Shown here: positions 1-35,073 of the stretch, one piece after another
How positions within the stretch are numbered: position 1 is the stretch's first letter
How the letters are laid out: each line of letters opens with the position of its first letter
NCBI GenBank assembly: GCA_031281085.1
Contig: JAITFW010000042.1
Location: 1-35,073 of the forward strand
Reading direction: 5' to 3'
DNA from: Chlamydiales bacterium
GTDB lineage: Bacteria > Chlamydiota > Chlamydiia > Chlamydiales > Rhabdochlamydiaceae
DNA length: 35,073 nt
The notes under the pieces: generated by a model
The model's database searches: none
Told to the model about the DNA's origin: nothing
Seen by the model: the letters and a program-made list of their open reading frames with translations, nothing else
Position numbers and translations under genes: made by a program

Positions 1-266
1 GACAAAAACCTTAAAAGTCAAAGATTAATACCGGTTCCTTTACCCTCAATCAAATTTGGGATGAAAGTTCTTAATCTAGCTAAAATGATAAAATAAGTTG
101 TGGTGTAAAATTTATTTTAAATCTAAAAGGAGCTTGATTTTTAGAATTTTACAGTTATTTTTATCAATGTGATAAAAAAAATTATAATCATTGCTATTCG
201 TTGAATTAAATCGCTAATTTGCTATGAATAAGCTGACAAACCGTTTTGATTTTTTCAGGATCGTAT
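1..266. other. Upstream region of sucA
   Basis: This AT-rich stretch contains no convincing gene. A possible sigma-70-type promoter lies at TTGAAT (201-206), 16 bases, TATGAA (223-228). A weak AGGA ribosome binding site sits just upstream of the ATG at 267. The first 100 bases could be the tail of a gene outside the window, but I see no recognisable protein in them. Confidence 0.4.
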
Positions 267-2918
267 ATGGCTTTTTCTTCTCTTTCTATTCCTAACCTAT
301 GTTTTATAGATGATCTTTATCAAAAATTCATAGATGATCCCTCCCAAATTGCACCTTCCTGGCATGCTTTTTTTCAAGGAATGCATCTAGGATTAAGCCA
401 ATCTATTACAGGATTAGACGAGGAACAAAGAAGGGTTAAGCATCTCATCGATGCTTACCGCACATATGGTTATCTATTGGCTTGCTTTAATCCTCTCAAA
501 ACCCCTCCAGATCTTATCTATGAATTGGACCTCAAGACACTTGGGTTTACGACAAATGAGTTAAATAAACCTTTCCCTACCTGCAATCTTATGAAGGAAA
601 AACAAGCCCCTTTAAAAGACATTCTCGATCTGCTCAAAAAAATCTATTGCTCTAAGATCGGTATAGAATATAAGAACCTTAGAAACCATGAATTAGAGAC
701 ATGGATCCAAAATAGATTTGAATCTTCATTTACATTAGATAAACAGCAAAAGATACTTATTTTAAAAAATTTAAATAAAGCAGAGCTATTTGAATCTTTT
801 CTAAATACAAAATACGTAGGACAAAAGCGCTTTTCCTTAGAGGGAGCAGAAACTCTGATTCCCATGTTATCTTTTTTAATGGAACAAGCGTCTTTAAGTG
901 GTATAGATGAAGCAGTCCTCGGTATGGCCCATAGAGGTAGGCTCAATGTGCTAGCTAATATTATCCATAAAAGCTATTCCTCTATTTTTAGAGAATTTGA
1001 GGAAAATTATATCCATGAGGAACTTGAAGGTTCTGGGGATGTAAAATATCATCAAGGCGCACACGGCATTTTTACCACCTCTTTAGGAAAAAAGATCTCA
1101 GTTACCCTTGTTGCAAATCCCAGCCATCTTGAATCGGTAGATCCTGTAATAGAAGGAATAAGCTACGCTAAGGCAGCAATGAGTAAAAAAGATGTCATTT
1201 CTATTCTCATTCATGGGGATGCTTCTTTTAGTGGACAGGGTGTGGTTTATGAAACCATGCAGCTTTGTAAACTAGACGGCTATCAGACAAGAGGAACCAT
1301 TCATATTATTATCAACAATCAAATCGGTTTTACCACAAATCCCGAAGAAGCACGCTCTACTCCTTATTGTTCAGATCTTGCCAAAACATTTAACTGCCCT
1401 GTTTTTCACGTAAATGCAGAAGATCCTGAAGGATGTATACAAGCTATCATTCTTAGCATGGAAATACGACATATATTTGGATGCGATGTGTTTATTGATC
1501 TTAATTGTTATCGCAAATACGGCCATAATGAAAGCGATGAACCTCTTTTTTCACAACCACTCCTCTATGCTAAAATTAAAGAGAGAAAATCTATTCGCTC
1601 TCTATTTTCTCAAAGCTTACTTCGAGAAAATATCATTCAAGAAAAAGACATAAAGAGCTTAGAAGAGAACTTTAAAAACCAGCTTCAAGAAGCTTTGCAA
1701 AAAACACCTTCCCTTATTGTTAAAAAAAAAATTCAAAATTCCATTTCTTTATCAGAAATGGATACTAAGGTCCCTTTAAAAACGTTAGAAGCGATCGGTA
1801 AAGGGCTTTATACTTATCCAAAAGGCTTAAATCTTAATCCTAAAATTAAAAGACTTCTTCAAGAAAGAGAGCAAATACTACAAAGCGATCCTACATCATC
1901 TTCTTTAGATTGGGCAACAGCAGAACAACTTGCCTACGCAAGTTTACTCTCTCAAAAAATTGCTTTGCGCTTTTCTGGCCAAGATGTTTGCCGAGGAACG
2001 TTTTCTCATAGACATGCTGCGCTGATTGACCAACTCAATGAAAAACGTTATTTTCCACTCAATCACATTGCAGAGTCTCAAGCTGAATGCGCATTTTTCA
2101 ACTCTCCTTTATCAGAATACGCTGTTCTAGGGTTTGAATTTGGATTTAGTTTAGCCTCTTCTAAAGCCTTGGTCATTTGGGAAGCCCAATTTGGTGATTT
2201 CGCAAATGGTGCTCAGATTATTCTCGATCAGTATTTAGCTCCTTCAGAACAAAAATGGGGAATCGTATCCAATTTAGTTCTGATGCTCCCTCATGGCTAT
2301 GAAGGACAAGGACCAGAGCATTCCTCCGCCCGTATAGAGCGTTTTTTGCAATTAGCTGCTCAAGAGAATTTAAGAATCGCTAATTGCTCTACTCCTGCAC
2401 AGCTTTTCCATCTTCTGCGCGCACAGGCTCTATGTCCTATAAAAAAGCCCTTGGTTCTTTTTACCCCTAAAGCTTTATTGCGCAATACTCTATGTAAATC
2501 CAGCTTAAATGAGCTTGCAGAAGGGAGATTTCATGAAGTTCTAGAGGATCCCCTACTAGAAAAAGACGCTAAGCTATTGTTATTTTGCAGTGGAAAAATC
2601 TATTACAATCTCATTTTAGAGAGAGAAAAACAAAATCAACCATGCGCAATCATACGTTTAGAACAACTCTATCCTTTTCCCAAAAATATCCTCCAAAAAA
2701 TTTTAGCCAAACACCCTAATGCTAGCTGTCGTTTTGTGCAGGAAGAGCCTAACAACATGGGAGCTTGGGAAGCTTTGCACTTTGTATTTGATGAGTTACT
2801 TGGAACAAAAAGGCCAATCGAGTATATCGGAAGGCAAAGAAGCGCATCACCTGCTGTAGGCTCGTATGCTGTACATAAACAACAATTAGAAGAGCTGCTA
2901 AAACAAACTTTTGCTTAA
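267..2918 (+). CDS. sucA: 2-oxoglutarate dehydrogenase E1 component
   Basis: E1 is the thiamine-diphosphate-dependent decarboxylase of the 2-oxoglutarate dehydrogenase complex, turning 2-oxoglutarate into the succinyl group passed to SucB. The protein is 883 residues. Its N-terminus has the short E1o segment (FIDDLYQKF, then APSWHAFF), which in this family contacts the rest of the complex. The dehydrogenase core follows with MAHRGRLNVLAN, a GDASFSGQGVVYE cofactor-site motif and a NNQIGFTT segment. The C-terminal transketolase-like part shows GHEGQGPEHSS-type residues (here GYEGQGPEHSSARIERFL) and ends with RSASPAVGSYAVHKQQ. A TTG start at 246 is possible, but the ATG at 267 has AGGA in front and begins directly with the conserved region. 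It is followed by sucB 19 bases later, so co-transcription is likely. Length and motifs make this near certain. Confidence 0.96.
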   Translation: MAFSSLSIPNLCFIDDLYQKFIDDPSQIAPSWHAFFQGMHLGLSQSITGLDEEQRRVKHLIDAYRTYGYLLACFNPLKTPPDLIYELDLKTLGFTTNELNKPFPTCNLMKEKQAPLKDILDLLKKIYCSKIGIEYKNLRNHELETWIQNRFESSFTLDKQQKILILKNLNKAELFESFLNTKYVGQKRFSLEGAETLIPMLSFLMEQASLSGIDEAVLGMAHRGRLNVLANIIHKSYSSIFREFEENYIHEELEGSGDVKYHQGAHGIFTTSLGKKISVTLVANPSHLESVDPVIEGISYAKAAMSKKDVISILIHGDASFSGQGVVYETMQLCKLDGYQTRGTIHIIINNQIGFTTNPEEARSTPYCSDLAKTFNCPVFHVNAEDPEGCIQAIILSMEIRHIFGCDVFIDLNCYRKYGHNESDEPLFSQPLLYAKIKERKSIRSLFSQSLLRENIIQEKDIKSLEENFKNQLQEALQKTPSLIVKKKIQNSISLSEMDTKVPLKTLEAIGKGLYTYPKGLNLNPKIKRLLQEREQILQSDPTSSSLDWATAEQLAYASLLSQKIALRFSGQDVCRGTFSHRHAALIDQLNEKRYFPLNHIAESQAECAFFNSPLSEYAVLGFEFGFSLASSKALVIWEAQFGDFANGAQIILDQYLAPSEQKWGIVSNLVLMLPHGYEGQGPEHSSARIERFLQLAAQENLRIANCSTPAQLFHLLRAQALCPIKKPLVLFTPKALLRNTLCKSSLNELAEGRFHEVLEDPLLEKDAKLLLFCSGKIYYNLILEREKQNQPCAIIRLEQLYPFPKNILQKILAKHPNASCRFVQEEPNNMGAWEALHFVFDELLGTKRPIEYIGRQRSASPAVGSYAVHKQQLEELLKQTFA

Positions 2919-2937
2919 ACTGAAGATAAGGTAATCC

Positions 2938-4041
2938 ATGGCAAATGAGATTAAAATCCCTAATATGGGTGAATCTGTTTCTGAAGCAATCATCGGTGAC
3001 ATCCTGAAACCATCTGGTAGCTTCGTTAAACAAGATGACGAAATCATAGAACTAGAAACAGATAAGGTAAATCAGGTTTTATATGCTCCTGAAAGCGGAG
3101 AACTCACTTTGCTGGTTAAAAAAGGAGAGATCGTCAAGATAGGACAAATAATTGGAACGATTAACCCTCAAGCTGTAGAGCAAACCCTTAAGTCTTCTGA
3201 TAAAGAACCTCTTAAATCACCAGAGCCAACTTTTCCTCCTCCTTCTTCCAATGAGAAGGGCAAATTTACTGCATCTGATTTTGTTTCTCACTTGCAACAA
3301 CCACCCACTCCTACTCAATCAACTCCTATTGTAGAAAAAGAAACGAATACTACCCGTAAACAGATGAGTTCTTTACGTAAAATCATTGCACAAAAGCTTG
3401 TAGAAGTGAAGAATACAACAGCTATGTTAACCACCTTTAACGAGGTGAATATGAAAAGCGTCATCACTATCAGACAAAAAGAGCAGGAATCTTTTCAAAA
3501 AAAATATGGGATTAAATTAGGGTTCATGTCTTTTTTCATTAAAGCCTGTGTTGCAGCTTTAAAAGAGATTCCTGAAGTAAATGCTTATATCGATAAGGAA
3601 GAGATCGTTCTCGTTCAAAGCTACGACATCTGTGTTGCTGTTTCTACAGATCGTGGTTTAATGGTTCCTGTCATTAGGTCTTGTGAACAGCATAGCTTTG
3701 GAGAAATAGAAATACAACTAAGCACTTTTGCCCAAAAAGCACGAGATGGCTCCATCAATGTAGATGATTTAAAAGGAGGCAGTTTCACAATTACTAATGG
3801 AGGTATTTTTGGGTCTCTTTTATCGACTCCCATTCTCAATCCTCCTCAAAGTGCAATTTTAGGAATGCACTCCATCGTCAAACGCCCTGTTGTTGTGGAC
3901 GATGAAATCGTGATCCGTCCTATGATGTATTTAGCGCTTAGTTATGATCATCGTCTCATTGATGGCAAACAAGCTGTGCTTTTCTTAAAGCATATTAAGC
4001 AAATGTTAGAGGAACCTTCCCGTTTACTTCTCGACTTGTGA
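2938..4041 (+). CDS. sucB: Dihydrolipoamide succinyltransferase (E2o)
   Basis: E2 transfers the succinyl group from E1 via lipoyl-lysine to CoA. Residues 1-75 form a biotinyl/lipoyl domain with the ETDKVN motif, so Lys43 is the probable lipoylation site. A Pro/Ser/Thr-rich linker covers about 80-115. The acyltransferase domain starts near [12 protein letters not shown] and ends with SYDHRLIDG, placing the catalytic His and Asp at about 338 and 342. At 367 residues the protein is shorter than E. coli SucB (about 405). I cannot find a normal peripheral subunit-binding domain between linker and core, only a short [11 protein letters not shown] segment that may be its remnant. From memory, chlamydial SucB is similarly short. 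An AAGG ribosome binding site precedes the ATG. The sucB stop lies 5 bases before the chosen lpd start. Confidence 0.95.
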
Positions 4042-4046
4042 GGAAT

Positions 4047-5444
4047 ATGACAGATTCATTTGATTTAATTGTGATCGGCTCTGGGCCTGGCGGGTATGTA
4101 GCTGCAATAAGAGCTGCTCAATTAGGATTTAAAACAGCATGTATCGACAGGCGAAAGGAACCAGGAGGAACTTGTTTACACGTAGGCTGCATCCCTTCCA
4201 AATCTTTGTTATCTTCCTCTGAATTGCTGTGGAAGATAAAAGAGACAAGCATTGCTCATGGAATCACTATTGCTCAACCATCCATCGATTTTACGCAAAT
4301 GATGGCTCGTAAAACACAAATTATCCAGTCTTTTAGCCAAGGGATTACGAGTTTATTTAAAAAACATAAGATCAGTTCTTACACAGGAGAAGCTAGCTTC
4401 CTATCTCCTGCTGAAGTCTTGGTTAAAAATGCAAGCGAAACAACGCAATTACAAGCTCCATTCATTCTTATTGCTACAGGTTCAGAACCTGTTCAGCTTC
4501 CTTTTTTGCCCTTTGACGAAACACAAATTCTTTCTTCCACAGGCGCCCTCTCCCTTAAAGCCATTCCCAAAGACCTACTCATAATAGGAGCGGGTGTGAT
4601 TGGAGTAGAACTAGGATCTGTCTACAATAGACTAGGAACTAAGGTGCAAATCATTGAACTCCTCGATCAAATTTGTATAGGATTTGATCGTCAATTGAGC
4701 CTAGAGCTGAAAAAAGATCTAGAAAAACAAGGCATTACATTTCATCTCTCTTCTAAAGTTATGGACGCAAAAATTGCGTCTAATCAAGTTTCTTTACAAG
4801 TAGAGCAAGCTCAACATATACAAACTTTTTCAGCAGAAAAAGTTCTGGTTGCTATTGGAAGAAAGCCTTATACCCAAGCACTAGGTCTTGAAAAAATAGG
4901 GGTAAAACTATCTGCGAAAGGATTTATTGAAACCGATGAAATCTTTCGCAGCAATATCCCAAATATTTTTGCCATTGGAGATGTCACTGAAGGCCCTATG
5001 CTTGCACATAAAGCATCTGAAGAAGGCATTGCAGCAGTTGAAATCATGAAAGGTCATAAGCCTCAACTAAACTATATGGCTATCCCCAATGTTGTCTATA
5101 CATACCCAGAAATGGCATCGGTGGGATTAACAGAAGAAGAAGCTAAAAGGCACCACCTCATGCTAAAAACAGGTAGTTTTCCCTTCAAAGCTAACTCAAG
5201 AGCAAAGTGCACAGGAGAAACACAAGGGTTTATAAAGATTATTGCCGAGGAAAAAAGCGAAAGGATTATAGGAGTGCATATTATAGGAGCTCATGCCTCT
5301 GAGTTAATCGCAGAAGGAGCTGTTGCTATACAAAAAAACTTCTGTATAAAAGACCTAGTTCATGCTATTCGTGCTCATCCCACCCTATCAGAGGCAATGA
5401 AAGAAGCTGCTTTAGATTTAGAAAAGCGAGCACTTCATAAATGA
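4047..5444 (+). CDS. lpd: Dihydrolipoamide dehydrogenase (E3)
   Basis: E3 is the FAD/NAD flavoenzyme that re-oxidises dihydrolipoamide on the E2 subunit. The 465-residue protein starts with the FAD-binding GSGPGGYVAA motif. The redox-active pair follows in GGTCLHVGC (Cys43 and Cys48 from the chosen ATG). The NAD-binding GAGVIGVELGS lies mid-protein, an AIGDV FAD site comes later, and the C-terminal AHPTLSE carries the catalytic His/Glu. A GTG at 4038 overlaps the sucB stop and could be an alternative start adding three residues. I prefer ATG 4047 because GAGGA precedes it and the N-terminus then matches the family. Its place behind sucAB suggests an E3 dedicated to this complex. In C. trachomatis, as I remember, lpdA is not next to sucAB. 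Confidence 0.95.
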   Translation: MTDSFDLIVIGSGPGGYVAAIRAAQLGFKTACIDRRKEPGGTCLHVGCIPSKSLLSSSELLWKIKETSIAHGITIAQPSIDFTQMMARKTQIIQSFSQGITSLFKKHKISSYTGEASFLSPAEVLVKNASETTQLQAPFILIATGSEPVQLPFLPFDETQILSSTGALSLKAIPKDLLIIGAGVIGVELGSVYNRLGTKVQIIELLDQICIGFDRQLSLELKKDLEKQGITFHLSSKVMDAKIASNQVSLQVEQAQHIQTFSAEKVLVAIGRKPYTQALGLEKIGVKLSAKGFIETDEIFRSNIPNIFAIGDVTEGPMLAHKASEEGIAAVEIMKGHKPQLNYMAIPNVVYTYPEMASVGLTEEEAKRHHLMLKTGSFPFKANSRAKCTGETQGFIKIIAEEKSERIIGVHIIGAHASELIAEGAVAIQKNFCIKDLVHAIRAHPTLSEAMKEAALDLEKRALHK

Positions 5445-5455
5445 AGTAGTGCTCA
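5429..5455. terminator. Stem-loop between convergent lpd and Fe-S carrier genes
   Basis: GAGCACTTCAT and the near-complementary ATGAAGTAGTGCTC form a stem-loop at the lpd stop codon, just short of the convergent gene ending at 5463. No clear T-run follows on either side, so termination is plausible from position only. Confidence 0.35.
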
Positions 5456-5462
5456 TGCCATA

Positions 5463-6029
5463 TTAGTAACTTTGTGACTTACCGCAACCACAAGATGTTT
5501 TTGCATTAGGGTTGCTGATTTTAAATCCAGCACCGTTTAAACCTTCTGTATAATCGATTTCAGAACCGATTAAACGATCTACAATGGTTTTTTTTACATG
5601 AATTTGCACACCATGAGATTCAAATACTCGATCATCTTCTTCCGCTGTCTGAGAATAGTCTAAAACATACTCAAATCCATTACATCCCGCTGCGCGATCA
5701 GCAAAACGCAAGCCCCAATGATCTTTACCTTCTTCTTTTAAAATCTGGCAAAACTTCTCAGCAGCACGCTTAGTCAATGTAATTGTTGTAGGATCGAGTT
5801 TTTCTGCTAAAACACCATTTAATCTTTCGACTAACTGTTCAATCTGTTCTTTCTCAAAACCATGACCTAGCATTCCACCTTCAAGGGTTTCCCATGTAGC
5901 AGCGCCACATCCAACACAATGTAAACCCATATTGGTCATTTCTTGAGCTAACTTTTGGCTTTTATGAGGAAAAGAAGATAAAATTTCTTCAATTGTCATT
6001 TCTTTCGCAATCTTTTTTTCTTGAGACAT
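5463..6029 (-). CDS. DUF1858 domain fused to A-type Fe-S carrier (IscA/ErpA-like)
   Basis: This 188-residue protein joins two domains. Residues about 10-72 look like DUF1858: MTIEEILSSFP, then a CVGC pair (Cys38, Cys41) and a helix-rich tail. Proteins with this domain are usually small and linked to redox or Fe-S functions. Residues about 79-188 are a complete HesB/IscA-type carrier with AAGCNGFEY (Cys115), GLNGAGFKISNPN and the C-terminal CGCG (Cys180, Cys182), so all three cluster-binding cysteines are present. A-type carriers deliver Fe-S clusters to apo-proteins. Normal members are about 105-125 residues, so the N-terminal addition is notable. The ferredoxin gene ends 13 bases upstream, which suggests one transcript. 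A likely client is the aconitase in this window (inference). The carrier domain is certain; the DUF1858 call is by motif. Confidence 0.9.
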   Translation of the reverse strand: MSQEKKIAKEMTIEEILSSFPHKSQKLAQEMTNMGLHCVGCGAATWETLEGGMLGHGFEKEQIEQLVERLNGVLAEKLDPTTITLTKRAAEKFCQILKEEGKDHWGLRFADRAAGCNGFEYVLDYSQTAEEDDRVFESHGVQIHVKKTIVDRLIGSEIDYTEGLNGAGFKISNPNAKTSCGCGKSQSY

Positions 6030-6042
6030 ACATACACTTTTT

Positions 6043-6306
6043 TTAATGTTTAATCTTTACAGAACCACTTATTATCTTACACTGACAAGCCAGGCGCTCG
6101 CAACACAATTCTCCTAAGAAATCTTGTTCTTCTTGAGTAAATTCCGATAAATTTTCCATACCTTCCGTTACCTCAATCACACAAGTTCCACATACACCTT
6201 CGGTACAAGCAAAAGGAACTCCTGCATCCTCACATGCTTCTTGAATAGGAGAACCCTCTTCAAGAGTTTTTTCCTCATTTGTGTTTTCGAAAAGTAATTT
6301 AGCCAT
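6043..6306 (-). CDS. fdx: [2Fe-2S] ferredoxin
   Basis: This small electron carrier of 87 residues has plant/adrenodoxin-type cluster ligands: Cys34-x4-Cys39-x2-Cys42 in ACTEGVCGTC and a fourth Cys74 in RLACQ. The ligand spacing and the acidic surface are typical of a soluble bacterial ferredoxin. A purine-rich GGAAAGG lies before the ATG. It sits directly upstream of the DUF1858/A-type carrier gene, which supports a role in Fe-S assembly or in supplying electrons to Fe-S enzymes. C. trachomatis has a comparable small ferredoxin (CT059, from memory). The electron donor and acceptor cannot be read from the sequence. Confidence 0.93.
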   Translation of the reverse strand: MAKLLFENTNEEKTLEEGSPIQEACEDAGVPFACTEGVCGTCVIEVTEGMENLSEFTQEEQDFLGELCCERLACQCKIISGSVKIKH

Positions 6307-6331
6307 TTTTTCCTTTCCTTGTAAGATAGAA

Positions 6332-6361
6332 AATATAGCATAAATACCAAGAGCTTGTAAA
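6332..6361 (-). promoter_or_regulatory. Putative promoter of the ferredoxin/Fe-S carrier unit
   Basis: On the minus strand TTTACA (6361-6356), an 18-base spacer and TATATT (6337-6332) form a good sigma-70-like promoter. It lies about 25 bases before the ferredoxin ATG and just downstream of the terminator hairpin at 6366-6391. Confidence 0.45.
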
Positions 6362-6365
6362 GAAA

Positions 6366-6391
6366 TTAAGGGAAGAATTCTCTTCCCTTAA
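6366..6391 (-). terminator. Rho-independent terminator after the 63-aa gene
   Basis: TTAAGGGAAGA, a four-base ATTC loop and TCTTCCCTTAA form a perfect 11-bp stem. Reading on the minus strand it is followed by TTTCTTT, as expected of an intrinsic terminator for the gene ending at 6413. Confidence 0.6.
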
Positions 6392-6412
6392 AATTGAAAT
6401 ACATAAAAAAGC

Positions 6413-6604
6413 TTAGTTTAAAGAACTCTCGTCTGGATATTCCACTAAAAGCTCTTCCATAGCAAATTTTAAAGTGCTTATTCCTTCTAGGAATCCGCAA
6501 CGTATAAGCATCTCATTAATTTGAGTATACTCTGTTTCAAGTTGATCAACTTGACTTTCTAACCTCGCTAATCGAGCTCTGAGTTGATGATCTGTCTTGT
6601 CCAT
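6413..6604 (-). CDS. Small coiled-coil hypothetical protein
   Basis: I do not recognise this 63-residue protein. The first half (about residues 6-38) is a predicted coiled coil with heptad-like LRARLARLESQVDQLETEY. The second half has a single Cys in RCGFLEGISTLKFAMEELL and an acidic tail. It is preceded by a strong GGAAGGGG ribosome binding site about nine bases before the ATG and followed by a good terminator, so a real gene is likely. There is no signal peptide or membrane segment. It could be a small adaptor or a conserved chlamydial protein of unknown function; nothing in the context says which. Confidence 0.7.
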   Translation of the reverse strand: MDKTDHQLRARLARLESQVDQLETEYTQINEMLIRCGFLEGISTLKFAMEELLVEYPDESSLN

Positions 6605-7086
6605 TTTGTATTACCCCTTCCTTCTAAGGAAGATTAAATGTTTTTTAAAATTTTTTTATATTTATAGACAATTCAAACATTAACAAGAAATTAGACATCT
6701 GATTTCATTATACATAATAATAATAAAACACACTATTAAAACGTTTTATTTAGATAAAAAAATATTAATACAATATTCATAATTAAACCATTCATTTTAA
6801 CGACCAAAATAATTTAACATTTGATTTTAGATCTTTGCAAATTGCAGAAGAGTCTGTAGCTTTCCGCTTTTTCTCCCTACTTTAAGTATCTGTTGGTCAT
6901 CTTGTGCATGTTCAGAAAAATAGGTTAGAGTATACTTGTTTGTTTTTAAATGAAGAGTTGAGTTAAACAAGAATCTTTAAAAAAGAATATCTTCCTGTGA
7001 AAGAAGAAGTTTTTTTAAAAAATACTGAAATACAATTCTTAATTTAAATTGAAACCAGTATAGATTTAAAATAACGTCAGTATAAC
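6605..7086. other. AT-rich gap with a gene remnant
   Basis: No intact gene is visible. The right half holds a decayed coding segment on the minus strand (6827-6976, listed separately). The left half is simple AT-rich sequence that may carry the promoter of the 63-residue gene. Confidence 0.6.
6827..6976 (-). pseudogene. Gene remnant sharing a TLTYFSEHAQD motif (copy 1)
   Basis: A 49-codon open segment without a start encodes a run including YTLTYFSEHAQDD followed by QQILKVGRKSGKL and ends at a TAA. A second, inverted copy of the same DNA lies at 34720-34882. 37 bases are identical (6897-6933 against 34797-34833) and weaker similarity continues on both sides. Both copies lack a complete reading frame, so they look like dead members of one gene or mobile-element family. 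I do not recognise the family. Confidence 0.5.
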
Positions 7087-8322
7087 TTAAGTTTTTTCAA
7101 CTTGGGTCTCATCGATTTTAGATTGCAAAGAAGGTTTATAGAACAGGAAAAGTAAAAAGGCCCCTAAAGCAATGCCTGAGGCAGTCAAATAGATAAGAGT
7201 ATAATGCAGAAAGAAAAGCCCGATGACTATCGGAGTTGCGATTTGAACCATTGCAATCACAGATTGGCTCAATCCCATAATTTCTCCTTGGATACGTGGT
7301 GAAGCGCAAAAGGAGATTAAGTTGAATATATTCGCTGCTGTGAAAGAAGCGATAAAAGCTGCTGTGCAATCAAAGACAGATAAAGATACAAACTTTTGAG
7401 TAAAAGAAGCTATGCAAAATAGTAGGCTTAAAGCTAACAAACCGTAGCAGGGAATGTTAGCTAAAGCAACCCATTTGACTAAAAGACGATTGATTAAAGA
7501 GCTTCCTAGAATCCAGCTAAATCCTAAAAGACATAGAGTGATCCAAGTTGGGGAGGAGCTAAATTCTAAAAAAGAATAAGAAGAAAAAGATTGAAAAACC
7601 AACATCCAACTTAATAAAAACAAGGATTGGATAAGGAGTAGAAAACGCAATTTAGAAATGCGGAAGGCCCGGATCAGTTTTTTTGGGCCTTTAGTAAATT
7701 CCCATTTGATCTTCTTCTTTTTCGGATGGTGTGTTTCTTTAAATAAATAAATTAAGGCTATCAAATTAACGATCCCTATAAAAGCTGCTATCATAAAAGG
7801 CAATGAAGGGGAGAAATAAGGATCGAATTTACGATTGGCTAGAACTCCTCCGGCAAACATAGCGCATAACCAACTAAATCCCCCTATACCAGTTAGATAA
7901 CCAAAATATTTGGAGCGCTTAGTACGATCTGGATTTAAATCGGAAATTGCAGTTAAACATAAGCCGGTATTGCCTGAAAAAAAACCAGATATTAAACGCG
8001 CTAGAACTAATACAGTAAAATGGGAAATGTAAAATGCAAAAGCAACGAGCAAATTCCCTATGATCATTCCAGTAATAGTGATATAAAACGATTTCTTTCT
8101 TCCGATTGCATCTGAAATGGCTCCTATTAAAGGCGCACCAAAGAGCAAAGCTAAAGGAAACGCTGTTCCTAAGATAGCAAGACTTATGTTTCTCCAAAAT
8201 AAACTAGAGGCGATGAAATGAGATTGAGAACCAAGGATAACAGTAGACAAAATAGGAATAACAAGTGCTAGGCTAAAATTATCGATAAAATAGAGTAAAA
8301 AAATGGGGAAGGAAGCTTTCAT
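7087..8322 (-). CDS. Major facilitator superfamily transporter
   Basis: This is an inner-membrane secondary transporter of 411 residues with about 11-12 hydrophobic segments. The MFS motif A is clear in the first cytoplasmic loop (GAISDAIGRKK, residues about 67-77). A second conserved loop contains RLISGFFSGNTG. A basic central loop (about 200-220, HHPKKKKIKWEFTKGPKK) separates the two six-helix halves. The layout resembles the TetA-like drug/H+ antiporter branch, but the substrate cannot be read from sequence. It starts 18 bases after the recO stop on the same strand, so the two are probably co-transcribed. No good Shine-Dalgarno precedes the ATG, and the true start might be slightly different. 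Confidence 0.85.
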   Translation of the reverse strand: MKASFPIFLLYFIDNFSLALVIPILSTVILGSQSHFIASSLFWRNISLAILGTAFPLALLFGAPLIGAISDAIGRKKSFYITITGMIIGNLLVAFAFYISHFTVLVLARLISGFFSGNTGLCLTAISDLNPDRTKRSKYFGYLTGIGGFSWLCAMFAGGVLANRKFDPYFSPSLPFMIAAFIGIVNLIALIYLFKETHHPKKKKIKWEFTKGPKKLIRAFRISKLRFLLLIQSLFLLSWMLVFQSFSSYSFLEFSSSPTWITLCLLGFSWILGSSLINRLLVKWVALANIPCYGLLALSLLFCIASFTQKFVSLSVFDCTAAFIASFTAANIFNLISFCASPRIQGEIMGLSQSVIAMVQIATPIVIGLFFLHYTLIYLTASGIALGAFLLFLFYKPSLQSKIDETQVEKT

Positions 8323-8340
8323 ACTTTTAAAATAAACATT

Positions 8341-9012
8341 TCAAATATTTTCTTGAAAGATCTGATTGATTTTTTCGTGCAAATCTTCTGATAAACTAAG
8401 GTTTTGAAGCTGAGAAAAGGTAGTTGCATAAGCCAATGTCAATAAGGTATTCCATTGATCTTGTGAAAATCTAAAAGAAAGTTTTGGTGCATGAAAATTA
8501 CAAAAACACTCTCCTTGATGAAGTGCCATTGCTTCTATTTCACATTGGCTACAAAAAGGTTGCAGGGCAAGCAACCCCTCCTGCTTGAGCAATTTTATAC
8601 AAAAGCTATTGGTTAAGATAGTGGTATCTTCAAAATAGGGGATAGCTCTCAAGCATTTATAGAAAAATTGATAGACTTTGGGAGCTGGTTTATGAGGCAG
8701 TTGAGAAGTTAATATGATTTGCACTAAGTTTGCTGCTGCTTGGATATGTTGCATTTTTGTGCGCAATTGTAGGTGCTCGTTTAAAACCGATCCATCTACA
8801 AAATGCATAAGATTGCTTTTGCCACGATAAAAAAGATATTCACCCTGACAAAGAAGGGAGCTTAACGCTAATTTATCCATTCTTTTAGCTGAGATACCTT
8901 TCATGATAAACTGTAAAACCCCGTAACAATGGGTAAAAATGGTGACGATTCGATTCTTATCTTGATAAGGTAGAGAACGTAAAACAATGCCTTCGGTCTT
9001 TTCATATTCCAT
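8341..9012 (-). CDS. recO: DNA repair protein RecO
   Basis: RecO works with RecR/RecF to load RecA onto SSB-coated single-stranded DNA in gap repair. The 223-residue protein begins with the typical OB-fold start (EKTEGIVLRSLPYQDKNRIV, then IFTHCYG and KGISAKR). A helical middle follows, then a C-terminal zinc-binding region with CSQCEIEAMALHQGECFC and CNFHAPKL. Length fits the family (220-245). It is upstream of and probably co-transcribed with the MFS transporter. C. trachomatis encodes recO as CT470 (from memory). Confidence 0.88.
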   Translation of the reverse strand: MEYEKTEGIVLRSLPYQDKNRIVTIFTHCYGVLQFIMKGISAKRMDKLALSSLLCQGEYLFYRGKSNLMHFVDGSVLNEHLQLRTKMQHIQAAANLVQIILTSQLPHKPAPKVYQFFYKCLRAIPYFEDTTILTNSFCIKLLKQEGLLALQPFCSQCEIEAMALHQGECFCNFHAPKLSFRFSQDQWNTLLTLAYATTFSQLQNLSLSEDLHEKINQIFQENI

Positions 9013-9106
9013 AGAATGTAAGCATAGTTTATTGTTTCTTTGAAAAGAAGATGGAGATTGTTTTTTTCCTTTTAAGAGAGTATCTTGCTTTGATCTTCAT
9101 AATTTA

Positions 9107-9180
9107 GCACCGATAGCTCAATCGGATAGAGTACCCGGCTTCGAACCGGGTGGTTACAGGTTCAAGTCCTGTTCGGTGCA
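9107..9180 (+). tRNA. tRNA-Arg (anticodon TCG)
   Basis: A 74-base cloverleaf is present. The acceptor stem GCACCGA pairs with TCGGTGC and the discriminator is A. The anticodon stem CCCGG/CCGGG encloses the loop CTTCGAA, giving anticodon TCG (arginine, CGN codons). The T-arm has GTTCAAGTC. The 3' CCA is not encoded. A short AATCTTTT/AAAAGATT hairpin follows directly. Confidence 0.95.
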
Positions 9181-9527
9181 ATCTTTTTTAAAAGATTACA
9201 TGTTACAACTTTAGAAAATTTATGCGATAAAAGGGCACAAAATATCACAGAAGAAATCAATCTAACGTGATGCTCTCTTAAGCTTATGTAAAGTATAAAT
9301 GCCAATTGTTTTGCAGTAACCACTATTATTGTAGACTCCATAAATGCGTATTCAATCTTGATTTATACCTATTCTCAAGATGTATTTTTGCTAAAAGAAG
9401 AAATCTTTATGTGCTTGCTCATTTCTAAACAAAGATCTTTTGAACAACCACCTTCACGAATATTGATCATTTTAACTTGATAGAGATATAATCGAAATGT
9501 AATCGGTTTAACAGCATAAGAGGTATT
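9181..9527. other. Intergenic region before hpf
   Basis: No convincing gene is present. It holds the putative hpf promoter at its right end and a short AATCTTGATTTATAC element around 9355, resembling the AAATCTTGATTTGTACA sequence seen twice in the IS-debris regions. Confidence 0.5.
9463..9492 (+). promoter_or_regulatory. Putative promoter of the hpf operon
   Basis: TTGATC (9463-9468), 18 bases and a consensus TATAAT (9487-9492) lie 36 bases before the hpf ATG. This is the only good promoter seen ahead of the six-gene run to 15382. Confidence 0.5.
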
Positions 9528-10148
9528 ATGAACGACAAAAATAAATTTGAACAAGATCTTGGTTACCGTGTTGACATTATCGGGCGCCAAGTTCAAGTAA
9601 CCGATTCGATAAAGAACTACATTTGGAATAAACTTTTCAAAATTGAACGATTACATAATCACATCTTACATCTACATGTTACGTTAGAAGTTCATAAGGT
9701 TGAGCATATCTGTGTATTAATGGTCAAACTCGATCATCTTAAGATTAAAGCAAAAGCTACAAGTACAGATATGTACTTTTCCATTGATCAAGCAATGAAT
9801 CGGCTACATACTTTAATCTGTCGGTATAAAGATAAGATTCGGGATCATTACCAAAAGGTATCCTCAACCGTAGACATGGAGGTAGATATCTTTAAAAGAT
9901 CTGAAATAGATCAAATTAATACAGAAATAGAAGAGGAAAACCGAGAAAGAGAAATACAAGCTCTTTTGCCTCCTATGATTATTGATACAAAAGTGAAACC
10001 TCTGAAGACACTTAATATAGAAGAGGCTCTTATGAAAATAGATCTCTCTCAAGATCGGTTTTTGATTTTTCGCTCAGAAGAAGACCAGAAATTAAAAGTT
10101 CTCTATCGTCGTAAGGATGGTCATTATGGCCTCATTCGACCCGAATAG
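9528..10148 (+). CDS. hpf: Ribosome hibernation promoting factor, long form
   Basis: Long HPF binds the 30S decoding region and dimerises ribosomes into inactive 100S particles during slow growth. The 206-residue protein has an N-terminal S30AE domain (GRQVQVTDSIKNYIWNKL onward to about residue 110), an acidic charged linker (about 125-145) and a C-terminal dimerisation domain (about 155-205). The last ends in the family signature LKVLYRRKDGHYGLIRP. A GAGG precedes the ATG. In a chlamydial developmental cycle, ribosome silencing in the non-dividing form would be a sensible role (inference). The gene overlaps the next one by 23 bases. Confidence 0.92.
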   Translation: MNDKNKFEQDLGYRVDIIGRQVQVTDSIKNYIWNKLFKIERLHNHILHLHVTLEVHKVEHICVLMVKLDHLKIKAKATSTDMYFSIDQAMNRLHTLICRYKDKIRDHYQKVSSTVDMEVDIFKRSEIDQINTEIEEENREREIQALLPPMIIDTKVKPLKTLNIEEALMKIDLSQDRFLIFRSEEDQKLKVLYRRKDGHYGLIRPE

Positions 10149-10587
10149 AGATAAGCTTTTGCTTATTGACAAAATGCGTGGCGTTGCTATTCAAGCAACG
10201 CCTGAAGAAAAAATCAGACAAAAACTATTGAATCTTCTAATCGAAGAACTCTTTTTCCCTAAGGAATATGTCGTTGTGGAAAAGGCGCTTAGTGAGCTAC
10301 CCCACCTTCAAGGAAAGCGTGTACCAAAAAGGCGTCTTGATGTTTTATGCTATTTTCCTATGCACGACCAGCTTCTACCTTTATTGCTGATTGAATGTAA
10401 AAGAAGTGGAGGGATAAAACAAGCTTTAAACCAGGTAAGTGGATATAATTATTGGGTAGGAGCTCCCTTTGTCGCTGTAGCAAATCAAGAATGTATTTTA
10501 TTTAAATATTTGGATATAGCTTCAAATGAAATGGTTGTAAAAGAAGGTTTACCTTCGTACCAGGATTTAGTCGCATGTTGCAAATAG
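10126..10587 (+). CDS. HsdR N-terminal-like (PD-(D/E)xK fold) protein
   Basis: The 153-residue product matches the small stand-alone proteins annotated as type I restriction enzyme HsdR N-terminal domain (HSDR_N_2). Typical parts are TPEEKIRQKLLNLLIEEL, then KRRLDVLCYF with the active-site-type Asp, and LLLIECKRSGG with the ECK of a PD-(D/E)xK nuclease core, followed by QVSGYNYWVGAPFVAVAN. No helicase, HsdS or HsdM is next to it, so it is not a restriction system as such. Its role is unknown. I chose ATG 10126 over 10117 because AAGGATGG is then correctly spaced. The start overlaps hpf and the end overlaps the next gene by 13 bases, so translation is probably coupled. Confidence 0.78.
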   Translation: MASFDPNRDKLLLIDKMRGVAIQATPEEKIRQKLLNLLIEELFFPKEYVVVEKALSELPHLQGKRVPKRRLDVLCYFPMHDQLLPLLLIECKRSGGIKQALNQVSGYNYWVGAPFVAVANQECILFKYLDIASNEMVVKEGLPSYQDLVACCK

Positions 10588-12080
10588 TAAATAATCTGGA
10601 TCATTTAGAATCTGATGATACGGATGTTTTATCTGTATTTGGATTATCTCTACTTTCTCGTTTAGATAAATGGCTTTTAGAAAATCCCAAAAGATTCCTA
10701 GTTTGTATTGAAAAGGATCTGCAGACTTTTTTACAAGCTCAAGCTCATTTGCAAAATCCACAGATTAGATTGTATCATTGGGATTCCAATGTGAATTTAT
10801 GTCATAGAATGGTTTGGGAGTTTTGTCTTTTGCGTTTGACTCAAGTAGCTATAGATGAAGAAGAGCGTATTTTCTCCAAAATTCTTGAAGAAATGCATGT
10901 TCAAGTACACCTCTTGATTTCTGATTTTCGCGACTTAGGAGAACTTATCCTAGCTAACTTATTACAAAATACAAACCAAATGCCAATATCTCTTCTTGGG
11001 GAATCTTTAAAAAATTGCTGTCGTAATATACCTGCAATTATTTGTGGAGCAGGACCATCCTTAGATGGACAAATACCCATGCTTGTTCAAGCACAAGAGA
11101 AGGCTTTGTTATTTGGCGCAGGTTCTGCTATGTGTGCTTTGGAGACCCAAGGAGTTTACCCCCATTTTGGGGTCGCTTTTGATCCAGATCCTCCTCCTCA
11201 TCGATATTTAACCCAAATAGGCTATGAAACGCCTTATTTTTATCAGTCTAGGATCTCATCTAGACAGCTTGCTTCTTTACATGGCCAAAAACTATGGATG
11301 CCTGATTCAGATAATTACCCTTTAGAAAAATGGATTTATCAAGAGCTAGGTTTGAATTACCCATTCATGGATAGTGGGTTTACATCAGCTAATTTTTGTG
11401 CATTGATTGCGGCGCATTTAGGATGTAACCCCATTATCTGTGTAGGGATGGACTTTTGTTCTTCAAGCAATCGAGCCTATGCAGCAAGTATGCAAGCAGA
11501 TCAAGGGAATTGGGTGGAGTGTATGAATGCAAAAAAGGAAAAGAGAATCTCAAAACCAGATTGGCTAGCAAGTGCTTCTTGGTTAGATCAATTTGCTGAA
11601 AAAAATCAAGGGATCGAATGGATCTATACGGACCGAGAATCCATGACTTTAGAACATGTCAAATACCTTCCTTTGGAGCAAATTTCATGGCCAAGTGCTT
11701 TTGATACCCTCTCTTTTAGTTATGTGTTAACAGCTCAGGCAGCTAGGTCTGGAATTACCCAAGAAAGCGTAAGAGCGGTTTTGCATAGATTGGGTAATAG
11801 TTTTATAGAAGCGCTTGATCTGTGCAATCAATTACTAAAACTATGGGAGAAGCATTATCCGCGTTCTATTTTGGAAACAGGAGAACTTGCTCTATTAGAA
11901 TTTGATTTAGCACAAAACATTTGCGTACAGAAGCTTTTATTGCCGCTTTGGGAAATTTGGAAATGGCCTATTTTGAGACGAGAAGAGCATATTCCAACAA
12001 GAACTTTGCATCGGCATATATTTTTTAAAAAAGCAGTTGAAATCCATTTGTCTACTTTCAAGAGTTTAAAAATATGTTAA
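10575..12080 (+). CDS. DUF115 / MptE-like protein (first copy)
   Basis: This 501-residue protein contains a DUF115 core (6-hydroxymethylpterin diphosphokinase MptE-like; the fold also found in Maf glycosyltransferases). The key motif PAIICGAGPSLDG is at about 153-165. It is followed by LFGAGSAMCALETQGVYPHFGVAFDPDP and later by SGFTSANFCALIAAHLGCNPIICVGMDFC, the conserved GxD segment. The first 150 residues are not recognisable. In flagellated bacteria Maf proteins transfer nonulosonic sugars to flagellin; in archaea MptE makes a pterin precursor. Neither use is proven here. It overlaps both neighbours (13 bases with the nuclease-fold gene, 7 with the MORN gene) and has a paralogue two genes downstream. 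Confidence 0.82.
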   Translation: MLQIVNNLDHLESDDTDVLSVFGLSLLSRLDKWLLENPKRFLVCIEKDLQTFLQAQAHLQNPQIRLYHWDSNVNLCHRMVWEFCLLRLTQVAIDEEERIFSKILEEMHVQVHLLISDFRDLGELILANLLQNTNQMPISLLGESLKNCCRNIPAIICGAGPSLDGQIPMLVQAQEKALLFGAGSAMCALETQGVYPHFGVAFDPDPPPHRYLTQIGYETPYFYQSRISSRQLASLHGQKLWMPDSDNYPLEKWIYQELGLNYPFMDSGFTSANFCALIAAHLGCNPIICVGMDFCSSSNRAYAASMQADQGNWVECMNAKKEKRISKPDWLASASWLDQFAEKNQGIEWIYTDRESMTLEHVKYLPLEQISWPSAFDTLSFSYVLTAQAARSGITQESVRAVLHRLGNSFIEALDLCNQLLKLWEKHYPRSILETGELALLEFDLAQNICVQKLLLPLWEIWKWPILRREEHIPTRTLHRHIFFKKAVEIHLSTFKSLKIC

Positions 12081-12901
12081 AAGAAAATTATGTGTTCACT
12101 CAAGAGAAGTTAATGATATACGATGAAGAACTGGGATTGGATATTCAATATGAGCATTTCTGTCCTTATCTTCCTCCATCTCTTGAATCACCGAATCTAG
12201 TTCTCACAAATACTCAGGCTTACTTGATCCATGAAGGTAAACAACAAGGAGAGTGTCGTTGGTTTTTTGAAGATAGAACCTGTCAAGCAATTTTGTTTTA
12301 CGATCAAGGTCTTTTACACGGACCTTCTACTTTTTTTCATCCTCAAGGGCAAATTTTAACAAAGAGCTGGTACTACTTGGGTAAAAAAATAGGGAAAACG
12401 CGCTATTTTTACTCTTCTCAGAAACCAGCGAGTATACAGCGATTTATAGATGGGAAACCTGAAGGGTTGCAGGAGTACTTCTACGAAACAGGTGGTATTA
12501 AAAGCCACATTCCTTACCGCTTGCATCAATTAGATGGGCAGGTGCGTCTCTTTTGGGGATCAGGGTTGCTGAAGAGATCCATCGATTATCAACAGGGACA
12601 AAAACATGGCTGGGATCGACTTTGGAATGAGGAGCAGGTTCTTATAGACGAAGGTTGTTATGAAAAGGGAGAACCTATAGGAGTGCATCGCCATTTTTTC
12701 TGTAATCAGGTTTTGCGCGAGGAAAAAGTTTTTCATACGCCAAAGCGTTACGATTGTAAACGTTGGGATCAGAAAGGGCAGTTAATACTAGAAGGGGTTT
12801 ATATATCTGATAGCAATTATATAGAAAAAACCTACCATAATGCGCAAATGACTGCTTCAAAAGAGGGGAGATGGGATGGGAAAAAGCTTTGTTGGAAATA
12901 G
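12074..12901 (+). CDS. MORN_2 / YwqK-like repeat protein
   Basis: The 275-residue protein consists largely of repeated units of the type G-x-x-x-G-x-x-x-x-(F/Y)-(F/Y)...G, which are MORN_2 (YwqK-type) repeats. Examples are GKQQGECRWFFEDR, GLLHGPSTFFHPQGQI, GKPEGLQEYFYETGGI, GQKHGWDRLW and GEPIGVHRHFF. There are about seven units over residues 55-230. There is no signal peptide. MORN_2 proteins act as binding scaffolds or are of unknown function; some are annotated as antitoxins of YwqK type, which is not a reliable guide here. It lies between two DUF115 genes and overlaps both (7 bases and 26 bases), so the three products are probably made together. A partner or substrate role for the DUF115 proteins is inference. 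Confidence 0.78.
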   Translation: MLKENYVFTQEKLMIYDEELGLDIQYEHFCPYLPPSLESPNLVLTNTQAYLIHEGKQQGECRWFFEDRTCQAILFYDQGLLHGPSTFFHPQGQILTKSWYYLGKKIGKTRYFYSSQKPASIQRFIDGKPEGLQEYFYETGGIKSHIPYRLHQLDGQVRLFWGSGLLKRSIDYQQGQKHGWDRLWNEEQVLIDEGCYEKGEPIGVHRHFFCNQVLREEKVFHTPKRYDCKRWDQKGQLILEGVYISDSNYIEKTYHNAQMTASKEGRWDGKKLCWK

Positions 12902-14585
12902 TTCTTTAGATCTTTTAAGTGAAAGGTATCCAGAGCTTGTTTTTTTATTGAACTTCTCCAGCCCTTGTGAACCTTTATCTGAAGAGGAATTCATTCCAGA
13001 GTTTAGAGATGTTGAGGTTTTATATATTTATGGGATTACTGGGTCTAGTGCTTATCCTAGTTTAAAAAAGTGGGTTTTAGAAAAAAAAACGAGAAGAGTG
13101 GTCTTCTTAGAGGATTCGCTTCATGCAATAGAGAGCTTTTTATCTTTTATTTACAGTAAGCAAATCCTTCAAGATAGTCAAATGTCTCTATCCTATCTAG
13201 AAGAGCCTTATGCGAAAAAATTAGAAGAGATCGTATCTCATTATCCAGTAGAACATATTTTTATCCAAGCAACTCACTCTTATCGTAAAAAACCTCAATT
13301 TGAACAGTTGTGCTTACAACTCTTAAGGATTACAACTGTTGTACATGCAAGCACAACAGAGATTTTAAAGTCTCATCACATATTAGCAAATCTCATGAGG
13401 AATGTGTCTAGATGGCCTTATTCCTTTTTAGCTAATCGATTTCAAGGGCAGTTTGTAAATGTCCCTGCAATTATTTGTGGAGCAGGTCCTTCTTTATTAG
13501 ACGCAATAGGCTCTTTGAAGAGTCTAAGCGATCGGGCGCTGATTCTAGCAGGAGGATCAGCCATTGCTGCTTTGAGCAATCAAGGTGTGATTCCACATTT
13601 AAATGTAGTAGCTGATCCTAATTTTGAAGAATTTGAAAGACTAAAAACAGCATCTGCATATGAAGCACCGCTTATTTATGCAACCAGAGTGCATCCAGAT
13701 ATTTGGAATACGTGTAATGGGCAGATGGGGTATCTTGTTTCTGATACAGGAGGTGCTTGCGAAAAGTATTTTGAAAATCTGCTTGGAATAGATCATCAAG
13801 CAGTGGGACCTGATCTAGGGATAGAGGCCTTATCTGTAACTACCCTTAGCCTAGCCCTGGCTGTAGAAATGGGTTGTCATCCTATTGTTTTTGTTGGGGT
13901 AGATCTATCTTATACCGGTATGCAAAGATATGCAGAAAAAGTGATCTCTTATTCGGTTATTGATCCTAAAACACTAGAAAAGAATACGCAAGCCTCAGAA
14001 AAGCTTTTGCGTCGAAAGAATATTCAAGGAGAGCTTGTTTATACTACGGTAAAGTGGATCATGGAGTCAGAATGCATAGCTGCTTTTGTTAAAAAACATA
14101 CAAATTGCCGATTTATCAATGCAACGAGTGGGCTTGGGTTTGAAGGTGTAGAAAACTCTTCATTAGAAAAGATTGCTATGGATTGGAAACACATCGATTT
14201 ATACGCTGCTATTCATCAAAAAATGCAACTCTATCAATTAGACCCCAATCTTAGGAAAACCATTGCGTCTGAAAAGAAAAAACTTCGTTTAAGTGTTTTG
14301 CGCTTGCAAGAGATGACGTTACACATGTTAAGAATCATTGCCGAAGCTTTTACACAGGAAGTAAGTGTCCCCACTGCTAACATGATTTTATTGGAATTTG
14401 ATTTTCAAGAAGAACTTGCTTTAAATGCTTTATTTCCTTTTTTAGATTTAACGCTTGACCATCTATTAGATCCTTGTGGGAAACGAAAGAAAAGTGATAA
14501 AGAAATGCTTAAACATTTTTTAAAAAAGTATACCAGTTGGAAAGAAGTTTTAGAATATGTGGTTGAGCAAAATCTGATAGGGTAA
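12876..14585 (+). CDS. DUF115 / MptE-like protein (second copy)
   Basis: A 569-residue paralogue of the protein encoded at 10575-12080. The DUF115 core starts with VPAIICGAGPSLLD at about 197-210 and continues with LAGGSAIAALSNQGVIPHLNVVADPNFEE. Later it shows TTLSLALAVEMGCHPIVFVGVDLSYTG. Unlike the first copy it keeps an extended region after the core (AEKVISYSVIDPKTLEK onward) with a lysine-rich helical segment. The N-terminal 190 residues are not recognised. The ATG is preceded by GAGGGGAG. The pairing of two divergent copies suggests different acceptors or a heteromer (inference). The exact reaction, glycosyl transfer or pterin-type diphosphate transfer, cannot be decided from sequence. 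Confidence 0.82.
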   Translation: MGKSFVGNSSLDLLSERYPELVFLLNFSSPCEPLSEEEFIPEFRDVEVLYIYGITGSSAYPSLKKWVLEKKTRRVVFLEDSLHAIESFLSFIYSKQILQDSQMSLSYLEEPYAKKLEEIVSHYPVEHIFIQATHSYRKKPQFEQLCLQLLRITTVVHASTTEILKSHHILANLMRNVSRWPYSFLANRFQGQFVNVPAIICGAGPSLLDAIGSLKSLSDRALILAGGSAIAALSNQGVIPHLNVVADPNFEEFERLKTASAYEAPLIYATRVHPDIWNTCNGQMGYLVSDTGGACEKYFENLLGIDHQAVGPDLGIEALSVTTLSLALAVEMGCHPIVFVGVDLSYTGMQRYAEKVISYSVIDPKTLEKNTQASEKLLRRKNIQGELVYTTVKWIMESECIAAFVKKHTNCRFINATSGLGFEGVENSSLEKIAMDWKHIDLYAAIHQKMQLYQLDPNLRKTIASEKKKLRLSVLRLQEMTLHMLRIIAEAFTQEVSVPTANMILLEFDFQEELALNALFPFLDLTLDHLLDPCGKRKKSDKEMLKHFLKKYTSWKEVLEYVVEQNLIG

Positions 14586-14587
14586 GG

Positions 14588-15382
14588 ATGAAACAAGGGA
14601 TCCTCTTACTACTTTTGATAGGATGCTCTGGCATGGAGCAATCAGAGCAGAAAAAACTACGCAGGTTAAATGCTAAGGGTGAATTTATTCACCGCAATCA
14701 CGATGAATATCATTATCAGATCGATACTCCCAAACATAGAATAAGAGAGCCGTATCCATGGGAAAATGGATACGTAGGGCAGCAGGCTAAGATCACGAAA
14801 GAATATTTTCGCTGTAAAGGTTCAGGATTCAACCCTCCACGAAGCAAAGGGGATCAAATCTACTTTGATTGTGATGGGTGTCACACACACTCTCTTCCAA
14901 TACATCGAGGCAAAGAATTTATCTATCCTATTTTGGTAGATCTTTTGAACTTTGTGCAAGAAAAAACCCGTTCTAAAGTAGTCATTACCTGTGGGCATCG
15001 CTGCCCTGCTCACAATGCCTATGCCGATAGCTTGAATGCTACTTCCAAACACATGATTGGTGCAGAAGTAGACTTTTATGTGGAAGGGATGCAAGAGCAC
15101 CCGGAGCAGATCATTGCTATTTTGCAGCAATATTATCAGGAAAATTCCTATAGTCAAGAATATCTAGAGTTTGAAAGATCTTATCATCATTTAGATGTAT
15201 CTGTACCTGCATGGTATAATAAAGAGATTTTGATTCAACTCTACCAGAGAAAAGAAGGGCGTGATTATGATAACCAACACGAATATCCTTATATCTGTAT
15301 CCAAGTTCGTTATGATGAAGAAGCAAAGGAAAGAGTGATTTACAGTTGGCCTAGGGCTTTTAAGGGGTTTAGGCGTTATTAA
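14588..15382 (+). CDS. Predicted lipoprotein with M15-type peptidase fold
   Basis: The 264-residue product begins with a short hydrophobic signal ending in a lipobox (LLIGC, Cys13), so it is predicted to be lipid-anchored and face the periplasm. Residues about 130-205 resemble zinc D-Ala-D-Ala carboxypeptidases of family M15. ITCGHRCPAHNAYAD is followed by SKHMIGAEVDFYV, giving His155 and Asp162 of the SxHxxGxAxD motif, and HHLD at 200-203 would supply the third ligand His201. A Cys-rich stretch (FRCKGSG... FDCDGCHTH, residues 76-101) is unusual. Such enzymes cut peptidoglycan stem peptides, relevant because Chlamydiae make little or modified peptidoglycan. It starts 2 bases after the upstream DUF115 stop and is the last gene of the run. 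Confidence 0.8.
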   Translation: MKQGILLLLLIGCSGMEQSEQKKLRRLNAKGEFIHRNHDEYHYQIDTPKHRIREPYPWENGYVGQQAKITKEYFRCKGSGFNPPRSKGDQIYFDCDGCHTHSLPIHRGKEFIYPILVDLLNFVQEKTRSKVVITCGHRCPAHNAYADSLNATSKHMIGAEVDFYVEGMQEHPEQIIAILQQYYQENSYSQEYLEFERSYHHLDVSVPAWYNKEILIQLYQRKEGRDYDNQHEYPYICIQVRYDEEAKERVIYSWPRAFKGFRRY

Positions 15383-15417
15383 TTTCAATAGGAGGAATAT
15401 ACTCGAAAAATTTAGAA

Positions 15418-15455
15418 TTAAGAATGTACAATAGGAAATTTTTAAGAAAGAAGAC
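15418..15455 (+). repeat. IS end-like repeat, copy A
   Basis: TTAAGAATGTACAATA followed by GAAATTTTT and AGAAG recurs, inverted and with a few mismatches, at 34436-34473. Its position just upstream of the IS3 OrfA remnant suggests it is the outer end of that element. Confidence 0.5.
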
Positions 15456-15462
15456 CCTTTAA

Positions 15463-15693
15463 CTCCTTATACTAAAAGAAGGAGAAGGAGGATCTATAGC
15501 AGATGTTTTAAGGCGTTATAATATAGCAAAAGGAACATACTATGCATGGCGTCCAAAATATTCAGGTTTAGAATTACCTGAAATTAAGCGGTTAAAGAGA
15601 CTAGAAGAAGAAAATAGAAAATTAAAACAATTATTATCAGAGGCGCAACTTGACATAGTAGCTTTGAAGGATGTTGTATCAAAAAAGTGGTAG
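15463..15693 (+). pseudogene. IS3-family OrfA remnant
   Basis: 77 codons read without interruption as an IS3/IS407-type OrfA. ILKEGEGGSIADVLRRYNI is the helix-turn-helix part. GTYYAWRPKYSG comes next, then the leucine-zipper part ELPEIKRLKRLEEENRKLKQ, and it ends at ALKDVVSKKW followed by a stop. The normal N-terminus is missing, because a TAA sits immediately upstream, and OrfB (the DDE catalytic subunit) does not follow. It is therefore a dead fragment. Confidence 0.85.
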
Positions 15694-15900
15694 ACTCACA
15701 AGATCAAAGTGCTGTTGTAAATCATGTCCTGAGCTTTTACTGTGTTGAACCACATGTAACTTAAATTCTTTATTATAGCTTCTGTTTTGCCTAGATATAT
15801 AAAATCTCCTATAAAATAATTTTATTTGTCTGCCTTCTATTTGTTCTCTAAAGGGTATTAAGATCACTCCCAAATCTTGATTTGTACACAATCTGCCCAC
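15679..15900 (-). pseudogene. Unassigned minus-strand coding segment in IS debris
   Basis: A 73-codon open frame contains RSYNKEFKLHVVQHSKSSGHDL, which faintly resembles the start of transposase_8-type OrfA proteins (YxKEFKLxxV). It overlaps the end of the IS3 OrfA remnant on the opposite strand. I would not call it a functional gene; it is probably another decayed transposase piece. Confidence 0.3.
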
Positions 15901-16124
15901 TCTTTCTTAACCGTCTTTAGCTTTTTTCTCTTGAGTAATCTTTTGCTCCTTCTGTGTCTCTTAACTGCTGCTCTTGTAACTTGCGCCTGCAGAAAGAGCT
16001 CTTCCGTGTCCTCTGCGATATGCTTTTTTCTGCCTTTGATTTTCTTTCCACCGTCATATCCATAGAGCTCCCTTTTTCTTCTGTTTTCACGCTCTGACCG
16101 TTTATGATTGCTCCTCTTGCTCAA
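15864..16124 (-). pseudogene. IS5-family transposase remnant
   Basis: The 86-codon frame encodes YGYDGGKKIKGRKKHIAEDT, a hallmark of IS5-group DDE transposases, followed by a degraded RSKRLLKRKKLKTVKKEWADC that matches the usual LLxRLKxxxKxxWADxGY segment. Both ends of the normal protein (about 250-300 residues) are missing and the middle is frameshift-scrambled. It overlaps the 3' end of the HAD phosphatase gene by 23 bases. Confidence 0.8.
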
Positions 16125-16863
16125 GCTTTCTTTCCGAGAAATTCTCGCTTTGTCTCCTTCGCTTTATCATGCTTCTTCTCAAATACTCTTCGCTTTCACC
16201 ACATGCGTTTAAACAAATATGATCGATTCTATCTATATGAATAAACCCCTTAATTTCTCCTGGGCGTGTAGGAGTTACAAGAACCGCTTCTACTTTAGCT
16301 GCCTGTAATGCACGAATACCCTTTAACGTATCTTCAAACCCAATGATCCTCTCTTTTCTACCTAGTTGTTCTATCGCTTGCAAATACCCATCAGGAGCTG
16401 GCTTAGCTAATGGATAATCCTCGCGGGTTACCCAAAGAGGGATGACATTTAAAATAGGAAGGGTTTTGCAAATAAGCTCCACTTGAGAGCGTACAGAATT
16501 TGTTACAACTGCAGACAGCACATTACTCATAGCTAATGCCTGTAAAAGAGCATGAACTCCTGGCATAAGCTGTAAAATAGAGGTCTTTAGCAGCTCTTGG
16601 TAAATCTCTTTTTTTTCTTGATATAGCACCTCTTTTGACTTTTTTTTAAATAAAGAGGGAAACTCTTTTTGAAACGCTTTCCAAATCCCAAAGGCGCTTG
16701 CATGTGCCTCCTCGCAGAAACGAACAAAATCCCAATTCAGATGAATCCGATTTTTAGAACACATTTCCTTGTAGGCAAGAAAATGTAAGGGCTCTGTGTC
16801 TACAAGTAGGCCATCAAAGTCAAAGAAAATAATATCATAGGAAGAAAGGAATTTTTTAAACAT
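16102..16863 (-). CDS. gph: HAD-superfamily phosphatase (phosphoglycolate-type)
   Basis: A cytoplasmic HAD-type sugar-phosphate or phosphoglycolate phosphatase of 253 residues. Motif I is FFDFDGLLVDTEP (nucleophile Asp15, Asp17), motif II is AVVTNSV, the conserved Lys is in PLAKPAPDGYL and motif IV is GFEDTLKGIRA. The long helical cap between motifs I and II puts it with the beta-phosphoglucomutase/Gph type; substrate is not certain. The open frame extends upstream through the tRNA-Leu gene, but that part is only the translated tRNA, so I start at ATG 16863, nine bases after the tRNA. The last 20 or so residues (RRRQSENFSERKLEQEEQS) are basic/acidic low-complexity sequence next to the IS5 remnant and may have been altered by the insertion. 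It matches CT464 in position. Confidence 0.85.
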   Translation of the reverse strand: MFKKFLSSYDIIFFDFDGLLVDTEPLHFLAYKEMCSKNRIHLNWDFVRFCEEAHASAFGIWKAFQKEFPSLFKKKSKEVLYQEKKEIYQELLKTSILQLMPGVHALLQALAMSNVLSAVVTNSVRSQVELICKTLPILNVIPLWVTREDYPLAKPAPDGYLQAIEQLGRKERIIGFEDTLKGIRALQAAKVEAVLVTPTRPGEIKGFIHIDRIDHICLNACGESEEYLRRSMIKRRRQSENFSERKLEQEEQS

Positions 16864-16872
16864 ATTTATGAA

Positions 16873-16955
16873 TACCGACGACTGGACTCGAACCAGCACT
16901 TTATTGCTAAAAGTAGATTTTGAGTCTACCGCGTCTACCATTCCGCCACATCGGC
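16873..16955 (-). tRNA. tRNA-Leu (anticodon CAA)
   Basis: An 83-base class II tRNA. The acceptor stem GCCGATG pairs with CGTCGGT and the discriminator is A. The D-arm contains GGCGGAATGGTAGACGC. The anticodon stem GTAGA/TCTAC encloses CTCAAAA (anticodon CAA, Leu TTG). A variable arm and a GGTTCGAGTCC T-arm follow. CCA is not encoded. It lies between acnA and gph, nine bases before the gph start on the same strand. Confidence 0.95.
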
Positions 16956-17001
16956 ATATAGGTAACAGTGTAAGGAAAATTGCAGATAAATACAAGACTT
17001 C

Positions 17002-19827
17002 TTAGGATAAAATCTGCCTAAGCACATAGGGCAAAATCCCTCCTTGCAAATAATAGTCTACCTCAACTGCAGAATCAATCCTAACTAACAAAGATACTTC
17101 TTGAATGAAACCATCTTCTCGGTAGACCTTTAAAATTACCTTTTGATGTGGTTTACAATCCTTTTCTAAACCAATGAGATCAAATGTTTCTGTACCATTA
17201 ATCTGAAGGCTCTCCCAACTATCATGTTCTTGAAACTGTAGAGGGAGTACTCCCATACCTACTAAGTTACTGCGATGTATACGCTCAAAACTACGCGCTA
17301 CCACAGCACGCACACCAAGCAACGCTGTTCCTTTAGCTGCCCAGTCACGAGAGCTACCCATTCCATAATCACTCCCAGCAAAAAGAATCAAAGGAACTTT
17401 ACGCTCTGCATATATTTGACACGCTTCAAAGATTTGCATCTCTTTTCCTTCTGGCATGAGCTTAGTGTAACCACCCTCTTTTCCTGCTACCATCTGATTA
17501 CGAATACGCACATTCGCAAATGTACCTCTCATCATAACATGGTGGTTTCCTCTTCTACTACCATAACTATTAAAATCTGTTTCATTAATACCATGCTCAA
17601 TCAAATACGTACCAGCAGCAGAACTTGCTCTAAAAGCCCCAGCTGGAGAGATGTGGTCTGTAGTAATAGAATCACCAAACAAAGCAAGGGGCCTCATACC
17701 AATAAGCTTTGGTCTAATAGGTAATTTTTTGGAAAAATGCTCAAAGAAAGGAGGACACTGGATATATGTACTTTTTTCATCCCATGCGTACTGGGTTCCT
17801 ATTTTTTTTTCTATTTTTTTCCAAAGAGGATTATCTTCTAGAATATGCTCATAACGTTCTTTAAACATCTCAGGCTGCATAGTTTGAAAAATGGTTTCTT
17901 CAATCTCTTTTGCAGAAGGCCAAAGATCAGCTAAAAAAATAGGATTCCCTGCTAAATCATAACCTAATGGATCTTTTTCAAAATCAACATCCACACTTCC
18001 CGCTAGAGCATATGCTATTACAAGAGGAGGTGACATTAGGAAGTTAGCTTTGACAGACCCGTGAATCCGCGCTTCAAAATTACGATTACCGCTTAACACA
18101 CTAGCTACTATTAAACCGTATTGCTTAATCACATTTTCAATCTTTTCATCCAATGGACCGCTATTACCAATACAGGTTGTGCACCCATAAGCAACTAAAT
18201 TAAAACCCAACGCATCTAAATACTTTTGCAATCCTGCTTTTTGCAAATAATCAGTAACCACACGTGATCCAGGAGCTAAACTCGTTTTAATAGAGCGATT
18301 TACCTGCAGTCCTTTTTCTACGGCTTTTTTAGCTATGAGTCCTGCTCCAATCATGACAGAAGGATTGCTGGTATTTGTGCAACTAGTAATAGCAGCAATC
18401 ACGACTGACCCATGTTTTAGATGGATATCTCTCAAAGAATGTTGCATGTACCCTGGGTTAATGACGCCATAATTCAAAGGACGGTTCGTTACCATCTCGG
18501 TTTCACTCCAAGTAGTAGAGCTCTCTTTGACTAAACAAGAAGTTCCTCCCATGACATGCGGTTCATATAAATGAAAATTTCCATCTGAATAGGTCGCAAT
18601 AACCATCTTTCTATCTTCTTCTTTTCTACCATAGCCTCCCTCTGAGATAGGAGCTAAAAACAAATGATTAAACCTCTCTTTTACTCGTTCCAAATCGATT
18701 CGATCTTGAGGGCGCTTAGGACCTGCAACACAGGGTTTAATACTAGATAAATCCAGTTTAATGATACGTGTATAATCAATTTGATCAGAAAGAGGCATTC
18801 CATACATTTCTTGGGCTTGTAGATACTGCTTGATTCTTTCTATCTCTTGTTGAGTACGTCCTGTCATTTGTAGATAGCTCATCGTTTGGTCGTCTATGGG
18901 GAAAAACCCAACAGTTGCTCCATATTCAGGCGCCATATTTCCAATCGTGGCGCGATCTGCAAGAGTTAAGCTAGCAGCCCCTTCTCCAAAAAATTCAATA
19001 AACTTACCCACTACCTTTTCACTACGCAATAGCTCTGTAATTCTCAAAGTCAAATCAGTCGCTGTTACTCGATCTAATAATTTGCCGGATAAATACACTC
19101 CAATTACCTCAGGAGCTTGTAAGAAATAAGGTTGCCCCAACATAGCAGCTTCTGCTTCAATCCCTCCTACTCCCCAACCAAGCACTCCTAATCCATTCAC
19201 CATTGTGGTATGGGAATCCGTTCCTACAACCGTGTCAAAATACAATAGCTTGTCTTTTTCGGTTACGATAGTAGCTAAATGTTCTAAATTAATTTGATGA
19301 ACAATACCAATTCCAGGAGGAATGATTTTAACCGTTTTAAAAGCCTGCTCTCCCCAGCTTAAGAATTCATATCTTTCTCGATTCCGTTGAAATTCAATTT
19401 CCAAGTTAAATAAAAATGCATCTGGTGTTCCTGATCTATCTACTTGCACAGAATGATCGATGACTAACTCTACAGGAACAATAGGTTCGATTTTTTTAGG
19501 ATCTAGCCCTTGTTTAGCCATTGCATCGCGCATAGCAGCTAAGTCAACGAGCAAAGGAACACCAGTAAAATCTTGTAATAAAACACGCGCTACCACAAAA
19601 GGAATATCGTATTCCAACGGTTCTTTGTTCCAGTGTGCCAGATGCTCAACATCTTCTTTTCTAATCCGTTTACCATCACAATTGCGTAAGATAGATTCCA
19701 ACATAATCCGAATACAGATCGGCAATCTAGATAAATTAACCCCTAACAGCTTTGCTAATTTAGGCAAAGAGTAATACTTGTATTCTGTGCCTTCTAAAGG
19801 CATGAGTGTATTAAAAGAGTTCTGCAT
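17002..19827 (-). CDS. acnA: Aconitate hydratase A
   Basis: Aconitase A interconverts citrate and isocitrate in the TCA cycle using a [4Fe-4S] cluster. The protein is 941 residues from the chosen start, with YKYYSLPKLAKLLG near the N-terminus and VGTDSHTTMVNGLGVLGWGVGG. The cluster cysteines are in AAITSCTNTSNPSVM and AYGCTTCIGNSG. The C-terminal swivel domain carries FGDSITTDHISPAG and GSDYGMGSSRDWAAKG. The frame is open a further 23 codons upstream, but ATG 19827 has GGAG six bases in front and gives a normal AcnA N-terminus. Chlamydiaceae lack aconitase, so its presence marks a fuller TCA cycle, consistent with sucAB-lpd here. It would depend on Fe-S assembly factors such as those at 5463-6306. 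Confidence 0.95.
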   Translation of the reverse strand: MQNSFNTLMPLEGTEYKYYSLPKLAKLLGVNLSRLPICIRIMLESILRNCDGKRIRKEDVEHLAHWNKEPLEYDIPFVVARVLLQDFTGVPLLVDLAAMRDAMAKQGLDPKKIEPIVPVELVIDHSVQVDRSGTPDAFLFNLEIEFQRNRERYEFLSWGEQAFKTVKIIPPGIGIVHQINLEHLATIVTEKDKLLYFDTVVGTDSHTTMVNGLGVLGWGVGGIEAEAAMLGQPYFLQAPEVIGVYLSGKLLDRVTATDLTLRITELLRSEKVVGKFIEFFGEGAASLTLADRATIGNMAPEYGATVGFFPIDDQTMSYLQMTGRTQQEIERIKQYLQAQEMYGMPLSDQIDYTRIIKLDLSSIKPCVAGPKRPQDRIDLERVKERFNHLFLAPISEGGYGRKEEDRKMVIATYSDGNFHLYEPHVMGGTSCLVKESSTTWSETEMVTNRPLNYGVINPGYMQHSLRDIHLKHGSVVIAAITSCTNTSNPSVMIGAGLIAKKAVEKGLQVNRSIKTSLAPGSRVVTDYLQKAGLQKYLDALGFNLVAYGCTTCIGNSGPLDEKIENVIKQYGLIVASVLSGNRNFEARIHGSVKANFLMSPPLVIAYALAGSVDVDFEKDPLGYDLAGNPIFLADLWPSAKEIEETIFQTMQPEMFKERYEHILEDNPLWKKIEKKIGTQYAWDEKSTYIQCPPFFEHFSKKLPIRPKLIGMRPLALFGDSITTDHISPAGAFRASSAAGTYLIEHGINETDFNSYGSRRGNHHVMMRGTFANVRIRNQMVAGKEGGYTKLMPEGKEMQIFEACQIYAERKVPLILFAGSDYGMGSSRDWAAKGTALLGVRAVVARSFERIHRSNLVGMGVLPLQFQEHDSWESLQINGTETFDLIGLEKDCKPHQKVILKVYREDGFIQEVSLLVRIDSAVEVDYYLQGGILPYVLRQILS

Positions 19828-19995
19828 ATCGTTCTCCGCATCGATGTTCGTTTTTCTTTTTAAGCTCAAGTGCATTTCCAGAGCAAGAAGATTCATGCTT
19901 AGAATCTTTCAGCTTTACATATACCCTCGAAGAAACGTCCTAAGAAGCTGTACTATAGTTCTTTAAATTTTTATTGATAGCGGAGAACAATAGAG

Positions 19996-20101
19996 ATGCC
20001 AAAATCATATTCAATGGATCTGCGGAAACGGGTTCTTCAATAGAGTTCTTTTGAAACCAATTAACATAACTCCAGATGATAAATTGCAGCAATTAGATTA
20101 A
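19996..20101 (+). pseudogene. IS630-family transposase N-terminal scraps
   Basis: ATG at 19996 opens MPKSYSMDLRKRVLQ and then stops; this is the typical first line of IS630-group transposases. A second in-phase scrap at 20051-20101 reads LKPINITPDDKLQQLD, like the post-HTH part of the same family. Everything downstream is lost. Confidence 0.65.
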
Positions 20102-20405
20102 ATCGAATTTTTCTTTCCTGAGTAAAAATATTTTTGTTTTTTTAGGGCGCTGTATGGGTGTTTTTGTAGCATCAATTAAAATGACTTCATATTTCATATC
20201 GCTTTTTAACAACTCTTTACGTCTTGGTAAGGCTAATAAAGGATGTTTAATTCATGGATCTTCTACCCACCTTATTGTTTTGTATGCTGTGCTTTCGCTC
20301 ACATTATAGCTTGGCTTATAGGAAAATAGGTTCGCGATATTCTCTTAGGTATTCTAGAGTCATAAGCTGCATATCTTCTATTATTTGCAATTTATTGCTT
20401 CAGCC
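20102..20405 (-). pseudogene. IS5-group (DDE_Tnp_4) transposase remnant
   Basis: The minus strand encodes MTLEYLREYR, then after a frame change YNVSESTAYKTIRWVED, an in-frame stop, and IKHPLLALPRRKELLKSD and YEVILIDATKTPIQRPKK. It breaks into another frame near the usual KYFYSGKK. The first catalytic Asp region (LIDAT) is visible. It is a dead, truncated copy. Confidence 0.8.
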
Positions 20406-20511
20406 TCCTCGTGTGATAATCAAGAGGATAGAATTTTCCATTTTTAGGTTTTAGAGTTATTAAATACTATTTTAAAATAGATGTCTGTCAGATTAAATCT
20501 TGATTTGTACA

Positions 20512-20760
20512 ATGGATAAAGGCTTACAATTATCCACCAATTTACGTTCCAAGATGAAAAATACCTTCGTAAAAGAGCTATGATCGAAACAGTTAACGAT
20601 CAATGGAAAAATATCTCTCAACTAGAACACACTAGGCATAGGTCAGTAAGCAACTTTTTAGAGAATCCTCTTTTATGTCCTCGCTGCTTATACGAGACAG
20701 CCTAAAAAACCTTGCATCAAGATGTCTGATAAGGAATATCTGGCGTTAGCTGTTAACTAG
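20512..20760 (+). pseudogene. IS982-family transposase C-terminal remnant
   Basis: [19 protein letters not shown] is followed by a stop and a frame change at about 20575-20583, then [20 protein letters not shown] and [11 protein letters not shown], which closely match the end of IS982 transposases (IETVNDQLKNISQIEHTRHRS). The final AAYxxQPKKPS part is frameshifted. The fragment starts right after an AAATCTTGATTTGTACA element. Confidence 0.85.
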
Positions 20761-20810
20761 AAACCTAACATTCAGGTTATAACTGCGTAACTCCTAGGCT
20801 TGTCTTTTTC

Positions 20811-21590
20811 TTAAATGATACTGGCGTTCAAGTTAAGAGATTCTGCCTCATAGTCTACTTTAGCTAATATAAGTCCGTGTGCAGGTGCAGTGCGTCCTGC
20901 TTGTCTTCGATCTTTTGCTTGAAAAATAGTGGGGAGCCTTTCTAACTCTATTTTTCCTGCACAGATATCAAGCAATGTACCAACGATATTACGAACCATT
21001 TTGTATAAAAAACCATTTGCTTCCAACTCTAAGCGGATATACTCTTCTTGTTGCAAGATGGATAAGCGTCTAAGACTTCGCACTGCATTTTTTGCAGCAG
21101 ACCCTGTAGTAGCTTCATTTGCAAAAGAAGTAAAATCATGAGTACCTATAAAAAATTTTGCTGCTTGTGTTAATGTATTTAAGGACACAGGATGAGGAAC
21201 TCTGTAGGCATAGAAGCAATTAAAAGGATCCTTAACAGGGCTTACATATAAATAGTAATGGTACACTTTGCCTATTGCGCTATAGCGTGCATGGAAGTGA
21301 AGAGGGGCTTTTTCGATATTCAATACTCTAATGTCTGGTGGAAGCAAGCCATTCAATGATTTAAGTAAACGAGAAAATTCAAAAGAAGTTGTTGTTTTAA
21401 AATGCGCAATTTGCCCTATTGCATGCACACCTGCGTCTGTACGCCCAGATCCTATAACTTGAATGGAGTCACGTAGAATAATGGATAAATATTTTTCTAA
21501 CAGCACCTGAATAGATATACCGTTTTTTTGTATTTGCCAGCCTGAGTAACACGTTCCCTCGTAAGCAATGCATAGTTTATAGTTAAGCAT
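20811..21590 (-). CDS. truA: tRNA pseudouridine synthase A
   Basis: TruA makes pseudouridine at positions 38-40 of the tRNA anticodon stem-loop. The 259-residue protein has the family motif GSGRTDAGVHAIGQ with catalytic Asp52, ARYSAIGKVYHYYLY, and the C-terminal FLYKMVRNIVGTLLDICAGK. Length is typical. Its ATG overlaps the ispD stop by one base (TAATG), so the two are translationally coupled. This gene pair is also adjacent in C. trachomatis (CT463-CT462, from memory). Confidence 0.95.
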   Translation of the reverse strand: MLNYKLCIAYEGTCYSGWQIQKNGISIQVLLEKYLSIILRDSIQVIGSGRTDAGVHAIGQIAHFKTTTSFEFSRLLKSLNGLLPPDIRVLNIEKAPLHFHARYSAIGKVYHYYLYVSPVKDPFNCFYAYRVPHPVSLNTLTQAAKFFIGTHDFTSFANEATTGSAAKNAVRSLRRLSILQQEEYIRLELEANGFLYKMVRNIVGTLLDICAGKIELERLPTIFQAKDRRQAGRTAPAHGLILAKVDYEAESLNLNASII

Positions 21591-22261
21591 TATTTTAGAA
21601 AGCTTTGTGCTAATTGCAGGTCTTCGGGATGAGTAATTTTTATATTTGAGGATTTGCCTGAAACGAGCTTAACCATATGACCTATTAATTCTATGGCAGA
21701 AACATCATCTGTAATGTCTATTTTCTTTTTTTCTGCTTCAAGAAGCCCTTTCTTCAGTAGATCTAGTGCAATCACTTGTGGTGTTAGGGTTTCTCTAAGC
21801 ATGTCCCGATTTAGAGTTTGTCTGACAAAACCAGTAGGATCTATTTCTTTAACGGTATTTTTAGCAGGCATGGCCAAAGCTGCAGCTTTATGAATCAGCG
21901 CTTGTTCGATCACTTTTTTTAAATCTTCTAATTGTAGAAAAGGACGAGCAGCATCATGAATGCAGACAAAAGAACCTTTTGTGATTTGTGCTAAGCCATT
22001 AGCTACAGAATCTTGTCTTCTAAACCCTGGGTTAGCAAAACCAATTTTCAAGTGAGTTTTAGAGGTAAATAAGCATCGATAAAATTCCTCACAAACCACA
22101 ATGATCTCTTTAATGAGATCGGATTTTGCTAAAAGCTCAAAGCTATGTAAGACCAGTGGTTTTGAGCCTAGAGGCAAAAATTGTTTGGGTATGGCAGTTT
22201 TAAAGCGAGTACCTTTTCCACCGGCGAGCAAAATAGCCGAAATAAGAGGAGTAGAAGACAT
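21590..22261 (-). CDS. ispD: 2-C-methyl-D-erythritol 4-phosphate cytidylyltransferase
   Basis: IspD joins CTP and MEP in the non-mevalonate isoprenoid pathway. The 223-residue protein starts with the nucleotide-binding AILLAGGKGTRFKTAIPKQF and has FVCIHDAARPF and AMPAKNTVKEID. It ends with DDVSAIELIGHMVKLVSGKS and NIKITHPEDL, the complete family signature. It is transcribed away from the SWIB gene terminator and coupled to truA. Confidence 0.95.
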   Translation of the reverse strand: MSSTPLISAILLAGGKGTRFKTAIPKQFLPLGSKPLVLHSFELLAKSDLIKEIIVVCEEFYRCLFTSKTHLKIGFANPGFRRQDSVANGLAQITKGSFVCIHDAARPFLQLEDLKKVIEQALIHKAAALAMPAKNTVKEIDPTGFVRQTLNRDMLRETLTPQVIALDLLKKGLLEAEKKKIDITDDVSAIELIGHMVKLVSGKSSNIKITHPEDLQLAQSFLK

Positions 22262-22280
22262 ATTTTTGAAGTTAAGCCCA

Positions 22281-22308
22281 AAAAAAGTGCAAATGCATGC
22301 ACTTTTTT
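22281..22308 (-). terminator. Rho-independent terminator after the SWIB gene
   Basis: AAAAAAGTGCA, a six-base loop and TGCACTTTTTT form a stem. Read on the minus strand it ends in a run of seven T, directly after the SWIB stop and before ispD. Confidence 0.6.
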
Positions 22309-22320
22309 GAGCTTATTTAG

Positions 22321-22581
22321 TTAACTTTTAAGATGTTTGCTTACAACTTTTGGCATTTCAAACATGTCAATGGATTTTTTACTACCAAAAACTTTGGCGA
22401 GTTTTTCATCTGGATTAATATTACGTTTATTTTTAGTATCTTGGCATTTGTGTTTTTTAATGTATTCCCACAATTTTTTTGTCACTTCAGTCCGAGCCAT
22501 TGGACCTTTGCCGACAACTGCAGTTAATTCATCGCTAATCTGCAGTTCTTGCATAAATTTAGATTCTTTCTTTTTTGCCAT
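22321..22581 (-). CDS. SWIB/MDM2-domain protein
   Basis: This 86-residue basic protein consists of a SWIB domain: MQELQISDELTAVVGKGPMARTEVTKKLWEYIKKHKCQD followed by NIKNPDEKL-type sequence and DMFEMPKVVSKHL. SWIB domains are rare in bacteria but well known in Chlamydiae, where CT460 is the homologue and is presumed to act in chromatin or topoisomerase-associated functions. The frame extends 13 codons upstream, but the ATG at 22581 has AAGGAGAAGG directly before it. The position beside ispD-truA is conserved with Chlamydia. Confidence 0.92.
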   Translation of the reverse strand: MAKKKESKFMQELQISDELTAVVGKGPMARTEVTKKLWEYIKKHKCQDTKNKRNINPDEKLAKVFGSKKSIDMFEMPKVVSKHLKS

Positions 22582-22671
22582 TTCCTTCTCCTTAATCGAA
22601 ATGATTGTAATTACCCACAATTGCTTTTTTTAGGAAAAACTGTGTTTAATTTTTCTATCCTATATAACCTT

Positions 22672-22997
22672 ATGAAAACCACATCGTATCACGATTTTTC
22701 TATAAACCCCTATGGAAAAACCAAAGAACGAGAACTTTGGATAGCTAATTCGAGGGTTTTCTATTCCCCCTAGAAGGACATGTTGTATCTCTAGAGGGAA
22801 TTTATAGTCAAAAAAAATCGCTTTATGAAAACTCCACAAGGATAAGATTCTCGTTTCTTTTTTTTCAACTAATTGTGAGTAAATGAGTTGAAAATTTCTC
22901 TGTAAAATCATTTTTGCCTTTAAAAGATCGCTTGCAATTAGAACTAGATCATGGCAATTTGATCTTGTCCCTTAATTTATGGCTCATTTTATTATAG
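22672..22997 (+). pseudogene. Decayed ORF of unknown family before the UGP3-like gene
   Basis: ATG 22672 opens a frame reading MKTTSYHDFSINPYGKTKER and onwards to FYSP, ending at a TAG right after a run of five C (22766-22770). With one more base in that run the frame continues as LEGHVVSLEGIYSQKKSLYE to a hydrophobic FSFLFFQLIVSK, meets a TGA at 22884, and then reads on in the same frame for 36 codons to a TAG at 22995. One frameshift and one stop in an otherwise protein-like frame suggest a recently broken gene of about 108 codons. It overlaps the start of the next gene by 19 bases. I do not recognise the family. Confidence 0.4.
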
Positions 22998-25078
22998 CAA
23001 TGATAGCAGACCGAGAGATTTTTTTTGTTCTAGCAAATAAACTTAGCTCTTGTAAAAGCGACCAAGAGCGCTTAAGGTTATTAGAAAATCCTCTTCCGAA
23101 AGCAATCGATTTACCCTTAAGTATAAAGGATCAGCTGATCTTGAAGTCCATTGTCGTGATTCATCAAGATCATCTTCTTTATCCATTTGACAAAAATCAC
23201 ATAAAAAATATTTTAAATGACCTCTATCCTGTTGAATCTTTTTACCAGTCCATTGGGGGAATAGTTGGCTATCATGCCATGATGTTATCGTTATTTGCAA
23301 ATCATACTTTATCTCATGAATGTAAGAGCTATGAGCAACCAGAAGGAATTAATATAGCACTAGAGGATCCTTCAACTTGTAAGTATATTTTAGAAGGTCT
23401 TTATGCACTTCCTTATTTGGCAGAGATTTATCCTGTAGGAGGGTCTGCTGATCGATTGCAGTTAATGGACGCAACAACGCATTCTTCTCTTCCTGCTGCA
23501 AAACTTGAGCTTTGTGGTAGAAGCTTATTAGAAGGGTTAATTCGCGATCTTCAAGCAAAAGAGTATCTCTACTTTAAACTATTTGGTAAACAGCTCACAA
23601 CACCTATTGCTATGATGACCTCTGAAGAAAAAAACAATCATCTTCATATTGTATCCATCTGTGAACAAAATAAGTGGTTTGGACGTTCTAAGGCTTGTTT
23701 TCGGTTTTTTCAACAACCTCTTGTGCCTGCATTAAACGCCCAGGGGAAGTGGTTACAAACGCAAAATAGTCGCATTTTAAGAAAACCAGGCGGACACGGA
23801 ATGCTGTGGAAAACAGCCATTGAGCAAAAGATCTTTGCTTGGCTTACCTCTCAAGGATATACTAAGATTTTAATTCGGCAGATTAACAATCCAGTAGCTT
23901 CTGTGGATTATGGGTTACTTGCATTTTGTGGGATTGGCTATCAAAAAAATAAACAATTTGGCTTTGCTTCTTGTTTGCGTTTATTAGAGGCTGCAGAGGG
24001 GATTAATGTGCTCTGTATAAATGAAAAAAAACAATATTGTCTAACAAACATTGAATATTGCGATCTTGAAAAATACCAAATGAAAGATTTTCCTTTGAAA
24101 GAGGGGAGTTCTTATTCACGTTTTTTTTCCAATACAAATATTTTATTCGCTGATGTAAAAGCCATTGAAGAAGTTGCTAAAAAATGTCCTATTCCTGGAA
24201 TGCTTGTTAATCAGAAAAAAACCTGTTTTGTCAATGAAAAAGGGTATCTAGAAGAATGCGAAATCGCTAGACTGGAGTCAATGATGCAGAATATCGCTGA
24301 ATGCTTTTCTGCTTATCAAGTAGAAGAATTAGGCTCTTTTTTAAGCTATAATTTAAGACATAAAACCATTTCCACAGTGAAAAAAAAATCTACAAAAACA
24401 AGTTCTTTATTGGAGACACCAGAGGGATGTTTTTACGATATCTTATATAATGGATATGATCTGTTAAAAAATCGATGTGATTTTTCACTACCTGCATTCT
24501 CTTCTCATCAAGAGTACATGATTAAGGGGCCTTCTATTCTATTTCAATACCATCCTGCCCTAGGTCCTCTGTACACGATTATTGCTCAGAAGATCCAATC
24601 TGGTCACATAAGTTGGGGAAGTGAACTGCGTTTAGAAATAGCGGAGATAAAATTAGAAAATCTCTATTTAGATGGAGCACTTCATATTATTGCTGAGCAT
24701 GTAATCGGACATTATCTGGAAGATCGCCTAGTTTATTCCCAACAAGTCGGTAGATGTCGTTTAAGTAACGTTCGAATAAAAAACCGAGGGATTGACCGTA
24801 GCTCTTCTAATATCTATTGGAAGGATCAAATCTCTTACCATCAAAAATGCACAATCACTCTAAAAGGGAATTCTTATTTTATCGCTGAAAATGTCGAACT
24901 CATGGAAGAGATGCACATTGAAGTAGAAGATGGTGTTTGCCTACAAGCCTTTCAAGAAAAAGATCGAGTGATCTTCCAAAAAAGACTGATTCTTCCCTCT
25001 GAAGGCGTATGGGATTATAAGATAGAGAAAGATAGAATTGTCCTGGAAGAAACAGGTGCATTTAGTGAAAGCTTATAA
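22979..25078 (+). CDS. UDPGP-family nucleotidyltransferase, plastid UGP3-like
   Basis: This 699-residue protein belongs to the UDP-sugar/UDP-glucose pyrophosphorylase family. The nucleotide-binding signature is at about 149-175 (EIYPVGGSADRLQLMD, then LPAAKLELCGRSLLEGLIRD), followed by FGKQLTTPIAMMTSEEKNNH, the WFGRSKACFRFFQQPLVPAL segment and PGGHGMLWK at about 269-277. This order and wording closely resemble, from memory, plant chloroplast UGP3, which makes UDP-glucose for sulfolipid synthesis, more than GalU or GlmU. About 250 residues follow the catalytic part (from about 450) and look beta-rich, as in UGP3. No Shine-Dalgarno precedes ATG 22979 and a stop lies two codons upstream, so a later start such as Met8 is possible. 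The sugar substrate cannot be fixed from sequence. Confidence 0.8.
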   Translation: MAHFIIAMIADREIFFVLANKLSSCKSDQERLRLLENPLPKAIDLPLSIKDQLILKSIVVIHQDHLLYPFDKNHIKNILNDLYPVESFYQSIGGIVGYHAMMLSLFANHTLSHECKSYEQPEGINIALEDPSTCKYILEGLYALPYLAEIYPVGGSADRLQLMDATTHSSLPAAKLELCGRSLLEGLIRDLQAKEYLYFKLFGKQLTTPIAMMTSEEKNNHLHIVSICEQNKWFGRSKACFRFFQQPLVPALNAQGKWLQTQNSRILRKPGGHGMLWKTAIEQKIFAWLTSQGYTKILIRQINNPVASVDYGLLAFCGIGYQKNKQFGFASCLRLLEAAEGINVLCINEKKQYCLTNIEYCDLEKYQMKDFPLKEGSSYSRFFSNTNILFADVKAIEEVAKKCPIPGMLVNQKKTCFVNEKGYLEECEIARLESMMQNIAECFSAYQVEELGSFLSYNLRHKTISTVKKKSTKTSSLLETPEGCFYDILYNGYDLLKNRCDFSLPAFSSHQEYMIKGPSILFQYHPALGPLYTIIAQKIQSGHISWGSELRLEIAEIKLENLYLDGALHIIAEHVIGHYLEDRLVYSQQVGRCRLSNVRIKNRGIDRSSSNIYWKDQISYHQKCTITLKGNSYFIAENVELMEEMHIEVEDGVCLQAFQEKDRVIFQKRLILPSEGVWDYKIEKDRIVLEETGAFSESL

Positions 25079-25090
25079 AAAATGAAAGAA

Positions 25091-25114
25091 GGCTAGAGTA
25101 CAATATCTCTAGCC
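25091..25114. terminator. Stem-loop between convergent genes
   Basis: GGCTAGAG and CTCTAGCC form an 8-bp stem with an eight-base loop. On the minus strand it is followed by TTCTTTCATTTTTT, which fits a terminator for the small membrane-protein gene. It may also serve the plus-strand gene ending at 25078. Confidence 0.55.
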
Positions 25115-25147
25115 TTAAGGCTCATAGATATATTTCTATGGACTTCT

Positions 25148-25426
25148 TTAAGGGTGGTTTTGCCCTTTATTTTTGAAAAAAATCTGATAAATAGCCAAGC
25201 CAATACCAACAGTAGCAGTAATACCAAAAGCAAAACCAGAGAGTTTTGGATGTGCTTGTACTGTATTAGAAACAGCAGTAGGAATAACTCTTCTTGCAAT
25301 TTCACTCACCTTTTCACTCACCTTATTATAGCTCTTTCCAAGTAGATCTTTACTAAAACCATAAACGTTTGATGCTGCATTTGTAGTAGCAGTACGGACA
25401 GCACTGAAGAAACCTTGTATATTCAT
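25148..25426 (-). CDS. Small single-pass membrane protein, unknown
   Basis: I do not recognise this 92-residue protein. The N-terminal 60 residues are amphipathic and Ala/Ser/Val-rich (FFSAVRTATTNAASNVYGFS, then VSEKVSEIARRVI). The C-terminal part has one membrane segment (about 65-85, FAFGITATVGIGLAIYQIFF) and a short basic tail. The ATG has a strong AAGGAGA seven bases upstream and a terminator follows, so expression is likely. The form, a helical domain plus a C-terminal anchor, could suit a membrane-tethered or secreted effector-type protein, but that is only a possibility. Confidence 0.7.
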   Translation of the reverse strand: MNIQGFFSAVRTATTNAASNVYGFSKDLLGKSYNKVSEKVSEIARRVIPTAVSNTVQAHPKLSGFAFGITATVGIGLAIYQIFFKNKGQNHP

Positions 25427-26189
25427 CTTTAATCTCCTTAGTATTTAATTAAAACAATTAGTTTATAACATTATTTCTTGCAATTCATAAAATGGTTATA
25501 AGGCATCTTAAGAATATAAATCTATCTTAAACTCGATCTCTGATTGCTGTACGCATAGGGAAAGATTCCTATCTTATTTATTTCTCTCGTAAAAAGTGCA
25601 AGATTCAGATGGATTAGAAAAGTGAGAAAGGCAAATTTTTTGGTTATTGATTCTAGAGCGTGTAGATATTAATTTTTTTTACTAATCTCTTTGATTTTAT
25701 TGTTAAAAGAAAGACCTTGGTCAATACGAGAGTCTGTTTGGACTTTTAAAGCAGCTTTAACTGGAGCCAAGCTGTTTGACAGCAAACTTATTTGCTCGCT
25801 TCTCATACATGTTTTTTTAATCATCTATTTCTTACCATCTGTCCTGATTTTTTAATGGTACAAAACTCCAAAGCATTAGATTTAATACGATTAAAAGATC
25901 CTGTAGCATAAGAAATAAGAATTTTAAACGGAAAGTAAAAAAAAATTATAGTAAGTTTTGAAAATTATGCGCAAAGGTACTGATATGGCACTGTTAACAA
26001 AGGAATCCAAGAAATTTGATGATAGCTAATGCGAAAAAGAAAAAAAAGTATGAGCTAACTGATCAAATCTTAGAGCAAGCCGCTTATTTGAAAAAATGGT
26101 AGATGAGTTGTTCTTTAAAAAAAATGCTCTGGGATCGAATTGTATGATTATGGCATCTTTAAGGATCAAACCTGAAACGGAGTGGATGT
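25427..26189. other. Long gap before prfB
   Basis: About 760 bases without a recognisable gene. Small open frames occur: 51 codons at 25669-25824 on the minus strand (listed separately), and 27 codons at 26019-26102 on the plus strand (MIANAKKKKKYELTDQILEQ and onwards) without a Shine-Dalgarno. Several stretches read like decayed coding DNA, which suggests an eroded gene region. Confidence 0.5.
25669..25824 (-). CDS. Possible 51-aa ORF
   Basis: An ATG-to-TAA frame encodes a basic 51-residue peptide (start MIKKTCMRSEQISLLSNSLA, end NNKIKEISKKN). There is no Shine-Dalgarno and no recognisable domain. It may be a gene fragment. Confidence 0.2.
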   Translation of the reverse strand: MIKKTCMRSEQISLLSNSLAPVKAALKVQTDSRIDQGLSFNNKIKEISKKN

Positions 26190-27279
26190 ATGCGGGAGTC
26201 TGTACAAAATATGATTAAAGGAATTCAAAATCGTTTGGCACATATGTGGAGGTATCTTTGACTTGGAAGAAAAGGAAAAGAAAATTCTTCTTCTAGAAGA
26301 GAAAATGGGAGATTTAGGTTTTTGGGAGGACCAGAACCTAGCGCAAAAAATTCTTTCTGAAATTCATGATTTAAAAGCTTGGACGATTCCTTCTTGGCAA
26401 GTGAAGCAACGTTTTGAAAATGTGTATGAGTTGATCCTTGAGGTAGATCAAGAAGCTGAGCCAGAATTTTTTTACGAGTTAGAGCAAGAGCTTAAAGAAG
26501 TTGACAAGCAGCTCTCTGATTTAGAAATTCGTAAAATGTTGTCTGGAGAGTTAGATAAAAAAAACTGTTTTTTGACAATTAACGCTGGAGCAGGAGGCAC
26601 AGAATCTTGCGACTGGGTAGGCATGCTCTCTCGCATGTATCAGCGTTGGGCGAGTAAAAGGGGTTGGAAAACAGAGATTTTCGATTTTGTAGATGGAGAT
26701 GTTGCTGGATTAAAAAGTATTACTATTCGGTTGATCGGTTCATTTGCTTATGGTTATGCTAAGGCAGAACGTGGTGTTCATCGACTAGTACGCATTTCTC
26801 CTTTTGATAGTAATGCACGTCGTCATACCAGTTTTGCTTCCGTTGATATTACTCCTGAAATTGATGAGAAAATGGAGATAGAAATCAAAGAAGATCAATT
26901 ACAGATAGAGACTTATCGCGCTTCAGGAGCAGGGGGGCAGCATGTAAATAAAACCGATTCGGCTGTGCGTATGCGATATGCAGGGATCACAGTGAGTTGT
27001 CAAAAAGAGAGAAGTCAAGTGCAAAACCGCGAAACGTGTTTGAAGATGCTTAAGGCTAAATTATACGAAAAAGAATATTTAGAAAGAAAAGCAAAGTTAG
27101 AACAGATTTCAGGAGAAAAAAAAGAAATTGGTTTTGGAAGTCAAATTCGTAATTACATATTTCAACCTTATACTCTAGTAAAGGATACTCGAACAAAGTA
27201 TGAAGTGGGTAATGTGCAAGCTGTGCTCGATGGAGAGATAGATGGCTTTATTAATGCATATCTTCAAGAATTTGGGTAG
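26190..27279 (+). CDS. prfB: Peptide chain release factor 2 (programmed +1 frameshift)
   Basis: RF2 releases finished proteins at UGA and UAA codons. The gene is in two frames. 23 zero-frame codons from ATG 26190 (MRESVQNMIKGIQNRLAHMW, then RYL) end at TGA 26259-26261. Translation then shifts +1 at CTTTGAC and continues with DLEEKEKK for 339 more codons, giving 362 residues against 365 in E. coli. The main frame has the RF2 recognition motif SPF (VRISPFDSNARRHTSF) and the peptidyl-release motif GGQ (ASGAGGQHVNKTDSAV). GGAG at 26179-26182 fits as ribosome binding site for ATG 26190; ATG 26211 in the same frame is less well placed. Downstream gene order (GNAT, yebC) matches C. trachomatis CT459-CT457. 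Confidence 0.95.
26247..26262 (+). promoter_or_regulatory. RF2 autoregulatory +1 frameshift site
   Basis: TGGAGG, TAT and CTTTGAC form the classic prfB element: an internal Shine-Dalgarno-like GGAGG three bases before the CTT slip codon, the in-frame UGA and the C after it. When RF2 is scarce, UGA is read slowly and ribosomes slip into the +1 frame, raising RF2. The same layout (AGGGGG UAU CUU UGA C) is known from E. coli. Confidence 0.93.
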
Positions 27280-27282
27280 TCG

Positions 27283-27786
27283 ATGGCAGAGATAGAAGAA
27301 GAATTAGATATTAGATACACTCGTATTACGGATGAGACCTATTTACGCAATTGGCTTATGAATGCTAAATTGCAACATTTTCTTCCTGTGAGCAATGAAC
27401 AAGAAGTACATAACATGCTGCAGTGTTGGCTAGGATTTTGTCGTTATAGTGCAAGTCTTACCGCTATCCTAAATGGGACGCCTTGTGGAATAGCTACTTT
27501 ATTTTTAATGCCTTACCAAAAGGTTTCTCACTGCTGTTTATTTAAAATCATCGTGGATCCTATTCATCAAAATAAAGGAGTAGGTAATAGCTTATTAAAA
27601 AACATCATACATTTAGCAAAAGTGTATTTTAAATTGGAAGAGATTTACACAGAAGTAGTGGAAGACAATCCTTTGATTCATCTCCTTCGTAAATACGATT
27701 TTTATCAATTTGCTGAGCAAGAAGACTATATTAGAGAAAACGATCGATACTATGCACGCCTTTTATTTGGAATTTCATTGATATGA
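27283..27786 (+). CDS. GNAT-family N-acetyltransferase (first of a tandem pair)
   Basis: A 167-residue GNAT-fold protein, probably transferring an acetyl group from acetyl-CoA. The acetyl-CoA-binding motif A is LFKIIVDPIHQNKGVGNSLLKNII (Q-x-x-G-V-G). Motif B follows as YTEVVEDNPLIHLLRKYDFY. It starts three bases after prfB and overlaps the next gene by four bases (ATGA), so all are likely on one transcript. It is clearly paralogous to the next gene. Its motif A is close to the usual QxxGxG/A, so it may still be active. The acceptor is unknown. In C. trachomatis a single GNAT (CT458) sits here. Confidence 0.85.
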   Translation: MAEIEEELDIRYTRITDETYLRNWLMNAKLQHFLPVSNEQEVHNMLQCWLGFCRYSASLTAILNGTPCGIATLFLMPYQKVSHCCLFKIIVDPIHQNKGVGNSLLKNIIHLAKVYFKLEEIYTEVVEDNPLIHLLRKYDFYQFAEQEDYIRENDRYYARLLFGISLI

Positions 27787-28295
27787 ACGGGCAAAAAAAA
27801 ACTCTTTCTAATTTGAGCTTTCGTTTAACGGATCGCTCGGATGCTCCTTATTTAACCAAATGGTTTTCTGATTCTGAGGTTTTACGATGGTTCCCGATGC
27901 TTACGCAGCCAGAGGTAGCTGACGCTGTCAGAATTTGGATTGGCTATTCTCGCTTGGGTTCAGGGATAACAGTAGAGCATAATAACGTGCCTTGTGGAAT
28001 GGCAACGCTTTATATACAAGCTTATGAAAAGCTAAAACATACCTGCCTTTTTTCTATTATTATACAAAAAGATAAGAGAGGGTGTGGTGTAGGATGTTTG
28101 TTAATGGAAAAGTTAATGAAGTTGGCCCAAGAGAAATTTAAAATTAGCATTTTGCATCTAGAGGTCTACGAAGGTAATCCCGCCCGCAAAATGTATGCAA
28201 AATTGGGATTTATAGAATTTGGACGTCAAGAAAGGTTCATTAAGGAAAAAAATACATATCTTGCTAAAGTTTTTATGCAAAAAAAGCTGATCTAA
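27783..28295 (+). CDS. GNAT-family N-acetyltransferase (second of a tandem pair)
   Basis: A 170-residue paralogue of the preceding product. Motif A is LFSIIIQKDKRGCGVGCLLMEKLM (R-G-x-G-V-G) and motif B is LHLEVYEGNPARKMYAKLGFIEFG, a standard GNAT C-terminal half, better preserved than in the first copy. The N-terminal halves also align (a YLTKWFSDSEVLRWFP segment against YLRNWLMNAKLQHFLP, and CGMATLYIQAYEKLKHTCLF against CGIATLFLMPYQKVSHCCLF). The start overlaps the upstream stop by four bases and yebC starts nine bases after its stop. The acceptor substrate is unknown. Confidence 0.87.
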   Translation: MNGQKKTLSNLSFRLTDRSDAPYLTKWFSDSEVLRWFPMLTQPEVADAVRIWIGYSRLGSGITVEHNNVPCGMATLYIQAYEKLKHTCLFSIIIQKDKRGCGVGCLLMEKLMKLAQEKFKISILHLEVYEGNPARKMYAKLGFIEFGRQERFIKEKNTYLAKVFMQKKLI

Positions 28296-28304
28296 AGGAG
28301 AATT

Positions 28305-29021
28305 ATGGCAGGGCATAGCAAGTGGGCAAATATCAAACATCGTAAGGGAAAGGCAGACGCTATTAAAGGAAAGCTTTTTTCTCGTTTAACTAAAGAGATC
28401 ATTAGCGCTGTAAAACAAGGGGGAGCTGATCCTAAAGCGAATACTAAACTGCGAATGGTTTTACATAAAGCGCGCAGCGCCAATCTGCCTAATGAAAGCA
28501 TTGAACGCAACATTAAAAAAGCTACAAATGTTGCTCAGGCGGACTATAGTGAAATATCTTATGAGTTATATGGATATGCAGGTGTAGGTATGATTGTAGA
28601 AATTATGACAGATAATAAAAATCGAAGTGCTTCTGAAATGAGAATTGCCACTAATAAGAAAGGAGGCAGTATTGCAAATCCTGGCTCTGTAGCTTTTAAT
28701 TTTGAGCGTAAAGGAATGATTCAAGGCAAAAAAAATGTCAGTGAGGAAGAGCTTTTTGACCTTGTGACAGAAGCAGGAGCTGAAGATTTCGATTTAGAAG
28801 AAGGCTTTTGTATAATCACAACAGCCTCTGAACGATTATTTCAAGTAAAAGAGGCCTTGGAAAATCAAGGATTCATCTGTGAAGAAGCACAACTTCAAAT
28901 GGTTCCTAAAACATATATAGAATGCGATCAGGCAAATCAAAGATTAAATCTTGATTTGATCGAGTATCTAGAAGCGATAGATGACGTAGATGCTGTTTAT
29001 CACAATATGAAGTTGTTTTAG
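28305..29021 (+). CDS. yebC: YebC/PmpR family protein
   Basis: A full-length 238-residue member of the YebC/TACO1 family, starting with the invariant MAGHSKWANIKHRKGKAD. The three-domain layout is intact (RLTKEIISAVKQGG, GYAGVGMIVEIMTDNKNR and a C-terminal DVDAVYHNMKLF). Family members have been described as transcription regulators and, more recently, as ribosome-associated factors that help translate difficult sequences. AAGGAGAATT precedes the ATG. It ends the prfB transcript and its stop overlaps the convergent porin gene by four bases. Confidence 0.95.
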   Translation: MAGHSKWANIKHRKGKADAIKGKLFSRLTKEIISAVKQGGADPKANTKLRMVLHKARSANLPNESIERNIKKATNVAQADYSEISYELYGYAGVGMIVEIMTDNKNRSASEMRIATNKKGGSIANPGSVAFNFERKGMIQGKKNVSEEELFDLVTEAGAEDFDLEEGFCIITTASERLFQVKEALENQGFICEEAQLQMVPKTYIECDQANQRLNLDLIEYLEAIDDVDAVYHNMKLF

Positions 29022-30232
29022 AAGTCCATTGTGATTGTACTTGTTAAACCATGAAGATTTAAATCGTACATAGTGGTATTTTTAGGGGCAACGAAAAATG
29101 TATTATAATTCCACCAGAATTGCATTTCATAACCAGCTGAAACCCCTAAGTAGTATTTTTTGCAGAAACAAGAACCCCAGTCTAATCCTATAAAGCACTC
29201 TACTAGAGGTTTTAAAGTGCGGTAATGGTCATATTTACTGCCGCCTCCTAAAACTAAACTACCAGATGAATTAAATTCATTAGTATCGTTTCTAGTTTTC
29301 ATACTATTCCAAAGCACAGTTCCTGCAATTTTGGTTAAAATAGCAAAATTAGAACAGCTTAAATCCCATCTACTTTGCATTCCAAATCGAAGTCCTATAC
29401 CTTGGTTTCTATTCTTTAGAAATACGTTAGCTGAATTAAAACTGGATCTATTGATCCCGAAGTAAGAAGTATTTAATTTAGATGTTACCCAAGCCCCTTT
29501 TAACCCTGCATAAGGGCGAATTGCTAGATTGCGCCCAAGAAATAGACGCCTACCTAACTCTAAATCGACGGAATCGAAATGCAGATTCCAATGTGAACGA
29601 ATAGAACTAGATCCTAATATATTAAATCTTTCAAAAGGATCTAATAAGGAAGCGTTTAAAGTTTGACTTTTGGAACTCCAAGAGGAATGAGGCTGAGTAC
29701 GTAAACGAGTCCAATTGGCAAAAACATCCCAATAGTCATAGGATAGATTATAACCAAGACCTAGCTTAAAGCCACTTTCATATTTATAATCAATTTGCTC
29801 GATGGTTTCTTTAATTTGAAAAGCACCTTGTCGTTGTATGTTGGAAGTAACGCTCAAGCCTTCAATAGAACTATGCCAGTATAGATAAGCCGCTTCTAAG
29901 TAATAAGATTCAGTTGTTTCTATGCAGCCTTTAGCAGAAGGAGTAACATCTATACAAGGATCAAAGCTTTTTATTCTTTTTTCATCACAGCAATCAGGTT
30001 CACAGAAATCGATGTATACAGGTTCTTTGTATGGAGAAGATGTATTTGATTCCTGGTAGAGAAAAATGTCTTCAAATTCTTTTTTATTAAATAGAGATAG
30101 GCCTTTATTATCCCATCTGTTGAATACATTTGAGGTAGAAAAGCTAGATTCATGCGTTTTACATCCTAAAAGATAGACTAAAGCAACTATGCTTAACCCT
30201 AAATCGAACATTAAATGAGTATATCGTTTCAT
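29018..30232 (-). CDS. Lpg1974-type / MOMP-like outer membrane protein
   Basis: A predicted beta-barrel porin of 404 residues in the Lpg1974 family of pore-forming, MOMP-like proteins common in Simkania-type Chlamydiae. Recognisable pieces are EAAYLYWHSSIEGL, ESGFKLGLGYNLSYDYWDVFANWT, a HWNLHFDSVDLELGRRLFLG segment, IRPYAGLKGAWV and IGLRFGMQSRWDL. It ends on a barrel-type Phe (TITMDF). Alternating aromatic/polar strands support a barrel. The N-terminus MKRYTHLMFDLGLSIVALVY ends in LLGC, a lipobox-like site (Cys24), unusual for a porin. Acidic, Cys-containing sequence (FCEPDCCDEK) lies between signal and barrel. It has its own promoter at 30263-30291 and convergent overlap with yebC. Confidence 0.78.
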   Translation of the reverse strand: MKRYTHLMFDLGLSIVALVYLLGCKTHESSFSTSNVFNRWDNKGLSLFNKKEFEDIFLYQESNTSSPYKEPVYIDFCEPDCCDEKRIKSFDPCIDVTPSAKGCIETTESYYLEAAYLYWHSSIEGLSVTSNIQRQGAFQIKETIEQIDYKYESGFKLGLGYNLSYDYWDVFANWTRLRTQPHSSWSSKSQTLNASLLDPFERFNILGSSSIRSHWNLHFDSVDLELGRRLFLGRNLAIRPYAGLKGAWVTSKLNTSYFGINRSSFNSANVFLKNRNQGIGLRFGMQSRWDLSCSNFAILTKIAGTVLWNSMKTRNDTNEFNSSGSLVLGGGSKYDHYRTLKPLVECFIGLDWGSCFCKKYYLGVSAGYEMQFWWNYNTFFVAPKNTTMYDLNLHGLTSTITMDF

Positions 30233-30262
30233 AATTTTCTCAAGAATTTAAATTTAATTTTA

Positions 30263-30291
30263 TTAATAATATAAATAAATTTTTTTGTAAA
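30263..30291 (-). promoter_or_regulatory. Putative promoter of the MOMP-like gene
   Basis: On the minus strand TTTACA (30291-30286), 17 bases and TATTAA (30268-30263) sit about 31 bases before the ATG, in a very AT-rich stretch. GAGA eight bases before the ATG may serve as ribosome binding site. Confidence 0.4.
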
Positions 30292-30352
30292 AATTTTTTA
30301 TTAAAATTATGAATTTAATTTTTACATTCCTAAATTCTACGAATAGGAGTTC

Positions 30353-30541
30353 ATGAATCGCCAAAATGGCGTATGGTTTTTTGCAAAATATTCTTTAATA
30401 AAGTTCACTTCTTATTTTGCTTACACTCGAAGGGCGAGTTTTTTTATGTTGCAAGAAATTTGGAATAGGAGGAAAAGATTTGGATTGTACTTTGGTCTTT
30501 TTGCTGGTTGTACAATTTTGAACTTAAAAATTAAGTTTTAA
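30353..30541 (+). CDS. Possible 62-aa basic peptide
   Basis: ATG 30353 has TAGGAG three bases upstream and opens a frame for a basic, aromatic peptide (start MNRQNGVWFFAKYS, end FAGCTILNLKIKF). There are no known domains and codon usage is not convincing. It may be a remnant or a chance frame; I give it little weight. Confidence 0.25.
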   Translation: MNRQNGVWFFAKYSLIKFTSYFAYTRRASFFMLQEIWNRRKRFGLYFGLFAGCTILNLKIKF

Positions 30542-30575
30542 AAGTGGTTTTATTGAATAGAATAGTAGTGTTTAA

Positions 30576-31286
30576 TTATTTTAACACTTTCTTATGAGGA
30601 AAATACTTTTTTAATAAGATAGGTAAAAGAGCAAGAAGAGCTAAGATGAGTAAACTTAATTTAATTTGTGTATTAAAAATGGCTGTAAAAGAGAAATCAG
30701 CTTCATTTCTAAAAAAAGTAGAAAGGCCTCCTCCTGCCTGTGCAAGAACAATGGTTAAAGGCAAAACCCCAATGCAAGTTGTCCAAATAAAGGTGTAAAT
30801 ATTTACTCGAAAAACAGCAGAGAGTAGATTAATCAGCCAAAAAGGTAGGATATGACTGAAGCGTAAGAAAAGCAGATAGCTGATTTCATAGCGATAAAAA
30901 GACTCTCGCAAATGGATAAAATAAGCCTTTTTTCTATGGGAAAGAAATTGGAAAAATGCAGTACGCATAATAAAAAAAAAGATTATAGCTCCCAACGTTT
31001 CAGAAAAGCAAGTGTAAACGATTGCTAATGGCAGAGGGAATAAGAATCCAGCAATGAGTGTTAATAAGGTAGAAGCTGGAATAATCAGGATTACTGAAAT
31101 TGTGTGAATCAAAATGAAACAAAACCCAGATAGAATAGGATAGTTTTGTACATATTGCTCCCAAATGATATGCTGGGATCTGATGAGATTAAAGTCCAAT
31201 ACCTTGTATTTTCCTGTTAAGAAAAAATATAAGACAAAAGACAAGATGAATAAAATAGGTAAAAAAGGCAGCCATTTTCTAATCAC
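30576..31286 (-). CDS. TVP38/TMEM64-family (VTT domain) membrane protein
   Basis: A 236-residue inner-membrane protein with about five to six membrane segments. The VTT/SNARE-associated domain covers roughly 50-190: LIHTISVILIIPASTLLTLIAGFLFPLPLAIVYT, then TLGAIIFFFIMRTAF, RFSHILPFWLINLLSAVFRV and TCIGVLPLTIVLAQAGGGL. DedA/TVP38-type proteins are linked to lipid scrambling or flipping and membrane homeostasis. A basic tail ends the protein. It starts nine bases after the protease stop and is probably co-transcribed with it. Confidence 0.87.
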   Translation of the reverse strand: MIRKWLPFLPILFILSFVLYFFLTGKYKVLDFNLIRSQHIIWEQYVQNYPILSGFCFILIHTISVILIIPASTLLTLIAGFLFPLPLAIVYTCFSETLGAIIFFFIMRTAFFQFLSHRKKAYFIHLRESFYRYEISYLLFLRFSHILPFWLINLLSAVFRVNIYTFIWTTCIGVLPLTIVLAQAGGGLSTFFRNEADFSFTAIFNTQIKLSLLILALLALLPILLKKYFPHKKVLK

Positions 31287-31295
31287 TGAAAACCT

Positions 31296-34163
31296 TTAAT
31301 TAGTAGACGTAAATTGGCCTAAAGCTTGTACGTCTTCTTTAGAAGTAAGCTCATAGCAGAAGTTTTTATCATTAGCTATGACTCCTTTTACCAAAATAGC
31401 CAATCTACGAGAATTCTTTCGAGAAATCAACTTTTCAGCTGCTGTACAAAAGTTGTTATAGGATAGAGATTTCAAGCTATCTATTTGTTTATTTATCCAT
31501 GCAAAGTCTTGATAATAAAAAGCTAATCTAGCGGTTTCTATTGCCTTATTAGACATATTTTCTGGTCTCATAGCAAGAGAGGTAATCAAGCTAGCACGGA
31601 TCTTTTCAAAACGTTCTAAAGAAATTTCCATAGGCAGATTTTTACCAAAATCTTCTAAAAACAATTCAAAACGGGCTAATAAATCAGTGGGTGTGTGTGT
31701 ACTAGATTGCACTGCAAAATACTGCAGAAGCTGTTTTTCTTTTTCATCATCCCAGGCTTGAGCTATATAAGCTGTTTGTTGTTTAGTGCGCAATGTTTCA
31801 AAAAAAGCGCTTTTTAAAGCTTGACCTAAGACTTGTTGAGTAGCCCATGACTCAAAACTAAATGGTCCTTCTTGTAGAAGCAGCACAGTAGCTGCTCCTT
31901 GTCTATTTGTTTCAGAAATAAGCTCATAAGGTCCATGTAGATCAGATAAAAGGAGAACTTTAGCTTTAGCTTGGTTCTGAAGAGAATAGGGTTTTGCTGC
32001 TAAGATGGTCTGTATTTCTTTATAAAGTTCTATTGCTAGCTCTTGATTGAGATTCCCATACAAAAGAGCTTGTGTATAAAGGCATTGATTCAATTTTTCC
32101 GAAAAATCACATAAATCTTTTAAACTAATTTTTTGCAAAGCTAATAGCTTTTGTTGACTAGTGGATTGGTCAAAAATAACTTCGTTCATTTGTTCTAAAG
32201 CTTGATACAAAGGGAGTTCTTTAGAAGCATTTTCATAGTTAGCAGCTAAGAAGCTAACATAAATTTGAAATTTTTCTTGCGAACAAACAACATGTTTAAG
32301 TGCCTGAAAAATTTTCTTAGTAAGTAAAGGCATTTTTTCACTAAATCCTTCAATGTAGAGGATCATTTCTAAAGGCTGTAGTTTTAGCTTTACTTGAATT
32401 CCCGCATTTTCAGCAAAGGATAAATCATCAGTAAGCAGATCTTGGAAAGCACAATACCATAAATCAGCTAGTACTCGAGCCTTTGGAGTTTGATCTAAAA
32501 GAGGCGACTTGAGTTGAAAGGTAAATATGGTTTCTGGGGTGCGATAATAGTTGTCTGATAAAAAGTATACTTCTGAGCCTTCATCTTGATAAACCAAAGT
32601 CGGAATTTCTTGCAAAGGTGTATTTTGTAGAGTTAATTGAGTAGGTAGATAAGGATTTTGCCCTGGTAAATTAATTTCAGGATGAACTACAGATTTCTGC
32701 CAGGCTTGTAGTCGCTTTTGATCGATCGGAATCACTGCGTACTCTGCTTTCATCCACTTTTCTTTTCGGTTAGGGATCACTCCTGTCTTACCTGGATCTG
32801 CGACGACAAAGTAAGCGCACTCGGAAGGTTTTAGTATATTTAAAAAATTCTGGATTCTTTGAAGGGAAAAAACAGTCGGAATCTTTGTTTTAATGGGATA
32901 AGAGCTAAGATCTTCATAAAGCAGATCAGAAGCTATTGTTGAAGCCATTTCAAAGACATCTTCTCTGGATTGGTATTGGTAGTCTATAGTCGCCATGGTT
33001 TTAAATTCTTGAAATAGATAGTCGGGTAATTTTTCTATTTTCAAGCGCTCAAGTGCTGCAAATATATACGATATAGCGCTATTGATTTGTAAAAGATCAG
33101 CATCGGTTAAAGAAACATCGATACAAAAAAGTAGGCTATCTTTGCTGAAACGATCACAGCTGACATGAAAATTTTCCGCAATGTTTTCCTTCTTTAATTT
33201 AGCAAATAAAGTTCCTTTTACTTTTTTATTCAGAAGATAAGCGATAAATTCCGGGATTTTTTCTTCTATATTAACAGCAAATATACTTGGAATTTCCCAG
33301 TATAAAGAAAGAGTTTTTAAATCTTTAACCGGTTTAATAAAAATCATGCTTCCTTTTTGTTGCTCGGACAATAAAGAATCTTGAGAGAGTTTTTTCTGAT
33401 GAGGTGCATTAGTAATAGGCGAAAATTTTGTAACTGCTAAATCTCTCATTTCAGCAATAGGTAGAGGAGAGATCATGACTAAATACATACAGTTTGCATT
33501 GTAATGGCTTAAGTACCAATCTTTTAAATCGGATTGAGGGATTTCACAAAGAGTGTCCTTATTCCCAGTAGAAAATTTATAGTTTGGATGATTTGGATTT
33601 CCTGTCTCTTTTAAAACCATATATTGACGCCACCTATCGTTCTCTATATTCTTTGCATGCTCATGATCAACAGCGTTAAGCTCTCTTTGGATGCAACTCG
33701 TAGAGAATAGAGGATCGATAAAAAAATGAGAGAGACGGTCAATTGCTTGAGAATAAGCATCATTTTGAATAGAAAACATATAAACCGTTCGATCTGAAGC
33801 GGTATAGGCATTTACCTTGCCTCCATGATCTTTAATAAATTGCATATACTCAGATTCATCAGGATAAGCTTCTGTTCCCATAAATAACATATGCTCTAAA
33901 AAATGAGCTGTTCCTGGGTGGTCATCATTCCAAAATCCAGCTTCTACGCACACACCTGCACCGGATTGAGGGGTCTCTTTATCGGAAATGAGAAGAACTT
34001 TTAATCCATTTTCTAGAATGATTTTTTCTGTTTTTCTTTCAGCAAGAGATGGAGTAAGAATAGGGACTCTATATTGATCCTGAATAGTCGTATAGGCAGG
34101 AAGAGATGGGTCTTCTGCACATAAAGGAATACTCAAGCAAATGAAAGGTAAAAAATACTTCAT
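31296..34163 (-). CDS. ptr: M16-family zinc protease (pitrilysin/insulinase-like)
   Basis: A 955-residue protease III homologue. A signal peptide (MKYFLPFICLSIPLCA, cleaved about residue 16) predicts periplasmic location. The inverted zinc motif is HFLEH (His87, Glu90, His91) and the third ligand is Glu168 in ELNAVDHEHA, the same 77-residue spacing as in pitrilysin. KVNAYTASDRTVYMFS follows the active site. The four-domain length (about 960) is normal. The C-terminal half contains the non-catalytic repeats (QQTAYIAQAWDDEKEKQ region). It degrades small peptides. The C. trachomatis homologue is CT806 (from memory). It is followed nine bases later by the VTT gene. Confidence 0.93.
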   Translation of the reverse strand: MKYFLPFICLSIPLCAEDPSLPAYTTIQDQYRVPILTPSLAERKTEKIILENGLKVLLISDKETPQSGAGVCVEAGFWNDDHPGTAHFLEHMLFMGTEAYPDESEYMQFIKDHGGKVNAYTASDRTVYMFSIQNDAYSQAIDRLSHFFIDPLFSTSCIQRELNAVDHEHAKNIENDRWRQYMVLKETGNPNHPNYKFSTGNKDTLCEIPQSDLKDWYLSHYNANCMYLVMISPLPIAEMRDLAVTKFSPITNAPHQKKLSQDSLLSEQQKGSMIFIKPVKDLKTLSLYWEIPSIFAVNIEEKIPEFIAYLLNKKVKGTLFAKLKKENIAENFHVSCDRFSKDSLLFCIDVSLTDADLLQINSAISYIFAALERLKIEKLPDYLFQEFKTMATIDYQYQSREDVFEMASTIASDLLYEDLSSYPIKTKIPTVFSLQRIQNFLNILKPSECAYFVVADPGKTGVIPNRKEKWMKAEYAVIPIDQKRLQAWQKSVVHPEINLPGQNPYLPTQLTLQNTPLQEIPTLVYQDEGSEVYFLSDNYYRTPETIFTFQLKSPLLDQTPKARVLADLWYCAFQDLLTDDLSFAENAGIQVKLKLQPLEMILYIEGFSEKMPLLTKKIFQALKHVVCSQEKFQIYVSFLAANYENASKELPLYQALEQMNEVIFDQSTSQQKLLALQKISLKDLCDFSEKLNQCLYTQALLYGNLNQELAIELYKEIQTILAAKPYSLQNQAKAKVLLLSDLHGPYELISETNRQGAATVLLLQEGPFSFESWATQQVLGQALKSAFFETLRTKQQTAYIAQAWDDEKEKQLLQYFAVQSSTHTPTDLLARFELFLEDFGKNLPMEISLERFEKIRASLITSLAMRPENMSNKAIETARLAFYYQDFAWINKQIDSLKSLSYNNFCTAAEKLISRKNSRRLAILVKGVIANDKNFCYELTSKEDVQALGQFTSTN

Positions 34164-34254
34164 GATCCAACCCTTGTCTTAAAAGTGCTATGGTTTGCAT
34201 TCTGGTTTAAAACCCTTTTTTTGTCGAGAAAACATCGGAAAGGAAGATTTTAGA

Positions 34255-34345
34255 GACTGTCCATTTTTTTTGTGTAAATAGCTTATGGCGATAGATTAGG
34301 CTTGGATATGTGATTAAAGCTATTTACACAAAAAAATGGACAGTC
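34255..34345. repeat. 91-bp inverted-repeat (MITE-like) element
   Basis: A 30-base arm (GACTGTCC, T8, GTGTAAATAGCTT; 34255-34284) is matched by its complement at 34317-34345 with one base fewer in the A/T run, leaving a 32-base centre. The ends resemble terminal inverted repeats of IS256-type elements (ACTGTCC...TTTACACA). The arms are too long for a simple terminator. No target duplication is visible. Confidence 0.7.
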
Positions 34346-34435
34346 TTCTTTTACCTCATAACACCTCCAAAATCTTTTGAAGATGCTACCGTTATTCAGG
34401 AATAGCTATCAAATCTTTTTAATCAAAAAGCCCTG

Positions 34436-34473
34436 GACTTCTTCCTAAAAAATTTCATATTGTACATTCTTAA
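34436..34473 (-). repeat. IS end-like repeat, copy B
   Basis: The minus strand reads TTAAGAATGTACAATATGAA and then ATTTTTTAGGAAG, a near copy of 15418-15455. No transposase is next to it here, so it may be a solo end. Confidence 0.5.
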
Positions 34474-34719
34474 CATGAAAACTAAGAATACATGGAAAGG
34501 TTGTTATATTAATTTAAGAAAATCCAAATTGTGAATTATATAAAATCATGTTAATATAATAAATAACAGGTAATCGATATAAAGATTACAATACTAAAAT
34601 GGTTTTTTGTTAGAGTCATTGTTAAAAAATGCAATTGCTTAAAAAGCCATAAGCCTTTTTATAAATACTTACTGGACTTACGCAAAAAAAGAAAACCCAT
34701 TAAAATAAGGATATTTTTG

Positions 34720-34882
34720 ATGAGGAAAAGAAGAAAGGTAAAAAAAACACACACGAAAGGACTATTGCAAATTTCTATTTCTTACACAGACAAATGATAC
34801 TCTAACCTATTTTTCTGAACATGCACAAGATGAGAGTCATGATATGATCAACAGGAACTTAAAGAGAGAAACAGTGCCATAG
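34720..34882 (+). pseudogene. Gene remnant sharing a TLTYFSEHAQD motif (copy 2)
   Basis: An ATG at 34720 opens MRKRRKVKKTHTKGLLQISI and stops at a TGA. In another frame the same region reads NDTLTYFSEHAQDESHDMIN to a TAG at 34880. The motif and 37 identical bases match the inverted remnant at 6827-6976, whose reading ...KYTLTYFSEHAQDD suggests a frameshift at about 34795 here. Family unknown. Confidence 0.5.
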
Positions 34883-35073
34883 TACATATTAGCTCCAGCA
34901 CCAATGGCATTTTTTGCTAAATAAATAGTAGGAGTCCCTATTCCGAATCATCCTATATACTCAAGAGAATGAGAAAAAAGACATAACAGATAACCAAACC
35001 CTTGAATGTTTCTTGAAACTTCAGCTAAGAACCCTGTTATATGCAACCAAAAGCCCACTTTTTAACACGCAAT

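Follow-up and report, generated by a model that had tools for sequence, protein, structure and literature searches.

A DUF1858 module fused to an A-type iron-sulfur carrier beside a ferredoxin gene in Chlamydiota

The fusion gene and its surroundings

The window, by which we mean the whole 35,073-nucleotide stretch of DNA that was analysed, belongs to a 1.3 Mb chlamydial genome (G000; 98 contigs, 97.9% complete) and carries a gene in which a small CxxC-containing module precedes an A-type Fe-S carrier domain, Table 1. A ferredoxin gene ends 13 bp before it on the same minus strand, and the two may be co-transcribed. A short ORF lies 5' of the ferredoxin gene; of the 52 loci with a similar ORF, 50 have it upstream and in the same orientation, and we found for it no Pfam family under E 0.01 and no convincing profile family among the Pfam and TIGR models. 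From the other side, three plus-strand ORFs (246-5444), which we read by eye as sucA, sucB and lpdA, converge on the fusion gene. Of the 126 loci read, many of which have short flanks, 60 contain a relative of the third ORF, lpdA-like by eye.

Table 1 Features of the fusion locus in the window
Feature	Position	Strand	Remarks
Fusion gene, DUF1858/TIGR03980 module + A-type Fe-S carrier	5463..6029	-	188 aa, stop codon included
DUF1858/TIGR03980 module, residues 7-71	5817..6011	-	TIGR03980 52.5 bits; 2k5e Z 10.1
CVGC motif, Cys38-Cys41	5907..5918	-	both Cys invariant, 110/110 fusions
Interdomain linker, residues 72-82	5784..5816	-	11 aa in 104/110, 12 aa in 6/110 fusions
A-type carrier domain, residues 82-185, predicted cluster-ligand Cys116, Cys180, Cys182	5475..5786	-	PF01521, TIGR00049, IscA 1s98
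[2Fe-2S] ferredoxin, 87 aa, directly upstream, same direction	6043..6306	-	Fer2 41.6 bits
63-aa ORF 5' of ferredoxin, possible member of unit	6413..6604	-	similar ORF in 52/126 loci

The initial annotation, made from the sequence of the window, had read the N-terminal region as DUF1858, and this is borne out by TIGR03980 and by the fold, though the window protein itself lies 3 bits under the Pfam cut-off. Against TIGR03980, the 'redox disulfide domain', whose family name makes it a neighbour of hybrid cluster protein, residues 7-71 score 52.5 bits (cut-off 44.95), and against Pfam DUF1858 (PF08984) the score is 29.0 bits, just below the membership cut-off of 32.2. Across the phylum PF08984 exceeds its cut-off in 67 of 151 genomes, and TIGR03980 is matched at E <= 0.001 by all 74 members of our alignment. 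An AlphaFold2 model built from these 74 phylum sequences (mean pLDDT 87, pTM 0.73, with low confidence at residues 179-188) matches in its N-terminal half the NMR structure 2k5e (Z 10.1, 73 residues, rmsd 4.0), and phmmer links residues 5-73 weakly to 2k53 (E 0.0009) and 2k5e (E 0.0028). Since 2k5e is a small helical fold, we place more weight on the sequence match than on this fold match.

The C-terminal part (residues 82-185) scores 58.6 bits against PF01521 (cut-off 26.3) and 102.3 bits against TIGR00049 (cut-off 58.8), and the corresponding half of the model matches IscA 1s98 (Z 15.9, 97 residues, rmsd 1.9). By its profile scores, its C...CxC cysteines and its IscA fold the domain is an A-type carrier in the wide sense, cluster transfer itself being predicted. 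Its best-scoring named relative is ErpA, and all three equivalog models score it below their cut-offs (ErpA 95.4 against 117, IscA 84.1 against 150.6 and SufA 78.4 against 136.2 bits). A CVGC-bearing module ahead of a complete carrier with three cysteines had been noted at the outset, and Cys38, Cys41, Cys116, Cys180 and Cys182 are indeed all present in the window protein. The accompanying statement that A-type carriers are normally single-domain proteins agrees with passages of PMC2682760 (Vinella and others), whose single-domain definition leaves out the window protein with its N-terminal DUF1858 module. A Pfam scan of the fusion protein showed no Nfu domain (PF01106).

The upstream protein matches Fer2 at 41.6 bits (cut-off 21) and stays far below the equivalog cut-off for ISC-type ferredoxins (TIGR02007, 22.9 against 132.1 bits). 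Six of its cysteines are nearly invariant in the alignment, where a [2Fe-2S] site would require four: Cys25, Cys34, Cys39 and Cys42 occur in 124 of the 124 sequences with a letter at these positions, Cys74 in 125 of 125 and Cys76 in 124 of 125.

Distribution and conservation of the fusion

We searched 151 Chlamydiota genomes with the window protein. Most of these are drafts; absence from a single genome therefore means little, and only clade-wide absences are used below, with counts that ignore relatedness. A match was obtained in 117 genomes, of which 110 hold the full-length fusion, one per genome and spread over 16 family codes, six hold a bare DUF1858 module and one (G072) has DUF1858 elsewhere. 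Each of the five cysteines (38, 41, 116, 180 and 182) is invariant in 110 of 110 fusions, and the spacer between N71 and I83 measures 11 residues in 104 of them and 12 in the other 6. The unit with a [2Fe-2S] ferredoxin that had been proposed for the window, where the Fer2 match lies 13 bp away, recurs throughout: the ferredoxin is the same-strand upstream neighbour in 109 of the 110 fusion loci, the contig of the remaining one (L056) ending there, and the gap between the two genes has a median of 12 bp (range -40 to 204). The fusion of module and carrier next to a ferredoxin is a trait of most chlamydia-like bacteria.

The initial annotation had suggested looking for the same fusion in other genomes, and had named a sequencing error joining two genes as one of two findings that would overturn it. 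That A-type carriers are usually single-domain (passages of PMC2682760) might invite the suspicion that two genes were joined in this way or by gene prediction, but the fusion is uninterrupted in 110 genomes, with the same frame, the same cysteines and a near-constant linker, which refutes this explanation and leaves it with practically no probability.

PF01521 is found in 109 of the 151 genomes, as a single match in 108 of these, and the query with the window protein adds G115 as well as a divergent second copy in G113. A second A-type sequence was not found in 106 of the 110 fusion genomes; extra copies or fragments occur in G068, G113, G097 and G064, those of G064 and G097 being fragments. 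The fusion protein is the sole A-type carrier in most genomes that have it. The second copies of G113 (L076:2948-3568) and G068 (L077:5523-5924) are divergent, have no CxxC module and are both directly followed by a gene for an EamA-type transporter. Because these two copies do without it, some A-type proteins of the phylum have no need of the module.

A further variation was seen in family f4, where 10 of 24 fusions (L128, L121, L122, L097, L099, L124, L115, L130, L089 and L108) carry 35-69 extra N-terminal residues rich in Cys-Cys pairs (MSCCS... and SSCCSAPKK-like repeats), some of them also His-rich, giving the tail a metallothionein-like appearance.

One could imagine that the DUF1858 module binds a metal or cluster and relays it to the A-type domain, with no disulfide cycling and with the ferredoxin acting elsewhere. 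The f4 tail looks metal-binding and would be in line with such a role, as would the SufT-DUF1858 fusion known from other bacteria (passages of PMC4982691), whereas the tail is missing from the other 100 of the 110 fusions, including that of the window, and the module itself offers only two invariant cysteines, a small number if a monomer is to hold a cluster. We consider this relay somewhat unlikely.

Beyond the survey set, one contig scan returned 17 full-length fusion loci, 15 labelled chlamydial, one (L018) labelled 'bacterium' and one (L006) Verrucomicrobia; the last is so by record label only and has its counterpart, G077, within the Chlamydiota set. As the scan was built solely on patterns of the window protein, distant fusions would escape it. 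Among plasmids, 196 records were obtained, only one of which covered 80% of the query. Two of the records, H2 and H1, were inspected and rejected as fusions: each is an ordinary carrier (annotated lengths 321 and 345 bases) whose match extends upstream of the gene. Of the other 194 records, 13 were inspected as listed matches.

In the literature searched we found neither a description of DUF1858 fused to an A-type carrier nor a tested function for DUF1858. The passages seen on DUF1858/TIGR03980 proteins describe no fusion to an A-type carrier, and among the terms sought in PMC7144353, a survey of A-type proteins, no passage concerned Chlamydiae or fusions. According to passages of PMC2682760, a survey counting single-domain A-type carriers only, PVC bacteria are almost devoid of them; the Chlamydiota fusion is one reason why such single-domain counts can mislead.

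Lineages without the carrier domain and candidate clients

Two groups of genomes are without the carrier domain. The first is family f3, probably the Chlamydiaceae, an assignment for which gene content is among the grounds: in none of its 22 genomes (about 1.0-1.4 Mb) is there a fusion or a match to PF08984 or PF01521, and 21 of them keep the ferredoxin. The second consists of the eight genomes, all from family f5, that alone have an [FeFe]-hydrogenase, with a PF01521 match in none of the eight. They would fit the Anoxychlamydiales (family SM23-39), which are described in passages of PMC8242063 and PMC9816063 as hydrogen-producing with a truncated TCA cycle. In six of the eight the ferredoxin is followed by a bare DUF1858 ORF of 71-83 aa, which keeps its CxxC and ends at the domain junction, and no remnant of an A-type domain was seen in the 600 bp beyond these ORFs in the six genomes. 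Of the remaining two, G017 has the ferredoxin only, and G072 has neither the ferredoxin nor the ferredoxin-DUF1858 arrangement. The other 11 genomes that have no fusion come from various further families or are incomplete drafts.

Two side observations concern these loci. In G072 (96% complete), where no match to the SufBD core, the NifU C-domain, the A-type domain or the fusion-linked ferredoxin was obtained, the locus L075 has a DUF1858 gene followed by DUF2249 and DUF438. Furthermore, a conserved ORF of about 150 aa with no Pfam family stands 3' of the ferredoxin or bare DUF1858 gene and 5' of a HemN/HemW-like radical SAM gene in L083, L084 and L085 and in the bare-module loci L069, L070 and L073, radical SAM and HemN_C having been identified by Pfam for L083 only.

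As the hydrogenase genomes share a family code with fusion-bearing ones and the fusion spans 16 family codes, the carrier domain appears to have been lost in them, a direction drawn from these two facts and not from a tree. In a tree of ferredoxin and DUF1858 the six bare-module genomes fall on one side of a branch, and a topology that groups them with the fused f5 genomes passes the AU test (p-AU 0.82) and has the higher likelihood; in a SufB tree, whose branches are long, the six do not fall inside f5. The two absences of the carrier amount to two events at best. All six bare-module genomes lack the NifU C-terminal domain (PF01106), compared with 7 of the 110 that have the fusion; its absence from the six may reflect a single event because they are related. 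SufBD is nearly universal (147 of 151 genomes).

Since six hydrogenase genomes keep ferredoxin and DUF1858 alone, the module has a tie to the ferredoxin besides that to the carrier, which suggests that the ferredoxin is its partner. The same persistence of a module beside the ferredoxin in 6 genomes, and of the ferredoxin without both domains in f3, would also be expected if the fusion merely equalised the amounts of two proteins, with the DUF1858 part acting for the ferredoxin in some other pathway and the carrier domain working by itself. Such an arrangement is unlikely in our view: a linker of 11-12 aa in 110 of 110 fusions is tighter than a passive tether requires, and both CxxC cysteines are kept in all of them.

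The carrier-less groups also bear on which enzymes the carrier might serve. In E. coli, maturation of IspG/H depends on A-type carriers (ErpA), which the cells cannot do without in air (passages of PMC5040110 and PMC2682760), and in six of the seven f3 loci read (L079-L081 and L166-L168, not L085) ispG is located 3' of the ferredoxin gene, its identity as GcpE resting on Pfam for L079 and on position for six f3 genomes. Both facts could point to a dedicated kit for maturing and reducing IspG/IspH, in which the carrier gives the cluster and the ferredoxin the electrons. IspG fails as the client, however: a GcpE match is absent from 30 of the 110 fusion genomes, the window's included, and yet IspG is kept where the carrier has gone (21 of 22 f3 and 7 of 8 hydrogenase genomes). 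A dedicated kit is accordingly very improbable. Within the window's own family, f1, the GcpE match is absent from 18 of the 36 fusion-bearing genomes (G000 and 17 others), and the MEP route may therefore have been lost in these.

Aconitase, in turn, was matched in 0 of 22 f3, 0 of 8 hydrogenase and 93 of 110 fusion genomes, the other 17 fusion genomes having no match; the model used, TIGR01341, picks up weaker relatives as well, and its cut-off is exceeded in only 50 of the 101 genomes with a match. Its overall link with the carrier (Fisher p 1e-13, from counts that ignore relatedness) is driven by the f3 and hydrogenase groups, and outside both carrier-less groups it is not significant (93/17/8/3, p = 0.39). 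As sole client aconitase thus holds in the two carrier-less groups and fails outside them. We infer that the carrier serves oxygen-exposed [4Fe-4S] enzymes generally, and that anaerobes and TCA-poor lineages can do without it.

Proposed role and comparison with known systems

The original suggestion, of a carrier with an in-built step of redox chemistry or cluster handling, stands as far as the fusion is concerned, which exists, is out of the ordinary and goes with a ferredoxin. The redox step itself fits the sequences in that the CxxC is invariant, the linker fixed and a bare CxxC module kept beside the ferredoxin, and may be regarded as a plausible reading of them. The mechanism we put forward, tentatively and at somewhat short of an even chance, is that the sole A-type carrier has a CxxC module built in, and that electrons of the ferredoxin reach the carrier through this module. 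The ferredoxin would be co-expressed with the fusion, dock on the DUF1858 module and donate electrons to it, and the CxxC pair would hand these on to the A-type dimer. There they could either keep Cys116, Cys180 and Cys182 reduced, or drive the coupling of two [2Fe-2S] clusters, which would come from a SUF/NifU scaffold, into one [4Fe-4S] cluster, to be delivered to oxygen-exposed enzymes such as aconitase. Passages of PMC9313013 describe such a reductive coupling of two [2Fe-2S] for ISCA1-ISCA2, which assemble [4Fe-4S] with electrons supplied by FDX2. In addition, DUF1858 has been fused independently to the Fe-S maturation factor SufT (S6 architecture, n = 4; passages of PMC4982691), a fusion that by analogy supports a role of DUF1858 in cluster maturation.

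One might go further and speculate that DUF1858 is generally a ferredoxin-dependent thiol reductase module of Fe-S carriers, which in Chlamydiota was welded to the carrier as a one-chain bacterial counterpart of the mitochondrial ferredoxin-ISCA system for [4Fe-4S] assembly, and of which the anaerobic chlamydiae lost the carrier half and kept the ferredoxin-linked half. We regard this generalisation as rather doubtful; if true, the thiol-reductase reading would assign a role to a domain that is widespread and so far has no known function. Late Fe-S delivery in a phylum of obligate intracellular bacteria appears in any case to run through one DUF1858-carrier protein, and related genomes provide a natural dissection into full fusion, bare module and ferredoxin alone, which opens the role of DUF1858, a small CxxC domain, to direct test and gives a bacterial setting in which to ask how A-type carriers obtain electrons for [4Fe-4S].

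Among known systems, ErpA, IscA and SufA resemble the fusion protein in the C-terminal domain, the fold (IscA Z 15.9) and the three cysteines, whereas the fusion has an extra N-terminal CxxC module and scores under their equivalog cut-offs. In NfuA the partner domain is Nfu, which sits at the end opposite to that taken by DUF1858 in the fusion, whereas the partner in the fusion is DUF1858 and no Nfu domain was found. Passages of PMC2682760 describe NfuA as likewise a two-domain protein with a PF01521 domain. DUF1858/TIGR03980 proteins, among them SufT-DUF1858 and DUF1858-DUF2249 (DrpB), have the same CxxC module with another partner domain, and SufT-DUF1858 likewise joins this module to Fe-S maturation (passages of PMC4982691). 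We know of no DUF1858 module in the ISCA1-ISCA2 system, and FDX2 is a different type of ferredoxin from the one linked to the fusion. The functional parallel that we propose is nevertheless with this mitochondrial system, ISCA1-ISCA2 with FDX2, in which A-type carriers are fed by a [2Fe-2S] ferredoxin to make [4Fe-4S] (passages of PMC9313013).

Follow-up and report, generated by a model that had tools for sequence, protein, structure and literature searches.

The third to fifth genes of a compact six-gene block in a Rhabdochlamydiaceae contig, here termed dufA, MORN and dufB, are best explained, with a probability of roughly one half, as a flagellin-independent protein glycosylation module of the Maf type, whose donor would most likely be CMP-Kdo. 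Three elements of this proposal, namely the glycosyltransferase activity, the use of Kdo as the donor and the assembly of a dufA–MORN–dufB complex, are inferred.

The block lies on the plus strand of the analyzed stretch of 35,073 nucleotides (hereinafter the window). An earlier note on this DNA had described six tightly packed genes, of which the first five overlap in succession by 23, 13, 7 and 26 bases while the last follows after 2 bases, and all six ORFs were found in place with precisely this spacing. For these six genes, the family assignments given below are matches over the Pfam cut-offs:

8341–9012, minus strand: recO, a conserved neighbor and edge marker of the chlamydial core locus (PF11967, PF02565)
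9463–9492, plus strand: candidate promoter ahead of hpf, TTGATC-18-TATAAT, agreeing with the consensus at 10 of 12 positions
9528–10148, plus strand: hpf, long-form ribosome hibernation factor with S30AE and S30AE_C domains, first gene of the operon (PF02482, 8.5e-17; PF16321, 6.1e-18)
10126–10587, plus strand: HsdR_N, stand-alone PD-(D/E)XK nuclease-like domain, 153 aa (PF13588, 7.5e-13)
10575–12080, plus strand: dufA, Maf-like DUF115 protein, 501 aa (PF01973, 2.3e-32)
12074–12901, plus strand: MORN, 275-aa protein of MORN_2 repeats with a period of 24 residues (PF07661, 1.9e-08)
12876–14585, plus strand: dufB, Maf-like DUF115 protein, 569 aa (PF01973, 4.9e-32)
14588–15382, plus strand: M15, M15-type zinc peptidase lipoprotein with lipobox LIGC and SxHxxGxxxD motif (PF08291)

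The note had also placed the block behind one promoter. The candidate site upstream of hpf is indeed present, but promoter-like sites in the region are not enriched (17 found as against 21.9 expected from shuffled sequence), and a single promoter for the block is only plausible on the sequence.

The order hpf–HsdR_N–dufA–(MORN)–dufB recurs among 108 distinct loci across Chlamydiota, spanning most families of chlamydia-like bacteria, and the recO-matching neighbor cluster is present in 77 loci. Most junction overlaps are retained in distinct loci: 59/61 for HsdR_N/dufA, 37/43 for dufA/MORN and 45/47 for MORN/dufB. As dozens of genomes share both the order and the overlaps, the packing reflects more than chance. 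The gene order in the window thus proves to be conserved across Chlamydiae; within the proposed six-gene system, dufA–MORN–dufB form the module, with hpf and HsdR_N forming a pair of their own and M15 being loosely linked.

The hpf product contains both domains of the long-form factor (S30AE, 62 bits; S30AE_C, 65 bits) and scores 65 bits against TIGR00741 (cut-off 40.9). The HsdR_N protein (HSDR_N_2, 49 bits) shares the PD-(D/E)XK catalytic residues with the N-terminal domain of type I restriction HsdR subunits: D72, E90-x-K92 and Q103 are invariant across 18 homologues. Unlike type I HsdR, it is a stand-alone protein without a helicase domain in a housekeeping locus, and no HsdM or HsdS partners occur among the neighboring genes scanned. 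HsdR_N is found in 91/105 genomes of the order, including Chlamydiaceae without DUF115, as compared to 71 genomes with DUF115, and in one genome (G043) the HsdR_N and DUF115 genes lie far apart. Hence, hpf and HsdR_N make up a pair that is nearly universal in chlamydiae and can be separated from the dufA/MORN/dufB module, and we reject both as parts of a glycosylation machine. The absence of the module from Chlamydiaceae marks a clear lineage difference.

At the other end of the block, the M15 protein matches Peptidase_M15_3 narrowly (23.4 bits, cut-off 23.2); its profile recovered no related solved structure. The SxHxxGxxxD...H zinc site is present in the window's protein, while the alignment reveals replacement of the H in two other loci (L049 and L051). 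Only 11/44 loci have it at a distance of 30 nt or less from dufB, and the adjacency, though kept by the genus of the window and by a few relatives, is not general. Given this loose linkage, we reject M15 as a core member; it is a neighbor and not a constant component.

The case for a Maf-type enzyme pair comes from the two DUF115 proteins. Both contain the MptE-like/DUF115 domain well above its cut-off of 34.6 bits (112.5 bits in dufA and 111.5 in dufB), and they are homologous to each other over 493 columns (E 2e-102). With AlphaFold models of pLDDT 91.2 and 94.4, respectively, both found their best PDB match in the flagellin glycosyltransferase Maf of M. magneticum (5mu5; dufA: E=1.2e-18, TM 0.56, 533 alignment columns; dufB: E=1.9e-18, TM 0.52, 662 alignment columns), which spans the whole chain and all three domains. 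This bears out the suggestion of the note that the pair is Maf-like, and the comparison with Maf and MptE that it had called for separates the two: the second-best match of both models, the archaeal HPPK 8sd5, covers the core only. The human sialyltransferase ST8SiaIII ranks next after HPPK in the Foldseek results (for dufA, next after HPPK and SteA), and the dufA profile weakly matches Cst-II (E about 0.07–0.09). The best reading of these models is that dufA and dufB are three-domain enzymes of the Maf fold, predicted to be cytoplasmic. Compared with known Maf/PseD proteins (Aeromonas Maf1, Campylobacter Maf4, Clostridium botulinum Maf and 5mu5), they share the PF01973 core, the whole-chain fold with an N-terminal Rossmann-like and a C-terminal helical domain, the GxGPS motif and the lack of an apparent signal sequence. 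However, the chlamydial versions differ in occurring as a rule as a paralogous pair or triplet, in being accompanied by an overlapping or fused MORN_2 gene, and in falling far under the cut-off of 670 for the NCBIfam Maf/PseD model (47.2 and 28.2 bits for the pair).

The MORN protein (MORN_2, 34 bits; autocorrelation peak at offset 24) is repeatedly fused to DUF115: as dufA~MORN in five loci (L048, L049, L093, L098 and L116), as MORN~dufB in one (L123), and with large DUF115 proteins in many Parachlamydiaceae- and Waddlia-like genomes. These fusions tie it functionally to the pair, in line with the grouping made in the note, though its absence between dufA and dufB in 21 distinct loci indicates that it is not always needed. 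It is possible that MORN is itself the glycosylation acceptor; its fusion at the enzyme C-terminus speaks more for a role as an adaptor or scaffold.

Unlike in the known Maf systems, searches of the whole genome that contains the window recovered neither flagellin nor a synthase for nonulosonic acids: NeuB/PseI/LegI are likewise missing from the other nine genomes of its family, and flagellin exceeds its cut-off in only 3/105 genomes. Across the order, NeuB is strong in 33/105 genomes, 31 of which carry DUF115 (Fisher p 4e-5, a value that overstates independence as the association follows family lines). The remark in the note that flagellar and nonulosonic acid synthesis genes are not seen in the window thus holds for the entire genome, and we reject a flagellar role. 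The only real CMP-sugar synthetase of this genome is KdsB; similarly, 39/40 NeuB-less DUF115 genomes have one strong synthetase match each, the exception being G072 with a second. Two Maf enzymes have been shown to use CMP-Kdo if their native donor is absent (PMC11339370). Since the window's lineage lacks both a nonulosonic acid synthase and a second CMP-sugar synthetase, CMP-Kdo is the most likely donor, by elimination of other CMP-ulosonates and by analogy with this heterologous precedent. The resemblance of the core fold to archaeal HPPK leaves room for another nucleotide-linked substrate.

The best-surviving alternative, which we consider rather unlikely, retains Maf-type transferases but replaces CMP-Kdo with a nonulosonic acid obtained by scavenging or with a different nucleotide sugar. 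It draws on a sister group whose genomes encode NeuB along with a second CMP-sugar synthetase and whose proteins have the same fold, which makes a nonulosonic acid the probable ancestral donor, and on G072, which retains its second synthetase without NeuB. Against it, the remaining 39 NeuB-less genomes have no second synthetase detected, so that no known enzyme would be there to activate scavenged sialic acid.

Under the preferred Maf-type reading, each DUF115 protein would have a CMP-sugar-transferase-like core between an N-terminal Rossmann-like domain and a C-terminal helical one. On the model of Maf, dufA and dufB may move an ulosonic acid from a CMP-sugar onto Ser/Thr residues of a protein that is still cytoplasmic, prior to export of the acceptor, with the MORN_2 repeats as a putative adaptor or scaffold within the complex; as a guess, the acceptor might be secreted or exported by a type III system, and the surface modification proposed in the note would likewise be conjectural. 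Flagellin is the context in which Maf enzymes are known. With low confidence, we further posit a dedicated Kdo-based protein O-glycosylation system in Chlamydiota, in which an erstwhile flagellin-modifying machine lost its flagellin and nonulosonic acid supply and was rewired to the CMP-Kdo of LPS synthesis, a MORN adaptor and another, possibly type III-secreted or surface, acceptor. The open-access literature yielded nothing relevant on DUF115 or nonulosonic acids in Chlamydiae, nor any description of a cytoplasmic protein glycosylation system of the kind that the module, if active, would give Chlamydiota; MORN repeats would then be a new partner and Kdo perhaps a new physiological donor, offering a testable tie of protein modification to the supply of LPS sugar.

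It is improbable that DUF115 and MORN are instead a non-catalytic remnant of machinery with which an ancestor glycosylated its flagellin. Flagella have been inferred for the last common ancestor of chlamydiae (PMC9816063), and dufA evolves faster than dufB (34% versus 37% mean column identity). However, GAGPS and several acidic residues (D203, D293 and D329 in dufA; D247 and D343 in dufB) hardly vary even among highly divergent genomes, and the overlapping order is retained in small genomes, both of which point to selection on function.

The other reading offered in the note, a pterin-type diphosphotransferase pair, here taken as MptE/HPPK-like pterin diphosphokinases for folate synthesis, is very improbable. 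It is prompted by the Pfam name of the domain and by 8sd5, with which dufA and dufB share the core nucleotide-binding domain and GAGPS motif. Yet the archaeal enzymes are single small domains of about 220–240 aa acting in the pterin pathway, whereas dufA and dufB have three domains and match Maf over all of them. Moreover, the window's genome already has its own FolK–FolP fusion, followed by a DHFR-like ORF, while the folate pathway is absent in most relatives: 16/20 of those searched lack both HPPK and DHPS, at least six of which (three of the window's genus) carry the DUF115 pair. Pathway distribution and domain architecture thus effectively rule it out. MORN_2 proteins are often termed YwqK-family antitoxins; in the operon the repeats are present, no toxin family was detected, and the partners of the repeats are DUF115 proteins instead. 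The antitoxin name and the retained PD-(D/E)XK residues could suggest a defense or toxin–antitoxin system of HsdR_N nuclease and MORN_2 antitoxin, which we likewise reject as scarcely credible: PADLOC is essentially silent (weak methyltransferase-model matches to HsdR_N, none for the other five), and HsdR_N is present in almost all genomes, even Chlamydiaceae without the module, unlike mobile defense genes.

The large DUF115~MORN clusters of the Parachlamydiaceae- and Waddlia-like genomes resemble the window's module in fold family and partner repeat domain and often occupy the same genomic place, after hpf–HsdR_N; a small helical protein encoded ahead of them has no Pfam or NCBIfam match. They differ in comprising two or three large proteins of about 600–1035 aa, and their genomes differ in encoding NeuB and a second CMP-sugar synthetase. 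In one further locus (L128), two DUF115 cores are joined in a single protein of 977 aa.

In the Chlamydiota, dufA, MORN and dufB constitute a real and widely conserved gene module. We predict that it represents a variant of Maf glycosylation, from which it differs in being flagellin-independent and in possessing a MORN partner. In the window, whose source is a chlamydial genome of 1.30 Mb (completeness 97.9%), the module lies in a six-gene cluster:

9528-10148 (+), hpf
10126-10587 (+), stand-alone HsdR_N
10575-12080 (+), dufA (DUF115)
12074-12901 (+), MORN_2 repeat protein
12876-14585 (+), dufB (DUF115)
14588-15382 (+), M15 lipoprotein

The overlaps (23, 13, 7 and 26 bases) and the 2-base gap agree exactly with the earlier note, and its family assignments are borne out. 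Its single promoter is only plausible: a promoter-like site is present at 9463-9492, but the region shows no enrichment of such sites. The surroundings comprise recO, tRNAs, an MFS transporter, 2-oxoglutarate dehydrogenase genes, aconitase and truA/ispD. A nearby HAD-family ORF, 16102-16995 (-), was called from a TTG and crosses a same-strand tRNA-Leu (16872-16956); hence, its true start is probably further downstream.

PF01973 is present in 71 of the 105 genomes of the order, mostly as a close pair. Across 108 distinct loci, drawn from these PF01973-bearing genomes together with 79 named loci of public genomes, the gene order is conserved and the overlaps are kept: 59/61 at the HsdR_N/dufA junction, 37/43 at dufA/MORN and 45/47 at MORN/dufB. 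The most frequent arrangements are hpf-HsdR_N-dufA-MORN-dufB, which an M15 gene follows in some loci, and this order lacking MORN. The M15 gene, earlier counted as a member of the system, is frequently nearby, but its distance from dufB is 30 nt or less in just 11/44 cases; it is thus a neighbor rather than a fixed component. At one edge of the core locus lies recO; the opposite edge is formed, in many lineages, by a sigma-54 activator and a histidine kinase gene. In two Chlamydiaceae genomes this locus has kept HsdR_N, with the DUF115 module absent.

The AlphaFold models of dufA (pLDDT 91.2) and dufB (pLDDT 94.4) match the Maf flagellin glycosyltransferase structure 5mu5 over the whole chain (E 1.2e-18, TM 0.56 and E 1.9e-18, TM 0.52, respectively), while the archaeal HPPK 8sd5 matches in the core alone, favoring the proposed Maf-like reading of the pair. 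Human sialyltransferase ST8SiaIII is a weak further match. Profile searches of PDB sequences agree, with 5mu5 at the top and HPPK second; there, the dufA profile reaches Cst-II only non-significantly (E about 0.07-0.09). The homology between dufA and dufB spans 493 columns, with the GAGPS and acidic core residues near invariant in both. The MORN protein has a repeat period of 24 residues. The alternative that the pair are pterin diphosphotransferases is rejected, as the window's genome has its own FolKP fusion, with a DHFR-like ORF after it, and neither HPPK nor DHPS was found in 16 of 20 relatives searched; at least six of these 16 (G025, G057, G063, G038, G086 and G096) carry the DUF115 pair.

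The module takes two forms. In version 1 (f1, the family of the window, together with f3, f23, f29 and others), two proteins of ~400-690 aa form a pair, and MORN generally has a gene of its own. In version 2 (f19, f8, f21 and others), there are two or three proteins, of which many measure 700-1035 aa, and the MORN repeats are fused at the C-terminus. Partly from named loci, we read f19 and f21 as Parachlamydiaceae- and Waddlia-like, and f7 as Chlamydiaceae. The version 1 dufB proteins form a single clade (17 rows, support 100/100) separate from version 2 proteins, in a tree that has no outgroup and whose bootstrap is not fully settled. Fusions tie the three genes together: dufA is joined to MORN in five loci and MORN to dufB in one, and one locus encodes a protein containing two DUF115 cores. 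Single fusions in metagenome assemblies may be sequencing errors, but dufA~MORN was seen in five assemblies, and the large fusions recur across many. The large DUF115~MORN genes are directly preceded by the gene of a small helical protein of ~145 aa (6326-6817 in locus L053; homologues in L054, L055, L056, L061, L144 and L146), which has no match in Pfam or NCBIfam, conserves a basic KKFKxLGGxxxWxPL-like C-terminal tail and may serve as a chaperone or acceptor.

Maf1 glycosylates flagellin in the cytoplasm prior to export (PMC4065374); flagellin is above cut-off in just 3/105 of our genomes. The nonulosonic acid synthase-type NeuB is strong in 33/105, of which 31 have DUF115, and is missing from all 10 genomes of f1 in this search, in line with the sugar-synthesis genes not being seen in the window. 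In version 2 genomes, the NeuB-type genes come out by score as neuraminate or pseudaminate synthases, with one above the PseI cut-off. DUF115 proteins are longer in NeuB genomes (median longest ORF 930 vs 577 aa; at least 700 aa in 19/31 vs 0/39), though these counts track family lines and are descriptive only. A single true CMP-sugar synthetase, recognized as KdsB, is encoded in the window's genome; exactly one match of at least 80 bits is likewise found in 39/40 NeuB-less DUF115 genomes, whereas 30/31 NeuB-positive ones have a synthetase of an 80-140 bit class that the NeuB-less genomes lack. In the absence of their native donor, two Maf enzymes take CMP-Kdo instead (PMC11339370). Taking these observations together, we infer CMP-Kdo to be the likeliest donor for version 1.

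Independently of the module, hpf and the stand-alone HsdR_N, which retains the PD-(D/E)XK residues, form an overlapping pair (window 9528-10587 and orthologous loci) in almost all Chlamydiota, Chlamydiaceae included. HsdR_N occurs in 91/105 genomes and overlaps hpf in 59/76 distinct loci; in this pair, a nuclease-like domain would be tied to ribosome hibernation. In a Chlamydiaceae-like genome (L170, 4712-5383) hpf is strongly diverged, its N-terminal S30AE domain scoring 23.7 bits, barely at the cut-off, with S30AE_C kept.

Follow-up and report, generated by a model that had tools for sequence, protein, structure and literature searches.

A gene for a UGP3-type UDP-sugar pyrophosphorylase lies on the forward strand at 22979..25078 of the window (the whole stretch of 35,073 nucleotides analysed here, from a Chlamydiales bacterium), and we consider it likely that its product is a UTP:glucose-1-phosphate uridylyltransferase which is ancestral and vertically inherited in the Chlamydiota and was deleted in a family of animal pathogens. 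The UGP3-type enzyme is genuine; environmental chlamydiae ordinarily have one, and its evolutionary setting is useful. The preliminary description of this DNA had placed the reading frame here and quoted from it the motifs VGGSADRL, FGKQLTTPIAMMTSEEKNNH, WFGRS...FRFFQQPLVPA and PGGHGMLWK; every one of these was read in the translation of the frame, which has 699 codons and 699 residues as listed. In two relatives of the same genus the protein begins at a methionine equivalent to residue 8 of the window frame, and the first residues of the predicted structure have a pLDDT near 50, so the real, conserved start is probably the ATG at 23000, giving 692 residues. No convincing ribosome-binding site was found upstream of either candidate start (22979 or 23000). 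Against the same two relatives the window protein has 86-88% amino-acid identity, with dN of 0.06-0.07 versus dS of 0.59-0.77 (Nei-Gojobori). Because dN/dS is thus about 0.08-0.11, the gene is maintained and under purifying selection.

The family assignment comes from two Pfam models. PF25441 ('UGP3-like, C-terminal hexapeptide repeats', Hexapep_UGP3_C) scores 156.6 bits against a curated cut-off of 27 over residues 539-690 (24593..25048, forward strand), in a part that is beta-rich in the structural model (542-692). PF01704 (UDPGP) scores 40.7 bits against a cut-off of 22 over residues 205-444 (23591..24310, forward strand), and the fold matches agree in placing a GT-A catalytic core there. 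The long C-terminal part and the UGP3-type identity that had been proposed from motifs alone are both borne out, the latter also by the separation from UAP-type proteins and the absence of GalU and GlmU described below. NCBIfam was searched with the window protein and no model matched, including TIGR01099 (GalU) and TIGR01173 (GlmU). An AlphaFold model was built from 18 chlamydial sequences (mean pLDDT 86.2, pTM 0.89). Among solved structures it is closest to the UAPs (Z to 32.1 over about 458 residues), followed by the USP of L. major (Z 30.1 over 521 residues, reaching part of the C-terminal domain), the eukaryotic UGPs (Z about 25) and GlmU (20.9). The predicted fold is therefore that of a UDP-sugar pyrophosphorylase and the family model is that of UGP3, but the predicted fold does not fix the sugar.

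As the core is closer to UAP and USP than to UGP1/2, in fold and in sequence, another UDP-sugar is possible. The protein could be a broad USP-like pyrophosphorylase acting on several sugar-1-phosphates (Glc, Gal, GlcA, Xyl), which would suit the USP match over most of the model. The sequence profile also aligns to MbUSP (positions 10-393) with a common RLExxMQ[DN] motif, a common GGxxxRL loop and a faint C-terminal match. However, the closest family model is that of UGP3 (USP models lying outside the comparison), and plant UGP3 is described as a chloroplast enzyme making UDP-glucose for sulfolipid (PMC5897459). We regard broad specificity as improbable, and UDP-glucose as the likely product.

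The active-site motifs separate the family from ordinary UAPs of the AGX type. The nucleotide loop YPVGGSADRL (residues 151-160, 23429..23458, forward strand) is the UGP3 form of the GGxGTRL loop. Its Y, P, G, G, D, R and L are invariant across 18 chlamydial UGP3 proteins, and the pattern P.GG..DR is present in 77 of 81 UGP3 proteins. The canonical GGxG[ST]RL..PKG, on the other hand, is found in none of the 81 UGP3 loci as against 12 of 12 UAP-type loci (11 chlamydial and one Lachnospira UDPGP), and the canonical loop lysine (PKG) is thus absent throughout the family. It follows that UGP3 proteins use a modified nucleotide loop and that an ordinary UAP is ruled out. Plant UGP3 (At3g56040 in Arabidopsis) probably has the same modified loop. 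Across the 18 divergent proteins the invariant or near-invariant elements are YPVGG..DRL, MTS, PGGHG, NN at 303-304, RLExxMQN and RxKTI...K. The last of these is RHKTISTVK in the window protein (residues 460-468, 24356..24382, forward strand), with R460, K462 and K468 invariant; by motif position it would be equivalent to RxxCFAPLK of the chlamydial UAP-type enzymes. A mechanism can be proposed on this basis. UTP would be held in the GT-A core on the PVGG(A/S)xDRL loop while the lysine motif close to the core's end would help to hold the phosphates. Glucose-1-phosphate would then attack the alpha-phosphate, so that pyrophosphate and UDP-glucose are formed. The hexapeptide domain at the C-terminus would close the protein, with a possible role in assembly or regulation.

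We searched 190 Chlamydiota genomes for the usual bacterial enzymes. No protein passed the GalU cut-off (TIGR01099, best 66 bits against 327) or that of the bifunctional GlmU (TIGR01173, best 78 bits against 367) in any of the 190. A GalU-like match at contig C81 was set aside as an RmlA-type thymidylyltransferase-like protein, judging from its sequence. Since no GalU passes the cut-off, UGP3 is the best candidate for the chlamydial supply of UDP-glucose. The other possibility named in the preliminary description, an ordinary UAP/GlmU-like or common bacterial pyrophosphorylase, was tested and is excluded, with GalU, GlmU and ordinary UAP all ruled out. A UDPGP protein over the cut-off is present in 185 of the 190 genomes, and most carry two. 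The second is typically about 380-490 residues long and UAP-like; a copy from family f3, a family without UGP3, matches solved UAPs at E 9e-46. The tree called for at the outset was run for its bacterial part, and in this quick tree UGP3 and the UAP-type proteins stand apart at a value of 100, flagged for long branches. PF25441 is absent from the UAP-type paralogues tested and from a Lachnospira UDPGP. From the two UDPGP clades and the absence of both GlmU and GalU we infer a division of labour, in which the eukaryote-like UAP-type enzyme would supply UDP-GlcNAc and UGP3 would replace the missing GalU beside it. In family f5 a GT9 (heptosyltransferase-like) domain is apparently joined to the UAP-type protein, the two making up a single ORF of 700-731 residues (L157:1216-3408, L158:633-2732).

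The same absence of GlmU could instead mean that UGP3 is the missing GlmU uridylyltransferase, supplying UDP-GlcNAc for peptidoglycan and lipid A. The UAPs do top the fold matches, and the assembly of the window's organism shows this one UDPGP protein only. But a separate canonical UAP-type gene is present in most Chlamydiota, the family without UGP3 among them, and its absence from the window's genome looks like a gap in the assembly. In a genome of the same genus this gene is found together with gpsA (identified by its sequence), and the corresponding region, gpsA included, lies beyond the point where contig C25 of the window's genome stops (the match ends at 28182, the contig at 28730). The gene is therefore likely to be missing through an assembly gap, and we hold a GlmU replacement to be very improbable. 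Returning to UDP-glucose as the product, its consumers were sought in the window's genome and none was secured. OtsA, over the cut-off in 14 of the 190 genomes, is absent there. GalE-like proteins, with none in family f3 and widespread elsewhere, are represented in the window's genus only by relatives below the cut-off. The frame of the glycogen synthase gene glgA (contig C89:8353-9671) is broken, the gene being split between two reading frames; a pseudogene and a mistake in the assembly are both conceivable.

The gene has a fixed place in a conserved block with the recurrent order HAD - truA - ispD - SWIB - UGP3 - prfB - GNAT - GNAT - yebC. In the window, truA (20811..21590, named by sequence and synteny), ispD (21590..22261; PF01128, 177.6 bits, and synteny) and the left neighbour, a SWIB-domain protein (22321..22620; PF02201), lie on the reverse strand. 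To the right on the forward strand are the main frame of prfB (26263..27279; TIGR00020, 467.5 bits, and synteny) and, at the end of the block, two GNAT acetyltransferases and yebC (27283..29021; sequence and synteny). Of 80 loci, 71 have SWIB beside UGP3; in six of the other nine the contig breaks off within 0.5 kb. Distances between UGP3 copies, taken over 38 loci, are correlated with the distances for prfB (r 0.62), truA (0.56) and yebC (0.59). The UGP3-neighbour correlations (0.56-0.62) may be set beside neighbour-neighbour values of 0.62-0.72, and UGP3 divergence thus tracks that of the block.

Some other features of the window may be mentioned here. Just 5′ of the prfB main frame at 26263 there is a classic RF2 programmed-frameshift signal (AGGTATCTTTGAC, within 26240-26270). 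Between UGP3 and prfB an ORF of 92 residues on the reverse strand (25148-25426) has 45-48% identity in relatives of the same genus, with its neighbours at about 85%; Pfam and NCBIfam were searched with it and gave no match. A MORN-repeat protein lies between two MptE-like (Maf-type) proteins at 10575-14585, in a bacterium where a flagellum is not expected. An outer-membrane protein at 29018-30232 (reverse strand) matches PF05150, the family of the Legionella major outer membrane protein, at 129.7 bits.

PF25441 was found in 148 of the 190 Chlamydiota genomes, whereas all 14 control genomes lack it. When 84,980 species were scanned, 119 relatives came up; the best 80 of these belong to chlamydiae, with mislabelled MAGs counted among them. 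Viral contigs were also scanned, with 16 pattern matches and no relative among them, and plasmids gave only a distant Lachnospira UDPGP. Public MAGs that carry the labels Verrucomicrobia, Acidobacteria or Aerophobetes (L036, L039, L044, L048, L052, L053 and L061) were rejected as other phyla and appear to be Chlamydiota, since their match coordinates are identical to those of genomes grouped in that phylum. Given the phylum-wide distribution, the fixed block position and the divergence in step with neighbouring genes, UGP3 is old, ancestral in the Chlamydiota and vertically inherited. These same three observations stand against the view that the window's chlamydia recently acquired the gene from a plant or green alga, for which the likeness to the chloroplast enzyme might speak, and we find such an acquisition scarcely credible.

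The vertically inherited gene has also been lost. No genome of family f3 carries PF25441, and this family, to judge by genomes of 1.0-1.4 Mb and one large genus, would be the Chlamydiaceae, the family of animal pathogens. In five f3 genomes the block is intact and UGP3 is gone, leaving only 306-473 bp between SWIB and prfB; a search of these five empty sites for a remnant gave only chance-level matches (E 0.08 or worse). UGP3 is also absent from the f16 and f19 genomes examined, so that there were either several losses or a single one in an ancestor of families f3, f16 and f19. Family f9 has a strongly diverged copy in the same block position, and in one f2 genome the copy is matched only up to residue 604. 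C. trachomatis takes up host UDP-glucose via SLC35D2 for use by its GlgA (PMC4829429), with which the absence of UGP3 in f3 fits; the gene would have been deleted in a family able to draw on the host. This is a specific gene loss that may underlie the dependence of Chlamydiaceae on host UDP-glucose. Host supply, known for C. trachomatis only, may not explain the loss in the other families without UGP3.

The kinship of chlamydial and plant UGP3 has already been published. A UGP3 homologue was named in Estrella lausannensis and Waddlia chondrophila, its kinship to plant UGP3 was stated, and it was proposed to make UDP-glucose feeding OtsA and the GlgE pathway (PMC7935935). Earlier, a table of 55 Plantae genes of chlamydial origin (Table 1 of PMC2376095) included a chloroplast protein that is given no name and has a nucleotide-diphospho-sugar transferase domain; this protein is probably UGP3. 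In the literature searched we found no bacterial UGP3 that had been characterised biochemically. What is new relative to that literature is the distribution of UGP3 over the phylum, its conserved block, the empty site and the split from the UAP-type paralogue. They make UGP3 a synteny-anchored case among the genes common to chlamydiae and plants. As it is old and vertical in chlamydiae, and is reported from both Arabidopsis and Chlamydomonas but as absent from red algae (PMC6325583), it allows a clean test of whether one transfer brought the gene to the green lineage. Our tentative proposal, for which we would claim somewhat less than an even chance, is that chloroplast UGP3 of the green lineage derives from the ancestral, block-held chlamydial gene and that the clean deletion of the latter in the animal-pathogen family marks a switch from making UDP-glucose to taking it.

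In comparison with known systems, the plant and green-algal UGP3 has the same UDPGP core and PF25441 C-terminus by Pfam domains, but its setting is the plastid whereas the window protein is bacterial. The Estrella and Waddlia homologue is likewise chlamydial, UGP3-like and not a GalU; it was however placed upstream of OtsA and GlgE, while the window's genome is without OtsA. The UAP/AGX-type enzymes, including the chlamydial paralogue, have the fold in common with the window protein (Z 32), but they keep GGxG[ST]RL..PKG, form a separate clade and are without PF25441. Finally, the L. major USP and MbUSP match the fold over most of its length and have the RLExxMQ motif, yet their identity with the window UGP3 is only about 14-17%.
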